From Polycyclovorans algicola TG408 (GTDB lineage Bacteria; Pseudomonadota; Gammaproteobacteria; Nevskiales; Nevskiaceae): DNA of 64,000 nucleotides. The stretch is taken from assembly GCF_000711245.1 (NCBI RefSeq), contig NZ_JOMH01000001.1, positions 3,032,830 through 3,096,829 on the forward strand, given 5' to 3'. The translations under genes were made by a program, and so were the position numbers. The notes beneath the pieces were generated by a model, which saw only the letters and a program-made list of their open reading frames with translations, did no database searches and had not been told where the DNA came from. Of the stretch, positions 1 to 64,000 are shown piece by piece (position 1 is the stretch's first letter; each line of letters starts with the position of its first letter).

Positions 1-1252
1 GACTCACCAAAGACCGCGCGGCGCAGGTCGCTGGGAATCATCCGCCCGGCAAACACGCACACCGCCAACGCCGAGATCGGCGCGGCGAGTTGCGCGGTCG
101 CGATGATCAGCGCGTCGAAGATCGAAAACTGCTCGGCGTCGAGTGACGCCGGCCCGGAAAAGCTCAGCAGAGAGGCCACACCCAGCGCCCAGATCACCGC
201 CGCCGAGGTCGTCGCCGCATCGATGCGCGTGTGACGCCAACGCTCCATCGCGAAACGGGTGACCACCTCCAGCAGCACGACGGCCGAGGTCAGACTCATC
301 ACCACCAGCAGACCGTAGACCACGGTGCCGATCAACACACCGTTGAGCCCCTCGGGCAAGGCTTGCGGCAAGCCGACGAACACCAACTCGAAACCGGTCC
401 CGGCCGAGACGCCGCCGAGCAGGAACAGCACCAGCGTGATGAGAATGCCGAACATCACGTCCAGGCCGAGGACGATGCCTGCCGTTGACAACAGGCGAAC
501 TTCACCCGGCAGGTAGGCGCCCAGCGTCATCATTGCGCCCAGGCCCAGTCCAGCGGTGATGAAGGCTTCGCGTATCGCGGTCAGCCACAGCTCGAGATCC
601 AGCGGCGAGGTCTTGGCGGCCAGCAGTGCCCGCCAGTCTGGCGCCGGGGCATCGCGGAACAGCAGCACCAGCACGAGCAGTGCGGTGACCAGCATAGACG
701 CCGGCAAGACCCGAATCGCCAAGCGCTCGACCCCAGAACGAAAACCCCGCGAGACCACCACGCAGGTGACCACCATGAACAGCGTGTGCCATGCCAGACC
801 GCGCTCGGGCTCGCTAACCAGCTGTTGGTAGTTGTCGACCAGCGCGGGCAGCGGTTGCGCATTCAGAACGCCGCCCGCCGCGCGCACCAGGTAGGCCATC
901 CCCCAGCCGGCAATCACGCTGTAGTAGGACAAAACCAGCGCCGCGGTGACCACCATCACCCCACCCAGCCAGCGCCACTTGCGGGTCAGCCCTGCCGTGG
1001 TGGCCGTGTTGGCAAAGCCGCTCACCAGGTCGCCGCGCATCCACCGGCCCAAGCCCCATTCCGCCGCCAGAATCGGCCAGGCAATCGGCAACAGGCACAA
1101 CAGATAGGCCGACAGAAACGGAATCGCGCCAAACGACTGCACTTGCGCCGGAAAGCGCAGCATCGTGCCCATGCCCACGCAACTGCCCACGGCGACCCAG
1201 ACAAAGGCCCCGCGAGAGGACCAGGTCCCCGTGCGTGATTCAGGAATGTTCA
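1..1252 (-). CDS. Sodium-dependent transporter, NSS/SNF family (partial)
   Basis: Reading back from an ATG at 1252 gives 417 uninterrupted codons that run off the window edge, so the C-terminus is missing. The protein opens MNIPESRTGTWSSRGAFVWV and continues with hydrophobic segments. The N-terminal GxxxGMGTMLRFP-like stretch (VGSCVGMGTMLRFPAQV) matches the first helix of neurotransmitter:sodium symporters, where an unwound glycine-rich region binds Na+ and substrate. At least nine further membrane segments follow, including an ITAGLGLGAMMTLGAYL stretch typical of bacterial NSS proteins. The family imports amino acids or similar small solutes together with Na+ across the inner membrane; the substrate cannot be told from sequence. 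It is divergent from smpB with a 42-bp gap and has no obvious Shine-Dalgarno sequence. Confidence 0.85.
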
Positions 1253-1282
1253 TGACCAGAGTGTAGTGCCAAGGCGGGCCCG

Positions 1283-1288
1283 TATACT
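1283..1288 (+). promoter_or_regulatory. Candidate -10 element of smpB (possible leaderless mRNA)
   Basis: TATACT lies six bases before the smpB ATG, with no Shine-Dalgarno sequence between. If it is a real -10 box, transcription would begin at or next to the start codon. No good -35 box is visible at 16-18 bp, so this is tentative. Confidence 0.3.
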
Positions 1289-1294
1289 TGGCAC

Positions 1295-1780
1295 ATGGGT
1301 GCAAAAACCAAAGCTGCGCAAGACGATGACACCATCGCCCTCAACCGCAAGGCGCGGCACGACTACTTCATCGAAGAGCGTTACGAAGCCGGTCTGGCGC
1401 TGCTGGGCTGGGAGGTGAAATCGCTGCGCGCGGGCCGCGCACAAATCGCCGAGGCCTACGTCATCCTCCGCAATGGCGAGGCCTACCTGATCGGCGCGCA
1501 CGTCACGCCGCTGACCCAGACCAGCACCCACGTGATTGCCGACTCCACCCGCACCCGCAAGCTGCTGCTGCACCGCAAACAACTCGCCACCCTGATCGGC
1601 AAGGTCGAACGTGCCGGCTACACCCTGGTGCCACTGGACCTGCACTGGAACCGCGGCCGCGCCAAGCTCGCCGTGGGCCTGGCCAAAGGCAAGAAGCAGC
1701 ACGACAAGCGCGCCGACATGAAGGACCGCGACTGGCAGCGCCAGCAGGGCCGCATCATGCGCACCAGCGTTCGAGACTGA
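1295..1780 (+). CDS. smpB: SsrA-binding protein SmpB
   Basis: The 161-residue protein has the usual SmpB length and signature: [31 protein letters not shown] near the N-terminus, [20 protein letters not shown] in the OB-fold barrel, and a basic C-terminal tail (KGKKQHDKR followed by [11 protein letters not shown]). SmpB binds the tRNA-like domain of tmRNA and takes the place of the anticodon arm in the decoding centre during trans-translation, which frees ribosomes stalled on broken mRNAs. The gene lies 43 bp upstream of ssrA in the same orientation, so both parts of the rescue system are together. The ATG at 1295 is the only sensible start; no Shine-Dalgarno motif precedes it, and a TATACT box sits just upstream. 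Confidence 0.97.
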
Positions 1781-1823
1781 GGGCACGACGCTGCGCGCGT
1801 GCTATTCTTGCGCCGTACTCAAA

Positions 1824-2177
1824 GGGGATGACTGGCTTCGACGTCGGTGCTGAAACTCGCGGTGCATGCCGAGCTGCAAATCTGCTCGTTAAACGGTTTG
1901 CAAACAAGCTAGTTGCGAACGACGACAACTACGCCCTCGCCGCTTAATCCGGTGAGCATCTGACCAGCTGGTGTTGGTACCGCTGAATCAGGTGTCGACT
2001 CTTACCAACTCGTGCAATGGTTCGCCCTTAACCAACGTACTAAAACCCTAAGGGGATAAGCGACAGCGATCCGTGCCCTTCCGGGAGCTGAAGACGAAAA
2101 TCAATGAACGGGCTACGCATGTAGATCTGTAGGCGGAAGGCTGGCGGACGCGGGTTCAATTCCCGCCATCTCCACCA
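1824..2177 (+). ncRNA. ssrA: Transfer-messenger RNA (tmRNA)
   Basis: The RNA begins GGGGATGACTGGCTTCGACG and ends with a T-arm/acceptor (GGTTCAATTCCCGCCATCTCC) and an encoded CCA at 2175-2177, which together form the tRNA-like domain. The resume codon GCG is at 1915 and the reading frame runs to TAA at 1945-1947, giving the tag ANDDNYALAA, one residue different from the E. coli tag. The tag ends in ALAA, which ClpXP recognises. The length (354 nt) is normal for a one-piece tmRNA. It follows smpB directly. tmRNA 3' ends are common attachment sites for genomic islands; a toxin-antitoxin pair and a decayed IS lie just downstream, but I found no second copy of the 3' end in the window. Confidence 0.97.
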
Positions 2178-2210
2178 ATTTTTGATTCAACATTGTTCTT
2201 TTCAAACCCT

Positions 2211-2235
2211 AACCCGCTGAAAAGGCGGGTTTTTT
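2211..2235 (+). terminator. Rho-independent terminator of ssrA
   Basis: A perfect 7-bp stem (AACCCGC / GCGGGTT) with a 7-base loop is followed by a run of T, 33 bases after the tmRNA CCA end. Confidence 0.85.
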
Positions 2236-2430
2236 GTGCCCGCCATCGGCCTTCTTAATCCGGCAGATACCGCCCGTACGGGGGTCTCAACGGGGGTACA
2301 GCCGAAATATCGGCGGCTCGATCAGCAGCGCTGAGAGAGGCGCTGCGCATCGCCGTCCGGCCCCACGTCTTGCCGCATGATGTTTTAGAGACTTCACGGC
2401 GTTGCGGACAGGCTGCGGGGTTGCCTTACC

Positions 2431-2730
2431 TCAGTAGTAATCGTTCTCGCGCTGGTGTCGCACGGCGAGCACAGTGACGGTGGTGTCGTTGTCGATTTCG
2501 AATAGCGCCACATACCCTGCGCCGCCAAACGAGATGATCAGTTCACGCAAAAAGGGGTTGGTGGGGTCAGCCTTGCGGATGGTGAAGGGCATGTCCTGAA
2601 GCTGCGCATAGCCTTTGGCGATGGCGGCGCTGGCCCGCACAGCGGCCCGAGGATCTTTGGGTGCAAGAAAATCCAGCAGCCGTTCCAAGTCCTCCTGGGC
2701 GGCCTTGCTGATTCTGACGCGATACGTCAC
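2431..2730 (-). CDS. ParE/RelE-type toxin
   Basis: This 99-residue protein has the size and layout of the ParE/RelE toxin fold: MTYRVRISKAAQEDLERLLDFL forms the first strand and helix, then alternating strands run to the C-terminal block TVTVLAVRHQRENDYY. ParE-type proteins poison DNA gyrase and RelE-type proteins cut mRNA on the ribosome. The HQRE/Y ending is found in both, so the target cannot be assigned. Its start overlaps the stop of the upstream antitoxin gene by four bases (ATGA), the usual antitoxin-first arrangement. It lies in an accessory patch between the tmRNA and an IS remnant. Confidence 0.85.
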   Translation of the reverse strand: MTYRVRISKAAQEDLERLLDFLAPKDPRAAVRASAAIAKGYAQLQDMPFTIRKADPTNPFLRELIISFGGAGYVALFEIDNDTTVTVLAVRHQRENDYY

Positions 2731-2996
2731 CCGGCCTTGGCCTTGTGCTTTTCGAGGATGGCGTTCAACGAGGCCATGGATTCCTCAACGGTGAAGTACA
2801 CCCCCGTTCGCTTGGCCTCTTCACGTGAGGCGAGGCCACGGGCGATGAACTCTTTCTGCGCGCGGCGATGATCAATCTGCTGGCGCACCGAGGCTTCGAC
2901 GAAGCTGGACAGGCTTTCGCCTTCAGTGAGTACGCTTTCGGCTGCGCTGCGCAGTTCCGGCGTGACTCGGAGCGGCGGGAGGGTCGCGGATTTCAT
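2727..2996 (-). CDS. Antitoxin, ribbon-helix-helix-like
   Basis: An 89-residue protein encoded directly before the ParE/RelE-type toxin, with a four-base overlap. The N-terminus MKSATLPPLRVTPELRSAAESVL resembles the strand-helix of ribbon-helix-helix antitoxins (LPPLRVTPELR as the DNA-binding strand); a charged helical middle and a lysine-rich tail (EKHKAKAG) would bind the toxin. The start at 2996 is chosen because GGAAGG lies five bases upstream; an in-frame ATG at 3029 would add 11 residues that do not look like the family. Antitoxins of this kind usually repress their own promoter, which should lie in 3000-3100. Family placement is by pattern only. Confidence 0.75.
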   Translation of the reverse strand: MKSATLPPLRVTPELRSAAESVLTEGESLSSFVEASVRQQIDHRRAQKEFIARGLASREEAKRTGVYFTVEESMASLNAILEKHKAKAG

Positions 2997-3143
2997 GGGG
3001 CCTTCCATTGTGTTGCAGATGCGATGCACATGGTTTTGCCTGCTGACGATCGCGTCAACCGTTTGAGGGCCGATCGCCTGTGATGGTCAACTTTCGGCGC
3101 GCCGCAAAAGCTGCCATTTTCGTGCCTGGCCCTCGCTCTGATG

Positions 3144-3366
3144 GACCCTCGAAGAGCGCTTTGAATAGACAGCCATCCTCACCGACGTGATGTCAAAAAC
3201 CGCCATCGTCGATCTGGGTTATCGCGGCAGACAGCCTGACAACATCACCATGACCCACCGAGGCAAGGGCAGGAACCTCAAACCTCCGCAAGTCAAGCTG
3301 CTCAAGCGACGACAGGTCGCTCAGTTCGCCATCAGCCCTGCGTCACGTGATGGGCAAAGTGAATTA
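3144..3366 (+). mobile_element. Decayed IS remnant (same family as the 24.8-26.3 kb element)
   Basis: The stretch from ACCCTCGAAGAGC to GTGAATT matches two separate parts of the element at 24818-26341: the transposase segment encoding TAIVDLGYRGRQPDNIT through LKPPQVKLLKRRQ, then, after an internal deletion, the 3' end (GCGTCACGTGATGGGCAAAGTGAATT against GCGTCAGGTGACGGGCAGAGTGAATT). A 64-codon frame (3187-3381) is all that remains of the transposase. The 5' half and left end are absent. This explains most of the 348-bp gap between the antitoxin and the DUF4334 gene. Confidence 0.8.
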
Positions 3367-3377
3367 TCCAGGGGCAA

Positions 3378-3908
3378 CTAAACCCGCGCGCGGCGCAACA
3401 CGAAAAAGAACGGCTGATCCATGGTCCTCATGTCCATCACGCCCAGCACGGTGTCGTCGTCGACCTTGCGGAACACGTCGATGATGGCGAGTTGGTCATA
3501 GACCATGGCCGCCGTCTTGACGCCGCGATATTCGACCATTCGCAGTCGAGCGCGCGGCGTGCGGGTGGTCATCAGCGGCTGAATCACGCGGAACACGGCG
3601 GCCACGGCGCGGTTGTTCAATGACGGATAGCGCAGCGCCAATGCCATTGGCATCAGGCCGGGATTAAGCGCTCGGGTGCCCTCCTGGCCCACCTTGAACA
3701 GCAGCGGATGGACCTGCTCGGCATCGACGAACTCCTTGCCGAACCAGCCAAAGCGCTCCAGCGTGCCGTCCATGGGATGACCAGTGTTCAAGCCTTCGCC
3801 GCGCCAGCGCCCGAGCATGAAATCGACCTCGACCGAGGCCAGTCCGTCATAAAAAGCCATGGCGGTGTCAGGGGTCGGCGCAGCAGCCTGCAAGGTTGCC
3901 AAATCCAT
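3378..3908 (-). CDS. DUF4334 / GXWXG-domain protein
   Basis: A 176-residue cytoplasmic protein. Near residue 35 it carries the GRWRG motif (FMLGRWRGEGLNTGHPMDG) that defines the GXWXG domain, and the rest (LERFGWFGKEFVDAEQVHPLLF, then MVYDQLAIIDVFRKVDDDTVLGVMD and FFFVLRRARV) matches the DUF4334 domain that follows it in this family. The biochemical function is unknown. The ATG at 3908 is preferred because GGAG lies eight bases upstream; a GTG at 3953 is also in frame. It sits 69 bp downstream of the MocR-type regulator on the same strand and could be co-transcribed with it. Confidence 0.75.
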   Translation of the reverse strand: MDLATLQAAAPTPDTAMAFYDGLASVEVDFMLGRWRGEGLNTGHPMDGTLERFGWFGKEFVDAEQVHPLLFKVGQEGTRALNPGLMPMALALRYPSLNNRAVAAVFRVIQPLMTTRTPRARLRMVEYRGVKTAAMVYDQLAIIDVFRKVDDDTVLGVMDMRTMDQPFFFVLRRARV

Positions 3909-3977
3909 CGACTGCTCCAGATTCAAAGTGCCGGAGCTTAGACCCGTCGCCACACCGTCACCTTGGCCGGGCCGCCA

Positions 3978-5378
3978 TCAATGCACGCCGGCAATACTGT
4001 CGGGTGATTGCAGCATCAGCGCGGCCATGGCCTCCAGCGCGTGACCACAGTCCTGCGTGCTCATCGGGCCGCCAAGGCAGAAGCGCACGGCCTCGGGCAG
4101 CACGCCGCTGACCACGAACGCATCACTGGCGACCACCCCGACACCGATGCTGCGCAACTGCATTGCGAACAGGTGGCGGTTCCACCCCGGCGGCAGTTCC
4201 AGCCACAGGTGAAATGCATCGGCATGGGTGCGGACTTGCGCGGCCGGCAGCCATTGCCGCACGAGCGCCTGTCGCCGGCGCGACTCGGCACGCAGCGCGC
4301 GCAGCATGGCGTGCGCGGTGCCGTCGTCGATCCACTGCGTGGCCAACGCAACCGTCATCGGCGGCGCCATGATGGTGGTGGCGCGAAACACGGCCGACAG
4401 CCGCTGCACGGCGGAGGTGTCCGGCGCAACCAGATAGGCCATCCGCAGACCGGCGCCGACATGCTTGGCCATGCCGGTGAGGTAGTAGGTCAGGCTCGGC
4501 GCAAGTGTCGCAATTGGGGCGACCTTGTCGCTTGGCAGCAGGCCGTAGGCGTCGTCCTCGATCACCGGAATGCCGTACTGCAAAGCGATGCGCGCCAGTT
4601 CGCTGCGACGCGTCAGCGGCACGGTCAGCGTGGTCGGGTTCTGCAGCGTGGGGTTGAGGTACAGCGCCTTGGGCCGGTGCACGCGACAGGCGGTTTCAAA
4701 TGCGTCGGGACGGATGCCGTCAGCGTCCATTGCCAACCCCTGCAGCTTGACGCCCAACTGGGTGGCGATGGCCTTGACGCCGGGATAGGTGATCGCCTCG
4801 CAGCACAACACCTCGCCCGGCCGCACCAGCAAGCTGAACACCGCCACCAATGCGCTTTGAATACCTGGGCAGACCAGCACCCGCTCGGCCGCGACCTCCG
4901 GCAACAGCGGCGCCAGCCAACGCGCACCGGCCTCGCGCGCCTGCGCGTCACCACCAAAGGGCTGATAGCGCAGCAGCACGGTCAGATCGTGCCGCGCCAT
5001 GACCTGCTCGTGACCACGTCGCATGCGCGCCATCAGCACCGGGTCGTCGGGCTCAGGTGGCAGGTTCATCGTCATCTCGACCAACCCCAGGCTGCGGACG
5101 CTGCGGGCCGGGCCCGACGCCGCCTGGGCGCGCACGAAACTGCCGCGGCCGGGATGACTGTCGATCAGCCCGCGCGCCTGCGCCTCGGCATAGCCGCGCG
5201 CCACCGTGGTGTAGTTGAGATGCAGCGCGGTGGCGACCGCGCGTAGCGGCGGCAGTCGGTCGCGCGCTTGCAGCACGCCATTGCGGATGTCATCGGCGAT
5301 GGCCTCGGCCAACGCCAGGTACGCAGGTTGACCGGTACCGATCAAACGCTGCTGCCAACGTCGAGCGCTGTCGGGCAT
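3978..5378 (-). CDS. MocR-type regulator (GntR wHTH + aminotransferase-like domain)
   Basis: A 466-residue two-domain regulator. Residues ~15-82 form a GntR winged helix ([49 protein letters not shown]); residues ~110-460 form a fold-type I aminotransferase domain with the PLP-site aspartate in VIEDDAYG and the likely Schiff-base lysine at ~305 ([16 protein letters not shown]). MocR proteins bind PLP or its amino-acid adduct and usually activate a divergent gene. The start at 5378 is supported by GGGAGG six bases upstream; ATG 5405 is an alternative. It is transcribed away from the Nit1C operon across a 290-bp gap that holds two direct repeats, so control of that operon is the likely job (inference). 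Confidence 0.9.
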
Positions 5379-5399
5379 GGCGGGCCTCCCGGCCGATGA

Positions 5400-5430
5400 A
5401 TGCAATCAATACGGCGTCCATGCAATCAAT
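5400..5430. promoter_or_regulatory. Direct repeats, candidate MocR operator
   Basis: ATGCAATCAAT occurs twice, at 5400-5410 and 5420-5430, with a period of exactly 20 bp (about two helical turns). Characterised MocR regulators often bind pairs of direct repeats on one DNA face in divergent promoters. The site lies 22 bp upstream of the mocR start and about 240 bp upstream of the first Nit1C gene. The rest of 5431-5668 shows no recognisable sigma-54 or strong sigma-70 promoter. Confidence 0.55.
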
Positions 5431-5668
5431 GGGCCAACCATTCCAGGGCAGATCGCATCAACTCGGTGCAAGGACCGTCCAGTCGTTGATGTCCTGCCCG
5501 CAGTGCCAACCATGGCTGACCCGTCTTTGCCGCGCCGCGCAAACAAAAAACTCAAATCAGCCAATGGCTTCGACAACTGATCGGAGCTTGATCGGCCGCC
5601 GACACGACCCGGCGGCACATCGGTTGCGTGGGTCCCGGGGCAGCCTCATTAACCCTCAGGAGCACGCC

Positions 5669-6151
5669 ATGCCCGCAGTCAGCACGACCCCCACCAAGAA
5701 AGGTGATTTCTTCGTCGATTACGAAGAAAAGGTGTTTGAAGACGTCAAAGCCAAACCGGGCGAGAAGGCCCTGGTCACCTTCCACACCGTCGCCTTCGAA
5801 GGCTCGATTGGCCTCGTCAACATCCTTCAGGCCAAGCGGTTGATGCGCAAGGGTTTCGAAACTTCGATTTTGCTCTATGGGCCGGGCGTGACCCTGGGTA
5901 TTCAGCGCGGCTTTCCGACCATCGGCGATGAAGCCTTTCCGGGCGCCCAGAACTTCACCAAACAGCTGGAAGCCTTCATGGGCGAAGGCGGCAAGGTCTA
6001 TTGCTGCCGCTTCGCGCTGCAGATGCTCTACGGCCACGGCGAGCATTCGCTGGTGCCCGGCATCGTGCCGATCAACCCGCTGGACGTCCTCGACCTGATT
6101 CTGATTCACCGCAACGACGACGCCTTCATGATCCACACCTGGACGGTGTGA
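5669..6151 (+). CDS. MSMEG_0572/Sll0783 family nitrogen-starvation response protein
   Basis: A 160-residue soluble protein and the first gene of the Nit1C operon. It begins [26 protein letters not shown] and contains [46 protein letters not shown] and [18 protein letters not shown], blocks typical of the MSMEG_0572/Sll0783 family, which is found almost only in Nit1C clusters. The fold recalls DsrE-like small proteins, but the activity is not known. The ATG at 5669 has a CAGGAG ribosome site six bases upstream; the frame is open to 5396 but the extra residues are not conserved-looking. The nitrilase gene follows after 10 bp. Confidence 0.9.
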
Positions 6152-6161
6152 GGCGCCGGCC

Positions 6162-7250
6162 ATGAGCACGCCCCGCCGCATCCGTGCCGCCGCCGTCCAG
6201 CTCAATCCGGTGCTGGACTCGGCGGACGGCACCGCCGACAAGGTGCTGCTGGCCCTCGCCGACGGCGCGGCGCAGGGCGTGCAGCTCATGGTGTTTCCCG
6301 AAACCGTGGTGCCCTACTACCCCTACTTTTCCTTCGTCACCCCGGCGGTGACGATGGGCCCGGCGCACCTGCGACTGTACGAGCACGCGCCCACGGTGCC
6401 CGGGCCACTGAGCGACGCCATCTCCGCCGCCGCCCGTCAGCACGCGATGGTGGTGGTGCTCGGCGTCAACGAGCGTGATCACGGCACGCTCTACAACACG
6501 CAGCTCATCTTCGACGCCGACGGCCGGCTGGCATTGAAGCGCCGCAAGATCACGCCGACCTATCACGAGCGCATGGTCTGGGGCATGGGCGACGGCTCGG
6601 GGCTGAAGACGGTGGATACCGCCGTCGGCCGGCTTGGTGCGCTGGCCTGCTGGGAGCACTACAACCCGCTGGCGCGCTACGCGCTGATGGCGCAGCACGA
6701 AGAGATTCACTGCAGCCAATTCCCCGGCTCGCTGGTCGGGCCGATCTTTGCCGAACAGATGGAAGTGACGATGCGCCACCACGCGCTGGAGGCCGGCGCC
6801 TTCGTCGTCAATGCCACCGCATGGCTGACCGACGCGCAGAAGCAACAACTCGCGCCGACACCGGAGCTGCTCAAGGCCTTCAGCGGCGGTTGCTACTCGG
6901 CGGTGATCTCGCCCGAGGGCAAGCACCTGGCCGAGCCGCTGCGCGAAGGCGAAGGGCTGGTGATTGCCGAGCTCGACTTCGCGCTGATCACCAAACGGAA
7001 ACGGATGATGGATTCGGTGGGCCACTACGCGCGGCCGGACCTGCTGCGCCTGCACCTCGACACGCAAGCCCACACGCCGCTGCAACAAGACGCGCCCGCA
7101 GCGACTGCCGCGCCCGTGCACCGCGCCGACCCGCGTGACGTCGAAGACCTGCAGCAGGTCACGCGGCTGCTGCAGCAACCCGCGCCCGCCAGCGGCCCGC
7201 AGGGTGACTACCTCGCCGCACTGGCGCAGATGATGGCGCGCGCCTCATGA
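6162..7250 (+). CDS. Nit1C nitrilase (Nit6803 type)
   Basis: A 362-residue nitrilase-superfamily enzyme with the complete Glu-Lys-Cys triad: E47 in [11 protein letters not shown]129 in [13 protein letters not shown] and C163 in LACWEHYNP. Nitrilases hydrolyse R-CN to the acid and ammonia through a cysteine thioimidate. The closest known group is the Nit1C nitrilases (cyanobacterial Nit6803 type), which always occur with the neighbouring genes seen here. In Pseudomonas this cluster has been linked to growth on cyanide as nitrogen source. Its last four bases (ATGA) overlap the radical SAM gene, so translation is coupled. The C-terminal 30 residues are a divergent tail rich in Gln, Leu and Ala. 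Confidence 0.95.
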
Positions 7251-8431
7251 GCACGCTCACCACCCGCACGTTGTCGCTGCAGGATCTGCGCCGCCCACAA
7301 GCTGCGATGCAGGCGATGCCGGTTGCCGAGCTGATCAGTGCGCTGCAGGCCAGCGGCCTGCGCCTGGAGTCGGCAGATACCGGCATCACCGCCCGTAAAG
7401 GCGGCGCCGGGCCGACCGATCACAAGGCCGTCAGCGTCGATGGCCGCACCATCATGGTGCCGGTGCTGCACGAAAGCGCGCGGCGCTCGCCGTTCTTTGC
7501 GCGCCGCCCCGACGCCGACGGCCACAGCCAGTTGGAACGCGACGGCATTCCGGTGGCGCGCATCGCCTTTCCGAAGCAACCGCGCTTCTACGCCCAGCAG
7601 ACCTTTGACGGCGTGCCCTACTGGAAGATCGCCCAGCTGCACGGTCGCGACGTGCTCGCCACCACCGTGCTGCAAACCTGCATCCGCTACGGTCGGCGCA
7701 GCACCGCCTGCCAGTTCTGCGCCATCGGCGAGTCGCTGGCCGAAGGCCGCACCATCAACCGCAAGACGCCCGAGCAGCTTGGCGAGGTGGCACGCGCGGC
7801 GGTGCTGCTCGACGGCGTGCGCCACATGGTGATGACCACCGGAACGCCCAACTTCACCGACCGCGGCGCGGCGATCCTTTGCGAGAGCGCCTTCGGCGTG
7901 AAGTCGGCGGTGAACCTGCCGATCCAGGCGCAGTGCGAGCCGCCGGATGATCCGGCGTGGTTCGCGCGGCTGCGCGATGCGGGTGTCGACGCGCTGGGCA
8001 TGCACCTTGAAGCGGTCACGCCCGAGGTGCGCCAGCGCATCATGCCGGGCAAGGCCAGCGTGGGCGTGGACGACTATCTGCGCGCATTTGCCGACGCCGT
8101 GGCGGTGTTCGGTCGCGGCCAGGTCAGCACTTACATCCTGGCCGGGCTGGGCGACAGCGACGAGGCAATTCTGGCCATGTGCGAAACCCTGATCGGCCTC
8201 GGCGTCTACCCGTTTGTGGTGCCGTTCGTGCCGGTTGGCGGCACGCCGCTGGCGCAGCATCGTGGGCCAGACGCGCTGGCCATGCGCAGCCTGCTGGCAC
8301 CGCTGGGGCAGATGCTGGTCACGGCCGGACTCACCGCCACCGACATCAAGGCCGGCTGCGGCAAGTGCGGTGCCTGCTCGTCACTGTCCAGCTTCGAGCA
8401 GGCCGCACGGGAGGTGACCCATGTCGTTTGA
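7247..8431 (+). CDS. MSMEG_0568 family radical SAM protein
   Basis: A 394-residue protein whose cluster motif is unusual: C145-x9-C155-x2-C158 ([18 protein letters not shown]) instead of the classical Cx3Cx2C. The barrel follows, with [36 protein letters not shown] and [16 protein letters not shown] resembling biotin-synthase/lipoate-synthase-like strands. A second cysteine group near the C-terminus ([11 protein letters not shown]) could bind another iron-sulfur cluster. It is third in the Nit1C operon; its start overlaps the nitrilase stop by four bases and its end overlaps the GNAT gene by eleven. The reaction has not been established; radical modification of a nitrile or amine product is a guess. 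Confidence 0.92.
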
Positions 8432-8999
8432 TGCCGTGCTCAGCGACTGGCTGCCCGCCGCCAACGGCCTGGCCACAGCCGACTCACCGCCGGGTGATTA
8501 CTGGATCAAACCCGCCACCGAAGCCTGGGAACTTGCCGGTGCACGCGGCCTGCGCCGCGCCGTGTTCTGCGTCGAGCAGGGCCTGTTCGAGGGCGATGAC
8601 CGCGACCCTGTCGATGCCCACTGCACGGTGCTGGTGGCGCTGGCCTGCGTCTTCGGCATGCCGGATCGCGTGGTCGGCACGGTACGCATTCACCGCCTTT
8701 CGGGTCTTCACTGGCAAGGCTCGCGACTGGCGGTGGCCCGTGACTGCCGGCGCCTCGCCGCACTCGGCACCGGGCTGATTCAACTCGCGGGTTGCACCGC
8801 GTCGGCGAGGGGCGCAGCGCGCTTCACCGCGCAAGTGCAGTTGCGCCACCGCCACCTGTTCGAGCGCCTGCACTGGCAGCCACAGGCGGCGATCACCGTG
8901 CAGGGCGCGCCGCACCTGCGCATGCAGGCCGACCTCGCTCACTACCCGGCGCGGCTTGCGCAGCCGCGCGTGCTGTCGGCAACGGCGCGCGCCGCGTGA
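8421..8999 (+). CDS. MSMEG_0567/Sll0786 family N-acetyltransferase
   Basis: A 192-residue GNAT-type protein. IKPATEAWELAGARGLRRAVFCVEQGLFEGDDRDPVDAHC matches the N-terminal strand-helix of autoinducer-synthase-like acetyltransferases, and VVGTVRIHR is the central strand. RLAVARDCRRLAALGTGLIQLAGC occupies the acyl-CoA-binding region, followed by a helix rich in Ala and Arg. In actinobacteria (MSMEG_0567) this domain is fused to the AIR-synthase-like domain; here, as in cyanobacteria, they are separate genes whose coding regions overlap by four bases. The substrate is unknown. It is fourth in the Nit1C operon and overlaps the radical SAM gene by 11 bp. Confidence 0.88.
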   Translation: MSFDAVLSDWLPAANGLATADSPPGDYWIKPATEAWELAGARGLRRAVFCVEQGLFEGDDRDPVDAHCTVLVALACVFGMPDRVVGTVRIHRLSGLHWQGSRLAVARDCRRLAALGTGLIQLAGCTASARGAARFTAQVQLRHRHLFERLHWQPQAAITVQGAPHLRMQADLAHYPARLAQPRVLSATARAA

Positions 9000-9994
9000 T
9001 TGACCCCGCCGTCATCGCCGAGCAGTTGCAGGGCACGCGCGGGCTGGCGCACAAGCACGACATCGCCGCAGTCATCGCGCAACTGGGGCTCGATGCTTCG
9101 GCACGGGCGCCGGTGCCCGTGGGCGATGACTGTGCGGCCATTGCCGACGGTGACGGCTGGCTGCTGCTCGCCATCGAAGGCTTCATGAACGAATTCGTTG
9201 CCGCCGAGCCCTACTTCGCCGGCTGGTGCGGCGTGATGGTCAACGTCAGCGACATCTACGCCATGGGCGGCCGGCCGATCGCGGTGGTCGACGCGCTGTG
9301 GGGCGCCAGTGCGACATCCGCTGACACCGTGCTGGCCGGCCTGGCCGCGGCCGCAAAGTGCTACGGCGTGCCGGTGGTCGGCGGTCACAGCAACTTGCGC
9401 GCGGGTCGCGACCAGTTGGCGGTGGCGATTCTCGGCCGCGCCACCCGCCTGCTCACCAGCTTCGATGCCCAGCCCGGCCAGGTGCTGATCGCCGCGATTG
9501 ATCTGCGTGGTGGCTACCGACCGCATTTTTCCAACTGGGATGCCGCCTCGACCGCACCCGGTATCCGCTTGCGCGGCGACCTTGAACTGCTGCCCGCCAT
9601 CGCCGAAGACGGCCTCAGTGCCGCTGGCAAGGACATCTCGCAAGCCGGCATTCTCGGCACCTTGCTGATGCTGCTGGAGTGCTCCGGCGTCGGCGCCACA
9701 GTGAACCTCGACGCCATTCCCCGTCCGCCCGATGTGGACCCGCAGCGCTGGTGGCTGCACACCTTTCCCAGCTTTGGCTACTGGTTGTCGGTGGCCCCTG
9801 GCGCGGTGCCAGCGGTACTCGAACGCTTTTCGGCACGCGGCATCACGGCGGCGATGGTGGGCGTCTGCGAGCCGCATCAACAGCTGCACCTGCGTGCCGG
9901 GGGCCGCAGCGCGCTCGCCTGGGACGGCACCCGGCAGACGCTGATGGGCTGCGGCCGAGCGCCCGCGTCACAGCCCGAGACCGCCCATGCCTGA
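8996..9994 (+). CDS. Sll0787 family AIR synthase-like protein
   Basis: A 332-residue PurM/SelD-fold protein. The conserved parts are PVGDDCAAIADGDGWLLLAIEGF (nucleotide- and metal-binding aspartates), WCGVMVNVSDIYAMGGRPIAVVDAL and VPVVGGHSNLRAG, then the C-terminal EDGLSAAGKDISQAGILGTLLMLLE. Relatives (AIR synthase, selenophosphate synthetase, thiamine-phosphate kinase) transfer or activate phosphate, so an ATP-dependent step in the Nit1C pathway is likely; the substrate is not known. The start is taken as GTG at 8996, overlapping the GNAT stop (GTGA), because the protein then opens IDPAVIAEQLQGTRGLAHKHDI as in the family. Longer in-frame starts lie inside the GNAT gene. Confidence 0.88.
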   Translation: MIDPAVIAEQLQGTRGLAHKHDIAAVIAQLGLDASARAPVPVGDDCAAIADGDGWLLLAIEGFMNEFVAAEPYFAGWCGVMVNVSDIYAMGGRPIAVVDALWGASATSADTVLAGLAAAAKCYGVPVVGGHSNLRAGRDQLAVAILGRATRLLTSFDAQPGQVLIAAIDLRGGYRPHFSNWDAASTAPGIRLRGDLELLPAIAEDGLSAAGKDISQAGILGTLLMLLECSGVGATVNLDAIPRPPDVDPQRWWLHTFPSFGYWLSVAPGAVPAVLERFSARGITAAMVGVCEPHQQLHLRAGGRSALAWDGTRQTLMGCGRAPASQPETAHA

Positions 9995-10280
9995 ACTACA
10001 TTTTTCGCTGCGCTGGCCCGACGGCAGCTTCAGTCGCTGCTACTCGCCCTCGTCGACGCTGCGCCAGCATTTCTCCGCTGGTGAGGTGTATCCGCTGTCC
10101 GAGTTTGTCACCCGCTGCCGCGAGGCCTTTCACCTCGCCAGCGAACGGGTGCGCGCCCGCTATGGCTTCGCCTGCAGCAGTGCGGTGGCGCAGTTGCAGG
10201 AGATCGAAACCACCGCCGCGCGTTTTGCCGATCTGCCCGGCGCCCACGTCACCGTCATCAACTTCGAGCCGCCCGCATGA
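9987..10280 (+). CDS. MSMEG_0570 family nitrogen-starvation response protein
   Basis: A 97-residue protein beginning MPELHFSLRWPDGSFSRCYSPSS and containing FSAGEVYPLSEFVTRCREAFHLASERVRARYGFACSSA. The protein, including the MPE...W.DG opening, matches the MSMEG_0570/Sll0788-like family seen only in Nit1C clusters. It has no signal peptide or membrane segment. Its start overlaps the AIR-synthase-like gene by eight bases and its stop overlaps the oxidoreductase by four, so it is translationally coupled on both sides. Its small size and obligate association suggest an accessory or regulatory subunit, but this is inference. Confidence 0.85.
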   Translation: MPELHFSLRWPDGSFSRCYSPSSTLRQHFSAGEVYPLSEFVTRCREAFHLASERVRARYGFACSSAVAQLQEIETTAARFADLPGAHVTVINFEPPA

Positions 10281-11593
10281 CCGCCGCCGTTCCCGAGTCA
10301 CAAACATCGCACTACCCCGCGCTGGTGATCGGCGGCGGCCAGGCCGGTCTGTCGGCCAGTCACTACCTAACGCGGCGCGAGATTCCGCATCTGGTCTTCG
10401 AAAAGCACGGGCTCGCCCACGAGTGGCGCAACCGCCGCTGGGACAGCTTCTGCCTGGTCACGCCCAACTGGCAGTGCCAACTGCCCGATTACCCCTATCG
10501 CGGGCCGGACCCCAAGGGCTTCATGCTGAAGGACGAGATCGTCCGCTATGTCGAGGGCTTTGCCGCCTCGTTCAAGCCGCCGCTGCGCGAGGGCGTCACC
10601 GTGACCCGACTCGCGCGTCGCGGGCACGGCCCCTACGTGCTCGACACCAGCGCCGGCCGCTTTACCGCCGATCAGGTGATTGTCGCGGTCGGCGGCTATC
10701 ACCGGCCCATCGTGCCGCGCATGGCCGAGCGCCTGCCGCCGGGGCTGATGCAGTTGCACGCGCCGGACTACCGCAACCCCGACGCGCTGCCACCCGGCGC
10801 CGTGCTGGTCGTGGGCACCGGCCAGTCGGGCTGTCAGATCGCCGAAGACCTGCATCTGGCCGGTCGCCGCGTCCACCTCTGCGTCGGCGGTGCGCCGCGC
10901 GCGCCTCGGCAGTACCGCGGCAAGGACGCGGTCGAATGGCTGGATGCGATGGGCTACTACGACATCACCCTGGATGAGCACCCCAAGCGCGACACGGTGC
11001 GCCACAAGGCCAATCACTACCTCACCGGCCGCGACGGCGGGCGCGAAATCGACCTGCGGCGCTTTGCCGCCGAAGGCATGCGCTTGCACGGCCGGCTGAC
11101 CGACATCGAGGCAAGCACGGGCGGCCTGCACCTGCACTTCGGCGACGACCTGCGACGCAACCTTGACCACGCCGATGCGGTGGCCGAAAGCATCAAGGCC
11201 ACCATCGACCAGTACATCGAGCGCGAAGGCATCAACGCGCCGCTTGACCCGCCCTATCACCCCTGCTGGCAGCCCGAGGCCAACGACCCGCCGCTGGACC
11301 TGAAAGCCGCCGACATCGGCAGTGTGATCTGGTGCATCGGCTATCGCGCGGACTTTTCGTGGATCGACGTGCCGGTGTTTGACGGCCTCGGCTACCCGGC
11401 CCACACGCGCGGCATCACCCCCGCACCCGGCCTGTATTTTCTCGGCCTGCCGTGGCTCTACACCTGGGGCTCGGGGCGCTTCTCGGGCGTCGCCCGCGAT
11501 GCCGCGCATGTGGTGGCGCACCTCGACGCCCACCGGCAAACCCGTGGCCTTGCCGCCGCAAGGCCGCTCAATGAACTGGCGCTTGGCGCCTGA
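10277..11593 (+). CDS. MSMEG_0569 family flavin-dependent oxidoreductase
   Basis: A 438-residue class B flavoprotein monooxygenase-like enzyme and the last gene of the Nit1C operon. The FAD-binding GxGxxG is at residues ~16-21 ([15 protein letters not shown]), followed by [21 protein letters not shown], a variant of the flavin-monooxygenase fingerprint. A second dinucleotide motif for NAD(P)H lies near residue 180 ([18 protein letters not shown]). The C-terminal [25 protein letters not shown] closes the FAD site. Relatives oxygenate nucleophilic N or S atoms. Within Nit1C it is thought to oxidise a nitrogen compound before or after nitrile hydrolysis; the substrate is unproven. It begins four bases inside the previous gene. 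Confidence 0.92.
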
Positions 11594-11668
11594 ACGGCGC
11601 ACTGCAGATTCTTGACAGGGCACGTCAACTGGGCGAGCGTCAGCGCCGTTCCATCACCCGGCGCCACC

Positions 11669-12190
11669 ATGCTCCACGTTCATTCCCTCGCCATCGCCTT
11701 GCTGTTCGTGGGCACCGCCACTGCCGCCTTCGCGACCACGCCACCGCTCAGTGCCGAGGAGCTGACCGTCTGCGCGCAGCGCGTGCAGCAGCTTCGCCAA
11801 CAGTCGCCCGAGCTGTTGCAACGCAACGCCGACCACGATGCCCGCCGCGATGAAATCCTTGCCCGGCGCCGCGCGCTGGACACCACTTCGATGTCGCGCG
11901 ACAAAGATGACCTTGCAGCCGGTCTCGAGATTCGCCGGCAACGCAATGCACTCAATGGCGACGCGCTGGCGCTGAACCGCGAGATTCAAAAGCTGCGCGA
12001 CGAGATCTCGGCCAACAGCAAAGTGCGTGACGCTTACGACAGCGACTGCGCACGGCGCCCCTACTCCCGAAACGCCCTGAACCAGCTGCCGCAGGCCCAG
12101 CAGGACGCCATGCGCGCCGGTCTGGCCGACATCCAGGCGCCCGAGTTGCCCCGCGACCTGAAGCCGCTACCCGGCGTCGACACGCCCTGA
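11669..12190 (+). CDS. Hypothetical periplasmic coiled-coil protein
   Basis: A 173-residue protein with a signal peptide (MLHVHSLAIALLFVGTATAAFA, probable cleavage near residue 22). The mature part is almost entirely helical and charged: two cysteines (one near residue 35 in LTVCAQRVQQL and one in SDCARRPYSRN) flank a long coiled coil (QLRQQSPELLQRNADHDARRDEI to KLRDEISANSKVRDAYDSDC), so a disulfide hairpin is possible. I do not recognise the family. ATG 11669 is chosen because the signal peptide starts there; a TTG-initiated frame from 11612 adds an unlikely extension. It is 75 bp downstream of the Nit1C operon and probably a separate gene. Confidence 0.6.
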   Translation: MLHVHSLAIALLFVGTATAAFATTPPLSAEELTVCAQRVQQLRQQSPELLQRNADHDARRDEILARRRALDTTSMSRDKDDLAAGLEIRRQRNALNGDALALNREIQKLRDEISANSKVRDAYDSDCARRPYSRNALNQLPQAQQDAMRAGLADIQAPELPRDLKPLPGVDTP

Positions 12191-13215
12191 GCGCCGCAAC
12201 CGCCACGATTGCGGTGGTCGGGGCCGGGAGTGTCGGCTGCTACATCGGTGGGCGACTGGCGGCCAGCGGTTGCGACGTGCGCTTTATCGGCCGTCAGCGC
12301 CTCGCCGACACCCTTGCGCGGCATGGGCTGACATTGACCAATCTGGAGGGTCAATCCTGGCGGGTGGCGCCTTCGGCCATTCGCTACAGCACCGACCTCG
12401 CCGCCGCCACCGCCGCCGACCTGGTGCTGGTCACGGTCAAATCGGCCGCAACGGGCGACATCGCCAAAGGTCTTGCGCCGGTGATCAAACCGGGTGCCGT
12501 GGTCATCAGCTTGCAGAACGGTCTCGACAACGCCGCACAGCTCGCCGCCGTGCTGGGGCAACAATCCGTGCTCACCGGCATGGTGCCGTACAACATTGCT
12601 GATCACGGCGAGGGCGTCTTTCACCAGGGGTCTGCCGGCGTGTTGGCGGTGTCGACGCACCCCGCGCTCGCGCCCTGGCAAAAAACCTTCGCCGAGGCCG
12701 GCATGCCGCTGGCCGTGCACGCCGACATGCGCGCCGTGCAGTGGGCCAAGTTGTTGATGAACCTCAACAACGCCATCAACGCCCTGTCAGGCCTGCCGCT
12801 GAAAGCCGAACTTGCACAGCGCAGCTATCGCCGCTGCCTGGCGCTGGCGCAGCGCGAAGCCTTGGGCTTTCTCGCGCTTGAGGGCATTGCCCCGGCAAAG
12901 CTCACACCGCTACCGCCCGGATGGCTACCCGCGGCGCTATCGACCCCCGACGCCCTGTTCAAAGCCTTGGGCAACCGCATGTTGGCCATCGACCCTCTGG
13001 CCCGGTCATCCATGTGGGACGACCTGCAACTCGGTCGCCGCACAGAGGTCGACTGGATCAACGGCGAGGTCGTGCGCCTGGCGGTCAAACATCAGCGCCG
13101 CGCCCCGGTCAACGCCAAGCTGGTGGCGCTGATTCGTGACGCCGAAGCCGGCGGCAAACGCGACTGGTCCGGCCGCGAGCTGCTGGTCACATTGCGCTCC
13201 GCCGTCGCTGGTTAG
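12187..13215 (+). CDS. 2-dehydropantoate 2-reductase family protein
   Basis: A PanE/ApbA-type NADPH oxidoreductase. The Rossmann motif TIAVVGAGSVGCYIGGRLAASG opens the protein; VVISLQNGLDNAAQLA, VQWAKLLMNLNNAINALSGLPL and SSMWDDLQLGRRTEVDWINGEVV are the conserved C-terminal-domain blocks (catalytic Lys in AKLLMN, Asn and Glu nearby). PanE reduces ketopantoate to pantoate for coenzyme A; many paralogues act on other keto acids, so the pathway is not certain. No ATG, GTG or TTG gives a complete first strand: the first canonical codon, GTG 12214, falls inside it. A CTG at 12187 overlapping the previous stop (CTGA) restores it and is used here. The end overlaps the lipoprotein gene tail-to-tail by four bases. 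Confidence 0.85.
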   Translation: MSAATATIAVVGAGSVGCYIGGRLAASGCDVRFIGRQRLADTLARHGLTLTNLEGQSWRVAPSAIRYSTDLAAATAADLVLVTVKSAATGDIAKGLAPVIKPGAVVISLQNGLDNAAQLAAVLGQQSVLTGMVPYNIADHGEGVFHQGSAGVLAVSTHPALAPWQKTFAEAGMPLAVHADMRAVQWAKLLMNLNNAINALSGLPLKAELAQRSYRRCLALAQREALGFLALEGIAPAKLTPLPPGWLPAALSTPDALFKALGNRMLAIDPLARSSMWDDLQLGRRTEVDWINGEVVRLAVKHQRRAPVNAKLVALIRDAEAGGKRDWSGRELLVTLRSAVAG

Positions 13216-13730
13216 AGCCGCGGCGACAAGGCGATGTTGACCGAAATCCGGTCGCCGCTGGGCGTCAGTGTCACATCGACCGCCCGGTCTTCCTTGGCGA
13301 ATCGCAGACGCTGCATCCCGATGTCAGCGCCCGTCAGATCACTCTCGTCGACCCAGCCCTGCGCGGCCATCTCGCGCTGATAGAAACTGCTGATTGTCGC
13401 CATGTCGCCTTCGGCGGCGCCCTGCAGCATCATCGTGTCCGACATGCCGGTCACCGACGCAAGCTCCATTTCCGGATAAAGGACCACGTCATCGGGGAAA
13501 TTGTCGGGCAGCGTCACCGACGTGGCCGCCGCTGCGCCGGGATCGTCCGCATCGCCGGCTGCCGCCATCGAGCCGCGCTCGCGCGACTCCGATGCCGAAT
13601 CCTGCTCGGCCTCCTCGTTCAACGCCGCCACTTCCTCGGCGAACAAGTCCTGCTGCTCGTCACTGGGCCCACACGCGGCCAAGAGCAACAAGATGCCGCA
13701 CACACCTGCAACTGAGGTCTGTTTCATCAT
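13212..13730 (-). CDS. Hypothetical lipoprotein
   Basis: A 172-residue predicted lipoprotein: MMKQTSVAGVCGILLLLAACGPSD carries the lipobox LAAC, with acylated Cys at residue 20. The next ~50 residues are acidic and low-complexity, a linker from the membrane, and the C-terminal ~100 residues form a compact domain (LPDNFPDDVVLYPEMELASV, ISSFYQREMAAQGWVDESDL, QRLRFAKEDRAVDVTLTPSGDRISVNIAL) like small secreted domains found beside cofactor genes. Function unknown. Aspartate after the lipobox is absent at +2 (Gly), so outer-membrane sorting is expected. GAGGAAT lies just before the ATG pair at 13730/13727. Confidence 0.75.
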   Translation of the reverse strand: MMKQTSVAGVCGILLLLAACGPSDEQQDLFAEEVAALNEEAEQDSASESRERGSMAAAGDADDPGAAAATSVTLPDNFPDDVVLYPEMELASVTGMSDTMMLQGAAEGDMATISSFYQREMAAQGWVDESDLTGADIGMQRLRFAKEDRAVDVTLTPSGDRISVNIALSPRL

Positions 13731-13930
13731 GATTCCTCACACGAGTTCGCTGACTAGGGTAACGACCCACGCCCAACTGCGGGTGAATCGGCACGCGGGG
13801 GTGGCGGGCTCGGCAGGCGGGTTTTCGCCCCGACCCTTTCGACATCATCGGGCGACGTGCATCTGGGAAAGCACCCTGCGGCCCGCAATTGCGTAGGCTC
13901 ATGGCATCACCCTTGGACCGGAGATTTTTC

Positions 13931-14443
13931 GTGACTGACACCGCCCCCGCGCCGACCGGCGAGTTCATCCTCAGCCAGACGATGCTGCGCATTCGCGACC
14001 CGAAGGCATCGCTGGCGTTTTACGTCGACGTGCTGGGCATGACCCTGCTCAGTCAGTTTGATTTCCCTGAGATGAAGTTTTCGCTGTACTTCGTCGGCTA
14101 CCTGCGCGAGGAAGACGGCCCGCTACCGGACGATCCAAAGGCACGCGCCGAGTTCACGTTTTTGCAGAAGGGCGCCATTGAGCTGACGCACAACTGGGGC
14201 ACCGAAAATGACCCGAACTTCGCCGGCTACCACAACGGCAACACCGAGCCGCGCGGCTTCGGCCACATCGGCATCACCGTCCCTGACGTCATTGCCGCCT
14301 GCGAATACTTTGAACGCATGAAGGTCGCGTTCGCCAAGCGGCCGGAAGACGGCGCCATGAAGAACATCGCCTTCATCAAGGACCCGGACGGCTACTGGAT
14401 CGAGGTGCTGTCGGCGCGCGGTCTGGCCAGCAAGGTCGCCTGA
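13931..14443 (+). CDS. gloA: Lactoylglutathione lyase (glyoxalase I)
   Basis: A 170-residue glyoxalase I that isomerises the methylglyoxal-glutathione hemithioacetal to S-lactoylglutathione in the cytoplasm. The four metal ligands are present: Q16 (SQTMLRI), E84 (AIELTHNWG), H112 (GFGHIGITV) and E158 (GYWIEVLSA). The insert between residues ~52 and 108 ([34 protein letters not shown]) is found in the long, zinc-dependent class rather than the short nickel-dependent E. coli class. GTG at 13931 is chosen because GGAG lies eight bases upstream; an ATG at 13889 would extend the protein by 14 residues without family support. Confidence 0.93.
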
Positions 14444-14456
14444 CGCGCACCCGTTG

Positions 14457-15098
14457 ATGAGCGCCTGGGCGCTGTTCCTCACCGTGGCGGTGGCCCATCA
14501 ACTGGCAATGATGAGCCCCGGCCCTGACTTTGCCGTGGTCACCCAGCAGACCCTGCGCTTCGGCCGCCGCGCGGGCGTGCTGGTGGCGGCGGGCATCGCC
14601 AGCAGCATCGTCATCCACCTGGCCTACGGCCTGTTTGGCCTCAGCTGGATCACCCAACATGTGCCGGGCCTGCTTGACGGGCTGCGTCTGGCCGGCGGTG
14701 CGGTGTTGATCCTGATGGGCGCCGCCGCGCTGCGTCCCGCTGCGAACACGGCCACCGCGCGAGAGCCAGGGCGCGACGGCAATCCGCTGCGCCGCTTCGG
14801 GCTCGGCTTCGCGACCAACCTGCTCAATCCCAAGGCGGCCCTGTTTTTCGTGGCCTTGTTCACCTCGGTGATCAGCGCCCAGACCTCGATCGCGCTGCGC
14901 CTGGCGCTGGCCGGGTGGATCGTCGCCACGACCTTCGCTTGGTTCGCCTTCGTGGCCCTGACCTTGAGCGCGCCGGGCGTGCAGGCGCGACTGCAGCGCC
15001 ATACCGACCTCATTCAGCGCGGTATGGCGCTGCTTTTGGTGGCGCTGGGGGCCGGTATGCTGTGGGCTGGATTTCAGCCTTGGAATGCATCGTCATGA
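14457..15098 (+). CDS. LysE/RhtB family exporter
   Basis: A 213-residue inner-membrane protein with six predicted helices. The N-terminal block (HQLAMMSPGPDFAVVTQQTLRFGRRAG) is the RhtB signature, and GLGFATNLLNPKAALFFVALFTSVI is the conserved central segment with the Asn-Pro-Lys-Ala motif. Family members export amino acids, homoserine lactones or related small molecules using the proton gradient; the substrate cannot be told. The ATG at 14457 is used; a TTG three bases earlier is also in frame. Thirteen bp separate it from gloA, and its stop overlaps the alpha/beta hydrolase start (ATGA), so the three may form one operon. Confidence 0.9.
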   Translation: MSAWALFLTVAVAHQLAMMSPGPDFAVVTQQTLRFGRRAGVLVAAGIASSIVIHLAYGLFGLSWITQHVPGLLDGLRLAGGAVLILMGAAALRPAANTATAREPGRDGNPLRRFGLGFATNLLNPKAALFFVALFTSVISAQTSIALRLALAGWIVATTFAWFAFVALTLSAPGVQARLQRHTDLIQRGMALLLVALGAGMLWAGFQPWNASS

Positions 15099-16006
15099 GC
15101 GTCGCAGTCGAAGAGGTCGAGCTGCTCAGCCACGGCATCACCGTGCGTGCCGGGGTCTACCAACCCGCGTCGTCAACGCTGAAAGCGGCCAAGGGCTTGC
15201 CCTGCATCATCATGGGTCACGGCTTGGGCGGCACGCGTGCGGCGGGGCTGGACCCATTCGCCCGTCACTTCGCCAACGCCGGCTTCTGCGTGGTGTGCTT
15301 CGACTACCGCGGCTTTGGCGAGAGCGAGGGTGTGCCGCGTCAGTGCGTCGACATCCGCATGCAGATCGATGACTGGCATTCAGTGCTGAGTTACGTGCGC
15401 AGCCGACCCGACGTAGACCCGACCCGCATCGGCCTCTGGGGCAGCTCGTTCTCGGGCGGTCTGGTCGTCGCAGCGGCGGTCGAAGACGGCGATGTGGCGG
15501 CGATTTCGGCGCAGGGCGCAATGCTCGATGGCTTGGCCACGTTCAAGCACCTGCTGCAGCGCAACGGCCTGGCGGCGGTTCTCAAGCTCAGTCGTAAGGC
15601 CGCGCTGGACGCGCTGCGTGGACGGCTGCGCGCCGAGCGCATCACCTGGCCGGTGGTCGGGGCGCCTGGCAGCGACGCGGTGCTGACCACGCCGGACGCG
15701 GTGCCGGGCTACGGCGCGATTACGCCGCCCGACTGGGTCAACGCCATCACCCTGAGCTGGGCGCTGACTCTGCCGCTGTTTCGCCCCAACCGCATGGCCT
15801 CACGACTCAGATGTCCGGCACTGATCTGCATTCCCGAGCACGACGACATCGTGCCGCCCGCCGCCATGGAAGACACCGCGCGCCTGGCCGGCGAACAGGC
15901 CGAGGTGAAGCGCTACCCGCTTGGGCACTTCGACATTTACGTGGGCGAAGGCTTCAAGCAGGTCGTGGCCGATCAAGGAGCGTTCTTCACGCGGCATATG
16001 GCGTGA
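15095..16006 (+). CDS. Alpha/beta hydrolase
   Basis: A 303-residue alpha/beta-hydrolase. IIMGHGLGGTRAAGL gives the oxyanion HG, CFDYRGFGESEGVPRQCV follows as strand 4, and the nucleophile elbow is GLWGSSFSGG, with Ser at the GxSxS-like centre. The acid (ICIPEHDDIVPPAAM) and the histidine (YPLGHFDIYVGEGF) are in the expected C-terminal order. A cap of ~80 residues (KHLLQRNGLAAVLKL to WALTLPLFRPNRM) sits between. The pattern resembles the DLH/YcjY and X-Pro-peptidase-like hydrolases; the ester or amide cut is unknown. The start overlaps the exporter stop by four bases. Confidence 0.87.
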   Translation: MSVAVEEVELLSHGITVRAGVYQPASSTLKAAKGLPCIIMGHGLGGTRAAGLDPFARHFANAGFCVVCFDYRGFGESEGVPRQCVDIRMQIDDWHSVLSYVRSRPDVDPTRIGLWGSSFSGGLVVAAAVEDGDVAAISAQGAMLDGLATFKHLLQRNGLAAVLKLSRKAALDALRGRLRAERITWPVVGAPGSDAVLTTPDAVPGYGAITPPDWVNAITLSWALTLPLFRPNRMASRLRCPALICIPEHDDIVPPAAMEDTARLAGEQAEVKRYPLGHFDIYVGEGFKQVVADQGAFFTRHMA

Positions 16007-16045
16007 GGCGAAATACCGGACACCTCACGCCTGTTGCCTGACCCG

Positions 16046-16690
16046 TCACGAAACCGGCTTGGCAATCGCCCGCCAGAGCATTTCAAACAGCGGCCCGGCC
16101 TGGGCGGTGAGCGGTTCTTTCATGCCGCGGTGAATGTGCATCTGCACCAGCCGGCCGAGCACGCCCATAATCACGTCAAGCAGGTATTTTTCTTCGACCT
16201 CGTCATTGAGAATGCCGCGCGCACGGCCCTCGCCCAGCACTTTGAGAAAGGTGCCAAACAGTTCGGGATTGGCGTAGTTGGCCTGCTTGCGCCAGGTGTT
16301 CACATAGACGCTGGACATGATGATCTGGCCCACCTTGGGGTGGTGCTCGAAAAAATCCAGCGTCACCCAGAACACCTTGCGGAAGCGCTCTTTGTAGTCC
16401 TCGATGCCCTGCAGGTGATCGATCATCCGCACCGAGAGCTTGCCCAGCCAGGTGTCGAGCGTGGCGAACAGCAACGCTTCCTTGCTGCCGTAATACTTAT
16501 AAATGGTCTGCAGCGATACGTTGGCGCCGCGCGCGACCTCGATGAGCCCCACGCGGTGAAATTCACGGTCGGCAAAAATATCGAGCACCGCCTGTTCGAT
16601 GCGCTGGCGGGTTTGTGGATCTAGCTTGACGCGCTCGGTGCCGAGGTCGGTGTCAGGGCTGCCAGCGCGTCGTTTGGTGTGTGGTTCCAT
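16046..16690 (-). CDS. TetR family transcriptional regulator
   Basis: A 214-residue regulator. The N-terminal helix-turn-helix is RQRIEQAVLDIFADREFHRVGLIEVARGANVSLQTIYKYYGSKEALLFATLDTWLGKL (residues ~29-86), the typical TetR DNA-binding domain with the YKYYGSKEALL signature. The rest is an all-helical ligand domain. It is divergent from fadA-fadB across a 203-bp gap that contains a palindromic site, so repression of the beta-oxidation operon until an acyl-CoA binds is a reasonable guess, as for PsrA/FadR-like TetR proteins. The basic 25-residue N-terminal extension (PHTKRRAGSP) is a little longer than usual. Confidence 0.9.
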   Translation of the reverse strand: MEPHTKRRAGSPDTDLGTERVKLDPQTRQRIEQAVLDIFADREFHRVGLIEVARGANVSLQTIYKYYGSKEALLFATLDTWLGKLSVRMIDHLQGIEDYKERFRKVFWVTLDFFEHHPKVGQIIMSSVYVNTWRKQANYANPELFGTFLKVLGEGRARGILNDEVEEKYLLDVIMGVLGRLVQMHIHRGMKEPLTAQAGPLFEMLWRAIAKPVS

Positions 16691-16714
16691 GACATCTCAT
16701 GATCAGTTGGAAAT

Positions 16715-16731
16715 ACTGGTTACCGGTCAGT
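16715..16731. promoter_or_regulatory. Candidate TetR operator
   Basis: ACTGGTTACCGGTCAGT has ACTG/CAGT ends and a central ACCGGT palindrome. It lies 25-41 bp upstream of the tetR start and about 165 bp upstream of fadA, where an operator for both genes would be expected. Confidence 0.45.
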
Positions 16732-16893
16732 GTAGTCCAGCGCCAAGCTTGAATTGACCATAAACAAGCCGGATGCGTAAGCTACCGGCCCCTTTCAGGC
16801 GGGGCAAGCCACCAGACTTTCGTCCGGTGACAGCCCTGATTCCCTCAGTAAGGTTACGATCCTTACCCACTTCTCAGACCAAGACGAGAGCCC

Positions 16894-18099
16894 ATGACTG
16901 AAGCCTTCATCTACGACGCCGTCCGCACCCCCCGCGGCAAGGGCAAGAAAGACGGCAGCCTCCATCAGGTCACGCCGATTCATCTGGTGGCCAACCTGTT
17001 GTGGGCGCTGGAAAAGCGCAACAACCTCGACACCTCGCTGGTCGATGACATCGTGCTGGGCTGCGTCACCCCGGTGGGCGAACAGGGCGCCGACATTGCC
17101 CGCGTGGCCGCGATCTACGCCAAGTGGGCCGAAAGCGTCGCCGGGGTGACCCAATCGCGCTTCTGCGCTTCAGGACTGGAGTCGGTGAACCTCGCCGCGA
17201 TGAAGGTGATGTCGGGCTTTGAAGACTTGGTGGTCGCGGGCGGCGTGGAAAGCATGTCGCGCTGGGCCATGGGCACCGACGGCGGCGCCTGGGCGATGGA
17301 CCCGCGCGTCAACCAGCAAACCGGCTTTGCGCCGCAGGGCATTGGCGCCGACACCATTGCCACCTTGGAAGGCTGGTCGCGTGAAGACGTCGACAACTTT
17401 GCCGTCGCCTCGCAGAAGAAAGCCGCCCACGCGCGTGAGAAAGGCTACTTCAGCAAGTCGCTGATTCCGGTCACCGACATCAACGGCATGGTGGTGCTCG
17501 ACAACGACGAGTTCATCCGCGCCGACGCCTCGCTGGAAGGCCTCAGCGGGCTCAAGCCCAGCTTCGAAGCGATGGGCCAGATGGGCTTTGACGCCACCAT
17601 CCTGCGCAAGTACACGACGCTGGAAAAAATCAACCACGTGCACCACGCTGGCAACAGCTCCGGCATCGTCGATGGCGCCGGCCTGATGCTCATCGGCAGC
17701 AAGAAAATGGGCCGCAAGCTGGGCTTGAAACCGCGCGCCCGCATCGTACAGACGGCGGTGATTGGCTCCGAGCCCACCATCATGCTCACCGGCATTGGCC
17801 CGGCCTCGAAGAAGGCGCTGGGCAAGGCGAAGATGAGCGCCAAGGACATCGACCTGTTCGAAATCAACGAGGCCTTCGCGGCGGTGGTGATGCGCGCGCA
17901 GCGGGATCTCGACATCGACCCCGCCAAGGTCAACGTCAATGGCGGCTCGATTGCCATGGGCCACCCGCTGGGCGCCACCGGCTGCATCGTGCTGGGCACC
18001 CTGCTCGACGAGCTGGAACGCCAGAACAAGCAGACCGGGCTGGCCTCGCTCTGCGTGGGCGCCGGCATGGGCATCGCCACCATCATCGAACGCGTTTAA
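16894..18099 (+). CDS. fadA: Acetyl-CoA C-acyltransferase (3-ketoacyl-CoA thiolase)
   Basis: A 401-residue thiolase that cleaves 3-ketoacyl-CoA with coenzyme A to acetyl-CoA and a shortened acyl-CoA. The nucleophilic C91 is in SRFCASGLESV, the catalytic histidine in GHPLGATGCIVLG, and the second active-site cysteine in CVGAGMGIATI. The opening MTEAFIYDAVRTPRGKGKKDGSLHQVTP and NEAFAAVVMRAQRD are standard for the FadA/degradative class. Length is normal. It is 20 bp upstream of fadB and surely co-transcribed; the gene order fadA-fadB is the reverse of the E. coli fadBA operon. A divergent TetR regulator is the likely controller. Confidence 0.94.
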   Translation: MTEAFIYDAVRTPRGKGKKDGSLHQVTPIHLVANLLWALEKRNNLDTSLVDDIVLGCVTPVGEQGADIARVAAIYAKWAESVAGVTQSRFCASGLESVNLAAMKVMSGFEDLVVAGGVESMSRWAMGTDGGAWAMDPRVNQQTGFAPQGIGADTIATLEGWSREDVDNFAVASQKKAAHAREKGYFSKSLIPVTDINGMVVLDNDEFIRADASLEGLSGLKPSFEAMGQMGFDATILRKYTTLEKINHVHHAGNSSGIVDGAGLMLIGSKKMGRKLGLKPRARIVQTAVIGSEPTIMLTGIGPASKKALGKAKMSAKDIDLFEINEAFAAVVMRAQRDLDIDPAKVNVNGGSIAMGHPLGATGCIVLGTLLDELERQNKQTGLASLCVGAGMGIATIIERV

Positions 18100-18119
18100 G
18101 CCGTCAGGAAACATAGAAC

Positions 18120-20252
18120 ATGACCGCAGTGAAATACGACAAAGACGCCAACGGCGTCGTGACCCTCACCCTCGACATGCCGGGCCGTTCGATGAACGTG
18201 CTCAATGAAGAATTGCTCGCGCCGTTCAATGACGTGCTGGGCAAGATCGAAGGCGACGCCAGCGTCACCGGCGTGATCGTCACCTCCGGCAAGAAAGAAT
18301 TCCTTGCCGGCGCCGACATCGAAAAGGTTTACGGCATCAGCGACCCGGCCGAAGCCTACGAGATGGCCGAGCAGTTCAAAGTGCTGCTGCGCCGCCTCGA
18401 AAAGTGCGGCCGCCCCGTGGTGGCCGCACTCAATGGCACGGCGCTCGGCGGCGGGCTTGAGCTGGCACTGGCCTGCCATTACCGCATCGCGCTGAACAAC
18501 CCCAAGGCCAAGTTCGGCCTACCGGAAGTCAAACTCGGCCTGCTGCCCGGCGGCGGCGGCACCCAGCGCCTGCCGCGCCTGATCGGCATTCAGCCCAGCC
18601 TGCCGCTGATGCTCGAAGGCAAAGAGCTGAATGCTGAGAAGGCCAAGCAGCAGGGCATCATCCACGAGGTGGTCGAAACCGCCGACGCAATGTTCGCTCA
18701 GGCACGCGTATGGATTGCCGCCAATCCCAAGGCCGTGCAGCCCTGGGACGACAAGAAATTCAAATGGCCGGGCGGTGATTCCAAGTCACCCGCCAACGGC
18801 CAGTTGTGGGCCATTGCGCCGTCCATGGCCAGCGCCAAGAGCTTTGGCAACTACCCGGCCGTGACCAACATCATGAGCAGCGTGTTCGAGGGCGGCATCA
18901 CCGACTTCGACACCGGCTGCCGCGTTGAGTCGCGCTACTTCGCTGAACTGGTGGTCAGCCAGGTCAGCAAAAACATGATCGGCACGCTGTGGTTCCAGCT
19001 CAACGGCATCAACAAGGGCAGCTCACGCCCCGATGGCGTGGAACGCGCCAAGGTGACCAAACTCGGCATTCTCGGTGCCGGCATGATGGGCGCCGGTATC
19101 GCCTATGCGTCGGCCAAGGTGGGTGTCAGCGTCATCCTGCTCGATGCCAAGCAAGACGCCGCCGACAAGGGCAAAGCCTATTCCGAAGGCCTGCTCGACA
19201 AAGCTTTGAAGAAGGGCCGCGGCACCCACGAAGCCAAAGCCGAACTGCTGGCCCGCATCACGCCCACCACCGACTACGCGCTGCTCAAGGGTTGCGATCT
19301 GGTCATCGAGGCCGTGTTTGAAGACCGCAGCATCAAGGCAGACGTGACGAAGAAGGCCGAAGCCATGCTCGACAAGCGCGCGGTGTTCGCCTCCAACACC
19401 TCCACGCTGCCGATCACCGGCTTGGCAGAAGCCAGCGAACGGCCGAAAAACTTCATCGGTCTGCACTTCTTCTCGCCGGTCGACAAGATGCCGCTGGTGG
19501 AAATCATCAAAGGCAAGAAAACCAGCAAGGAAACGCTGGCCAAGGCCTTCGACTTTGTGCAGCAAATCAAGAAGACGCCCATCGTCGTCAACGACTCGCG
19601 CGGCTTCTACACCAGCCGCTGCTTCGCCACCTACCCGCTTGAAGGCATGGCGCTGTTGGCCGAAGGTCAGCACCCGCGTTCCATCGAAATGGCCGGTTTG
19701 CAGGCCGGCATGGCCGTTGGCCCGCTGACCGTGCAAGACGAAGTGGCCATCTCGCTGTCCTTGCACGTGCTGGAGCAAACCCGCAAAGACTTCGCTGCCG
19801 AAGGCAAGCCCATGGTTGAGCACCCCGCCAACCCGGTGATCGAGAAAATGTGCAAAGAACTCGACCGCCCCGGCAAGAAGGCCGGCAAAGGCTTCTTCGA
19901 CTACCCCGCAGGTGGCCAGAAGGCCCTGTGGCCGGGTCTGGCCAAAGCCTTCCCGCTGGCCGAGCAACTGCCGCAGCAAGAGCTCATGGACCGACTGATG
20001 TTTGCCCAGGCCAACGAAGCCGCCAAGTGCTACGCCGAAAAAGTCGTGGAAGCGGTGGGCGATGCCAACATCGGCTCCATCTTCGGCTGGGGCTTTGCGC
20101 CCTTCCAGGGCGGCGCCTTGCAGTTCATCAACGCCTACGGTGTTGAGAAGTTCGTCAAACGCTCGAAAGAACTCGCCAAGAAATACGGCGACCGCTTCAA
20201 GCCGGCGCCGATTCTGGTGAAAATGGCCAAGGAAGGTTCGCGTTTCGAGTAA
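18120..20252 (+). CDS. fadB: Fatty-acid oxidation multifunctional protein (enoyl-CoA hydratase / 3-hydroxyacyl-CoA dehydrogenase)
   Basis: A 710-residue fusion. Residues ~1-190 form the crotonase domain ([58 protein letters not shown]) that hydrates trans-2-enoyl-CoA. Residues ~305-490 form the NAD-binding domain of hydroxyacyl-CoA dehydrogenase ([34 protein letters not shown], catalytic His in [15 protein letters not shown]). The C-terminal ~210 residues contain two copies of the dehydrogenase helical domain ([38 protein letters not shown]). It forms the beta-oxidation complex with the thiolase encoded 20 bp upstream. A strong hairpin terminator follows 30 bp after the stop. Confidence 0.95.
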
Positions 20253-20282
20253 GCCTCTGGCCCTGCGTCACGTTGCAACAAA

Positions 20283-20313
20283 AATGCCCGCTCCTGCGGG
20301 CATTCTTGTTTTT
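20283..20313 (+). terminator. Rho-independent terminator of fadAB
   Basis: A perfect 9-bp stem (AATGCCCGC / GCGGGCATT) with a TCCT loop, followed by CTTGTTTTT. Confidence 0.9.
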
Positions 20314-20455
20314 GGCCGCTGCCGCTTGCCCTGAGCGCGAGAGACGCGTCTACTTAATTTACAAAATTGGCAGCCGGGATCGACGGATTCCTTCTGATTA
20401 AAAGTTAACGGGAAATCTATGATGCGAGAGGTCCAAACAGTCAGGGAGCATTTAG

Positions 20456-21643
20456 GGATCATCTGCAAAACCCCTCCTCATGGGACAATTCACGTCTCGT
20501 CGATGACCTGTTGAGCGCCTGAATCTGATGAAGCAGTTGAGCCTTGCGTCTGGGTTTGAAGTGTCCTCTAAACGCACGCGCAAGCGGGTGTTTCTTGAAG
20601 AGATGGACCAGGTGGTGCCCTGGCGCGAGCTGGTAGCGCTGATTGAGCCCCACTACTGGGGTAAAGCCTCGACGGGTCGCCCACCGTTTCCCTGCGAGCT
20701 GATGCTGCGAATTCACTTCCTGCAACAGTGGTTCGGGCACTCCGATCCCGCCATGGAAGAATCCCTTCACGATGTGCCGCTGTATCGCGAGTTCATTGGT
20801 ATTGATCCCGGAGCCGATCGTCTACCCGACGAGAGCACCATCCTGCGCTTCCGGCATTTGCTCGAACAGCACAAGCTGGCCCCCGCCATGCTGCAACTGA
20901 TCAATGAACTGCTGCGCACACGGGGGCTGATGCTCAAAGCCGGTACCGCCATTGACGCCACCCTGATCCACGCCCCCAGTTCGACCAAGAACAGCAGCGG
21001 CGAGCGCGATCCGGAAATGCACCAAACGAAGAAAGGGAATCAGTGGTTCTTTGGTATGAAAGCCCACATCGGTGTGGATGCTGACTCCGGGCTGGTGCAC
21101 GCCGTTGCGGGTACTGCTGCCAACGTCCATGACCTGACGCCGGTCGACGAGCTGCTGCATGGAGATGAAGAGCATGTGCACACCGACGCGGGCTACCAGG
21201 GCATCGACAAGCGCGAAGAACTCAAGCACCACACCGTTGAGTGGCAGGTCGCGATGCGCCCCGGCAAGCGCCGGGCATTGCCCGACACACCGATGGGCAA
21301 ACTGATCAGCGAAATTGAAAAAACCAAGGCGCGCATTCGCGCCAAGGTCGAACATCCTTTCCGGGTGATCAAGCGCCAGTTTGGCTACACCAAGGTTCGC
21401 TACCGGGGATTGGCCAAGAACACTGCCCAATTGCAAACCCTGTTTGCCCTTTCCAACCTGTGGATGGTGAGGCGACGACTGATGGTTGCGGGATAGGTGC
21501 GCCTGATGAGCGCCAAAACCGAGGTTATGCAGCGATTCGAAGCCAAAACGGGCAATGCGAAGCCTCGAATCTCGATCCTCCGGTACGACTTTCGTCACCG
21601 CACGCTTGGCAGCCCGTCTCAGCATGGGTTTTTCAGATGATCC
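20456..21643 (+). mobile_element. IS5-type insertion sequence, copy A (1188 bp)
   Basis: Ends are inverted: GGATCATCTGCAAAACCC at the left and, in reverse complement, GGATCATCTGAAAAACCC at the right. Both sides carry the direct repeat TTAG (20452-20455 and 21644-21647), the YTAR-type target of the IS5 group. One intact transposase gene is inside. It interrupts the HNH gene after codon 12. Confidence 0.95.
20528..21496 (+). CDS. IS5 family transposase (copy A)
   Basis: A 322-residue DDE transposase closely similar along its length to the E. coli IS5 protein (SSKRTRKRVFLEEMDQVVPW, LPDESTILRFRHLLEQHKLAP, DATLIHAPSSTKNSSGERDPEMHQTKKGNQW, HPFRVIKRQFGYTKVRYRGLAKN). The DDE residues fit GTAIDATLI (first Asp), HTDAGYQG (second Asp) and the Glu in AKVEHPFRVIKRQFG. 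The frame is intact and the element ends are complete, so it may be active. It differs from copy B at about 20 residues and at many silent positions, so the two copies are separate isoforms rather than a fresh duplication. Confidence 0.95.
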   Translation: MKQLSLASGFEVSSKRTRKRVFLEEMDQVVPWRELVALIEPHYWGKASTGRPPFPCELMLRIHFLQQWFGHSDPAMEESLHDVPLYREFIGIDPGADRLPDESTILRFRHLLEQHKLAPAMLQLINELLRTRGLMLKAGTAIDATLIHAPSSTKNSSGERDPEMHQTKKGNQWFFGMKAHIGVDADSGLVHAVAGTAANVHDLTPVDELLHGDEEHVHTDAGYQGIDKREELKHHTVEWQVAMRPGKRRALPDTPMGKLISEIEKTKARIRAKVEHPFRVIKRQFGYTKVRYRGLAKNTAQLQTLFALSNLWMVRRRLMVAG

Positions 21644-21831
21644 TTAGCGTGGTCGTACGCAAACTTGGCCTGCGCTCATTCAGCGGTAGAGTCTGGCGCC
21701 AAGAAGTACAGCCGCCTGAACTACATGATCAGGGCGCGGTTAAATAAGGGGCTTGTATCTGGAAAGATGAGCATGCGCTCAACCTTTGACGATGAGCGAA
21801 TAAAGTATCAATATCCAAAATCTTGCTGTTA

Positions 21832-22931
21832 CTAACCTTCTCAAAAGAAATGTCACCCTGCCGCATATTTGCACTCGGGCTGTCGGAAGAATGATTTCAC
21901 GAGTTCGGGTAGCCGCTGGATTCGTCGGAGCGCACCGATGGCAAGGCGCTTCATTTCATCTTTGCTCTGCACCAACTGGCGCGAGACCTGCCGTTTCACA
22001 TGGGCCCAGACCTGTTCGTCGGGGTTCAATTGCGGCGAGTAGGGCGGCAAGAAGAAGAGCTTGAGCTGTCCATTCAGGCTGTCGACGTAGTTTTTGATCA
22101 GCTTTGCCTTGTGGATGGGGTGACCGTCGACCACCACGAAAACCGGCTGCTCGGCCCCGATCATCAACCGCTTCAGAAATTCCCGAAACACCTGCGAAGT
22201 CACTGAGCCCTCATGGACCATAAATCGGAAATCTCCGCGTGGACTCACCGCCGAGATCATGTTCAACGAGAAGCGTCGTCCGGTGACTTGCACCACCGGG
22301 GTCTGCCCACGCGGCGCCCAGGTGCTGCCGGTGTGGTAGTCCGACCGAATGCCGGACTCGTCGGCAAAGTAGATCGTCGCGCCCGCTGCACGCGCCTCGG
22401 CCCGGATGGCGGGGTAGGTTTCCTGTTCCCATTGATGCACCAACGCCGCATCCTGCTGCCAAGCCTGATACAACGGCTTCTGTGCACTGAAGCCCAGCAG
22501 CTTCATGATTCGGCTGACAGAGGCCAGCGACAGCTTCTTGCCAAACTCACGGCGAATCAGTTCGGCAATCAGCGACAGCGTCCAAAGGCCAAACTGAAAG
22601 CGGTACTGCAACGGCGAGTGATCCCGTACCGTCTGTGCGAGCCAGCGCATCTCGTCAGCACTGACCTTTGGTGGTCTGCCGGGGATGGGCTTGGCCAGCA
22701 GCGCGTTCTGCCCGCCATTGACAAAGTCAGCCAACCACCTGTGAACACTGCGAACGTTCACACCAAAAGCCGCAGCAACACTTGCCGCAGGCTGGCCTTC
22801 ACGCATGGCCTTGATCGCCTGCTGTCGCATTACCTGCAATGAATGATGATCGATAGAACGACCATCCGATGAGCGCTTGCATTTCATGGCCGTATTGTCT
22901 CATATTATGACAATACTTTCTAAAAGGTTAG
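21832..22931 (-). mobile_element. IS630-type insertion sequence (1100 bp)
   Basis: Ends are CTAACCTT (21832 on) and AAGGTTAG (to 22931), an inverted repeat, and TA is duplicated on both sides (21830-21831 and 22932-22933), the hallmark of IS630/Tc1-mariner insertion. It lies inside codon 74 of the HNH gene. Confidence 0.93.
21853..22887 (-). CDS. IS630 family transposase
   Basis: A 344-residue transposase. The N-terminal helix-turn-helix (QQAIKAMREGQPAASVAAAFGVNVRSVHRWL) is followed by a winged-helix segment (FGLWTLSLIAELIRREFGKKLSLASVSRIMKLLG). The catalytic domain has the three acidic motifs YFADESGIRSD, FVVVDGHPIHKAK and PYSPQLNPDEQVW; the last places Glu in DE. The frame is full length with no stop, so the element may be functional. 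It is transcribed opposite to the interrupted HNH gene and to the two flanking IS5-type elements. Confidence 0.95.
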   Translation of the reverse strand: MKCKRSSDGRSIDHHSLQVMRQQAIKAMREGQPAASVAAAFGVNVRSVHRWLADFVNGGQNALLAKPIPGRPPKVSADEMRWLAQTVRDHSPLQYRFQFGLWTLSLIAELIRREFGKKLSLASVSRIMKLLGFSAQKPLYQAWQQDAALVHQWEQETYPAIRAEARAAGATIYFADESGIRSDYHTGSTWAPRGQTPVVQVTGRRFSLNMISAVSPRGDFRFMVHEGSVTSQVFREFLKRLMIGAEQPVFVVVDGHPIHKAKLIKNYVDSLNGQLKLFFLPPYSPQLNPDEQVWAHVKRQVSRQLVQSKDEMKRLAIGALRRIQRLPELVKSFFRQPECKYAAG

Positions 22932-23297
22932 TACTGCGGCTCAGAGCATAAAATCCATATGGATCATCTCATCCCAAGAATAAATGGCGGTAGCGATAGC
23001 GCGGACAATCTTGTATGGGCTTGTCGTTCTTGTAATAGCTCGAAAAGAGATAGGGATGTTCTGCGTTGGTTGCATTCCAAAGAAATGCGGCCATCCATTC
23101 TATTACTACGTCGATATCTAAAGCTTGTTGCAAGGTACTGCGATGAAAATTACTTGCTTGACGAACCGCTGACAGAGGTCATAAAAAAAGATCTTCCTTT
23201 CGATATCATGGCCTTGCCGTATAAACTGGATAATCTTGAGGGGCTCGTTCTTTGGGTAAACCCCCAATCGCCAGCCGGGGCTGAGACTGCTCTCTAA

Positions 23298-24485
23298 GGA
23301 TCATCTGCAAAACCCCTCTTCATGGGACAATTCATGTCTCGTCGATGACCTGTTGAGCGCCTGAATCTGATGAAGCAGTTGAGCCTTGCGTCTGGGTTTG
23401 AAGTGTCTTCCAAGCGCACGCGCAAGCGAGTGTTTCTGGAGGAGATGGATCGGGTGGTGCCCTGGCAGGAGCTGGTGGCGCTGATCGGACCGCACTACTG
23501 GGGCAAGTCGACGACGGGGCGCCCGCCTTTTGCCTGCGAGCTGATGCTGCGGATTCACTTCCTGCAACAGTGGTTCGGACACTCCGATCCGGCGATGGAA
23601 GAGTCCCTGCACGATGTGCCCATGTATCGGGAGTTCATCGGCATTGATCCCGGCGCTGATCGTCTGCCCGACGAGAGCACCATCCTGCGCTTCCGGCATC
23701 TGCTCGAACAACACAAGCTGGCCCCCGCCATGCTGCAACTGATCAACGAGCTGCTGCGCACGCGGGGGCTGATGCTCAAAGCCGGTACCGCCATTGACGC
23801 CACCCTGATTCACGCCCCCAGCTCGACCAAGAACAGCAGCGGCGAAAGGGACCCGGACATGCATCAAACGAAGAAGGGCAACCAGTGGTTCTTCGGCATG
23901 AAGGCCCATATCGGCATAGATGCCGACTCCGGGCTGGTGCACTCCGTTGCCGGTACTGCCGCCAACGTTCACGACCTGACGCCGGTCGATGAGCTGCTGC
24001 ATGGGGAGGAGACTCAGGTACATACCGACGCGGGCTACCAGGGCATCGACAAGCGCGAAGAACTCAAGCACCACAACGTTGAGTGGCAGGTCGCGATGCG
24101 TCCGGGCAAGCGCCGGGCGCTGCCAGACACGCCGATGGGCCAGATCATGCGAAAGCTGGAAGAGACCAAGGCCCGCATCCGCGCCAAGGTCGAACACCCC
24201 TTCCGCGTGATCAAGCGCCAGTTTGGCTACACCAAGGTGCGCTACCGGGGATTGGCCAAGAACACCGCCCAACTGCAAACCCTGTTTGCCCTCTCCAACC
24301 TGTGGATGGTGAGGCGACGACTGATGGTTGCGGGATAGGTGCGCCTGATGAGTACCAAAACCGAGGTTATGCAGCGATTCGAAGCCAAAACGGGCAATGC
24401 GAAGCGTCGAATCTCGAGCCTCAGACCCGACTTTCGTCACCGCACGCTTGGCAGCCCGTCTCAGCATGGGTTTTTCAGATGATCC
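23298..24485 (+). mobile_element. IS5-type insertion sequence, copy B (1188 bp)
   Basis: Same length and ends as copy A (GGATCATCTGCAAAACCC; GGATCATCTGAAAAACCC in reverse complement). The target repeat is CTAA on both sides (23294-23297 and 24486-24489). It differs from that of copy A, so each element jumped independently. The left CTAA contains the stop codon of the HNH gene. Confidence 0.95.
23370..24338 (+). CDS. IS5 family transposase (copy B)
   Basis: A 322-residue intact transposase of the same type as copy A (MKQLSLASGFEVSSKRTRKRV; SSTKNSSGERDPDMHQTKKG; FRVIKRQFGYTKVRYRGL). Differences cluster in three places: residues 28-55 (Q28R, R33Q, E40G, A47S, S48T, P55A), the segment around GEETQ, and MGQIMRKLEE, which replaces MGKLISEIEK. 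All DDE motifs are kept. Target duplication and inverted ends are perfect, so the element looks complete. It lies in the same orientation as copy A. Confidence 0.95.
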   Translation: MKQLSLASGFEVSSKRTRKRVFLEEMDRVVPWQELVALIGPHYWGKSTTGRPPFACELMLRIHFLQQWFGHSDPAMEESLHDVPMYREFIGIDPGADRLPDESTILRFRHLLEQHKLAPAMLQLINELLRTRGLMLKAGTAIDATLIHAPSSTKNSSGERDPDMHQTKKGNQWFFGMKAHIGIDADSGLVHSVAGTAANVHDLTPVDELLHGEETQVHTDAGYQGIDKREELKHHNVEWQVAMRPGKRRALPDTPMGQIMRKLEETKARIRAKVEHPFRVIKRQFGYTKVRYRGLAKNTAQLQTLFALSNLWMVRRRLMVAG

Positions 24486-24817
24486 CTAACTGTCAGGTCC
24501 CGGATGATCGAACCCTTCAAACTCACGCTGGACTGCTGATGAGCCGAGCGGCCTTGAAAGCGTCAGGCCGCAGTCCGTAGCTCTTCCCGAATGACCTTCC
24601 GCAGCGTGCGCTCCAGCGTGCCGTCACGTTCACTGATGTGCATGCGCAAGGCTTCGTTGATCAGTGATTGGTAGTTGCCGCCGCCCTTCACCTGGTCGCG
24701 AAACCAGGCCAGCACGTCGGCATCCAGCCGGATGGTGATTCGCTCCTTGCCCTCATTCGCCTTCTGAAGGCGCGCAAGCGCGGGAACACCCTTGGCACTC
24801 TTTGCATTGCTGAAGTC

Positions 24818-26341
24818 GTCGCCCCTGAAAAATCCCCAACCATCTGAATATATTTGAGAAATGTCTGTTTTGTAGCTTCGTGAATCGCCGATATTTGCGA
24901 TAATTGCATTCAGAAACTGGCAAATTCTGAGGTGTTGGACATGCGTCATCGCAGTTCACCGGTCGACGGGCCTGAAGCCCGGTCTGAGGATCTTTTTCGA
25001 TCACGCCTGGACCAGATGATCGAGATGCGCCACCCCCTGATCCAGTTGGCTGCGGTCATGCCCTGGGAGACCTTGGAGCGCGAACTCTCAAGTGTGCTGC
25101 CCCCCGCGCCCGCTGGCGCAGGGCGTCCCGCTCTGCCGTTGCGGATGATCATCGGCTTGCTGTATTTGAAGCACGCCTACAACCATTCTGATGAGCAGGT
25201 CTGTGCCCGCTGGTTGGAGAACCCCTATTGGCAGTTCTTCTGCGGAGAGGTGTTTTTCCAGACCCGCTTCCCCTGTGACCCCAGTTCACTGACGCGTTTC
25301 CGTCAGCGGTTGGGAGAAGCCGGCGTCGAAGAACTGCTGGCCCAGACCATCGAGGCTGCCAAGGGTTTGAAGGCGGTGCGTAGTGCCGATCTGGAACAGA
25401 TCATCATCGACTCCACGGTGCAGGAGAAGAACGTCGCTTACCCCACCGACAGCCGCTTGCTGGAGATTGCCCGGCACAAGCTGGTGAAGGCCGCCAAGGC
25501 TGAAGGCATCACCCTGCGACAGAGCTACGCCCGTATCGGCCCGGCGCTCAGATTCAAAGCAGGCCGCTATGCCCACGCCAAGCAGTTCAAGCGCCTGCGC
25601 CGGACGCTCAAGAGCCAGCGTACCCTGCTGGGGCGCCTGATTCGGGAGCTGCATCGCAAGGCCCATGCAGATCAACTGCAGCGGCTTGCCACCGTGCTGG
25701 AGCGCGCCGAGCGGTTGCGTACCCAAAAGCCCAAAGACAAGAACAAGCTCTACGCCCTGCATGCCCCGGAAGTGGAGTGCATTGGCTTTGGGCTTGCGCC
25801 CGCCAACCCTACGAATTCGGCGTCAAGGTCGGCATTGCCATCACCGCAAAGAAGGGCCTGGTCGTCGGGGCCCGCAGCTTTCCGGGCAACCCCTATGACG
25901 GCGACACCCTCGAAGAGCATCTTGAACAGACCGCCATCCTCACCGGCGTCAGCCCCAAGACCGCCATCGTCGATCTGGGTTATCGCGGCAGGCAGCCTGA
26001 CAACATCACCATTGTTCACCGAGGCAAGCGCAAGACCCTCAAACCCCCGCAGGTCAAACTGCTCAAACGACGACAGGCGGTCGAACCGACCATTGGCCAC
26101 CTGAAGGACGAACACCGCATGCGGCGCTGTCACTTGAAGGGACAACTCGGCGATGCCCTCAACGCCGTATTGGCCGCTGCCGGCTACAACATCAGATGGT
26201 TAATGCGATGGATCGCCCTTTCTTGGGCCCAAATCCTGTGGGTACTGAAATCGATGTCAGCAGTTCAAGACCGACATCAAGCTCAATTCCCGATCACAAG
26301 CGCCGTCAGGTGACGGGCAGAGTGAATTCTTCAGGGACGAC
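24818..26341 (+). mobile_element. IS5/IS1182-superfamily insertion sequence (about 1524 bp)
   Basis: The left end GTCGCCCCTGAAAAAT and right end (reverse complement) GTCGTCCCTGAAGAAT are imperfect inverted repeats. GAAGTC is repeated directly at 24812-24817 and 26342-26347; a further GT after the left and right copies could also be part of the duplication. The transposase frame inside is broken. A decayed relative lies at 3144-3366. The exact IS family name would need ISfinder. Confidence 0.82.
24941..26313 (+). pseudogene. Transposase with frameshift (DUF772 / DDE type)
   Basis: The first part, from ATG 24941 (GAGG eight bases before), reads MRHRSSPVDGPEARSEDLFR and contains the DUF772-like block MPWETLERELSSVLPP to QTRFPCDPSSLTRFRQRLG and the first catalytic aspartate in IIIDSTVQEKNVAYPTD. 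The reading frame then changes near 25787-25802, after PEVECIG: the second part (RQPYEFGVKVGIAITAKKG, TAIVDLGYRGRQPDNIT, VEPTIGHLKDEHRMRRCHLKG) is in another frame to the stop at 26313. No clear slippery heptamer in the right phase is seen, so I read this as a damaging two-base insertion or one-base loss rather than programmed frameshifting. Confidence 0.75.
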
Positions 26342-26367
26342 GAAGTCGTGGTTATTGCGCATGGCGA

Positions 26368-26523
26368 TCACTTGAACGAAATAATTCAAATGATGTGGGG
26401 CGTCCTGTCGGTCCACACCACCACCAGCAAGCTCAGCGACATGCTCATGCCCAGGGTGACGTAGCGGACCTCGCCTTCTGCATCCGGGTCTTCATCATTG
26501 CGGTTGTTGCGGAATCGGCCCAT
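26368..26523 (-). pseudogene. brnT: BrnT toxin remnant
   Basis: Reading the minus strand from 26523 gives MGRFRNNRNDEDPDAEGEVRY followed by VTLGMSMSLSLLVVVWTDRTPHII, then TGA at 26386-26388, then IISFK and a second TGA ending six bases before the brnA start. E.R..TLG....LLVVVWT.R...IRIIS is the C-terminal half of the BrnT RNase toxin family, and a single C-to-T change (CGA to TGA) accounts for the first stop. The N-terminal half (the helix with the catalytic His/Glu region) is missing; the lipocalin gene begins 20 bp away. Position, order and spacing match a brnTA operon. The call rests on a short pattern. Confidence 0.6.
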
Positions 26524-26542
26524 CGCACCGCATGACTGCTTA

Positions 26543-27103
26543 TCAATCCGTCAACGGCGGCCTGGGCGATGACTCCGGCCATTGCTGGGGGTGGCGCTTG
26601 AACTCGGTCAGGTCGTAGCCCATGTCGCCAATCATCTGTCGATAGCGTTCGAAATCGGCTTCGCTCATGTCGGGTTCGCGGGCCATGAGCCACACGTAGT
26701 CGCGCTTGTTGCGGGCAATGATGGTGACCGAGTAGTCGGGCTCAAGGTGCACGATGCGGTACTCGCCCTTGAACGGCCAGACGAATTGCATGCCCCACAG
26801 CGCGTTGTTGGTGCCGGGCTCGACAAAGCCTTTCGGCGTATCGGTTTTCAGCTCGCCGTCAAACGCGCCATCGCGGTACTGATAGGTGGTGGCGATGGTG
26901 CCGTCGTCATTCAATTCGTAGTGCTCAACGCCGTTGTGGGCGTCGCGCACCAGGAAGATGGGCGTAAATCCGATCTCGTACCAGGTGCCCATGAAGCGCG
27001 GCAGGTCAACCTCGGGGACGAGCGGAATGGGGTCGCGTTTGGGTCCGAACATAGAGCAGCCACTCAGTAGGGCGACAGCAACGAATAGTGAAATGATTTT
27101 CAT
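26543..27103 (-). CDS. blc: Lipocalin family outer-membrane lipoprotein (Blc-like)
   Basis: A 186-residue protein. MKIISLFVAVALLSGCSMFG contains the lipobox LSGC with Cys16, and Ser at +2 predicts outer-membrane sorting. The lipocalin fold follows: the first signature FMGTWYEIG near residue 38, TPKGFVEPGTNNALWGMQFVWPFKGEYRIVHLEPDYSVTIIARNKRDYVWLMAREP (barrel strands G-H with the second conserved region), and a C-terminal helix (ADFERYRQMIGDMGYDL). Bacterial Blc binds lysophospholipids and helps membrane maintenance under stress. The ATG at 27103 is set by the signal peptide; an upstream frame to 27322 is not convincing. It ends 20 bp from the broken brnT. Confidence 0.93.
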   Translation of the reverse strand: MKIISLFVAVALLSGCSMFGPKRDPIPLVPEVDLPRFMGTWYEIGFTPIFLVRDAHNGVEHYELNDDGTIATTYQYRDGAFDGELKTDTPKGFVEPGTNNALWGMQFVWPFKGEYRIVHLEPDYSVTIIARNKRDYVWLMAREPDMSEADFERYRQMIGDMGYDLTEFKRHPQQWPESSPRPPLTD

Positions 27104-27234
27104 GCCGTGTGTGCCGAAAGTTGATTGATTGGACGCCAGCTTGCACCACTGGCCCTTGCCGCAGGCTGTCCGCCATTCTGAGGCCACCACCGGTGTGGGG
27201 AGCGCTTCGCTTTCATCGGCGAAACGCTCTGCGC

Positions 27235-27912
27235 TCAGCGCAGGCCAAAACGCCAGTTCTCGCGCCACCAGACCCACCCCATCAGCGCGTAGGTGACCAT
27301 CATCAGCAGTGCATACCACCACTCAATGGCGTTGAGCAGTGCGCGGCAGTCATCAACGATGAACTGCAACGGCAGGCTGGCCAGCCCCAGCAGAATGAGC
27401 GCGGCGAACACGCTCAAGAAGCTGCGTCGCTGCCCGCGCGACAGCACGCCAGACCCCACGGCGACGCTGATCAGCCACATCTGCGCCAACACCGTGAGGG
27501 CAAAATACAGATTGATGCCATAGCGCCGCAGCAGGCGCGGCGCGTCACCGTCTTCGCCCAAGAATGTCGCGTAAAGCAGATAGAACAGCGTGCCGCCCCA
27601 GCCACACGCCAGGACCAGCCAGCGCCTGACCAAGGCGTGCGGTGCGCGGTCACGGCACCACTGGGCAGCCAGCCACCAATACAAGACCATCAGGGCCGCC
27701 CAAGGCATCATCGCCGCGCGAAACAGGTAGATCGAGCTGCCCGAACGCGCGGCCGCGCTAATGGAGGTGCAGCCGTCCCAGTAAGGCCAGCACCACGAAA
27801 GATGACCGCCTGCCGCCGAGTTGAAATACGCAAGATGAATGATCAGCACCGGCCAGAGCGCGGTCATCCACGCCACGGGAGCCAGCGGCCAGCCTTGCGA
27901 GCGCGAGGTCAT
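27235..27912 (-). CDS. Polytopic membrane protein, Frag1/DRAM-like
   Basis: A 225-residue inner-membrane protein with about six hydrophobic segments (ALWPVLIIHLAYF, MMPWAALMVLYWWLAAQW, LACGWGGTLFYLLYATFLG, NLYFALTVLAQMWLISVAVG, VFAALILLGLASLPLQFIV, WWYALLMMVTYALMGWVWW). The segment GGHLSWCWPYWDGCTSISAAARSGSS, with paired cysteines and a serine-rich loop, resembles the first outer loop of Frag1/DRAM/Sfk1-type proteins. The family's bacterial function is not known. It is 131 bp upstream of the lipocalin gene on the same strand and may share its transcript. Confidence 0.65.
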   Translation of the reverse strand: MTSRSQGWPLAPVAWMTALWPVLIIHLAYFNSAAGGHLSWCWPYWDGCTSISAAARSGSSIYLFRAAMMPWAALMVLYWWLAAQWCRDRAPHALVRRWLVLACGWGGTLFYLLYATFLGEDGDAPRLLRRYGINLYFALTVLAQMWLISVAVGSGVLSRGQRRSFLSVFAALILLGLASLPLQFIVDDCRALLNAIEWWYALLMMVTYALMGWVWWRENWRFGLR

Positions 27913-28065
27913 TTGAGCCAGAGATTAGTGATTCCCCGCGGCAATTTCACCTGCGCGTCCGGTCGCCTCGGGCGGTGAAGACCCTTATTCTCGAATGCCT
28001 CGGGCATGCCGCCGCAAACGTCGATCCGGGTTTGAGGTGCCCAACGCCATTCAGTCGAGCTGCCC

Positions 28066-28899
28066 ATGCCGCGCGAATTTCATGACCTTGCCGAGCGGCA
28101 GTTGAACCACGAGTCGGGTGGCGCGACTGCCTGGGGCAATTTTGGCGACTGGCAGACCGCGCAAACTTACCCGGCGGCGTGCACGGCGCTTGCCGATCAA
28201 CTCGGCACGCGACTGGCCCTGAGCGCCCGATCCCGCGTGATGGATGTCGGCTTCGGCTGCGGCGATCAATTGCTGCACTGGGTTCGCCACTACGGTGTGC
28301 GCCAACTGGCGGGACTCAACCTGTCGTCAAGCCAGACTGACTTCGCCCGCCAGCGGCTGGCCGATGCCGGTCATCCCAACATCGCCGCCGCCTTGATGGT
28401 GGGCAGCGCACGCGACCTGGTCCCCCAGGCAACCGCCGGCGGGCAGGCGCGGCCCGACACCGTGATTGCGCTGGACTGCGCGTATCACTTTGAATCGCGC
28501 ACCCGCTTCCTGACCGACGCAGCCAATGTGCTCGCCCCCGGCGGGCAGCTTGGCGTCACCGACTTGGTACTGGCCCGGGACACGCGTCCGTGGCGACACG
28601 CCGCAGCGCTGATGTTCATGACCCGCAGTGCCCGCATCCCGCGTGCCAACCTGGTCACCGCAGACACCTACCGCGCCCAGTGGCGGCAGGCGGGGTTTGC
28701 CGAACCGGCTTTTGTCGACATCAGCGAGCAGGTGATGCTGCCGTTTGGTGACTGGCTGCGCCGCTATAAACAGAGCCTTGCGCCCGCGCTCAGGGCCCGC
28801 ATCAATTGGCGCAAATACGACGCTACGGCCGCTTTCATGCGCTGGGCCTGTCGTGAACGGGTGCTGCGCTACATCGTTTGCGTGGGGCAAAAACGCTGA
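28066..28899 (+). CDS. Class I SAM-dependent methyltransferase
   Basis: A 277-residue Rossmann-fold methyltransferase. The SAM-binding motif I is VMDVGFGCGDQLLHWVRHYG near residue 58; the acidic end of the second strand is in QLAGLNLSS; motif IV is IALDCAYHFESRTRFL; post-motif LAPGGQLGVTDLVLA follows. A C-terminal half of ~110 residues (RTRPWRHAAALMFM..., DWLRRYKQSLAPALRARINW) makes it longer than the minimal domain and resembles small-molecule or lipid methyltransferases such as sterol and phosphoethanolamine enzymes. The substrate is unknown. It is a single gene with the ATG at 28066 and no clear ribosome site. Confidence 0.85.
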   Translation: MPREFHDLAERQLNHESGGATAWGNFGDWQTAQTYPAACTALADQLGTRLALSARSRVMDVGFGCGDQLLHWVRHYGVRQLAGLNLSSSQTDFARQRLADAGHPNIAAALMVGSARDLVPQATAGGQARPDTVIALDCAYHFESRTRFLTDAANVLAPGGQLGVTDLVLARDTRPWRHAAALMFMTRSARIPRANLVTADTYRAQWRQAGFAEPAFVDISEQVMLPFGDWLRRYKQSLAPALRARINWRKYDATAAFMRWACRERVLRYIVCVGQKR

Positions 28900-29066
28900 C
28901 CCCGACCGCGGGCATGGCGCCGCGATTTTCAAGCGTTGCACGCTGTTCGCCGAGGTTGGCGTCTATTGGCCTCGCTTGCTAGGGTTTGAGCGAGCGTGTC
29001 GTATCGACGCAATTTTCGACGGCCGCTCGAACACCCATTCGAATGAACAACGGAGAAACCCTATCC

Positions 29067-29417
29067 ATGAAGACGCCACTTCGCGCAGGATTGCTCGCCG
29101 TGCTGATGCCCATGTCGGCCGCCATGGCGCTGGACACCGAATGCAGCCGCCCCGAGGCACCGGCGGTTCCAGACGGCGCCAAAGCAACCGAAACCCAACT
29201 GGTAGACGCACAAGAGGCCGTTCAGGCGTTTATTGGCGAAGGTGACAACTACCGCAATTGCCTGGTCGCCGAGGCCAAGGCGCTGGGCGAGCCCGAAACG
29301 CCCGACGACGAGGCCGTGCAAGCCGAGTACACCGACGAATTCAACGACATGGTGGAGGAGATGCAGGCCGTGGGCGCGCAGTTCAACGAGGCGGTCAAGA
29401 CGTTTAACGCGCAGTAG
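29067..29417 (+). CDS. Hypothetical secreted protein
   Basis: A 116-residue protein with a signal peptide (MKTPLRAGLLAVLMPMSAAMA, cleavage after residue ~21). The mature part has cysteines at its start (TECSRPE) and centre (NYRNCLVAEAKAL) and is strongly acidic with amphipathic helices (AQEAVQAFIGEGDNYRNCLV; EYTDEFNDMVEEMQAVGAQFNEAVKTF). I do not recognise a family, though similar acidic small secreted proteins occur in related bacteria. GGAG lies 11 bases before the ATG. A stable hairpin begins 9 bp after the stop. Confidence 0.7.
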   Translation: MKTPLRAGLLAVLMPMSAAMALDTECSRPEAPAVPDGAKATETQLVDAQEAVQAFIGEGDNYRNCLVAEAKALGEPETPDDEAVQAEYTDEFNDMVEEMQAVGAQFNEAVKTFNAQ

Positions 29418-29425
29418 CCGCTTGG

Positions 29426-29463
29426 GTCACGCCCCGCCCGATTCGGACGGGGCGTGACCTTTG
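29426..29463 (+). terminator. Hairpin terminator after 29417
   Basis: A perfect 11-bp stem (GTCACGCCCCG / CGGGGCGTGAC) with an 11-base loop; only a short CTTTG follows, so termination may be partial. Confidence 0.7.
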
Positions 29464-29578
29464 TCTGATCAAAATGCCGCCTCGGCACGCGTCGACTGGC
29501 GGTTCAGGGTCGACTCATACCCACCCCGTAGGCTCCCCCCTGTCGCGACAAACTCCATACCGACAGGATGTTCACAAA

Positions 29579-30148
29579 ATGAAAAAACTTGCTCTGATTG
29601 CCCCCGGCTTCATGTTGGCCAGCAGCCTGGCCATGGTGCCCAGCTTCGCCGTCGCCCAGACCGGGCCTTCCATTTACGGCGGCGGCGGCATTGGCTACTT
29701 CCGGCTCAACGACGACGACTTCCTCGACGAGGATGACGATTTCAAGGACAACCGCACCGGCTGGCGCGCCCAGGTCGGCGCCCAACTCAACCCGGTCTTC
29801 AGCCTCGAAGGCGGCTACGTCGACTTTGGCGATCTGAATGACGGCTCGCTCAAGTTCAGCTCCGACGGCGCTTTCGCCGCAGCCCTGGTCCACCTGCCCA
29901 TCAGCAGCAGCTTTGCGCCCTTCGCCAAGATCGGTCAGTTGTGGTGGGATGTTGACCGCGATGTCGAAGCCGGCGGCCCGCTCAGCCCGGCGCTGTCATC
30001 GAGCGCGGATGGCAACGACACGTTCTATGGCGTGGGTCTGCGTATCGGTGAAGGTCCCGGCCTGCAGATGCGCATCGAATATGACCGCATGGAAATTGAC
30101 GACGCCGACGTTGACATGGGCTCGGTCAATCTGCAGTACCGCTTCTAG
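29579..30148 (+). CDS. Outer-membrane beta-barrel protein
   Basis: A 189-residue protein with a signal peptide (MKKLALIAPGFMLASSLAMVPSFAVA, cleavage near residue 26) and an OmpA-like eight-stranded barrel: IYGGGGIGYFRLND, TGWRAQVGAQLNPVFSLEGGYVDFGDL, AAALVHLPISSSFAPFAKIGQLWWDVD, NDTFYGVGLRIGEGPGLQMRIEYDRME, and the last strand SVNLQYRF ending in Phe, which the BAM complex recognises. A cluster of aspartates (DDDFLDEDDDFKD) forms the first loop. There is no C-terminal peptidoglycan domain. Start 29579 is fixed by the signal peptide. Followed by a strong terminator, so it is transcribed alone. Confidence 0.85.
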   Translation: MKKLALIAPGFMLASSLAMVPSFAVAQTGPSIYGGGGIGYFRLNDDDFLDEDDDFKDNRTGWRAQVGAQLNPVFSLEGGYVDFGDLNDGSLKFSSDGAFAAALVHLPISSSFAPFAKIGQLWWDVDRDVEAGGPLSPALSSSADGNDTFYGVGLRIGEGPGLQMRIEYDRMEIDDADVDMGSVNLQYRF

Positions 30149-30170
30149 GCCACTGAATGCATCACCCGGA

Positions 30171-30199
30171 AAGCACCGGCCTCGCGCCGGTGCTTTTTT
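30171..30199 (+). terminator. Rho-independent terminator
   Basis: A perfect 10-bp stem (AAGCACCGGC / GCCGGTGCTT), five-base loop and six T, 22 bp after the barrel gene. Confidence 0.92.
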
Positions 30200-30312
30200 G
30201 TGCGCGACCGAATCCACCGCCCATCGCGCCTGACCCAACGCCCACGCGGCGCGACGCGCAACGTCACCCGCCATTGCTATGCTCACGCCAACCCGGCCCT
30301 GAGACGATCATC

Positions 30313-30645
30313 ATGCTGCGCGCGAGCCTAATTGCCATTGCCCTTTGTTGCGGCCACGCCGCGCACGCAGACGTCCTGAACCTGCCCTCGCAGCGCGACG
30401 CATCGTCATCGACCGTCACCCTGCCGCAACGCGGCGAGCGCATGAGCGCCGTGCAGGCCCAGTTCGGGACGCCCGCCAAACGCTTCGCCCCGGTCGGTGG
30501 CGGCAAGCCGCAGCACCCGCCGATCACCCGCTGGGATTACGCCAATTTTTCGGTCTTCTTCGAACGCGAATGGGTCATCGACGCCGTTGTGAAAGACTCG
30601 CCGGCACCGCTCAGAAACACCGAAGCGCTGCGTTCCGGCCCCTGA
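30313..30645 (+). CDS. Small secreted protein of unknown function
   Basis: A 110-residue protein. MLRASLIAIALCCGHAAHADVL is a signal peptide; the mature part contains ERMSAVQAQFGTPAKRFAPVGGGKPQHPPITRWDYANFSVFFEREWVIDAVV. The pattern M..V...FG.P....PVGG.....PPITRWDY..F.V.FE....VI.AVV recurs in small periplasmic proteins of Xanthomonas- and Pseudomonas-like bacteria and resembles the SmpA/BamE 'G.P' hairpin. The function is not known. ATG 30313 is taken from the signal peptide. It is 46 bp upstream of aguA. Confidence 0.7.
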   Translation: MLRASLIAIALCCGHAAHADVLNLPSQRDASSSTVTLPQRGERMSAVQAQFGTPAKRFAPVGGGKPQHPPITRWDYANFSVFFEREWVIDAVVKDSPAPLRNTEALRSGP

Positions 30646-30691
30646 CCCAAGGCGGCAGTCATGCCCCTCAACACTGTTGACCGAGATCTCA

Positions 30692-31708
30692 ATGAAACCC
30701 AGCCTGCCCGCCGAATGGGCGCCGCAAGCCTTCGTGCAACTGACCTGGCCCCGCCGCGAGGGTGATTTCTCGCGCTGGTTCGGCGAGGTCGAGGCCAACT
30801 TCATTCGCATTGCCGTCGCCATCGGTCAGTTTCAGCCGGTGCTGATCGCCTGTCCCGACGACGCCGACGCGCTACACCGCCGCCTGCTGGCCGAGGGCAT
30901 TCCACCCGAACACCTCAGCGTGCTGCCAGTGCGCGCCAACGACGTCTGGGCGCGTGACCATGGGCCGATCACCATCCTGCGCGGCAGCACGCCCACGCAT
31001 CTCGACTTCCAGTTCAACGGCTGGGGCGGCAAGTTCGACGCCGACCTCGACAACACCGTCACCCAGCAACTCGCCGAGTTGGGCGCCCTGCCCGGCCGCA
31101 TCGACACGCTGGACTTCGTGCTGGAGGGCGGCGCCATCGAGTCCGACGGCCTGGGCACCCTGCTCACCACCGAGCGCTGTCTGCTCGCCGCCACCCGAAA
31201 CCCGAAGCTGGGACGCGGCACCATCGAGCAGAAACTCGCCCACTGGCTGGGCCTCAGCCGCATCCTGTGGCTGAAGCACGGTGACCTGTTGGGCGATGAC
31301 ACCGACGGCCATGTCGACACCATTGCCCGCTTCTGCACGCCCGACACCATCGCCTACCAGGCCTGCGACGACGAGGCCGATCCGCACTTCGCCCTGCTGC
31401 AGCCGATGGCCGACGAACTGCGCGCGCTGAAGAAGGCCGACGGCACGCGCTACACGCTGATTCCGCTCCCCCTGCCGCGCGCCCATTTCGATGAAGAAGG
31501 CCAGCGTCTACCCGCCGGCTATGCCAACTTTCTGATCGTCAATGGTGCCGTGCTGGTGCCGACCTACGACGACCCGGTGAACGACCCCATCGCGCTGGAA
31601 CGCTTGCGGCCCGCCTTTCCGGAGCGTGAGGTCATCGGCGTGGACTGTTGCGCGTTGATCCGCCAGTTCGGCAGTCTGCACTGCGTCACCATGCAAGTGC
31701 CCCGCTGA
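30692..31708 (+). CDS. aguA: Agmatine deiminase
   Basis: A 338-residue member of the guanidino-group hydrolase (PAD-like) family that turns agmatine into N-carbamoylputrescine and ammonia. Conserved parts: EWAPQAFVQLTWPRREGDF at the N-terminus, VWARDHGPITIL, FQFNGWGGKFDADLD, DFVLEGGAIESDGLGTLLTTERCLL, GDDTDGHVDTIARFC with the catalytic His and Asp pair, and the nucleophilic C331 in GSLHCVTMQVPR. The ATG at 30692 is used; a TTG at 30677 is also in frame. The product is the substrate of the enzyme encoded 7 bp downstream, giving a two-gene arginine-decarboxylase-to-putrescine branch. Confidence 0.96.
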   Translation: MKPSLPAEWAPQAFVQLTWPRREGDFSRWFGEVEANFIRIAVAIGQFQPVLIACPDDADALHRRLLAEGIPPEHLSVLPVRANDVWARDHGPITILRGSTPTHLDFQFNGWGGKFDADLDNTVTQQLAELGALPGRIDTLDFVLEGGAIESDGLGTLLTTERCLLAATRNPKLGRGTIEQKLAHWLGLSRILWLKHGDLLGDDTDGHVDTIARFCTPDTIAYQACDDEADPHFALLQPMADELRALKKADGTRYTLIPLPLPRAHFDEEGQRLPAGYANFLIVNGAVLVPTYDDPVNDPIALERLRPAFPEREVIGVDCCALIRQFGSLHCVTMQVPR

Positions 31709-31715
31709 GAGCGTC

Positions 31716-32612
31716 ATGACCACACCGACCCCCAACACCCTTGCCGTTGCCCTCGTCCAGCACGCCTGCAGCGCCGACCGCGCCGAAACCACCGCGCGCA
31801 CCGAAGCCGGCATTCGCAAGTCCGCCGCCGAGGGTGCGCAGTTGATCGTGCTGCAGGAGCTGCATACCTCGCTTTACTTTTGCCAGCACGAGTCCCCCGA
31901 CCTGTTCGACCTGGCCGAACCCATTCCCGGCCCATCAACCGAGTGGTTGGGCGGGCTCGCTGCCGAGCTGAATGTGGTGATCGTCGGCTCGCTGTTCGAG
32001 CGCCGCGCGCCGGGGCTTTACCACAACACCGCCGTGGTGCTGGAGCGCGACGGCCGTCTGGTCGGCACCTACCGCAAGATGCACATTCCCGACGATCCGG
32101 GCTATTACGAGAAGTTCTACTTCACGCCCGGCGACCTGGGCTTCGAGCCCATTGACACCTCGGTGGGCCGCTTGGGTGTACTGGTCTGCTGGGATCAGTG
32201 GTACCCCGAGGCCGCAAGGCTGATGGCGCTGGCCGGGGCCGACGTGCTGATCTACCCGACCGCCATCGGCTGGAACCCGGACGATGCCCCCGAGGAACAC
32301 GCACGGCAGCGCGACGCGTGGATCACCATTCAGCGCGCCCACGCCGTCGCCAACGGCCTGCCGGTGCTGGTCTGCAACCGTGTCGGACACGAACCCGACC
32401 CCACCGGCCAACTCAGCGGCAGCCAGTTTTGGGGCAACAGTTTTGTTGCCGGGCCACAGGGGGAGTTTCTCGGCCAACTCGGTGCCGAACCCGATGTGCT
32501 GCGCGTCGATGTTGATCTCGCCCGCAGCGAACAGGTTCGCCGTTGGTGGCCATTCTTGCGGGATCGACGAATTGATGCGTACGGGGACCTGGTGAAGCGG
32601 TTTCGGCGTTAA
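31716..32612 (+). CDS. aguB: N-carbamoylputrescine amidase
   Basis: A 298-residue nitrilase-superfamily amidase that cleaves N-carbamoylputrescine to putrescine, CO2 and ammonia. The triad is E48 (VLQELHTSLYF), K121 (TYRKMHIPDDPGYYEKFYF) and C158 (LVCWDQWYPEAARL). The DPGYYEKFYFTPGD and YPTAIGWNPDDAPEEH blocks are specific to AguB rather than other amidases. It starts seven bases after aguA and is certainly co-transcribed. Note that the window holds a second nitrilase-superfamily enzyme at 6162 with a different role. Confidence 0.96.
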   Translation: MTTPTPNTLAVALVQHACSADRAETTARTEAGIRKSAAEGAQLIVLQELHTSLYFCQHESPDLFDLAEPIPGPSTEWLGGLAAELNVVIVGSLFERRAPGLYHNTAVVLERDGRLVGTYRKMHIPDDPGYYEKFYFTPGDLGFEPIDTSVGRLGVLVCWDQWYPEAARLMALAGADVLIYPTAIGWNPDDAPEEHARQRDAWITIQRAHAVANGLPVLVCNRVGHEPDPTGQLSGSQFWGNSFVAGPQGEFLGQLGAEPDVLRVDVDLARSEQVRRWWPFLRDRRIDAYGDLVKRFRR

Positions 32613-32744
32613 AGCCTCGCAAGGCAAGCGTCCACCCTCGACGCCATTTGCCGCGCCGCAGCATTGGAGTGTTCCGCCGGCCATTGTCGCCACGGTCAAT
32701 CAGGTTAGTGTGCACTTGTTCACTTTCCTGCTTGGAGACAAGCC

Positions 32745-34565
32745 ATGCCCGCTTACAAAGCCCCGCTGCGCGACACCCGATTTCTGCTCAACGAAGTCTT
32801 TGATTTTCCGGGCCACTATGCCGGACTGAGCAACGGCAAAGATGCCGATCCGGACACCGTCAACGCCATCCTCGACGAGTGCGGCAAGTTCTGTGAAGAA
32901 GTGCTGTCGCCCCTGTATCTCACCGGCGACGCCGAGGGCTGCCGCCTTGAAGACGGTCAGGTCATCACCCCCAAGGGTTACAAGGAGGCCTACGCGCAGT
33001 ACGTCGAAGGCGGCTGGCAGGGTCTTTCGCACCCGGCTGAGTACGGCGGTCAGGGCTTGCCGATGAGCCTGGGCCTGCTCAAGACCGAGATGATGGGCAC
33101 CGCCAATTGGCCCTTTTTGATGTACCCCGGCCTGTCGATGGGCTGCATGAACACCATCATGCAATACGGCAATCCCGAGCAGCTGGCCACCTACATGCCG
33201 CCACTGACCGAGGGTCGCTGGACCGGCACCATGTGCCTCACCGAGCCGCAGTGCGGCACCGACCTGGGCCAGATCACCACCAAGGCCGAACCACAGGCTG
33301 ACGGCAGCTACCGGATGACCGGCACCAAGATTTTCATCAGCTCCGGCGACCATGATCTGGCCGAGAACATCGTCCACATCGTGCTGGCGCGCCTGCCCGA
33401 CGCCCCGCCGGGGACGCGCGGCATTTCTTTGTTCATCGTGCCGAAGTTTCTGCCCAACGCCGATGGCAGCGTCGGTGCGCGCAACGGTGTCAGCGTGGCC
33501 TCGCTGGAACACAAGATGGGCATCAAGGCCTCGGCAACCTGCGTGCTCAACTTTGACGACGCGGCGGCTTACATGATTGGCGAACCCAACAAGGGGCTGG
33601 AGGCCATGTTCACCTTCATGAACACCGCCCGCATCGGCACCGCCATTCAGGGCGTTGCACACGCCGAGCTGGCCTTCCAGGGCTCGCTGGCCTACGCCAA
33701 GGATCGCCGCTCGATGCGCGCGCTTTCGGGCAAGAAACAACCCGAGAAGAACGCCGACGCGATCATCCACCACGCCGACGTGCGGCGCATGCTGCTCACC
33801 CAGAAAGCCTTCGCCGAGGGCGGCCGGGCGATGATCTACTTCGCCGCGCAGTACGCCGATCACATGGTCAACGGCATCATCGAGGGCGACGACGCCAAGT
33901 TCAAAAAGTGGGATGACAAACTGGGCTTCTTCACCCCCATCCTCAAGGGCTTCCTCACCGAAATGGGTCTGGAGGCGGCCAACCAGGGCATGCAGGTGTT
34001 TGGCGGCCATGGCTACATCTGGGAGCACGGCATGGAGCAGATCGCCCGCGACGCGCGTATCGCCACGCTCTATGAAGGCACCACCGGCATTCAGGGCCTC
34101 GACCTGCTGGGCCGCAAGGTATTGCTCACCAGCCGCGGCGCCTGCGTCCGTGAATTCACCGGCCAGATGGCACGCTTCGCAATCGAAAACCTGCGCCATC
34201 ACGGCCTGCGTCGTTTCGCCAGCGACATCGGTCGTTACGCCGCCGAATGGAACGTGCTGACCGTGCGCCTGATGCTGGCCGCACGCAAAGACCGTGACGT
34301 GGTGTCGTCGGCCTCGCACCACTTCCTGATGTATTCCGGCTACGTGATGATGGGGTACTTCTGGGCGGTGCAAGCAGCCGTGGCGCAGAAGAAGCTGGTC
34401 GAAGGCGGCGGCGCCGAAACGGCCGAGTTCTACAAGGCCAAGCTGGCCACGGCGACCTTCTACTTCGATCACCTGCTGCCGCGCGCCAAGGGCCATGCCG
34501 CATCCATGACCAAGCCCAGCAGGTCCATGACTGCAATGCCCGAAGCCGACTTCGCGTTTTCCTGA
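32745..34565 (+). CDS. Acyl-CoA dehydrogenase (three-domain, with N-terminal extension)
   Basis: A 606-residue FAD enzyme that makes the first 2,3-double bond in beta-oxidation. The N-terminal 35 residues (MPAYKAPLRDTRFLLNEVFDFPGHY) are the AcylCoA_DH_N extension; the main domains follow with GSYRMTGTKIFISSGDHDL (substrate/flavin contact), CLTEPQCGTDLGQITTKA, and the catalytic-base segment IATLYEGTTGIQGLDLLGRKVL. The final ~130 residues are an extra helical C-terminal domain (AcylCoA_DH_C). This layout is that of DmdC-like and long-chain acyl-CoA dehydrogenases of proteobacteria rather than E. coli FadE. GGAGA precedes the ATG. A strong terminator follows the stop. Confidence 0.94.
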   Translation: MPAYKAPLRDTRFLLNEVFDFPGHYAGLSNGKDADPDTVNAILDECGKFCEEVLSPLYLTGDAEGCRLEDGQVITPKGYKEAYAQYVEGGWQGLSHPAEYGGQGLPMSLGLLKTEMMGTANWPFLMYPGLSMGCMNTIMQYGNPEQLATYMPPLTEGRWTGTMCLTEPQCGTDLGQITTKAEPQADGSYRMTGTKIFISSGDHDLAENIVHIVLARLPDAPPGTRGISLFIVPKFLPNADGSVGARNGVSVASLEHKMGIKASATCVLNFDDAAAYMIGEPNKGLEAMFTFMNTARIGTAIQGVAHAELAFQGSLAYAKDRRSMRALSGKKQPEKNADAIIHHADVRRMLLTQKAFAEGGRAMIYFAAQYADHMVNGIIEGDDAKFKKWDDKLGFFTPILKGFLTEMGLEAANQGMQVFGGHGYIWEHGMEQIARDARIATLYEGTTGIQGLDLLGRKVLLTSRGACVREFTGQMARFAIENLRHHGLRRFASDIGRYAAEWNVLTVRLMLAARKDRDVVSSASHHFLMYSGYVMMGYFWAVQAAVAQKKLVEGGGAETAEFYKAKLATATFYFDHLLPRAKGHAASMTKPSRSMTAMPEADFAFS

Positions 34566-34593
34566 AGCGGCGGACGGCTACTCGCAGCAACGG

Positions 34594-34619
34594 GGCCCCG
34601 GCACTGCCGGGGCCTTTTT
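34594..34619 (+). terminator. Rho-independent terminator
   Basis: A 9-bp stem (GGCCCCGGC / GCCGGGGCC), three-base loop and TTTTT; lies tail-to-tail between the acyl-CoA dehydrogenase and xseA genes. Confidence 0.9.
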
Positions 34620-35968
34620 CATGGTTTCGATGGCGTATCGGTGGACGTTGCGGTGATCCTGGCGTCATGGAATTGCAGCGTCAGCGGGGCATCCAGGCGC
34701 ACCTGCGCCGCGCGCGTCAGCACCGTGCCACCAGCGTCGCGGACCAGCACAAAGCCGCGCGCCAACACGCCGCTCGGCGACAGTGCCTGCAAGGTGCGTT
34801 GCGCCATCTGCCAGCGCTGCTGCTGATGGCGCAGCCCGCGCTGCACGGCCATGTGCAAACGACGATCCAACTCGGCATGACGGGCGATTGCCTCGGCCGT
34901 GCGGGCACGCGGGTCGCGGCGCAGCAAGCGCTGTCTGAGACCCATCAATAATTGGAGCCGCTGTGACTGTGCGCGGCGCTGATGGGCCTCGAGACGCAGC
35001 ACCCACTCATCCAGCCGCTGTGCCAGGGCTTGCAGCCGATGGGTGGGGCGCTGCCGGACCAACTGGGCCGATAAACGATCAAGACGCTGGCGCCGCTCCA
35101 TGAGCCCACGCGAGGTGGTCAGCGCCAGACGCTCGGTCAACCGCCGCAGCCCCAGTCTGATCTCGAGCTGATCGGGCACAGCGCGCTCGGCTGCACCTGT
35201 CGGTGTCGGTGCGCGCAAATCGGCCGCCAGATCCACCAGCGTCGTGTCGGTTTCGTGACCCACGCCGGTGATGACCGGCACTGCGCAGGCGCGAACCGCC
35301 CGCACCACCTCGGCCTCGTTGAAGGCCCACAAGTCTTCGATGGAACCGCCGCCACGGACCAGCAACAGCACATCCGCCCGGGCGCCCCAACGCGCGTCGC
35401 GCAGCGCCGCAGCAATGGCCGGCGCAGCTCCCTCGCCTTGCACCAGCACCGGAACCAAGATGACGGGCACCAGCGGAAACCGACGCGCCAGCGTGGTCAT
35501 CACATCCTGCACGGCGGCGCCGGTGGCCGAAGTGATCACCCCAATGCGGCGCGGCAGGACGGGAATGGCCCGCTTCAGCACCGGGTCGAACAATCCCTCG
35601 GCCTGCAATTGCGCTTTCAGCGCCTCCAGCGCAGCCAGCTTGGCGCCCAGACCTGCGGGCTCCATGTGCTCGCAGATCAGTTGCAGGTCGCCGCGCGCCG
35701 GATACACGCTGAGCCGCGCCCGCACGCGGACCTGATCGCCATTGTTCGGCACCGGTTTGACCAGCCGGTTGGCGGGCTTGAACATCGCCGCGCGCAACTG
35801 GGCTTCGCCGTCCTTCAGCGTGAAGTACCAGTGGCCGGAAGCGGGGCGCGCAAGGTTGGAGATTTCACCTTCGACCCACACCGTGCCGAAGTTGGATTCG
35901 ATGACGTCGCGCAGCAGGCGGCTCAGTTCGGAAACGGCGTAGACGGTCGGGAGGGAAAGCGGTTGCAT
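34619..35968 (-). CDS. xseA: Exodeoxyribonuclease VII large subunit
   Basis: A 449-residue protein. The N-terminal OB-fold (VYAVSELSRLLRDVIESNFGTVWVEGEISNL, GHWYFTLKDGEAQLRAAMF) binds single-stranded DNA; the catalytic central region contains RRIGVITSATGAAVQDVMTTLARRFP, VLLLVRGGGSIEDLWAFNEAEVVRA, and VPVITGVGHETDTTLVDLAADLRAPTPTGAAE; a coiled coil (to residue ~400) carries the XseB-binding surface, and PSGVLARGFVLVRDAGG closes the protein. ExoVII degrades single-stranded DNA to oligonucleotides. It is divergent from guaB across 36 bp. xseB is not in the window. Confidence 0.95.
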   Translation of the reverse strand: MQPLSLPTVYAVSELSRLLRDVIESNFGTVWVEGEISNLARPASGHWYFTLKDGEAQLRAAMFKPANRLVKPVPNNGDQVRVRARLSVYPARGDLQLICEHMEPAGLGAKLAALEALKAQLQAEGLFDPVLKRAIPVLPRRIGVITSATGAAVQDVMTTLARRFPLVPVILVPVLVQGEGAAPAIAAALRDARWGARADVLLLVRGGGSIEDLWAFNEAEVVRAVRACAVPVITGVGHETDTTLVDLAADLRAPTPTGAAERAVPDQLEIRLGLRRLTERLALTTSRGLMERRQRLDRLSAQLVRQRPTHRLQALAQRLDEWVLRLEAHQRRAQSQRLQLLMGLRQRLLRRDPRARTAEAIARHAELDRRLHMAVQRGLRHQQQRWQMAQRTLQALSPSGVLARGFVLVRDAGGTVLTRAAQVRLDAPLTLQFHDARITATSTDTPSKP

Positions 35969-35973
35969 CCCCT

Positions 35974-35979
35974 ATAATA
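35974..35979 (+). promoter_or_regulatory. -10 box of guaB
   Basis: A perfect TATAAT lies 25 bases before the guaB ATG, giving a leader of about 18 nt. No matching TTGACA is seen at 16-18 bp upstream, where the xseA start codon lies. Confidence 0.6.
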
Positions 35980-35980
35980 A

Positions 35981-37477
<1,497 letters not shown>

Positions 37478-37559
37478 CGCCTGATTCCTTCAAGTCGATG
37501 CATGCCAGAACAGCGCGCTTGATCGTCACGCCTCCTCATCACGTCGGCCCGTCGAAACA

Positions 37560-39131
37560 ATGAACATCCACGCCCACCGCATCCTGATTCTGGATTTCGG
37601 CTCGCAGGTCACCCAGCTCATCGCCCGCCGCGTCCGCGAAGCCGGCGTGTACTGCGAACTGATGCCGTGGGACGTGGGCGACGCCGCCATCCGCGAGTTC
37701 GCGCCCAAGGGCATCATCCTGTCCGGCGGGCCGGAGTCGGTGACGGCAGCGGGCAGCCCGCGCGCCAGCGATGCCGTGTGGTCGCTGGGCGTGCCGGTGC
37801 TGGGCATCTGCTACGGCATGCAGACCATGGCCGAACAACTGGGCGGCAAGGTCGCGCCCGGTACGGTGCACGAATTCGGCTTCGCGCAGGTGCGGGCGCG
37901 CGGCCATTCCAAACTGTTTGACGGCATCGAAGACCATCGCACCGCCGAGGGCCACGGCCTGCTTGACGTGTGGATGAGCCACGGCGACTACGTGTGTGAA
38001 TTGCCGCCCGGGTTCAGCCGCATCGGCAACACCGGCGACCTTGAAATTGCCGCCATGGGCGATGAATCGCGCGGCTACTTCGGTCTTCAGTTCCACCCCG
38101 AAGTCACCCACACCAAGCAGGGCCAGGCGATCCTGTCGCGCTTCGTGCACGTTATCTGCGGCTGCGGCCGCGAATGGACACCGGCCAACATCGTCAGCGA
38201 CGCGGTCGCCAAAGTGCGTGAGCAAGTCGGCAGCCGCAAGGTGTTGCTGGGCCTCTCGGGTGGGGTTGATTCCAGCGTCGTTGCCGCCCTGCTGCACGAG
38301 GCCATTGGCGACCAGTTGACCTGCGTGTTTGTCGACAACGGCCTGCTGCGCCTCAACGAAGGCGATCAGGTGATGAAGGTGTTTGCCGAACACCTGGGTG
38401 TGAAAGTCATCCGCGCTGATGCGCAGGATCAGTTCATGGACGCACTGGCCGGCATCGACGACCCCGAGGCCAAGCGCAAGGTGATTGGCGGCGCGTTCAT
38501 CGACGTGTTCGAGGCCGAAGCCAACAAGCTCACCGACGTCGACTTTCTGGCCCAAGGCACGATCTACCCCGACGTGATCGAGAGTGCGGGTGCGAAGACC
38601 GGCAAGGCCCACGTCATCAAGAGTCATCACAACGTCGGCGGCCTGCCTGCGCACATGCGCATGCAACTGGTCGAGCCGTTGCGCGAACTGTTCAAGGACG
38701 AAGTGCGCAAGATCGGCCTCGAACTGGGCCTGCCGCGCGACATGGTGATGCGCCACCCCTTCCCCGGCCCCGGCCTGGGCGTGCGCATCCTCGGTGAAGT
38801 AACCCGCGCCGCCGCAGACACCCTGCGCCGTGCCGACGCCATCTTCATCGAAGAATTGCGCAAGGCCGACTGGTACGACCGCGTCAGCCAGGCCTTTGCC
38901 GTGTTCCTGCCGGTGAAAAGCGTCGGTGTCACCGGCGACGGCCGCCGCCATGCCCCGGTCATCGCCCTGCGCGCCGTCGAAACCATCGACTTCATGACCG
39001 CCCACTGGGCCCACCTGCCCTACGAACTGCTGGACGTCTGCTCGCGCCGCATCGTCAACGAAGTGCCCAACATCTCCCGCGTCGTCTACGACATCTCCGG
39101 CAAACCACCTGCAACGATTGAATGGGAGTAG
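37560..39131 (+). CDS. guaA: GMP synthase (glutamine-hydrolysing)
   Basis: A 523-residue two-domain enzyme that aminates XMP to GMP. The class I glutaminase domain has C84 ([16 protein letters not shown]) and the His-Glu pair in [15 protein letters not shown]. The ATP-pyrophosphatase domain begins near residue 210, with the P-loop [17 protein letters not shown]. The dimerisation domain ends with [14 protein letters not shown], the standard C-terminus. guaB upstream and guaA form the usual guaBA operon. Two REP-like hairpins begin at the stop codon. Confidence 0.97.
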
Positions 39132-39184
39132 CGCCGCGACCCACCCGTCGAGGGACCCGCGCAGCGGGATCGACGGCAAGGGGC
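39131..39184. repeat. REP-like hairpin repeat, copy 1
   Basis: Begins GCGCCGCGACCCACC. Arms CCGTCGA (39145-39151) and TCGACGG (39170-39176) enclose an inner CCCG/CGGG stem with loop. Shares about 40 of 54 positions with copy 2. Confidence 0.7.
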
Positions 39185-39260
39185 GTGGCGCGATCAGGAG
39201 TTCAGGAACGATCAACCCGTGCTGCTCATTTCCAACCGCGCCAACAAAGTTGGGGATGCA

Positions 39261-39315
39261 GCGCCGCGAGCTACCTGCCGAGGGGCCCCACGGAGTGGGG
39301 ATCGGCAGCAAGGCG
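39261..39315. repeat. REP-like hairpin repeat, copy 2
   Basis: Begins GCGCCGCGAGCTACC. Arms CTGCCGA (39275-39281) and TCGGCAG (39302-39308) enclose CCCCA/TGGGG. Base changes relative to copy 1 are compensated in the opposite arm, so the hairpin, not just the sequence, is kept. The rest of the 255-bp gap after guaA shows nothing I can name. Confidence 0.7.
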
Positions 39316-39386
39316 AGTCGACACAATTGGGAGATGTGGGCCTATCCGATGACTGGGTACACAGCTGCCGTCGACGGTGGTCTGGA

Positions 39387-40634
39387 TCACAGCGCCAGCG
39401 CCCGCCTGAGATCATCGTGTTCGAACGCGCTGGCCATCCGGACAATCTCGGTGGGGCGGGCACCTGCCGCTTTGGCGGTTTCGCGCCACGTTGCGGTCAC
39501 GGTTGCGACCTCTTTGATGATTGCGCGGGCCTGCAGCAGTGTGAGGCCGAAGAACGACGAAGCCGCCTCAAGCAGGTCGAGCGAACAGGTGCCCTCGTCC
39601 AAGTCGATGTTGGTTGTCAGCACACGCGCCTTGAGATCGGTGGGGACAGGGTTAAGGTCATAGGCGGGAGAAAGCGACCATCCCGCCTTGCCGAGCCAAA
39701 GGAAACCATGGTTGCGAAGGTGATCATCGACATTGGAAATCAGTACGTTAAAGACCACCCGCCGATAGAGAGCATGGGCATCGGTCTTCCCCTGCGCGCC
39801 ATGTTGCGCAAGCGCGTCGACGATTTCCGGGTAGCTGCCGCGCTCACCGTCCTTGGCGCCCATCATCGCCATCGCTGACAGGAAAGGAATGCGGATCGCG
39901 CCGGAACGATCAAAGCGCCGCGACAGCATCACCGCCTTGCCGGCTACCTGAATCAGCTCATGGTGCGGCGTGGTGATGCCGGCCTGCTCGGCCAGCCGCA
40001 GCGCAATCTCCTCCCAGGTTTCCATGCTGTAGTCGTCGGTCTCCTTCGGAAACTTGGCGATGGAGAGGTGTCCGTGCTGGTCGATGACCGACGCTTTCGG
40101 CCGCGCGCCGCCAAGCGAGGAGCCGGGTGCGAGGATGAGTTGTAGGTCCTCGTCCGTTTCCTCGTCGCGGAGGATCCGTTCGGTGATCTGGAGCAACCGC
40201 CCGAGTTCGATCAGAGCGGGGACGCCGGCGCGCATAGGCGCCTGAAACATCTCGTCGCCGGACCAGCGGAATCTGAGGGCGCCCAGGCGGGTCTCGTCGG
40301 CGACGCCGAGCAGGTAGTCGCTTTCCGTAAGGGTGCGAACGGCGCGGCCTTCGCGTTCGGCAAGACGGCGCTCGGCCCGTTGCATCAGACGGCGCCCCCA
40401 TGTGTCGGGCGCTGAGTCTCCGATGGAACCAAAAACCGCCAGTCCGGCTGGAGGTGCAAAGGCACCGCGGGTCAGGGCAAGGGCAGGCTCAAGCGAGAAC
40501 CGGTCGGGATCGACGCGCCACGCGCCGTCGTACTCGAAAAGGATCGTCTCGGCGCCTCGAACACGATTGCTCCTCGCCAGTCCAATGGGGCGCGTGCGGC
40601 CGTCCAGGTCGATATGGACCTCGAAGTCAGACAT
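39387..40634 (-). CDS. hipA: HipA-type serine/threonine kinase toxin
   Basis: A 415-residue HipA. The N-terminal subdomain starts MSDFEVHIDLDGRTRPIGLA; the P-loop GSSLGGARPK is at 171-180 and includes the serine that HipA proteins autophosphorylate; catalytic D303 is in ISNVDDHLRNHGFLW and the metal-binding D326 in SPAYDLNPVP. HipA phosphorylates a translation factor (GltX in E. coli) and puts cells into dormancy. The start at 40634, overlapping hipB by eight bases, is used rather than a longer frame from 41030 that merely reads through hipB in another phase. The target may differ from that of E. coli HipA. Confidence 0.93.
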   Translation of the reverse strand: MSDFEVHIDLDGRTRPIGLARSNRVRGAETILFEYDGAWRVDPDRFSLEPALALTRGAFAPPAGLAVFGSIGDSAPDTWGRRLMQRAERRLAEREGRAVRTLTESDYLLGVADETRLGALRFRWSGDEMFQAPMRAGVPALIELGRLLQITERILRDEETDEDLQLILAPGSSLGGARPKASVIDQHGHLSIAKFPKETDDYSMETWEEIALRLAEQAGITTPHHELIQVAGKAVMLSRRFDRSGAIRIPFLSAMAMMGAKDGERGSYPEIVDALAQHGAQGKTDAHALYRRVVFNVLISNVDDHLRNHGFLWLGKAGWSLSPAYDLNPVPTDLKARVLTTNIDLDEGTCSLDLLEAASSFFGLTLLQARAIIKEVATVTATWRETAKAAGARPTEIVRMASAFEHDDLRRALAL

Positions 40635-40962
40635 CGCGAGTTGATCCGGCTGTTCGCTTGAGATGGACGTGCTTGGGCAGTTCCGCACTGGCGAGCGCCT
40701 GTCCAACCAGGTCGTTGCCGATGTCGGCGATCTCGCCCAGGCCGTCGAGCAGGCCCAGCGCCTGAAGGACGCCCGCATAAATGCCGATGCTGACATTGGT
40801 GTCCCCGGCCTCGACCTTTTGCAGGGTCGAGCGGGATGTGAAGGCACGCTCCGCGACGACGGCCATGGGCAGCCGCCGACGCCGACGGGCATCGTGGATG
40901 TCCGCACCCAACTTGCGTAGGGCGCGCCGCACAGCGGCGGGAGGATTGTGTGGTGTAGGCAT
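40627..40962 (-). CDS. hipB: HipB-type antitoxin, XRE helix-turn-helix
   Basis: A 111-residue DNA-binding antitoxin. The XRE helix-turn-helix is LGADIHDARRRRRLPMAVVAERAFTSRSTLQKVEAGDTNVSIGIYAGVLQALGL (residues ~18-72). The C-terminal tail (AELPKHVHLKRTAGSTRDV) would contact HipA. The product neutralises the kinase encoded next door by locking it in an open state and represses the operon. The gene overlaps hipA by eight bases with antitoxin first. An inverted repeat suitable for its binding is centred 27 bp upstream of the start. Confidence 0.92.
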   Translation of the reverse strand: MPTPHNPPAAVRRALRKLGADIHDARRRRRLPMAVVAERAFTSRSTLQKVEAGDTNVSIGIYAGVLQALGLLDGLGEIADIGNDLVGQALASAELPKHVHLKRTAGSTRDV

Positions 40963-40970
40963 CTTGAAAT

Positions 40971-41007
40971 CTTCGCACTACAAATTAGCCAAGTATGTAG
41001 CACGAAG
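40971..41007. promoter_or_regulatory. Candidate HipB operator
   Basis: Arms CTTCGCACTACA (40971-40982) and TGTAGCACGAAG (40996-41007) are inverted, matching at 10 of 12 positions around a 13-base AT-rich spacer, 9 bp before the hipB start. The rest of the gap to btuF (41008-41229) has no clear feature and no cobalamin-riboswitch box. Confidence 0.6.
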
Positions 41008-41229
41008 CTTACAACGTTACTAACTGTCACGCGATGTTGATCCCATTAAGACAGGACGGCGGGGCGGGCCCGTAACGCTATAAATCCGGGAAGCGGAATG
41101 GCGGACGGCTTAGAGGCGGCGAAATACATGAGCATTTCGAGCACCGCGGGGACACGAAATGACGAGCGCAGTCGTTTTGCAGAGGTTCCCTAGCCTCGTG
41201 AGGACGCCGCAACATTCACAATAACGCCC

Positions 41230-42144
41230 ATGACCCGCGCTTTCCGACACGCCCGCCTGCTCGTCACGCTGACGACCTGCCTGCTGCTCACGCCCGCCAT
41301 TGCGGCCGATACCACCCGCACCGTCACCGACGACCGTGACCGCAAGGTCAGCCTGGCCGCGCCTGCCCAGCGCATCGTTGCACTGGCGCCGCACATCACC
41401 GAGAACCTGTTCGCCATCGGCGCCGGCGCCCAACTGGTCGGCACCGTGAGTTACAGCGACTATCCCAACGCGGCGGAGGCGGTGCCGCGCATCGGCAACC
41501 ACGGGTCGCTGGACATGGAAAAGATCATCGCCCTCAAGCCGGACCTGATCCTCTCGTGGGTCAGCACCGGCAACCGCAAGCAGGCCGAGCGACTCGAGGC
41601 GATGGGCATGACGGTCTATTACTCCGACAGTCATACCTTTGAACAACTGGCCAGCACTTTTGAGCGCATCGGCCACCTCACTGGTCGTGATGACGAGGCC
41701 AAGGCGCTGGCGGAAGGCTTTCGCGCGCGCATTGCGACGCTTGGGGCGCGCCATGCCGACGCCGAGCCGGTGACCGTGTTCTATCAGGTCTGGGACCAAC
41801 CGCTGATGACAGTCAGCGACCGGCACCTGATCGCCAAGGCGATTCGTCTGTGCGGCGGCGTCAACATCTTCGGCGACATGGACACGCTGATCCCGCGCAT
41901 CAGTGTCGAAAACGTGCTCGCGCTGGACCCGGACGTGATCATCGCCGGCGGCATGGGCGAGGCCAACCACGACTGGCTCAATGCCTGGAAGCGATGGCCC
42001 GAGTTGCGCGCCGTCGGTGACGAACAACTGCGCTTCATCCCGCCTTCGTTGCTGCAACGTCACACCCCGCGCTTTCTGGAAGGCGCTTCGATGCTCTGCG
42101 ACGCCCTGGCGCAGACGCGGCAGCAGCGGTCCACGTCGCAGTGA
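41230..42144 (+). CDS. btuF: Periplasmic cobalamin/siderophore-binding protein (BtuF-like)
   Basis: A 304-residue class III solute-binding protein. It has a signal peptide (MTRAFRHARLLVTLTTCLLLTPAIAA), the RIVALAPHITENLFAIGAGAQLVGTVSYSDYPNAAEAVPRIGNHGSLDMEKIIALKPDLIL lobe, and the VFYQVWDQPLMTVSDRHLIAKAIRLCGGVNIFGD segment, which is characteristic of BtuF-type cobalamin binders. The fold has a rigid connecting helix between lobes, as in all vitamin B12, haem and iron-siderophore receptors. It is first of an overlapping three-gene importer operon (GTGA overlap with btuC). Because a Fur-boxed siderophore receptor lies 2.8 kb downstream, an iron-siderophore ligand cannot be ruled out. Confidence 0.85.
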   Translation: MTRAFRHARLLVTLTTCLLLTPAIAADTTRTVTDDRDRKVSLAAPAQRIVALAPHITENLFAIGAGAQLVGTVSYSDYPNAAEAVPRIGNHGSLDMEKIIALKPDLILSWVSTGNRKQAERLEAMGMTVYYSDSHTFEQLASTFERIGHLTGRDDEAKALAEGFRARIATLGARHADAEPVTVFYQVWDQPLMTVSDRHLIAKAIRLCGGVNIFGDMDTLIPRISVENVLALDPDVIIAGGMGEANHDWLNAWKRWPELRAVGDEQLRFIPPSLLQRHTPRFLEGASMLCDALAQTRQQRSTSQ

Positions 42145-43112
42145 GTCGGCCTTGGGTCGTGCTGGCCGTGCTGCTCCCTGTGGCGTTGTTGGCGCTGGTG
42201 GTGGGCGTCGCCATCGGCAGCGTCACCATTGCCCCAACCGAGCTCTGGGCGGTGCTGCGCGGCGACGGGGCGGCGCTGCACAAGACGCTGCTGTTTGACC
42301 TGCGACTGCCGCGCGCGCTGTCGGCGTTCGCTGTCGGCGGGCTGTTGGCCGTGGCCGGGGCGCTGATGCAGATTCTGCTGCGTAACCCGCTGGCCGACCC
42401 GTATGTGCTCGGTTTGTCGGGCGGCGCGTCGGTGGGCGCCCTCAGCGCCATGTTGGCAGGCGCGGGCGTAATGCTGGTCGCCGGCGCGGCGTTCGCCGGC
42501 GCGCTGGCTTCCACTTTCGTGGTGTTTGGCATTGCCCACGGCACGGGCAGTTGGTCGCCGGTGCGGTTGCTGCTGACCGGCGTTGTGGTCGCCGCAGGTT
42601 GGGGTGCGGTGGTGAGTTTCATGCTGGCGGTCAGTCCCAGCACCGAGCTGCCGGGCATGCTGTTCTGGCTGATGGGCGACATGGCCCACGCCCGCAATCC
42701 ATGGCCGCCGCTGAGCATTTTGCTGTTGGTGGTGCTGGTGGCCGTGCCGTTCGGCCGTACGCTCAACATTTTGGCGCTGGGTCCGCAGCAGGCCGCTGCT
42801 CTGGGCGTGTCGGTGCGCCGCAGCGAGTGGCTGTTGCACCTGGCCGCTGCGCTGCTGGCCGCCACCGCCGTGACGGTTGCCGGCAGCATCGGCTTTGTCG
42901 GGCTGATCGTGCCGCACATGCTGCGCCTGGTCATCGGCAACGACCAGCGCGTGCTGTTGCCGGCTTCGGCGCTGGTGGGCGGGGTTCTGCTGGTTCTGGC
43001 CGACACGCTGGCTCGCACCCTGATCGCGCCCGAACAACTTCCGGTAGGGGTGATCACCGCGCTGCTCGGCGTGCCGGCGTTCCTGTTTTTACTACAGCGG
43101 AGCCGCGCATGA
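42141..43112 (+). CDS. btuC: FecCD/BtuC-type ABC transporter permease
   Basis: A 323-residue permease with about ten membrane helices. The FecCD family landmarks are VAIGSVTIAPTELWAVLRG, LRLPRALSAFAVGGLLAVAGALMQILLRNPLADPYVLGLSGGASVGAL, the long stretch MLFWLMGDMAHARNPWPP, and [42 protein letters not shown]. The EAA-like coupling loop is the QAAALGVSVRRSEW segment. It dimerises and passes substrate from BtuF to the cytoplasm. The GTG start at 42141 overlaps the btuF stop, and the gene ends inside the btuD start. Confidence 0.93.
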   Translation: MSRPWVVLAVLLPVALLALVVGVAIGSVTIAPTELWAVLRGDGAALHKTLLFDLRLPRALSAFAVGGLLAVAGALMQILLRNPLADPYVLGLSGGASVGALSAMLAGAGVMLVAGAAFAGALASTFVVFGIAHGTGSWSPVRLLLTGVVVAAGWGAVVSFMLAVSPSTELPGMLFWLMGDMAHARNPWPPLSILLLVVLVAVPFGRTLNILALGPQQAAALGVSVRRSEWLLHLAAALLAATAVTVAGSIGFVGLIVPHMLRLVIGNDQRVLLPASALVGGVLLVLADTLARTLIAPEQLPVGVITALLGVPAFLFLLQRSRA

Positions 43113-43891
43113 GCGCCGCGCTGAGCCTGCACGATCTGGTCATCAACATTCCCGGCCGACCCGACGGTCGCGCGCTGGCATTCCCGGTGCAGGCCGGTGA
43201 ACGCTGGGGCGTGCTCGGACCCAACGGCGCCGGCAAAACCACGCTGCTGATGACACTGGCGGGCTTGCGCAGCGCGCGTGGCGGTGAGGTCCGGCTGAAG
43301 GGCGACGCACTGGGCGTCCTGCCCCGCGCTGCCATCGCCCGGCGCGTTGGCGTGGTGTTTCAACAGCACCATGATGGCTTCCCGGCCACCGTCATCGAAA
43401 CCGCGCTGATGGGTCGCCACCCGCACCTGCGGGCCTGGGCCATGGAAGGCGCAGACGATTACGCGCTCGCCACTGCGGCGCTGGCGCGCGTCGACCTGCA
43501 GGACCTGCGTGACCGCTCGGTGCAGACCCTGTCGGGCGGCGAGCGCCAGCGCCTGGCCTTCGCCACCCTGCTGACGCAGGCGCCCGACGTGTTCCTCTTA
43601 GACGAGCCGACCAACCATCTCGATTTACATCACCAGATTGCCCTGCTCGAACTGATCGTCAACGAAACGGCGCGCGGGCATGCGGCCGTCATGGCGATGC
43701 ATGATCTCAACCTCGCCGCGCGCTACTGCAGCCATATTCTGCTGCTGTTTCCCGGCGGCGAAGCCTGCTGGGGGCCCGCCGCCAACATGCTCACGCTGCC
43801 CGCGCTGGAGAGTCTCTACGGTCATCCACTGGCCAGCGGCACGGTCGATGGACTGCCGGTCTTCCTGCCACGATCGGGCCAGCGCCGCTGA
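43109..43891 (+). CDS. btuD: ABC transporter ATP-binding protein (BtuD-like)
   Basis: A 260-residue ATPase for the importer encoded upstream. Walker A GPNGAGKTTLL is at residues ~36-46, Q-loop FQQHHDGFP follows, the ABC signature is LSGGERQRLAFA, Walker B VFLLDEPTNHLDLHHQI, and the switch histidine is in AMHDLNLAARYC. All catalytic elements are intact. The ATG at 43109 overlaps the btuC stop (ATGA); the longer frame from 42551 only reads through btuC in another phase. Confidence 0.93.
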   Translation: MSAALSLHDLVINIPGRPDGRALAFPVQAGERWGVLGPNGAGKTTLLMTLAGLRSARGGEVRLKGDALGVLPRAAIARRVGVVFQQHHDGFPATVIETALMGRHPHLRAWAMEGADDYALATAALARVDLQDLRDRSVQTLSGGERQRLAFATLLTQAPDVFLLDEPTNHLDLHHQIALLELIVNETARGHAAVMAMHDLNLAARYCSHILLLFPGGEACWGPAANMLTLPALESLYGHPLASGTVDGLPVFLPRSGQRR

Positions 43892-43945
43892 CTGAGAGGC
43901 TTCCGACCCGTTGCCGCTCAGCCAGCAGCGCTGGGCATGCTGCCG

Positions 43946-44668
43946 TCAGAACGCAAAATCCTTTTGCAGCGACACCACCGCCTTGGGGTCATCGCGGGTG
44001 CCGGGAAACAGCGGGCCGCCTTCAAGGTCGGTGCCAATGAAGGCCAGCGACAGGGTCAGGCCCTCGTCGATGACACGGCTGGCCGTGAGGCTGTAATCGA
44101 CATACCGGTCACCGTAGAGCGCAATCGCGCCGTTGCCTTCGGTGTAGCCCGCCTGCAGGGCGACGCTGAACAGTTCGCCGACGTCGTGTGACACGGTGGC
44201 GCTGTAATAGTAGGCCTCGCTGCGAGTGGCGAAATAGTCTGGCGAGTAATAAAAATCCAACTGCACCGGGCCGGCATGCAGAGCCAGATAGGCCTCGAGG
44301 GTGTCCAGATTGCGTCGTCCGGGATTGAGCGTCAGGTCTTCCTTGGCTTCGGTCAGAAAGTAATACAGCGCGCCACCTTCAAGAACCACGTGCTCATTGA
44401 AGGTGTGGGCGTAACCGGCATAGACATCAAATTCGCTGCCGCCAAACTGGTTGGCGTTGGCGGCGAACAACCCGCCAAACAGGCCGTTGTCGGCGTGGTG
44501 GTGGACCAGTGCATGCAGCGCCGCACCGCCCTCGGCAACGATGCCGCGATAAACGTATTCGCTCAAGGCGCTGACATAACCGGTGGTGCTGCCGGCCGTG
44601 GCAGCGGGGGCGGACATGAGGCCGGCACACAGGGCGGCGCACCCGCCCAATCGCGTCAGTGAAGTCAC
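43946..44668 (-). CDS. TorF family putative porin (Gcw_chp)
   Basis: A 240-residue outer-membrane protein with a signal peptide (MTSLTRLGGCAALCAGLMSAPAATA). The mature barrel begins STTGYVSALSEYVYRGIVAEGG, the Gcw_chp/TorF hallmark S.Y.YRG, and contains YAGYAHTFNEHVVLEGGALYYFL and LDFYYSPDYFATRSEAYYYSATVSHDVGELFSVALQAGYTEG. It ends VVSLQKDFAF, with a C-terminal Phe for BAM. Family function is not established. It is tail-to-tail with btuD and divergent from the TonB receptor, sharing a 321-bp gap with it. Confidence 0.82.
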   Translation of the reverse strand: MTSLTRLGGCAALCAGLMSAPAATAGSTTGYVSALSEYVYRGIVAEGGAALHALVHHHADNGLFGGLFAANANQFGGSEFDVYAGYAHTFNEHVVLEGGALYYFLTEAKEDLTLNPGRRNLDTLEAYLALHAGPVQLDFYYSPDYFATRSEAYYYSATVSHDVGELFSVALQAGYTEGNGAIALYGDRYVDYSLTASRVIDEGLTLSLAFIGTDLEGGPLFPGTRDDPKAVVSLQKDFAF

Positions 44669-44831
44669 TGGGTTTCTCCTGTTGATTTATGTCGTTATTG
44701 CCCTTGTCGCGCGACTGCGCGAGCGAGCGGCCTGACCATAGATCAAGCAGGAAGCGACCGGCAAGGCACAGCGTTTAAGGCGATGCCCTGATCCGTCTGC
44801 GCAGATGCTGCCCCCGGATGACTTGCACTAC

Positions 44832-44852
44832 GAATAATAATCGTTATCATTC
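44832..44852. promoter_or_regulatory. Fur box
   Basis: AATAATAATCGTTATCATT within this interval closely follows the GATAATGATAATCATTATC consensus. It lies about 140 bp upstream of the TonB receptor start, in the 321-bp gap 44669-44989; nothing else in that gap is recognisable. Iron-dependent repression of the receptor operon is expected. Confidence 0.8.
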
Positions 44853-44989
44853 GCAACTCTGGGATTCCGAGCCATGCCGCCGCATGGCCATTCAGCCAAA
44901 CCCGCCACGCTTTGCGACACGCGTGGTCCGGTCAGCCACCCCACAGGCCACCGTCCGGAATCGGTCGGCCACATCAAGGGACATGACCG

Positions 44990-47140
44990 ATGCATCACTA
45001 CTCACGACTGCTGGGCAGCAGCCTTTGCCTGCTGTCGATTCAGGCGTTCGCGCAAGGCGCCGTCACCGCAGAATCTGTCGACAAGAACGACGCCGCAGTG
45101 CCCGGGCTGATCGACACGGTGACCGTCACCGGCAATCGAAACTCGGCGTACGGCAGCAACCAGAGCACCAGTGCCGGCAAGATGCCAATGGATCTGATGA
45201 AAACGCCCCAGGCGGTGCAGATTGTCACCGGCGCCACGCTGGCCGATTTTCAGCCGATTTTTCTCGATGACGCGCTGCGCTCGATCAGCGGCATCAACCA
45301 GACCAATACCTTTGGCAACACCGGGGACGGCGTCACCGTTCGCGGCTTTCAGCCCAGCAGCTACTTTCGCAACGGCACGCGCACGCTGGCCTCGCGCAGC
45401 CTGACGCCGTCGACCGAGCGCATCGAAATTCTCAAGGGTCCGTCGTCGCTGCTTTACGGCGATGTCGAGCCGGGCGGGCTGATCAACGTGATCACCAAGC
45501 GGCCCCTGTTCGAAGATCACTTCGCCACCTTGAGCTACCAGTTTTCGAATCGTGGCGGCAATCGGTACAGCCTTGATGCAGGCGCGCCGATGGGCACGTT
45601 CGCGGGTGGCGAGCTGGCGTGGCGGCTGGTCGCCGACCAGGACAGCTCGGACTACTGGCGCAACTTTGGCGCGTACGACAACACCTTCATCGCGCCGTCA
45701 CTGTCGTGGCGCGGTGACAAGCTGAGTCTGACGGTCGCCTACGAATTTATCGACAACGATGGCCCGTTTGACCGCGGCACGGTGGTGGTCGGCGACCGTA
45801 TTGCCGACATTCCGCAAACCCGGCGACTCGGCGAAGCCTTCGAGAAACTCACCCAGACCCTGCACATCGGTGAATTGCAGGCCGAGTACGCACTGCGCCC
45901 GACCACGACGCTGCGCTTCAGTGCGGTCTATCAGGACAGCGAGAGCGACGACCTTCAGGCCCGGCCGCGCTTCGTCACCCAGAACGCTGCCGGCCAGGAC
46001 GTGTTGCGACGCCGCGTTGACGGCACCTTCGGCCGCTATGAGCAGAACCGCTACCTGTCAGCCAGCCTGTTGCAGAGCCTGACCACCGCGGGGCTGGACC
46101 ACCAGATTCTGGTCGGCGTCGACCAAGAACACGGCGATAACGGCCGCGCCGGATTCCTCGTCGGCCCGGACGAGTCAGCCGAAGAAGCCTTGGTCATCGA
46201 CGCGCCGGTCTACGGTGCCCTGGACCCCAACGTGTTCACAGAGCTTGCGACTGGCCCGTTCCGCGGCGACAACACCACGCTGGGGGTCTATCTGCAGGAC
46301 GTGATCAGCATCGGCCCGCGCTGGACCGTGCTGCTGGGTGGACGTTACGAGCAGTACGAGAGCGCGCAGCGCACCGCCACCGTCGACGCCGCCACGGTCA
46401 GTGACGACAGCACCGTGCTGCCGCGCGCCGGCTTGGTGTATCAGCCGCAGCCGTGGGTGTCGGTTTACGTCAGCTACTCCGAGAGCTTTTCGCCCAACGT
46501 CTTCACGCCCGACAATTTCGTGCCCGGCTCGCCCACCTCGTTCGACGCGGAACAGGGCAAGAGCCAAGAGGCCGGCGTCAAGTTCGACGTGGCCGGCGTG
46601 AGCCTCACCACCGCCGTGTTCAAGGCCGAAAAATCCAACGTGTTGGAAGTGCAGGACATGGTGCCCAACCTGATCGACTCGGCCGAGGTTGAAGGTTTCG
46701 AGATCGACCTAGCCGGCGAGCCGGTCGATGGCCTGAGCGTTCAGACCGCCTACGCCTACCAGGACAGCGACGACGGCGAGAGCCGCCCCCTCACCAACGT
46801 CGCCCGTCACACCTTCGGCCTGACCACCGCCTACCGCGTTGGCGCCGGGCCGCTGGGCGGGCTGTCGTTGGGCGCCTCAGGGCAGTATGTCGATGACCGC
46901 GACGGCGGCGCCAACCCTGGCGCATCGCCCGGCGGGCCGGAGTTTTTCAATGTCCCGCAGTACACCGTGGTGGACCTGTTCGCCGCCTACGTGTTCAACA
47001 CCGACTGGGCGCCCATTCGCGCGCAACTGAACCTGAAGAACGCGCTGGACGAGGACTACTTCCCGTCCAGCGGCGGCAGCCTGCGAATCAATCCCGGTCA
47101 GAGCCGGACGCTCTACGCCAGCCTCAGCGCGCAGTTCTGA
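44990..47140 (+). CDS. TonB-dependent siderophore receptor
   Basis: A 716-residue outer-membrane receptor. MHHYSRLLGSSLCLLSIQAFA is the signal peptide; DTVTVTGN near residue 42 is a likely TonB box; the plug domain follows with KTPQAVQIVTGATLADFQPIFLDDALRSISGINQTNTFGNTGDGVTVRGFQPSSYFRNGTRT and PSTERIEILKGPSSLLYGDVEPGGLINVITKRP, the FhuA/FpvA-type siderophore-receptor signature. The 22-strand barrel runs to SLSAQF with terminal Phe. There is no N-terminal signalling domain, so it does not itself drive an ECF sigma factor. A Fur box upstream and PepSY/DUF3325 genes downstream support ferric-siderophore uptake. The ligand is unknown. Confidence 0.93.
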   Translation: MHHYSRLLGSSLCLLSIQAFAQGAVTAESVDKNDAAVPGLIDTVTVTGNRNSAYGSNQSTSAGKMPMDLMKTPQAVQIVTGATLADFQPIFLDDALRSISGINQTNTFGNTGDGVTVRGFQPSSYFRNGTRTLASRSLTPSTERIEILKGPSSLLYGDVEPGGLINVITKRPLFEDHFATLSYQFSNRGGNRYSLDAGAPMGTFAGGELAWRLVADQDSSDYWRNFGAYDNTFIAPSLSWRGDKLSLTVAYEFIDNDGPFDRGTVVVGDRIADIPQTRRLGEAFEKLTQTLHIGELQAEYALRPTTTLRFSAVYQDSESDDLQARPRFVTQNAAGQDVLRRRVDGTFGRYEQNRYLSASLLQSLTTAGLDHQILVGVDQEHGDNGRAGFLVGPDESAEEALVIDAPVYGALDPNVFTELATGPFRGDNTTLGVYLQDVISIGPRWTVLLGGRYEQYESAQRTATVDAATVSDDSTVLPRAGLVYQPQPWVSVYVSYSESFSPNVFTPDNFVPGSPTSFDAEQGKSQEAGVKFDVAGVSLTTAVFKAEKSNVLEVQDMVPNLIDSAEVEGFEIDLAGEPVDGLSVQTAYAYQDSDDGESRPLTNVARHTFGLTTAYRVGAGPLGGLSLGASGQYVDDRDGGANPGASPGGPEFFNVPQYTVVDLFAAYVFNTDWAPIRAQLNLKNALDEDYFPSSGGSLRINPGQSRTLYASLSAQF

Positions 47141-47143
47141 GTC

Positions 47144-48229
47144 TTGAAGCAGGCCACCACCAAGGCGCTGTACGCCGTCCATGCCTGGACCGGTATCGTC
47201 ACCGGCCTGCTGTTGTTCGTGATCTGCTTTTCCGGCGCGGTGGTGGTGTTCAAGCATGAGTTGGACCTGTGGGCCAACCCCGGCCTGCAGGCCTACTCGG
47301 CCGCACCGCCGCTGGCGTCACTGGACACCGTGGTGGCGACCTTGCAGGCCGCAAGGCCGGACGCGCGTATCGACAGCGTCAACCTGCCCACCGATGCTTT
47401 GCCGACATTCACCAGCTTCATCTCCGAACCGGATGGCACCCGCGTCAAGCTGGCGCTGCACCCGCAAACCGGCGAACTGCTGGGACCGGTCGAAAGCGAG
47501 CTGGGCCAGTTCATCCGCAGCCTGCATGTGTTTTTGCTGTTCGGCCCGCGCTGGATCGTCGGCTTCATGGGCGTGGTGATGCTGGTGTCGATTGTCACCG
47601 GTGTGCTGATCCACCAGAAAATTCTCAAGGACCTGTTCACCCAGCGCTGGACCAGTAGCCTGCGGCTGATGCTGTCGGACGCGCACAAGCTGATCGGCGT
47701 CTGGGCACTGCTGTTTCACATCCTCATTGCCGTGACTGGTGCATGGCTGGGGCTGGCGCCGGTGGTGATGACCGCCGCGCGGCACCTCGCCGACCGGCCG
47801 CCGCCGAGCTTCACCCCCGCCGCCCTTGAAGCGGCCGCCGCCGGAGATGACCCGCTGTCACTGGACACGTTGTTCGACCGGGCGCAGACCGCGCTGCCAT
47901 CGGTGAAGCTGCAGTCGCTGCGGCTGGTGGACTGGGGCACGCCCGCGGCAAGCACCCAGTTCTCGGGGCCCGCCAGCACGGGGGGTGGCCTGTTTGGCGA
48001 CGTCACGCTTAGGGCGGCCGACGGCGACGAGGTGCGACGCCGTGACCCGCGCGACGCCGACTTCTGGGCGCGCGTCAACGGCTGGATGGAGCCGCTGCAC
48101 TTCGGCGACTTTGGGGGCCTGACACTGAAATGGCTGTACTTCTTTCTCGGGCTCACCCCGGCGCTATTGTCGATCACCGGCACCTGGCTGTGGATTGAGC
48201 GCCAAGGCAAAGGCAGTGATCCCTCATGA
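47144..48229 (+). CDS. PepSY-associated membrane protein (iron uptake)
   Basis: A 361-residue inner-membrane protein of the PepSY_TM type. Four membrane segments are visible: AWTGIVTGLLLFVICFSGAVVVFKHELD, IVGFMGVVMLVSIVTGVLIHQ, KLIGVWALLFHILIAVTGAWLGLA, and LKWLYFFLGLTPALLSITGTWLWIERQ; the periplasmic loop between segments one and two holds a PepSY-like domain. Proteins of this type next to siderophore receptors are thought to help reduce or release iron in the periplasm. The start is TTG at 47144, three bases after the receptor stop; no ATG fits better. Confidence 0.85.
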   Translation: MKQATTKALYAVHAWTGIVTGLLLFVICFSGAVVVFKHELDLWANPGLQAYSAAPPLASLDTVVATLQAARPDARIDSVNLPTDALPTFTSFISEPDGTRVKLALHPQTGELLGPVESELGQFIRSLHVFLLFGPRWIVGFMGVVMLVSIVTGVLIHQKILKDLFTQRWTSSLRLMLSDAHKLIGVWALLFHILIAVTGAWLGLAPVVMTAARHLADRPPPSFTPAALEAAAAGDDPLSLDTLFDRAQTALPSVKLQSLRLVDWGTPAASTQFSGPASTGGGLFGDVTLRAADGDEVRRRDPRDADFWARVNGWMEPLHFGDFGGLTLKWLYFFLGLTPALLSITGTWLWIERQGKGSDPS

Positions 48230-48954
48230 CCCGGCTGGAACGCGGCCTGCTCGGCCTGCATGCCGGCGCGTGGTTGTCACTGCTGGCGGTGTCGGTGCTG
48301 AGCCTCGCGCTGGGCACTGCGCTGCCCCTGCTGTCACCCGACGTCGGTGGTGGTCGCTGGGCCTTCTTGGTCGGGTGGCTGTTGCTGGGCACGCTGGTGG
48401 CGCTGCCGCGCGAGGCGCGGCGGGCGTGGCAGTTGACCTGCGGGCTGACGGCGGCAGGACTGTTGACGCTGGCCGGGTTGGGGGTGGAACAGGGTGGGCT
48501 ACTGATGCGCCTCGCCTTGCTGACCTTGGCCGCCGTCATGCTCGGAATGTTTGTGCTGCTGCAGCGGGCTCAGGTTCGCAAACAGCGCCCCGGGCGCCGG
48601 AAGGCAACGACCGCGCCGCGCCCCCGACCCGCGCGGCCTGCATGGCTACTGCTTGGCTGGGGCTCGGCCATGACCAGCCTGGTCAGTAGCTTCGCCCTGG
48701 CGTGGCTCGGTGGTGATGCCGACTTGCGTGGGCGGGGCGCAGTGCTGCTACTGGTCTGCGGACTGGTGGTGGTGCCCGCGCTTTCGGCGGCCTACTGGGC
48801 ACCACGGCTGGCACTGCTCGGTGTCGCCATCGCCCTGCTGATCGCCGTCGGTCAGTTCAGCCCCGGCAGCGCCAGCCTGACAATTTGTCTGACCGCCCTC
48901 GCCCTGTCGGTGGCCTCCATGGGCCTGCGTCTGAAGCACGGGGCTGCACGATGA
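48226..48954 (+). CDS. Polytopic membrane protein of the siderophore operon
   Basis: A 242-residue inner-membrane protein with two hydrophobic halves joined by a basic, arginine-rich linker (RKQRPGRRKATTAPRPRPARP, residues ~119-139). The first half begins MTRLERGLLGLHAGAWLSLLAVSVLSLALGTALPLLS and the second AWLLLGWGSAMTSLVSSFALAWLGG. I do not recognise a specific family; it occupies the slot where DUF3649-type iron-uptake proteins are usually found, and the first half may be related. The start overlaps the PepSY stop and the end overlaps the DUF3325-like gene start, so translation is coupled. Confidence 0.6.
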   Translation: MTRLERGLLGLHAGAWLSLLAVSVLSLALGTALPLLSPDVGGGRWAFLVGWLLLGTLVALPREARRAWQLTCGLTAAGLLTLAGLGVEQGGLLMRLALLTLAAVMLGMFVLLQRAQVRKQRPGRRKATTAPRPRPARPAWLLLGWGSAMTSLVSSFALAWLGGDADLRGRGAVLLLVCGLVVVPALSAAYWAPRLALLGVAIALLIAVGQFSPGSASLTICLTALALSVASMGLRLKHGAAR

Positions 48955-49298
48955 TCGAATCGGCATGCCCACTGGGCATCGCGTTGCTGGCCCCGGCGCA
49001 GTGCGCCCTGCTGCACCTTGGACACTCACGCGGTGGGCCGCGGGCTGCAGCGCTACCGGCCCGGCGGCGAAAACAGATTCATCTCGCCGTGTGGCTCAGT
49101 CTGTTGCTGTCGATGGCCGCCCTGAGCCAGCACGCAGGGTGGGCATTGGCACTGGTGTTGCCGCTGGCGGCGTTGTCAATCACCGGCCCGGTCTACGTGC
49201 CGATGGCCCGGGCCTGGCCCCGGCCAACGTGGGTGGGTTGCCGGCTTGCCGCCATTGTCGGGATCGGTCTGCTGATTGCGGCATGTCTCGGCGGCTGA
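48951..49298 (+). CDS. DUF3325-like small membrane protein
   Basis: A 115-residue protein with three or four membrane segments (LGIALLAPAQCALLHLGHSR, HLAVWLSLLLSMAALSQHAGW, LALVLPLAALSITGPVYVPMARAWPRP, LAAIVGIGLLIAACLGG). Its size and place at the end of a TonB receptor-PepSY-membrane protein operon match DUF3325, a small protein linked to siderophore use in Pseudomonas-like bacteria. No catalytic residue can be pointed out. The ATG overlaps the upstream stop by four bases. It is the last gene of the operon. Confidence 0.65.
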   Translation: MIESACPLGIALLAPAQCALLHLGHSRGGPRAAALPARRRKQIHLAVWLSLLLSMAALSQHAGWALALVLPLAALSITGPVYVPMARAWPRPTWVGCRLAAIVGIGLLIAACLGG

Positions 49299-49423
49299 GC
49301 CGCAGGTCGCCGCGCCAAAAAATAATTCTTGAGTGAGCCCTTCCGTCGCGGCAGGACGGCCCCAAACTGTCGACCTGCGTCAAACTTTGGCGCGCCGTCT
49401 CTCTATGAGGTCAACCCGTCGCC

Positions 49424-50488
49424 ATGGTCATCGTTCTGTTTGTTCTGGGCTTGGTGCTGTTGATCATCGGCGCTGAGGCGCTGGTTCGCGGCGCCTCGCG
49501 GCTGGCGGCGATGTTTGGCATCTCATCTCTGGTCGTGGGCCTCACGGTGGTGGCTTTTGGCACCAGTTCGCCGGAACTGGCGGTGAGCATCAACGCCGCG
49601 CTCAATGACCAGGCCAGCATCGCGCTGGGCAACGTGGTCGGCAGCAACATTTTCAACGTGCTGTTCATTCTCGGCGCCGCCGCACTGATCGTGCCGCTGA
49701 CCGTCAGCCACGCGCTGATTCGCCGCGACGTGCCGCTGATGATCGCGGTGTCGGTGCTGGTGTGGCTGTTTGCCTTCAATGGCACGCTAAGCCGGGTCGA
49801 GGGGCTGGCGCTGTGCGCAATGCTCGCCGCCTACATCGGGCTGCTGATCGTCCACAGCCGCCGCGAAACGGCCGCCGCCGCACCGGGTGAGACCCCTGCA
49901 CCGAAGGCCACCGCCAAGACCTGGGTGGTCAATCTGGGGCTGGTGGCCGTGGGCCTTGTGCTGCTGGTAGTCGGCTCGAAATGGCTGGTCGATGGCGCCG
50001 TGACCTTCGCCCGCCATCTGGGCGTGAGCGAATTGGTGGTCGGCCTGACCATCGTGGCGGCCGGCACCTCGCTGCCCGAGGTGGTGACCTCGATCATCGC
50101 CGCGCTGCGTGGCGAGCGCGACATCGCAGTCGGCAACGTGGTGGGCAGCAACCTGTTCAACCTGATGGGCGTGCTCGGCATTGCCAGCGTCGTGGCGCCG
50201 GCCGGCATGGCGGTGACACCGGCGGTGATCACCTTTGACCTGCCGGTGATGATGGCCGTGGCCTTTGCCTGCCTGCCGATCTTCTTCACCGGCGGCGAGA
50301 TCAGTCGCGGCGAAGGCGCGCTCCTGTTTGGCTATTACCTGGCCTACACGGCTTACCTCGTGCTCGCCGCCACCAACAGCAGCGTGTTGCCGGTGGTGAA
50401 GACCGCGATGCTCTATTTCGTGCTGCCGCTGACGCTGCTGACCCTGATGGTGACCCTGAGACAGGCGCGCCGCCGCGCAGACGGCTGA
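49424..50488 (+). CDS. Calcium/sodium antiporter (CaCA family, YrbG-like)
   Basis: A 354-residue antiporter built from two inverted repeats. Each contains the alpha-repeat signature: LVVGLTVVAFGTSSPELAVSINAAL and LALGNVVGSNIFNVLFILG in the first half, LVVGLTIVAAGTSLPEVVTSIIAALRGERDIAVGNVVGSNLFNLMGVLG in the second. The two glutamates in GTSxPE bind Ca2+. A cytoplasmic loop (~residues 143-165) joins the halves. It exports Ca2+ in exchange for Na+ or H+. Single gene; ATG at 49424 without a strong ribosome site. Confidence 0.94.
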   Translation: MVIVLFVLGLVLLIIGAEALVRGASRLAAMFGISSLVVGLTVVAFGTSSPELAVSINAALNDQASIALGNVVGSNIFNVLFILGAAALIVPLTVSHALIRRDVPLMIAVSVLVWLFAFNGTLSRVEGLALCAMLAAYIGLLIVHSRRETAAAAPGETPAPKATAKTWVVNLGLVAVGLVLLVVGSKWLVDGAVTFARHLGVSELVVGLTIVAAGTSLPEVVTSIIAALRGERDIAVGNVVGSNLFNLMGVLGIASVVAPAGMAVTPAVITFDLPVMMAVAFACLPIFFTGGEISRGEGALLFGYYLAYTAYLVLAATNSSVLPVVKTAMLYFVLPLTLLTLMVTLRQARRRADG

Positions 50489-50492
50489 GCCC

Positions 50493-50978
50493 TCACGGCC
50501 GCGTCGGATCAGCGGGCGCGATGTCGGGCGCCTGGTAAGCCCAGGCCAGTGTCAGGCGTTGCGTTTGGCCGGCTTCGAGGGTGACCTCGCGGGTCTCGAC
50601 GGCGCCGCGCAACGTCGCCTCGACGGTATAATGGCCCTCTTCAAGGTCGACCAGCATCAACGGGCCGGGGGCTTTGGTTTCGAAAATCACCTCGTCCGAC
50701 GCATCAAGAATGCGGACCGCGACGTTGGCCGAAAACATGTCACGGCCGTCTTCGGCGCGTTCAGTGAAGGTGAGCGCCAGGGGATAGTCATCGCTGAGCC
50801 GGCGCATCTCGTCGGCTTCACGGGCGCCCAGACCCCCTGCGCGGTAGGTCACGCCCGACTCGGTCTGCTGCTCAGGGGGCGCCCCGGCGTGTGCCAGGGC
50901 GGTGATCATCAGGATGCCGCTGCCAAGCAAGGCAATCAGGGTGCCGCAGCGACGGCGAAAACGGGGGTCGTTGTCCAT
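50493..50978 (-). CDS. Hypothetical secreted protein with carboxypeptidase-regulatory-like domain
   Basis: A 161-residue protein. After a basic start (MDNDPRFRRRCG) a hydrophobic segment (TLIALLGSGILMITALAHA) is a signal peptide. The middle (GGLGAREADEMRRLSDDYPLALTFTER) precedes a beta-sandwich-like end (NVAVRILDASDEVIFETKAPGPLMLVDLEEGHYTVEATLRGAVETREVTLEAGQTQRLTLAW), the G.Y.V......G..ETR.V.L..G pattern of carboxypeptidase regulatory-like domains. Function unknown. The ATG at 50978 has GGAGGAAT seven bases upstream; a longer frame from 51071 lacks support. It converges on the antiporter with a 4-bp gap. Confidence 0.75.
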   Translation of the reverse strand: MDNDPRFRRRCGTLIALLGSGILMITALAHAGAPPEQQTESGVTYRAGGLGAREADEMRRLSDDYPLALTFTERAEDGRDMFSANVAVRILDASDEVIFETKAPGPLMLVDLEEGHYTVEATLRGAVETREVTLEAGQTQRLTLAWAYQAPDIAPADPTRP

Positions 50979-51110
50979 GCCATTCCTCCGGTTCGGATGT
51001 CGTCCGGGCGCGGCGGCGTGTCGTCGCGCGGCCGGCAAGGTCCCGAGCTTGTCGCCCGAGACCCCCAACAACCTTAACGCGGCCTCGTCACGGGTGCCCG
51101 CTTCACGGGC

Positions 51111-51491
51111 TCAGGCCGGCACGTGCGTGGTGGTCACCTCGGCGATGATCCGGCCGTCGGCGCCGGTCACCGACGTGCGCACCACGGTCAGCCGCCGACC
51201 TTTCTTCACGAATCGCGCGGTGGCGCGAAAGGTGCCGCTCTTCTGATTGCCCAGCAGGTTGGCATTGAGTGAGACGGCCAAGGGAAACCCCGAGATGCCT
51301 TCGGTCATGTCGCGATTGCCAAAGGCCAGTGCCGTGGCGCAAACGTCGGCAAACCAGAGAATGGCGCCCGCGTGCACCGTCCCAAATGGGTTGAGCAAGC
51401 CGGTGTCCAGGGGCATCTCGCCCACCACCTGGTCATCGTGCTGCTCGACGATGCGAAAGTTGATAGTTCCAGCGACATCCATGTAAGTCAT
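51111..51491 (-). CDS. PaaI-like hotdog-fold thioesterase
   Basis: A 126-residue thioesterase. The hotdog core includes GTVHAGAILWFADVCATALAFGN, where the HAG.I....D motif supplies the oxyanion backbone and catalytic acid, VSLNANLLGNQKSGTFRATARFVKKGRRLTVVRTSV, and a C-terminal strand (GRIIAEVTTTHVPA). PaaI-type enzymes hydrolyse (hydroxy)phenylacetyl-CoA and other acyl-CoAs; the substrate is open. ATG 51491 is listed; a second ATG nine bases downstream has a better-placed AGGA site. It is divergent from hemP. Confidence 0.85.
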   Translation of the reverse strand: MTYMDVAGTINFRIVEQHDDQVVGEMPLDTGLLNPFGTVHAGAILWFADVCATALAFGNRDMTEGISGFPLAVSLNANLLGNQKSGTFRATARFVKKGRRLTVVRTSVTGADGRIIAEVTTTHVPA

Positions 51492-51550
51492 CCTGATTGG
51501 AACAAATGCAGGCGCGCAGCCTAATCGACCCTGCTGCCTTGCATCGCTTC

Positions 51551-51582
51551 TTATTTGTTAATCATTCCTATTTGCGTATAAT
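51551..51582 (+). promoter_or_regulatory. hemP promoter with possible Fur site
   Basis: TTGTTA (51555-51560) and TATAAT (51577-51582), spaced by 16 bp, form a good sigma-70 promoter. TTATTTGTTAATCATTCCT (51551-51569) shares about 10 of 19 positions with the Fur consensus and overlaps the -35 box. Confidence 0.6.
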
Positions 51583-51616
51583 GCGGTCTTGCCCACCTCT
51601 TCTCCGGAGCCTGACC

Positions 51617-51817
51617 ATGACGCCTTTTGCCGACGCAGCCCCGCAACTCAACTCCGCGACCGCCCGCCCCCGACCCGCAGCCAGCAACGATCCGCGCCCG
51701 CGTCTACGCTCAGAAAGTCTGTTCCGCGACGGGCAGTCGGAAGTTCTGATCGATCACGGTGACCAGTGCTACCGGCTGCGGCTGACGCGCCAGGGCAAGT
51801 TACTGCTGCACAAGTAA
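51617..51817 (+). CDS. hemP: Hemin uptake protein HemP
   Basis: A 66-residue protein. The C-terminal part (SESLFRDGQSEVLIDHGDQCYRLRLTRQGKLLLHK) carries the HemP signature of a short strand pair ending YRLRLTRQGKLIL; the N-terminal 35 residues are variable. HemP is found near haem- and iron-uptake genes and promotes haem receptor expression in some bacteria. The ATG at 51617 follows CCGGAGC by six bases. A strong promoter and a possible Fur site lie just upstream. No haem receptor or hemin ABC genes are adjacent. Confidence 0.88.
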   Translation: MTPFADAAPQLNSATARPRPAASNDPRPRLRSESLFRDGQSEVLIDHGDQCYRLRLTRQGKLLLHK

Positions 51818-51894
51818 GCCGCCGCGGAGCCATGACTCTCCTCCCGTACCGGTCTCCAAACGCGCTTGCGCGTCATCCAACCGTGCGGAACTCG

Positions 51895-51922
51895 CCCCGG
51901 GGATTGCCCGGGGTTTCTTTTT
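51895..51922 (+). terminator. Rho-independent terminator of hemP
   Basis: CCCCGGG / CCCGGGG stem with a five-base loop, followed by TTTCTTTTT. Confidence 0.8.
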
Positions 51923-51971
51923 GCGCCGGTCGATCTCAACAGTCCCAACCGAATCTTGCGAAAATACCGCC

Positions 51972-52787
51972 ATGAACCCAGAAAACCTGATTGACGCCGC
52001 GCCGCGCCGCGTCGGCAATTTCAACGTCGAGCGCGTCACCGAGGTCCATCACTGGACCGACGCCTACTTCAGCTTCACCACCACCCGCAGCGAAGAGTTC
52101 CGGTTTGCCAGCGGCCAATTCGTGATGCTGGGGCTCTTGGTCGACGATCGCCCGCTGATGCGCGCCTATTCGATCGCCTCGGCCGCATGGGAAGACGAGC
52201 TGAATTTCTTCAGCATCAAGGTGCAGGACGGCCCGCTGACCTCGCGTCTGCAGCATCTGTCGGTGGGCGACGATGTGCTGGTGGGCCGCAAGCCGACCGG
52301 CACGCTGCTGATTGATGACTTGCACCCCGGCCGCACGCTGTTCCTGCTGGGCACCGGTACGGGCCTCGCGCCGTGGTTGTCGGTGATTCGCGACCCGGCC
52401 ACCTACGAGCGCTTCGAGCATGTGGTGGTCGCCCACGGCGTGCGCCACCTGTCGGATCTGGCTTACCAGGACGCGCTGACCCACCAGCTTGCCCGTCACG
52501 AATGGCTGGGTCCGAGCATCGCCGAGAAACTGCACTACTACCCGGCTGTGACCCGTGAGCCCTTCAAGCATCAGGGCCGCCTCACGCACCTGCTCGACAG
52601 CGGCCAGATGTGCACCGACCTGGGCCTGCCGGCGCTTGATCCCGAGCACGACCGTGCGATGATCTGTGGCAGCCCCACGGTGCTCGCCGACCTGCGTGCC
52701 GTGCTCGACCAGCGCGGTTTTGCGCCTTCGCCGCGCATTGGCACACCCGGGGATTACGTGTTCGAGCGGGCCTTCGTCGAGCACTGA
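51972..52787 (+). CDS. fpr: Ferredoxin-NADP reductase
   Basis: A 271-residue flavoprotein passing electrons between NADPH and ferredoxin or flavodoxin. The FAD-binding barrel has RAYSIASAAWEDELNFFSIKV (residues ~62-82; RxYS contacts FAD) and GPLTSRLQHLSVGDDVLVGRKPTGTLL; the NADP domain starts LFLLGTGTGLAPWLSVIRDP and ends MICGSPTVLADLRAVLDQRGF. The C-terminus FERAFVEH matches the Pseudomonas-type subclass I Fpr. ATG 51972 is placed at the family N-terminus; the frame is open upstream to 51921. Such enzymes respond to oxidative stress and keep iron reduced. Confidence 0.94.
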   Translation: MNPENLIDAAPRRVGNFNVERVTEVHHWTDAYFSFTTTRSEEFRFASGQFVMLGLLVDDRPLMRAYSIASAAWEDELNFFSIKVQDGPLTSRLQHLSVGDDVLVGRKPTGTLLIDDLHPGRTLFLLGTGTGLAPWLSVIRDPATYERFEHVVVAHGVRHLSDLAYQDALTHQLARHEWLGPSIAEKLHYYPAVTREPFKHQGRLTHLLDSGQMCTDLGLPALDPEHDRAMICGSPTVLADLRAVLDQRGFAPSPRIGTPGDYVFERAFVEH

Positions 52788-52804
52788 ACCTCGAGGAGAC
52801 CCCC

Positions 52805-53386
52805 ATGCTGCGCACCTTGCCTGCCGCCCTGCTGATCACCGCGACACTGCTGCTGGGTGGGTGTGACGTGCCGATCATCGCCGCACCGCCAACACCGGCG
52901 CCGACCGCGCCAACGGCCACCCCGGTGCCATTACCGCCGGGCGCTGCCGACCGACTGGCGCGCTATGTCGAAGGCACCCGCACGCTGCTCGCCGAGATCG
53001 ATGGCGACGCACCCGTCGACGCCTTGCGGGAGACGACGAGCGACCTGCTCGACCAGTCGCTGAAGTTGTTGCCGGACTACCTGGATCTTTACCCGCACTG
53101 CGAGTCATATCTGGCGGCGACGCTCGAAATTGCCTTGATCTGGGACAGCCTGTCGCCCTCCGACATCCGCCGCGACTACCTCGACCAGGGCATCCTCCCC
53201 ACCTCGCCGCGCACCCCCAATTGCGAGCCGATGAAAGACCTGATCGTGCGGCCGGCGATGATGCTGTCCCTGCAAGACCAGCCCGACGTTGACCGCGGCG
53301 GGTTACGTGCTGAGATTGCCACCCTGGGCGCCCGCGCCGAGACGGTGACGTTACGCCCCGAACCCACCACCACACCCGGCGGTTAA
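52805..53386 (+). CDS. Hypothetical lipoprotein
   Basis: A 193-residue predicted lipoprotein. MLRTLPAALLITATLLLGGCDVP ends in the lipobox LGGC with Cys20; the Asp at +2 would keep it in the inner membrane under the E. coli rule. A proline/threonine linker (APPTPAPTAPTATP) leads to a helical domain (RLARYVEGTRTLLAEIDGD, LLDQSLKLLPDYLDLYPHCESYLAATLEIALIWDSL, SDIRRDYLDQGILP) with two cysteines. No family recognised. GAGGAG lies before the ATG. It starts 17 bp after fpr and is probably co-transcribed with it. Confidence 0.75.
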   Translation: MLRTLPAALLITATLLLGGCDVPIIAAPPTPAPTAPTATPVPLPPGAADRLARYVEGTRTLLAEIDGDAPVDALRETTSDLLDQSLKLLPDYLDLYPHCESYLAATLEIALIWDSLSPSDIRRDYLDQGILPTSPRTPNCEPMKDLIVRPAMMLSLQDQPDVDRGGLRAEIATLGARAETVTLRPEPTTTPGG

Positions 53387-53457
53387 CGGCCCGCCGCGTG
53401 CACGTGAGCAGGGCGCCCCTGCGATACTCGGGCGCTTGAGATTCGGCCGGGGACACG

Positions 53458-55068
53458 ATGGAACCCTTGATGATTGCCCTGGCCTTCGCCGCCGGGTTTG
53501 CCGCCCGCTGGGTGGGTTTGCCCCCACTGATCGGCTTTCTCGCCGCCGGCTTCATGCTCAACGGCTTGGGGCTGGAGAGCGGCCCGGCGCTGCAGTTGAT
53601 TGCCGATCTGGGCGTCACCCTGCTGCTGTTCACCATTGGCCTCAAGCTCGACATTCGCAGCCTGTTGCGCGCCGAAATATGGGGTGCCGCCTCCCTGAAC
53701 ATGGTCGCCTCGACGATGGCGCTGATGGCGGTACTGGCCGCTGCCAAGTTCGCCGGCATGGCGATGATGACCGACCTCGACGCCACCGGATTGCTGGTGC
53801 TCGGCTTCGCCCTGAGCTTTTCGAGCACGGTGTTCGCGATCAAAGTGCTGGAAGACCGGAGTGAGCTGACCTCGCTCTACGGCGTGGTGGCGATTGGCAT
53901 CCTCATCATGCAGGACCTTTTCGCAGTGGTTTTTCTCGCCGCATCGAGCGGCGAACCCCCCAGCCCGTGGGCGCTGAGCCTGATTCTGCTGTGGCCGGCG
54001 GCAAGGGTGATGCGCATGCTGCTGACCCGCGTCGGCCACGGCGAGCTGCAAGTGCTGTACGGCACCTTTCTGTCGCTGGTGGTGGGCTACAGCTTCTTCG
54101 AGGCGGTCGGCCTCAAGGGTGATCTGGGCGCCCTGATCATCGGCATGTTGCTCGCCTCGCATGCCTCCACCGCAGGGCTGGCCAAGTCACTCTTTCACCT
54201 GAAAGAACTGTTCCTGGTGGGCTTCTTTCTCAACATCGGCCTCGGCGCGATGCCGGATGTGTCGATGGTGATCATGGCGCTGCTGCTGGTGGCGGTGTTG
54301 CCGCTGAAGTCGGCGCTGTATTTTTTCATCCTGATGCGCTTCAAGTTGCGCACCCGCACAGGCCTGTTGGCCACCCTGTCGCTGACCAATTATTCAGAAT
54401 TTGGCCTGATCGTGGCCGCCATCGCCATCTCGGCCGGGTGGCTGCCCGAGGACTGGCTGGTGGTGATTTCGCTGGCACTGGCCACCAGCTTCGTCGCCGC
54501 CAGCGCCCTCAACAGTGCCAGTGAATGGCTGTACACGACACTGCGCGACCGCCTCAAGCGATTCGAGTCTGCCGAATTGATGGCCGCCGATCAGCCGATC
54601 ACGCTGGAAGGCGTCGATGCCGTAGTGCTGGGCATGGGGCGCATCGGCAGCGGCGCCTATCAGCGGCTCAGCGAGAAGCATGGCTATCGCGTGCTCGGCA
54701 TCGACAACAGCCCGGCCAAGCTGGCGCTGCACAAAAAGGCCGGCCATCGGGTCATCGAGGGCGACGCGGTGGACTCGGACTTCTGGGACAAGCTGGTCAT
54801 CGCCGACCGGGTTCAGCTCATTCTGCTGGCCATGCCCCAGCACTCCGGCAACCTGTACGCGCTGACCCGCCTAAAGCATCGGAATTTCAGCGGGCGCATC
54901 GCCGCCATCGTCCAGTATCAGGACGAAATCGAGCCCCTGCGGGCACTCGGCGCCAATGCGGTGTTTCACATCTACGAGGAAGCCGGCTCGGCATTTGCGG
55001 ACGATGCCGTCGCCGACCTGCTCGCGCTCAAGCCGGCATCTTCCAGTGGGCCATCTCGGCCGGGTTGA
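53458..55068 (+). CDS. Kef-type monovalent cation:proton antiporter
   Basis: A 536-residue CPA2 antiporter. About twelve membrane segments occupy residues 1-360 (ALAFAAGFAARWVGLPPLIGFLAAGFMLNG, DLGVTLLLFTIGLKLDIRSLLRAEIWG, LGFALSFSSTVFAIKVLEDRSEL, GDLGALIIGMLLASH). A cytoplasmic RCK/TrkA-N domain follows at ~380-500 (VDAVVLGMGRIGSGAYQRLSEKHGYRVLGID, GHRVIEGDAVDSDFWDKL), which binds nucleotides and gates transport. KefB/C proteins release K+ under electrophile stress; without a KefG/F partner here, a plain K+(Na+)/H+ exchanger is as likely. The end overlaps the convergent DUF455 gene by 41 bp. Confidence 0.93.
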   Translation: MEPLMIALAFAAGFAARWVGLPPLIGFLAAGFMLNGLGLESGPALQLIADLGVTLLLFTIGLKLDIRSLLRAEIWGAASLNMVASTMALMAVLAAAKFAGMAMMTDLDATGLLVLGFALSFSSTVFAIKVLEDRSELTSLYGVVAIGILIMQDLFAVVFLAASSGEPPSPWALSLILLWPAARVMRMLLTRVGHGELQVLYGTFLSLVVGYSFFEAVGLKGDLGALIIGMLLASHASTAGLAKSLFHLKELFLVGFFLNIGLGAMPDVSMVIMALLLVAVLPLKSALYFFILMRFKLRTRTGLLATLSLTNYSEFGLIVAAIAISAGWLPEDWLVVISLALATSFVAASALNSASEWLYTTLRDRLKRFESAELMAADQPITLEGVDAVVLGMGRIGSGAYQRLSEKHGYRVLGIDNSPAKLALHKKAGHRVIEGDAVDSDFWDKLVIADRVQLILLAMPQHSGNLYALTRLKHRNFSGRIAAIVQYQDEIEPLRALGANAVFHIYEEAGSAFADDAVADLLALKPASSSGPSRPG

Positions 55069-55801
55069 AGCCAGCCGCCTTGCGCGCCACCCAGTTGAAT
55101 GGCGCTTTCAGATGCATGTCGTACTCCGCCAACAGCGCGGGAAACAGCGCGTCGGCATCGACCCCGCGTTGCGCACACAGCCAGCGATACCAGCGCGTGC
55201 CCACCGCCACGTGCGCCACCTCTTCGCGCAGGATGTCGTGAAGGATGGCCACGGTTTGAAGGTCACCCGCCTGTTCGAGTTTGGCGATCATGCCGGGCGT
55301 CACGTCCAACCCGCGCGCCTCCAGCACGCGCGGCACGCAAGCCATGCGCACCAGTGGATCGTGGGCAGTTTTCTCGGCCGCTTCCCACAGGCCGTTGTGC
55401 GCCGGAAAGTCGCCGTATGCATGGCCCAATTGCGCCAGCCGCGCGGTCAGCCAGCCGAAGTGCCGGGCTTCGTCCTGCGCCACGGCCAACCAGTCGTGGT
55501 CAAACGCGGGCGGCAGATTGCCGAAGCGGCAGACCGCGTCCAACGCCAGGTTGATGGCATTGAACTCGATGTGCGCCACCGCATGAATCAACGCGGCGCG
55601 GCCCTCGACGCTGCCAAGGCCGCGATGCGGCACCTCGCGCGGCGCCACCAGGCGCGGCAGGTCGGGGCGGCCCGGCACCTGTGCCCAGCGACCCGTCCAA
55701 CCGTCGCGGTCGAAGCCCGCCTCGGGACAGCGCAGGGCGGCGACACGGGCGCATTTGTCGTCAGGGTCGCGGGCCACCAGCGCGGCCCAGACGGCGTTCA
55801 T
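55028..55801 (-). CDS. DUF455 ferritin-like protein
   Basis: A 257-residue helical protein. The likely di-iron ligands are in IHAVAHIEFNAINLALDAV (first Glu/His), AQDEARHFGWLTARL (ExxRH), and LREEVAHVAVGTRWYRWL (EExxH), the pattern of DUF455, related to the MiaE/ferritin-like hydroxylases. Oxidation of a tRNA base or other substrate is possible but unproved. The ATG at 55801 begins MNAVWAALVARDPDDKC; a frame open to 55879 adds residues that do not match. The last 41 bp lie inside the 3' end of the Kef gene on the other strand. Confidence 0.85.
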   Translation of the reverse strand: MNAVWAALVARDPDDKCARVAALRCPEAGFDRDGWTGRWAQVPGRPDLPRLVAPREVPHRGLGSVEGRAALIHAVAHIEFNAINLALDAVCRFGNLPPAFDHDWLAVAQDEARHFGWLTARLAQLGHAYGDFPAHNGLWEAAEKTAHDPLVRMACVPRVLEARGLDVTPGMIAKLEQAGDLQTVAILHDILREEVAHVAVGTRWYRWLCAQRGVDADALFPALLAEYDMHLKAPFNWVARKAAGFNPAEMAHWKMPA

Positions 55802-55865
55802 CCCGTGCGCAGCCGTGTCTGGCCGAGGCCCGGCCGAAGAACGGCGTCGGTCTTCTTGCAAACCC

Positions 55866-57059
55866 TCATGCGCCGCCAAGCGCCCGATCCAGATCAGCGA
55901 TCAGGTCAACCGGGTCTTCCAGCCCCACGGCGATGCGCACCAGCCCTTCGGTAATGCCCGCAGCAGCGCGTGCCTCGGCCGAAATGCGCCCGTGCGTGGT
56001 CGATGCCGGATGCGTGACCGTGGTGCGTGCGTCACCCAGATTGGCGGTGATCGAGCACAGCCGCGTGGCATCGATGAAGCGCCACGCCGTGTCGCGCCCC
56101 CCCTTGACCTCAAAGCTGACGATGCCGCCGCCTGTGCGTTGCTGTGCCTGCGCCAGGGCGTACTGCGGATGCTGCGGCAGACCCGGAAAATGCACGGTGT
56201 CGACCTTGGGGTGCTGCGCCAGCCACAGGGCCACCTCGTTGGCGTGACGGGCGTGGGCGTCCATCCGCACCTTGAGCGTTTCCAGCCCCTTGAAAAACAC
56301 CCAGGCATTGAAGGGGCTCATACACGGACCGCAATTGCGCATGAAGCCGAAGATGTCTTTGCCGACGCGCTGCGCGTCACCGACGATGGCGCCGCCCACA
56401 CAGCGACCCTGGCCGTCGAGGTACTTGGTGGCCGAGTGGATGACAAAGTCGGCGCCCAGCGCCAGCGGCTTTTGCAGGATGGGCGTCAAAAAGCAGTTGT
56501 CCACCGCCAGCGGCACGCCGCGCGTCTTGCACAAGGCTGACAGGCCGGCGATGTCCACCAGCTGCATCAGCGGGTTCGATGGGGTTTCGACAAACACCAG
56601 CCGCGTGTTGTCGCGAAAGCCGGCATCCCAGGCCTGCAGATCGGCCATGTCGACGTAGGTCACTGAAATGCCCACCCGCGACAGCCAGTTGTTAAACACC
56701 TGAGTGGTCGAGCCGAACAACCCCCGCGACGTCAGCAGGTGATCGCCGGTTTTCATCACCGCCAGACACAGGGTGAAGATCGCCGCCATGCCGCTGGCGG
56801 TGGCGATGCAGGATTCGCCGCCCTCCATCGCCGCCAGTCGCTGCTCGAACGCCTGCACCGTGGGGTTGGTAAAGCGCGAATAAATGAACGCATCAGGGTC
56901 CGGATCGGCAAACGACGCAGCCGCCTGCGCCGCCGATTCGAAGGTGAAGCTCGAGGTCAGCGCAATCGGCAGTGAGTGATCACGGCTCAGCGTCTCGGGC
57001 GCTGCGGCGCGAACGCCCAGCGTCGCGGTGGACCAGTCAGGGTCAATCGGTAGGGTCAT
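55866..57059 (-). CDS. metZ: O-succinylhomoserine sulfhydrylase
   Basis: A 397-residue PLP enzyme of the Cys/Met metabolism family that makes homocysteine from O-succinylhomoserine and sulfide. YSRFTNPTVQAFEQRLAAMEGGE and ATASGMAAIFTLCLAVMKTGDHLL hold phosphate-binding residues; the aspartate that binds the pyridine nitrogen is in GVPLAVDNCFLTPILQKPL; the Schiff-base K212 is in IHSATKYLDGQGRCVGGAI. The opening PDWSTATLGVRAAAPETLSRDHSLPIALTSSF is typical of MetZ rather than MetB. The start at 57059 is preferred over 57134. Downstream of purF on the same strand, with a terminator between. Confidence 0.94.
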   Translation of the reverse strand: MTLPIDPDWSTATLGVRAAAPETLSRDHSLPIALTSSFTFESAAQAAASFADPDPDAFIYSRFTNPTVQAFEQRLAAMEGGESCIATASGMAAIFTLCLAVMKTGDHLLTSRGLFGSTTQVFNNWLSRVGISVTYVDMADLQAWDAGFRDNTRLVFVETPSNPLMQLVDIAGLSALCKTRGVPLAVDNCFLTPILQKPLALGADFVIHSATKYLDGQGRCVGGAIVGDAQRVGKDIFGFMRNCGPCMSPFNAWVFFKGLETLKVRMDAHARHANEVALWLAQHPKVDTVHFPGLPQHPQYALAQAQQRTGGGIVSFEVKGGRDTAWRFIDATRLCSITANLGDARTTVTHPASTTHGRISAEARAAAGITEGLVRIAVGLEDPVDLIADLDRALGGA

Positions 57060-57076
57060 CTCACAACACTCCACAA

Positions 57077-57115
57077 CAAAAAAGCCCGCCAGCAGCGATG
57101 TGCTCAAACGGGCTT
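57077..57115 (-). terminator. Rho-independent terminator downstream of purF
   Basis: On the minus strand, AAGCCCG / CGGGCTT with a 20-base loop is followed by a run of T. It lies between purF and metZ. Confidence 0.8.
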
Positions 57116-57202
57116 GGCGCACGTTTAGCGGCATTTATAACGCGCCCGCAAGCTGGCTCAAATCGGCGCGAGCGAGACCTTACGCCCAAACCGCCGCGCG
57201 GC

Positions 57203-58717
57203 TCAAGCGTTATGAATGTCGATCAGTGTCTGGTTGCTGCGGTCGCGCTGCTGTTTGGCGGCGTCAGACCGGAACAATTCCAGCTGGCTGAGGTACTCAT
57301 GGGTGATGTCCTGGGTGATGTACTCGCCCGTGAACACCGAGGTGTCGAAGCGCTGAATTTTCGACTCCTTGTGCTGAACCGCATCGATCAGGTCTTCGAG
57401 ATCCTGGTAAATCAGCCGGTCGGCGCCGAGCAACTGCTCGAGCTCAGCATCGGTACGGCCATGGGCAACCAGTTCGGAGGCCGACGGCATGTCGATGCCA
57501 TAGACGTTGGGAAACCGGACAGGCGGCGCCGCCGAGGCGAAATACACCTTGTTGGCGCCGGCCTCGCGTGCCATCTGTACGATCTCCTGGCTGGTGGTGC
57601 CGCGGACGATGGAGTCGTCCACCAGCATCACGTTTTTACCCTTGAACTCGATCGGCACCGGGTTGAGTTTCTGGCGCACGCTTTTCTTGCGCTGCGCCTG
57701 GCCGGGCATGATGAAGGTGCGGCCGATGTAACGATTCTTGATGAAACCTTCGCGGTAATTCACGCCCAGCCGCGCGGCCAATTCGGCGCCGGCAACGCGC
57801 GAGGTGTCGGGAATCGGGATCACGACATCAATGTCGTGGTCCGGCCAGGTGCGCAGAATCTTTTCGGCCAGCTTGATGCCCATGCGCAGCCGGGCTTTGT
57901 AAACGTAAATGTCGTCCATCACCGAGTCGGGCCGGGCGAGGTACACGTGCTCGAAAATGCACGGTGAGTAGATCGGATTCACGGCGCACTGCCGCTTGTG
58001 AAGCACGCCTTCAAGGGTGATGTAAATCGCCTCGCCGGGCAAAATATCGCCGAGCAACTCGTAGCCCAGCGCATCAAGCGCGACGCTTTCGGAGGCGATC
58101 AGATAATCGACGCCGTGTGCGGTCTCACGCTTGCCGTAGACCACCGGCCGAATGCCGAACGGGTCGCGGAAGCCCACCAGCCCGTAGCCGGTGATCATCG
58201 CCACGCAGGCGTAGGCCCCCCGGCAGCGGCGGTGCACGCCGGAGACGGCCGCAAACACGTCCTCGGGCACCAGTCGCTGGGTGTTGCGCATCATCAGTTC
58301 GTGGGCGAAGACGTTGAGCAGCACTTCCGAGTCGGAGTCGGTGTTCAGGTGTCGCCGGTCTTCGGCAAACAGGGCCTGCTTCAGCTCGTCGGCGTTGGTC
58401 AGGTTGCCGTTGTGCGACAGCGAGATGCCGAACGGCGTGTTGGTATAAAACGGTTGCGCTTCGGCCATGCTGGAGCGCCCCGCGGTCGGGTAGCGAACGT
58501 GCCCAACGCCCATGGGGCCGATCAAGCCGACCATGTGCTCTTCCTTGTGAAACACGTCGCGCACCAGACCGTTTTCCTTGCGCAGGTAGAGCCGTTGCAA
58601 GTTGTTGGTGATGATGCCTGCGGCGTCCTGCCCGCGGTGCTGCAGCATGGTCAGCGCGTCAAACAGCTCCTGGGCCACCGGCCCGGACTGCGAGACGACT
58701 CCGGCGATTCCACACAT
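57203..58717 (-). CDS. purF: Amidophosphoribosyltransferase
   Basis: A 504-residue enzyme that catalyses the first step of purine synthesis (PRPP + glutamine to phosphoribosylamine). Cys2 after the initiator Met (MCGIAGVV) is the N-terminal glutaminase nucleophile; [22 protein letters not shown] and [18 protein letters not shown] complete that domain. The PRTase domain has the PRPP loop [26 protein letters not shown]. There is no iron-sulfur ligand set in this E. coli-like form. It is the last gene in the trpB-to-purF block on the minus strand; the gap to cvpA is 40 bp. Confidence 0.97.
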
Positions 58718-58757
58718 GGCAACTCCGCGCTAGAAGCAAAAAAGAGAACAGCGAACG

Positions 58758-59276
58758 TCAGGTTTGCGGCGCCGACGTGTCCACCGGGTCGGGCCGCAGT
58801 GCGTCCAGCCAGGCCTCGGGCAGCATGGCTGCGATGGCCCGCCGGACAATGTCGAAATGACCGGCCAGATCGGAGTTCTGCCACCAAGAGGCGTCTTGGG
58901 CCTCGGCAAGGTCGACCAGCAAGGCCCCCGCGCCCACCAACAGCACCGCACGCACCAGACCGAAACCACCGCCCAGGGTGCGATCAGCCGCCGAAAGGCC
59001 GGTTTGGCGAATCCAGTTGGCGAGCAGCGCGGTCAAGATGGCGCCGATGGCGAGGACCGCCAGAAACACACCCGCGTAGGCGGTCAGCACCCGCAAGGCT
59101 GGATCGCCAATCAGCCCTGACAGCGCCGAGGCTGCAGCATCGGCAAAGTAAAAAGCCATCACGAAGGCAAAAACCCAGGTGCCAAGGCCGAACATTTCGC
59201 GCACCACACCGCGAATCACGCCGACCAGGGTCGAGAGCACCAGCGTCGCGAGAATCACGTAGTCCAACCAATTCAT
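58758..59276 (-). CDS. cvpA: CvpA family membrane protein
   Basis: A 172-residue inner-membrane protein with four hydrophobic segments: LDYVILATLVLSTLVGVIRGVVREMFGLGTWVFAFVMAFYFA, LRVLTAYAGVFLAVLAIGAILTALLANWI, and LGGGFGLVRAVLLVGAGALLVDLA. The IRGVVREMFGLGTWV loop is the CvpA signature. CvpA is needed for colicin V export in E. coli and for envelope stress or purine-related growth in others; the exact role is unclear. It stands directly before purF as in most proteobacteria. Confidence 0.93.
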   Translation of the reverse strand: MNWLDYVILATLVLSTLVGVIRGVVREMFGLGTWVFAFVMAFYFADAAASALSGLIGDPALRVLTAYAGVFLAVLAIGAILTALLANWIRQTGLSAADRTLGGGFGLVRAVLLVGAGALLVDLAEAQDASWWQNSDLAGHFDIVRRAIAAMLPEAWLDALRPDPVDTSAPQT

Positions 59277-59340
59277 CGGGCGCCCTGTGTCTCAGCCATT
59301 CGAGATTTTATCATCCGCGACCACGATGATGGCCGTCGGA

Positions 59341-59937
59341 TCACGACCCCACCACCTGCGCATTGTCGTAGCCGAGCAACACCGCGCGCGCGTGTGCCGA
59401 CTCGGCCGCGGCGCGCGACTTGAACGGCCCGACGCGGACCCGATGCACCTGCTTGCCCCCGACATCAGCGCTGATCACCCGCGCTGAAAGTCCAGCCACG
59501 CCCAGCGACTCCCGCACCTGTTCGGCGCTTTCACGCGTGCCATAGGCGCCGACCTGAACCCAGAAGTCACCGGCTGCCGGCGGCGCCTGTGCAGCGGTCG
59601 GCGCTGGCGGTGGCGCGGCGGTCGGGCTGGGTCGGACCGCCGGGGTCGGTGCCGCAGTCGGCCGTGGCGTGGCCGCCGGCGCGGTCGGCACCACCGGGGT
59701 GGCCACCGGCACCGGCGTCGTCAAAGGTGTCTCGACGGTCTCCGCCGAGGTCGGCTCAGCAGACGGCAGCGCCGACACGCCGGGCGCCGGCGCTTCAGCC
59801 GGACGCAGGTCGATCACCACCGTGTCTTCATCGCGCTCGGTGACCGGCTTCGGGGGCGGCAGCAAGGCGGCAGCCAGCCATGCCAGCACGATCAACACCA
59901 GCCCGCCCAGCAGGCGGCGTATCAGACCCTCATCCAC
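59341..59937 (-). CDS. SPOR domain protein (DedD-like)
   Basis: A 198-residue bitopic protein. A single N-terminal membrane segment (LLGGLVLIVLAWLAAALLP, residues ~9-27) is followed by a long Pro/Ala/Thr/Val linker (~60-120) and a C-terminal SPOR domain (FWVQVGAYGTRESAEQVRESLGVAGLSARVI to HRVRVGPFKSRAAAESAHARAVLLGYDNAQVV). SPOR domains bind denuded glycan strands at the division septum. E. coli DedD is encoded in the same gene neighbourhood between folC and cvpA. The start overlaps the folC stop by eight bases. Confidence 0.93.
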   Translation of the reverse strand: MDEGLIRRLLGGLVLIVLAWLAAALLPPPKPVTERDEDTVVIDLRPAEAPAPGVSALPSAEPTSAETVETPLTTPVPVATPVVPTAPAATPRPTAAPTPAVRPSPTAAPPPAPTAAQAPPAAGDFWVQVGAYGTRESAEQVRESLGVAGLSARVISADVGGKQVHRVRVGPFKSRAAAESAHARAVLLGYDNAQVVGS

Positions 59938-61228
59938 TCGCCGCCTCCTCGCCGATCAGCATGGCGCGGGCCGCGCCAACGGTCATGAACGAACCACTGA
60001 CCAGCACCGTGCCGTCACCTTCGGCAGCGCGCGCCAATGCGCTGGCCAGGTCGCCAATCACTTCGGGCTGCCGTGGCAGCGTCTCCGACGCAGCGGCCAA
60101 GCGTTGCGCCAGCGCGAGCGCCGACTGGCCGCGTGGCCCCGCCGTGTCGACCAGCAACACCGATTGCACCTGTGGGGCAAGCGCCGCCAGCACGGCATCG
60201 GCGGGTTTGTCGGCGAGCATGCCCAGCACCAGATGCACCGGCTGCGGCAGGCCGGGCAGCAGCGCCGCCAGCGCCAACGCCGCTTCGGCGTTGTGCGCCA
60301 CATCGAGCACATGGCGCCCGACGCGCTCAAAGCGCCCTGGCAACTGCCAGCGGCGCAGGGCGGTGTCGATCAGGTCATTGGTCAGGGCCACACGCGGCGC
60401 CAGACCGTCGAGCAGGGTGATCACGCCCGCGGCATTGCGCAATTGATGCAGGCCTGGCAGCCGTGGCGGCTTCGACAGTCGCCGCGTCTGGCCGCCTTTG
60501 CGTTGCCATTGCCATTGCACGCCGCCGCTGTCGATCACCGAAAAATCATCGCCGATCCACAGCGGCGTGATGCCTGCCTGGGCGAGGTGCGGTGCCAAAT
60601 TGACGGGCGGCGCGTGTTCGGCGCAGACCGCCACACGCCCGGCGCGAAAGATGCCGGCCTTCTCAACCCCGATGGCCTCGCGGCTTTCGCCCAGCCAGTC
60701 GCCGTGATCGGTGCCGATGCTGGTGACCAGCGCGGCGTCGGCGTCGAGCAGATTGACCGCGTCGAGCCGCCCGCCCAGGCCCACCTCCAGCACCTGCGCG
60801 GTACAGCCGCGCGCGCGGAACACCCACAGCGCCGCCAGCGTGCCGAACTCAAAATAGGTCAGCGGCGTGTCGCCGCGCGCCAACTCGATGGCGCAAAACG
60901 CCTCGACGATGGTCGCCGGACTGACCGGCGAACCGTCGACGACGATGCGCTCGGTGTAGTCATGCAAGTGCGGCGAAGTGAACTGACCCACGCACTGACC
61001 CGCCAACTGCAGCAGGTCAGCCGCCAGCCGGGTGGCGGCGCCCTTGCCGTTGGTGCCGCCAATCGTCACGGTCAGCGGCGGCGCTTGCCGCAGGCCCAGG
61101 CGGTCAGCGACCTCGGTCACCCGATCAAGACCCAACTGGATCTCGGTGGGGTGCCGGGCGAGTTGCCAGTCCAGCCACAGCGCGAGACTGGCGTGCGGTC
61201 CGGGCGAGGCCGCCAAGTCGGTGGTCAC
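59930..61228 (-). CDS. folC: Dihydrofolate synthase / folylpolyglutamate synthase
   Basis: A 432-residue Mur-ligase family enzyme that joins glutamate to dihydropteroate and to folates. The P-loop is VTIGGTNGKGAATRLAADLLQL (residues ~55-76); the omega loop region and substrate residues include FTSPHLHDYTERIVVDG; the Mur-ligase central motif is VGLGGRLDAVNLLDADAALVTSIGTDHGDWLG; the C-terminal domain contains RHVLDVAHNAEAALALAALLP. Start GTG at 61228, 17 bp after accD. Normal length. Confidence 0.95.
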   Translation of the reverse strand: MTTDLAASPGPHASLALWLDWQLARHPTEIQLGLDRVTEVADRLGLRQAPPLTVTIGGTNGKGAATRLAADLLQLAGQCVGQFTSPHLHDYTERIVVDGSPVSPATIVEAFCAIELARGDTPLTYFEFGTLAALWVFRARGCTAQVLEVGLGGRLDAVNLLDADAALVTSIGTDHGDWLGESREAIGVEKAGIFRAGRVAVCAEHAPPVNLAPHLAQAGITPLWIGDDFSVIDSGGVQWQWQRKGGQTRRLSKPPRLPGLHQLRNAAGVITLLDGLAPRVALTNDLIDTALRRWQLPGRFERVGRHVLDVAHNAEAALALAALLPGLPQPVHLVLGMLADKPADAVLAALAPQVQSVLLVDTAGPRGQSALALAQRLAAASETLPRQPEVIGDLASALARAAEGDGTVLVSGSFMTVGAARAMLIGEEAASG

Positions 61229-61247
61229 TCCGAATGCAGGCCTTCGA

Positions 61248-62129
61248 TCATGCGGCGGCGGGGCTGCTGGGCAAGGGCGACGCGTGGGTCAGGATCGCCA
61301 ACAGACGGTGCACCCGCTCGCGCATTTCGCGGCGGTCGATGATCAGGTCGATGTGGCCGTGCTCCAACAAAAACTCGGCGCGCTGAAAGCCTTCCGGCAG
61401 CTTCTGGCGAACGGTCTGCTCAATCACGCGCGCGCCGGCAAAACCGATCAGGGCATTGGGCTCGGCAATGTTGACGTCGCCGAGCATCGCCAGACTGGCC
61501 GACACGCCGCCGGTGGTGGGGTGGGTCAATACCGAGATGAACGGCAGGCCACGGTCCGACAGTTTGGCCAGCGCCGCCGAGGTTTTCGCCATCTGGAAAA
61601 GCGAGAACAGCGACTCCTGCATGCGCGCGCCGCCCGAGGACGAGAAGCAGATGTAGGGACTGCCCTGCTGAATGGCGGCCTCGACACCGCGAACGAATTT
61701 TTCACCGACCACCGACCCCATCGACCCGCCCATGAAGGCAAAGTCGAACGCACTGGCGACCAGTGGAAGGCCGTGCAGACGACCGCGCATCACGATCAGC
61801 GCATCGCGCTCGTCGGTGCTGGACTGAGCGGCCTTGATACGGTCCTTGTAGCGCTTACCGTCCTTGAACTTGAGGGGGTCCAGCGGGCTGACGTCCATCG
61901 CCAGTTCTTCACGCCCGTCTTCGTCGAGAAACTGCTGCAAGCGCGCGCGACCGCGAATCGGTCGGTGGGCACTGCATTTGGGGCACACCTCAAGGGTGCG
62001 CTCCAACTCGGTGCGGTACAGCGCCGCGTGGCAGCTGTCGCACTTGATCCACAAGCCTTCGGGCACGTTGCGCGTGCGCTGCGCGGCGCTGACCAGCTTG
62101 GAACCGGTAATTTTATCGAGCCAACTCAA
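61248..62129 (-). CDS. accD: Acetyl-CoA carboxylase carboxyltransferase subunit beta
   Basis: A 293-residue subunit. The zinc ribbon has C30, C33 ([11 protein letters not shown]), C49 and C52 (EVCPKCSAH). The crotonase-like carboxyltransferase core follows: [79 protein letters not shown], and [13 protein letters not shown]. It transfers the carboxyl group from biotin to acetyl-CoA with AccA. The start is a TTG at 62129, supported by GGAGG seven bases upstream and the opening MSWLDKI-type sequence; no ATG fits. Confidence 0.96.
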
Positions 62130-62177
62130 GACCGAACCTCCGAAAACGGACGGGAATCATACGGCTTACCCACCACC

Positions 62178-63005
62178 CTACCCTGCATCCATGGCACGGC
62201 GCAGTGCCGCCAATGTTGCCGTCAACTGTGCCGGCAGCCCATCCGGTTGATCGACGCCTTCGGCAATCTGGTTGACCAGCGTGCTGCCGACCACCACGCC
62301 ATCGGCAACGCGCGCCACGGCGGCGGCGGTTTCCGGGCTGCGAATGCCAAAACCAACGGCCACGGGAATCTGCGTCACCCCGCGCAGTGCGGCGACCTGG
62401 GTCGCCACTGCATCGACATCAAGATTGGCGGCGCCGGTGACGCCCTTGAGCGACACGTAATACAGGTACCCCGCCGCGTGCTCAGCGATGGTCGCGACCC
62501 GCGCGATCGGCGTGGTGGGCGACACCAGGAAGATCGGCGCCAACCCGCGTGCGGTCAGCGTCGGCAGATAAGCGTCGGCTTCTTCAACGGCAAGGTCGAC
62601 AATCAGCACGCCATCGACCCCGGCATGGTCGGCCGCGTCGGCGAAGTCGGCCAAGCCGAAGCGCTCGATAGGATTGAGATACCCCATCAGCACCACCGGC
62701 GTTTGCGCATCGGTCTGGCGAAATTCGCTCACCAGCGCGAGGGTGCGCCGCAACGTGGTGCCGGCTTTGAGCGCCCGCTCGCAGGCCAGTTGAATCACCG
62801 GGCCATCGGCCATCGGGTCAGAGAACGGCATGCCGAGTTCGATGATGTCGGCCCCGCCGGCCACCAAAGCGTGCATCAACGCGACGCTGTGACCGGGGTG
62901 CGGGTCACCGGCGGTGATGTACGGAATCAGGGCCTTGCGGCCGTCGGCCCGAAGCCGCGCAAAGGTGGCGTTCAAGCGGCCAGACGCCGAGGATTGGGTA
63001 CTCAT
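62178..63005 (-). CDS. trpA: Tryptophan synthase alpha subunit
   Basis: A 275-residue TIM-barrel protein that splits indole-3-glycerol phosphate. The catalytic glutamate (E56, [13 protein letters not shown]) and aspartate (D67, MADGPVIQL) are 11 residues apart as in the model enzyme; [23 protein letters not shown] precedes them, and [35 protein letters not shown] closes the phosphate site. Indole is channelled to TrpB. The start overlaps the trpB stop by four bases (ATGA), so the two subunits are translationally coupled. Confidence 0.97.
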
Positions 63006-64000
63006 GTGAGGGAAATGCCCTCGCGCTTGGCAATGGTGAAAATATCCTTGTCGCCGCGACCCGAGAGGTTGACCACGATGTGCCGATCAGGCCCTAACTC
63101 AGTCGCCAGCACTTTGGCGTAAGCCAGCGCGTGGGACGGTTCCAGCGCCGGGATGATGCCCTCGACGCGGGTCAACTCATGGAAGGCGGCCAGCGCGGCG
63201 TCATCGTTGATCGCCACATAGCGGGCGCGCCCACTGTCCTTAAGCCACGCGTGCTCGGGGCCGACGCCGGGATAGTCCAGGCCCGCCGAAATCGAATGGG
63301 TGTTCGAAATCTGGCCGTCAGCGTCGGCCATGATGTAGGTCTTGTTGCCGTGCAGCACGCCGGGCGTTCCGGCCGACAGTGGTGCAGCATGGTCGGGCGT
63401 GTCGATGCCGTAACCGCCGGCCTCGACACCGACCAACTCAACGCCGTCCATGCCGATGAATGGGTGAAACATGCCGATGGCGTTCGAGCCACCGCCGACG
63501 CAAGCGACCAGCACGTCCGGCATGCGACCGATGCGCGCCGGGCATTGCACCAGCAGTTCGCGGCCGACCACGGCATTGAAGTCGCGCACCAGCATCGGGT
63601 ACGGGTGCGGGCCGGCCACCGTGCCGATCACATAAAACGTGTCGTCGACGTTGGTCACCCAATCGCGCAGCGCCTCGTTGAGCGCGTCCTTGAGCGTCTG
63701 CGTGCCACTTCGAACCGGAATCACCTCTGCGCCCAGCAGTTTCATTCGATACACGTTGGGCGACTGCCGCTCGACGTCTTCAGCGCCCATGTAGACCACG
63801 CATTTCAGACCCAGGCGCGCGGCGATGGTGGCGCTGGCCACGCCGTGTTGGCCGGCGCCGGTCTCGGCAATGATGCGGGTCTTGCCCAAATGCTTGGCGA
63901 GTAGGGCCTGACCGACGGTGTTGTTGATCTTGTGCGCACCGGTGTGGTTCAGGTCTTCGCGCTTGAGCCAGATCTGCGCACCGCCCCACTTCGCCGTCAG
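63002..64000 (-). CDS. trpB: Tryptophan synthase beta subunit (partial)
   Basis: 333 codons of TrpB are visible; the 5' end lies outside the window. The PLP lysine is in [45 protein letters not shown], near the cut edge. The PLP phosphate is held by [19 protein letters not shown], and [23 protein letters not shown] and [19 protein letters not shown]-like [21 protein letters not shown] form the indole and Na+ sites. It condenses indole with serine to give tryptophan. Nothing can be said of its promoter or attenuator, which are outside. Confidence 0.97.

Follow-up and report, generated by a model that had tools for sequence, protein, structure and literature searches.

Among the MocR operators described so far are direct repeats separated by two or three turns of the helix, and those of GabR, TauR, PdxR and EnuR are built from short repeated half sites of this kind (PMC5320631). 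EnuR is a repressor (PMC8739950) and the MocR protein of the cio/nit4 cluster in P. pseudoalcaligenes acts negatively (PMC8567248), while TauR (PMC5320631) and GabR of B. subtilis activate. For MpaR of P. aeruginosa, cyanide-dependent expression that requires the PLP lysine has been reported (PMC10790758). The cio/nit4 MocR and MpaR are MocR-type proteins tied to nitriles or cyanide, as we propose for the regulator studied here, but their target genes differ. MpaR also differs in its site, an ATCTGAT palindrome through which it drives expression; this lies 61-62 bp ahead of start sites for which -10/-35 boxes are predicted (PMC10790758).

The closest described gene cluster is nit1C of Pseudomonas pseudoalcaligenes / oleovorans CECT 5344, which has the same Nit1C genes and a divergent regulator gene in the same place. 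Its regulator NitA is a Fis-family sigma-54 regulator, and the control is of the sigma-54-dependent type, as is the promoter reported below (PMC11049912). When Nit1C was described in 2005, conserved transcription factor sites upstream could not be identified (Podar et al.; PMC1199592). Our literature search covered open-access papers, and among the matches listed we found no description of a MocR protein at a sigma-54 promoter; nor do the excerpts of PMC5333837, PMC7652997 and PMC9249168 describe this arrangement. The main text of PMC5320631 mentions neither nitrilase nor nitrile, and nitrilase words are likewise missing from the main text of two transcriptome papers (PMC5491218, PMC5748707).

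The Nit1C locus and its repeat pair

The window, i.e., the whole stretch of 64,000 nucleotides that was analysed, contains a complete Nit1C operon with all seven conserved genes and a divergent MocR-type gene.

3978-5378, minus strand: MocR-type regulator gene (466 aa; wHTH plus aminotransferase-like domain)
5400-5410, minus strand: candidate operator copy for MocR, next to the MocR gene (minus-strand sequence ATTGATTGCAT; 19.3 bits)
5420-5430, minus strand: second candidate operator copy for MocR, next to the MocR gene (minus-strand sequence ATTGATTGCAT; 20 bp from the first, same basis)
5669-6151, plus strand: MSMEG_0572/Sll0783 family gene ("0572"), first of the Nit1C operon (TIGR04044, 270 bits, above cut-off)
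6162-11593, plus strand: remaining Nit1C genes (Nit6803 nitrilase, radical SAM, GNAT, AIR synthase-like, MSMEG_0570, MSMEG_0569 oxidoreductase)

The remaining Nit1C genes match the NCBIfam models TIGR04048, 04043, 04045, 04049, 04042 and 04046, every one above cut-off. The regulator belongs to the MocR/GabR subfamily, with a wHTH match of residues 12-89 to a predicted regulator chain and aminotransferase matches at 104-455. Its PLP-binding lysine and aspartate (the latter in ...IPVIEDDAY) align with those of an aminotransferase, and the lysine is kept in all rows of a MocR alignment from a chosen subset of loci. EhuR is the best NCBIfam model at 420 bits, with other MocR models scoring lower, and as the EhuR cut-off is 480 the protein does not qualify as an EhuR/EnuR orthologue. 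The MocR and 0572 proteins are closer to those of Nevskia/Solimonas-like genomes (L004, L005; 62% and 92-94%) than to those of the same-genus genomes G001 (L029) and G002 (L020; 51-53% and 78-79%), which suggests horizontal exchange of the MocR-0572 block (3978-6151). Elsewhere in the window, at 2431-3029 on the minus strand, two short overlapping genes resemble a ParE/RelE-type toxin and antitoxin as judged by eye from the reading frames.

The first-pass annotation had singled out two 11-bp direct repeats in the intergenic gap, and these are indeed present as ATGCAATCAAT at 5400-5410 and 5420-5430, 20 bp apart start to start. That they are intergenic depends on the start of MocR. The ATG at 5378 is preceded by GGGAGG, and several homologues align from the first residue of its product, while a listed alternative, TTG at 5405, would overlap the first copy. 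Taking ATG 5378, the gap between MocR and 0572 is 290 bp, and the repeats lie within it, on the upstream side of the MocR start at a distance of 22-52 bp; the start of 0572 is about 240-270 bp away. The same annotation saw no other repeat of such quality in the gap. The pair is the longest exact direct repeat in 5340-5700 and is followed by repeats of 10, 9 and 8 bp; two degenerate copies of the motif at 5576 and 5587 had been overlooked. Beyond 5400 and 5420, ATGCAATCAAT has no exact copy in the 3.65-Mb genome.

Taken alone, the repeat is suggestive. When the 290-bp gap was shuffled 4000 times with its dinucleotides preserved, 1.45% of the resulting sequences contained an 11-bp direct repeat with non-overlapping copies at any distance, and 0.2% contained one within 35 bp. 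For real sequence, the window was divided into 440 tiles of 290 bp that overlap by half. Of these, 24 have such a repeat at any distance and 6 within 35 bp, two of the latter containing the 5400/5420 repeat itself. As the bare repeat is of modest rarity, the case for operators is made by conservation.

A motif tied to MocR across clades

Loci for comparison were collected by searching for the 0572 family. Among 100 related genomes, the own genome included, MocR protein matches were found in 35 (E 1e-60) and the 0572 family in 34, all of them among the 35; the extra genome, G081, has a distant MocR. The 0572 search of the class covered 369 genomes, with 8 matched and 4 over cut-off (own genome included). 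In the family of a Cupriavidus genome 64 of 299 genomes matched, and in the order of a Bradyrhizobium genome 34 of 297, with 30 over cut-off. Regions were excluded if the sequence upstream was shorter than 250 bp, if the start of 0572 was incomplete, or if the last 200 bp were identical to those of another region. A divergent MocR-type gene lies within 700 bp in 127 of the 142 non-redundant Nit1C upstream regions obtained. The motif work used 98 of these 127 adjacent loci, retained by a 12-mer similarity filter; because related Burkholderiaceae are still in this set, the counts given below do not represent independent events. Clade labels follow either the search set from which the locus was obtained or the title of its record.

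De novo motif finding on the filtered gaps used expectation maximization (EM) with one site per sequence. Three clades, independently of one another, yielded one common element, ATTGATYGCAT, whose form in the alpha set is ATTGACTG-AT. From the 21 gaps of the Nevskiales set came ATTGATcGcAT with a log-likelihood of 163 compared to 45 for shuffled sequences, the Burkholderiales set (46 gaps) gave ATTGATCGCAT (376 vs 61), and the alpha set (28 gaps) gave ATTGAcTG.ATAtT (258 vs 48). The log-likelihoods are thus 3.6 to 6 times the shuffled-set values, and only these are telling, since shuffled sets also assign sites nearly everywhere (e.g., 20.8 of 21) and the site counts are uninformative. In the Nevskiales set, the sigma-54 element described below scores nearly as high (161.7). 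EM without the site limit produced AT-rich smears only, and the one-site-per-sequence version was used instead.

The 19.3 bits listed for the window copies come from a matrix trained on sequences that it then scored, and a separate held-out test was made with a matrix built from the Burkholderiales set only. This matrix ranks the pair first and second in the 64 kb at 19.4 bits, with the third match at 13.2. On the Nevskiales set it finds 65 matches in 20 of 21 gaps, compared to Markov means of 4.8 matches in 4.05 gaps. The motif ATTGATYGCAT occurs five times in the own genome; two are the window pair, and at least two of the other three lie inside long reading frames. The exact pattern is present in 76 of the 127 adjacent regions, a count that understates the sites, above all in the alpha set.

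The interpretation given in the first-pass annotation is partly supported. The de novo motif in three clades, the held-out prediction and the occurrence of copies next to MocR as well as next to Nit1C in 80 of 95 loci argue for MocR operators; that this pair is the whole operator is not supported. The exact 20-bp spacing, proposed as the operator geometry, occurs in 1 of 98 non-redundant loci, which is the window itself, although it falls in a two-turn class: a same-strand pair 19-24 bp apart on the MocR side is found in 20 of the 98. Poor conservation in close relatives that keep both genes had been named as the outcome that would speak against operators. In G001 (L029) and G002 (L020) the motif is kept and the 20-bp pair is in neither; each has one full-strength copy near MocR, in mutually opposite orientation, and L020 has one weaker copy in addition. 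Another locus with adjacent MocR (L033) has no scoring copy, but carries CTTGTATGGAT near the usual place, which we read as a drifted site. The repeated motif is conserved beside orthologous regulator genes, and from this comparison the repeats are well supported as operators of the MocR-type regulator. They share ATTG with the EnuR consensus ATTGTnnnnnnACAAT (PMC8739950).

Loci in which MocR has been displaced or is missing bear on the tie between motif and regulator. Of the 15 regions without an adjacent divergent MocR, 3 have the gene at a greater distance; in the other 12 it is missing, differently placed, or beyond the sequence that was fetched. The genomes behind these 12 have a MocR match somewhere in 11 cases, and none was found in G168 (genome-wide, E 1e-30). 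Copies at the locked positions described below are kept in 13 of the 15, several with MocR 2-8 kb away. The two exceptions are L129 from G168, which has the promoter, no motif and no MocR, and L190, which has motif copies but lacks a good sigma-54 element. In two Acinetobacter plasmids of NitA-like layout, a sigma-54 interacting regulator takes the place of MocR, and there the promoter is present while the locked positions are without a copy; weak stray matches in one of these regions (L263) are at other positions. Together, four Nit1C regions without adjacent MocR show no copy at the fixed promoter positions (G168, judged genome-wide, plus a Rhodococcus plasmid and the two Acinetobacter plasmids, each judged from the local sequence), a small control group in which the two Acinetobacter plasmids are near-identical. 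The motif variant also changes with the MocR clade, a relation confounded with phylogeny. Acetobacter, Komagataeibacter and Alloyangia loci, with MocR at 36-46% identity, have ATTGTATG variants, and none of them shows a sigma-54 element that convinces by eye; in L265 a score of 18 is reached at 157 bp by a sequence that lacks TTGC. A Rhizobium daejeonense locus follows the alpha pattern. The motif and its tie to MocR are shown by this comparison.

Two further features of gene order were observed. On the Acetobacter and Komagataeibacter plasmids (L264, L265) the MocR gene is co-oriented with Nit1C. In alphaproteobacteria a DUF983 gene adjoins MocR genes of this group, annotated in L267 and L268 and with similar frames seen by eye in L088, L090 and L093.

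Sigma-54 promoter, operator positions and NtrC-like sites

The gap also holds promoter and activator elements on the Nit1C side.

5454-5470, plus strand: NtrC-like palindrome (CGCATCAACTCGGTGCA; centred 151 bp ahead of the sigma-54 element; 16.5 of 20)
5576-5586, plus strand: weak candidate operator copy for MocR on the promoter side (ACTGATCGGAG; 37 bp ahead of the sigma-54 element; 9.9 bits; held-out rank 19)
5587-5597, plus strand: weak candidate operator copy for MocR on the promoter side (CTTGATCGGCC; 26 bp ahead of the sigma-54 element; 7.2 bits; held-out rank 78)
5613-5628, plus strand: predicted sigma-54 (-24/-12) promoter of the Nit1C operon (CGGCACATCGGTTGCG; 20 of 22 by consensus score)

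The window element has the GG-N10-GC and TGGCAC-N5-TTGC patterns and departs from the scored consensus only in lacking its initial T, the G that follows TGGCAC and the final A. A consensus scan of 5300-5720 found no sigma-70 promoter. An element scoring at least 18 of 22 is present in 95 of the 98 gaps compared to 5.7% of Markov sequences, and one scoring at least 20 in 84 compared to 0.5%; a threshold of 15 does not discriminate (58% of shuffled sequences reach it), whereas 18 does. Three alpha loci (L186, L189, L191) lack the element despite having MocR and motif copies. rpoN is present in the own genome (two matches) and in 13 of 14 genomes searched; the remaining one, G450, gave no rpoN match, and its locus L065 has a TGGCAC-type element with an altered -12 part. 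The second rpoN paralogue of the own genome lies beside a sigma-54 activator domain (G000:C1:1380335-1382312).

Positions relative to the sigma-54 element were counted in 95 loci, the three of 98 without a good element being excluded. A promoter-side copy is found in 93, a MocR-side copy in 81 and both in 80. In beta- and gammaproteobacterial loci, the operon-strand copies start 27 (42 copies), 26 (6), 38 (33) or 37 (20) bp before the element and are few elsewhere, the next commonest position being 5 bp with 7 copies. Alpha copies are mainly at 49-52 (24) and 61-64 bp (19), with some at 26-28 (7) and 38-40 bp (6). In 14 cases, a copy in inverted orientation starts 10-14 bp ahead of the element. 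The window copies at these positions are weak, with ranks 19 and 78, and position is their sole support. Among promoter-side copies on the same strand, the commonest spacing is 11-12 bp (67 pairs), while MocR-side spacings are 20-24 (20 pairs), 9 (17), 13 (7) and 32 bp (6). Copies at several spacings, and copies locked to a sigma-54 promoter with NtrC-like sites, set this locus apart from the known operators of the MocR/GabR family.

With motif and promoter masked, the Burkholderiales set yielded an NtrC-like palindrome de novo (log-likelihood 188 vs 59), and the other two sets did so when a palindrome seed was used (66 vs 26 and 86 vs 17). The best site scores at least 14 in 74 of 98 loci, with alpha sites weaker, and 70 of these 74 sites are centred 110-209 bp before the promoter. 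Because 24% of shuffled regions also reach 14, the single site in the window is weak evidence. The NtrC enhancer pattern GCAC-N7-GTGC is enriched across loci as a class, while the window site is degenerate; an NtrC gene above cut-off is present in the own genome. Comparison across loci likewise establishes the positions of the copies, the sigma-54 element and the NtrC-like sites as a class.

An IHF site of the form WATCAANNNNTTR was rejected as a candidate, as it fits 0 of 57 strict-pattern promoter-side copies and is found nowhere in the 110 bp before the promoter of the 98 loci. Two other sequences recur in gaps of the Nevskiales and Burkholderiales sets (e.g., L010) and are absent from the window. 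TGTCTC precedes the sigma-54 element by 30-55 bp in 13 of the 21 gaps of the Nevskiales set, where it stands directly in front of the promoter-side copy, and an A/T tract like GAAAAATTTTTC is found farther upstream in many gaps of both sets.

Possible modes of Nit1C control

We consider it likely, from the comparison of loci, that the copies are operators of the divergent MocR and that they gate the sigma-54 promoter, whatever the sign. A sigma-54 promoter of nitrogen-starvation type probably switches on this nitrile/cyanide-use cluster. MocR would bind the two strong copies just upstream of its own start, giving autoregulation, and the same protein would bind the copies that start 26-27 and 37-38 bp ahead of the Nit1C promoter, roughly one turn of the helix from each other. 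Sigma-54 requires an ATPase activator. Fis-family sigma-54 regulators carry their own ATPase, while MocR has no such domain; with MocR in the place of NitA, another activator must serve here. NtrC is therefore the likely activator and MocR the likely gate: NtrC, from sites about 110-200 bp upstream, would supply the ATPase step in response to nitrogen starvation, and MocR with PLP and a putative nitrile- or cyanide-related ligand would decide access to the promoter. MocR is most likely a repressor released by this ligand, as the two described relatives EnuR and the cio-cluster MocR repress and some operators abut the -24 element. That cyanide or nitrile acts on PLP as the signal is a guess prompted by MpaR. 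The actual binding, the sign of regulation, the ligand and any loop between the two operator groups are what we infer from the arrangement.

A more specific version, which we put forward tentatively as a possibility short of even chances, is that MocR may be a phase-locked partner of the sigma-54 RNA polymerase, bound one turn apart at about -53/-64 between NtrC and the promoter. A nitrile or cyanide adduct would then decide whether NtrC can fire, and the promoter would respond to nitrogen starvation AND substrate. If true, such gating would be a standard control of Nit1C in many proteobacteria. An upstream site of Nit1C has now been identified with a candidate regulator, a promoter class and positions in many genomes, and the inputs of this widespread cyanide/nitrile cluster are thereby directly testable.

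With the same operators, MocR might instead be a positive co-regulator that acts by contact with the sigma-54 RNA polymerase or by bending the DNA that separates NtrC from the promoter, replacing the IHF of other sigma-54 promoters. This differs from repression in sign only, so that its likelihood, which we regard as rather low, overlaps with that given to gating in general. We keep co-activation or DNA bending as an option because of the strict phasing of the copies to the promoter (26/37 positions) and because GabR, TauR and MpaR activate. The operators also lie between the NtrC-like sites and the promoter, and the IHF consensus is absent from the 110 bp upstream of the promoter, where only about 0.3 occurrences are expected by chance across the loci, which makes the absence a weak point. 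However, the 14 inverted copies abutting the -24 element suggest occlusion, and EnuR and the cio-cluster MocR are repressors.

That the repeats serve mocR autoregulation only, with no part in Nit1C control, is unlikely. The strong copies do lie close to the MocR start and far from that of 0572, but copies are locked to the Nit1C promoter across clades and are retained where MocR has moved away. Very unlikely is a motif of another factor, IHF or a further regulator, with MocR merely adjacent. The TTGAT core of the motif resembles part of the IHF consensus; however, none of the strict-pattern copies fits the full IHF pattern, the motif variant follows the MocR clade (with the confounding noted above), and the few MocR-free regions are without locked copies. 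A chance repeat is hardly credible, since despite the tile frequency given above the held-out matrix places both window copies ahead of every other match in the 64 kb.
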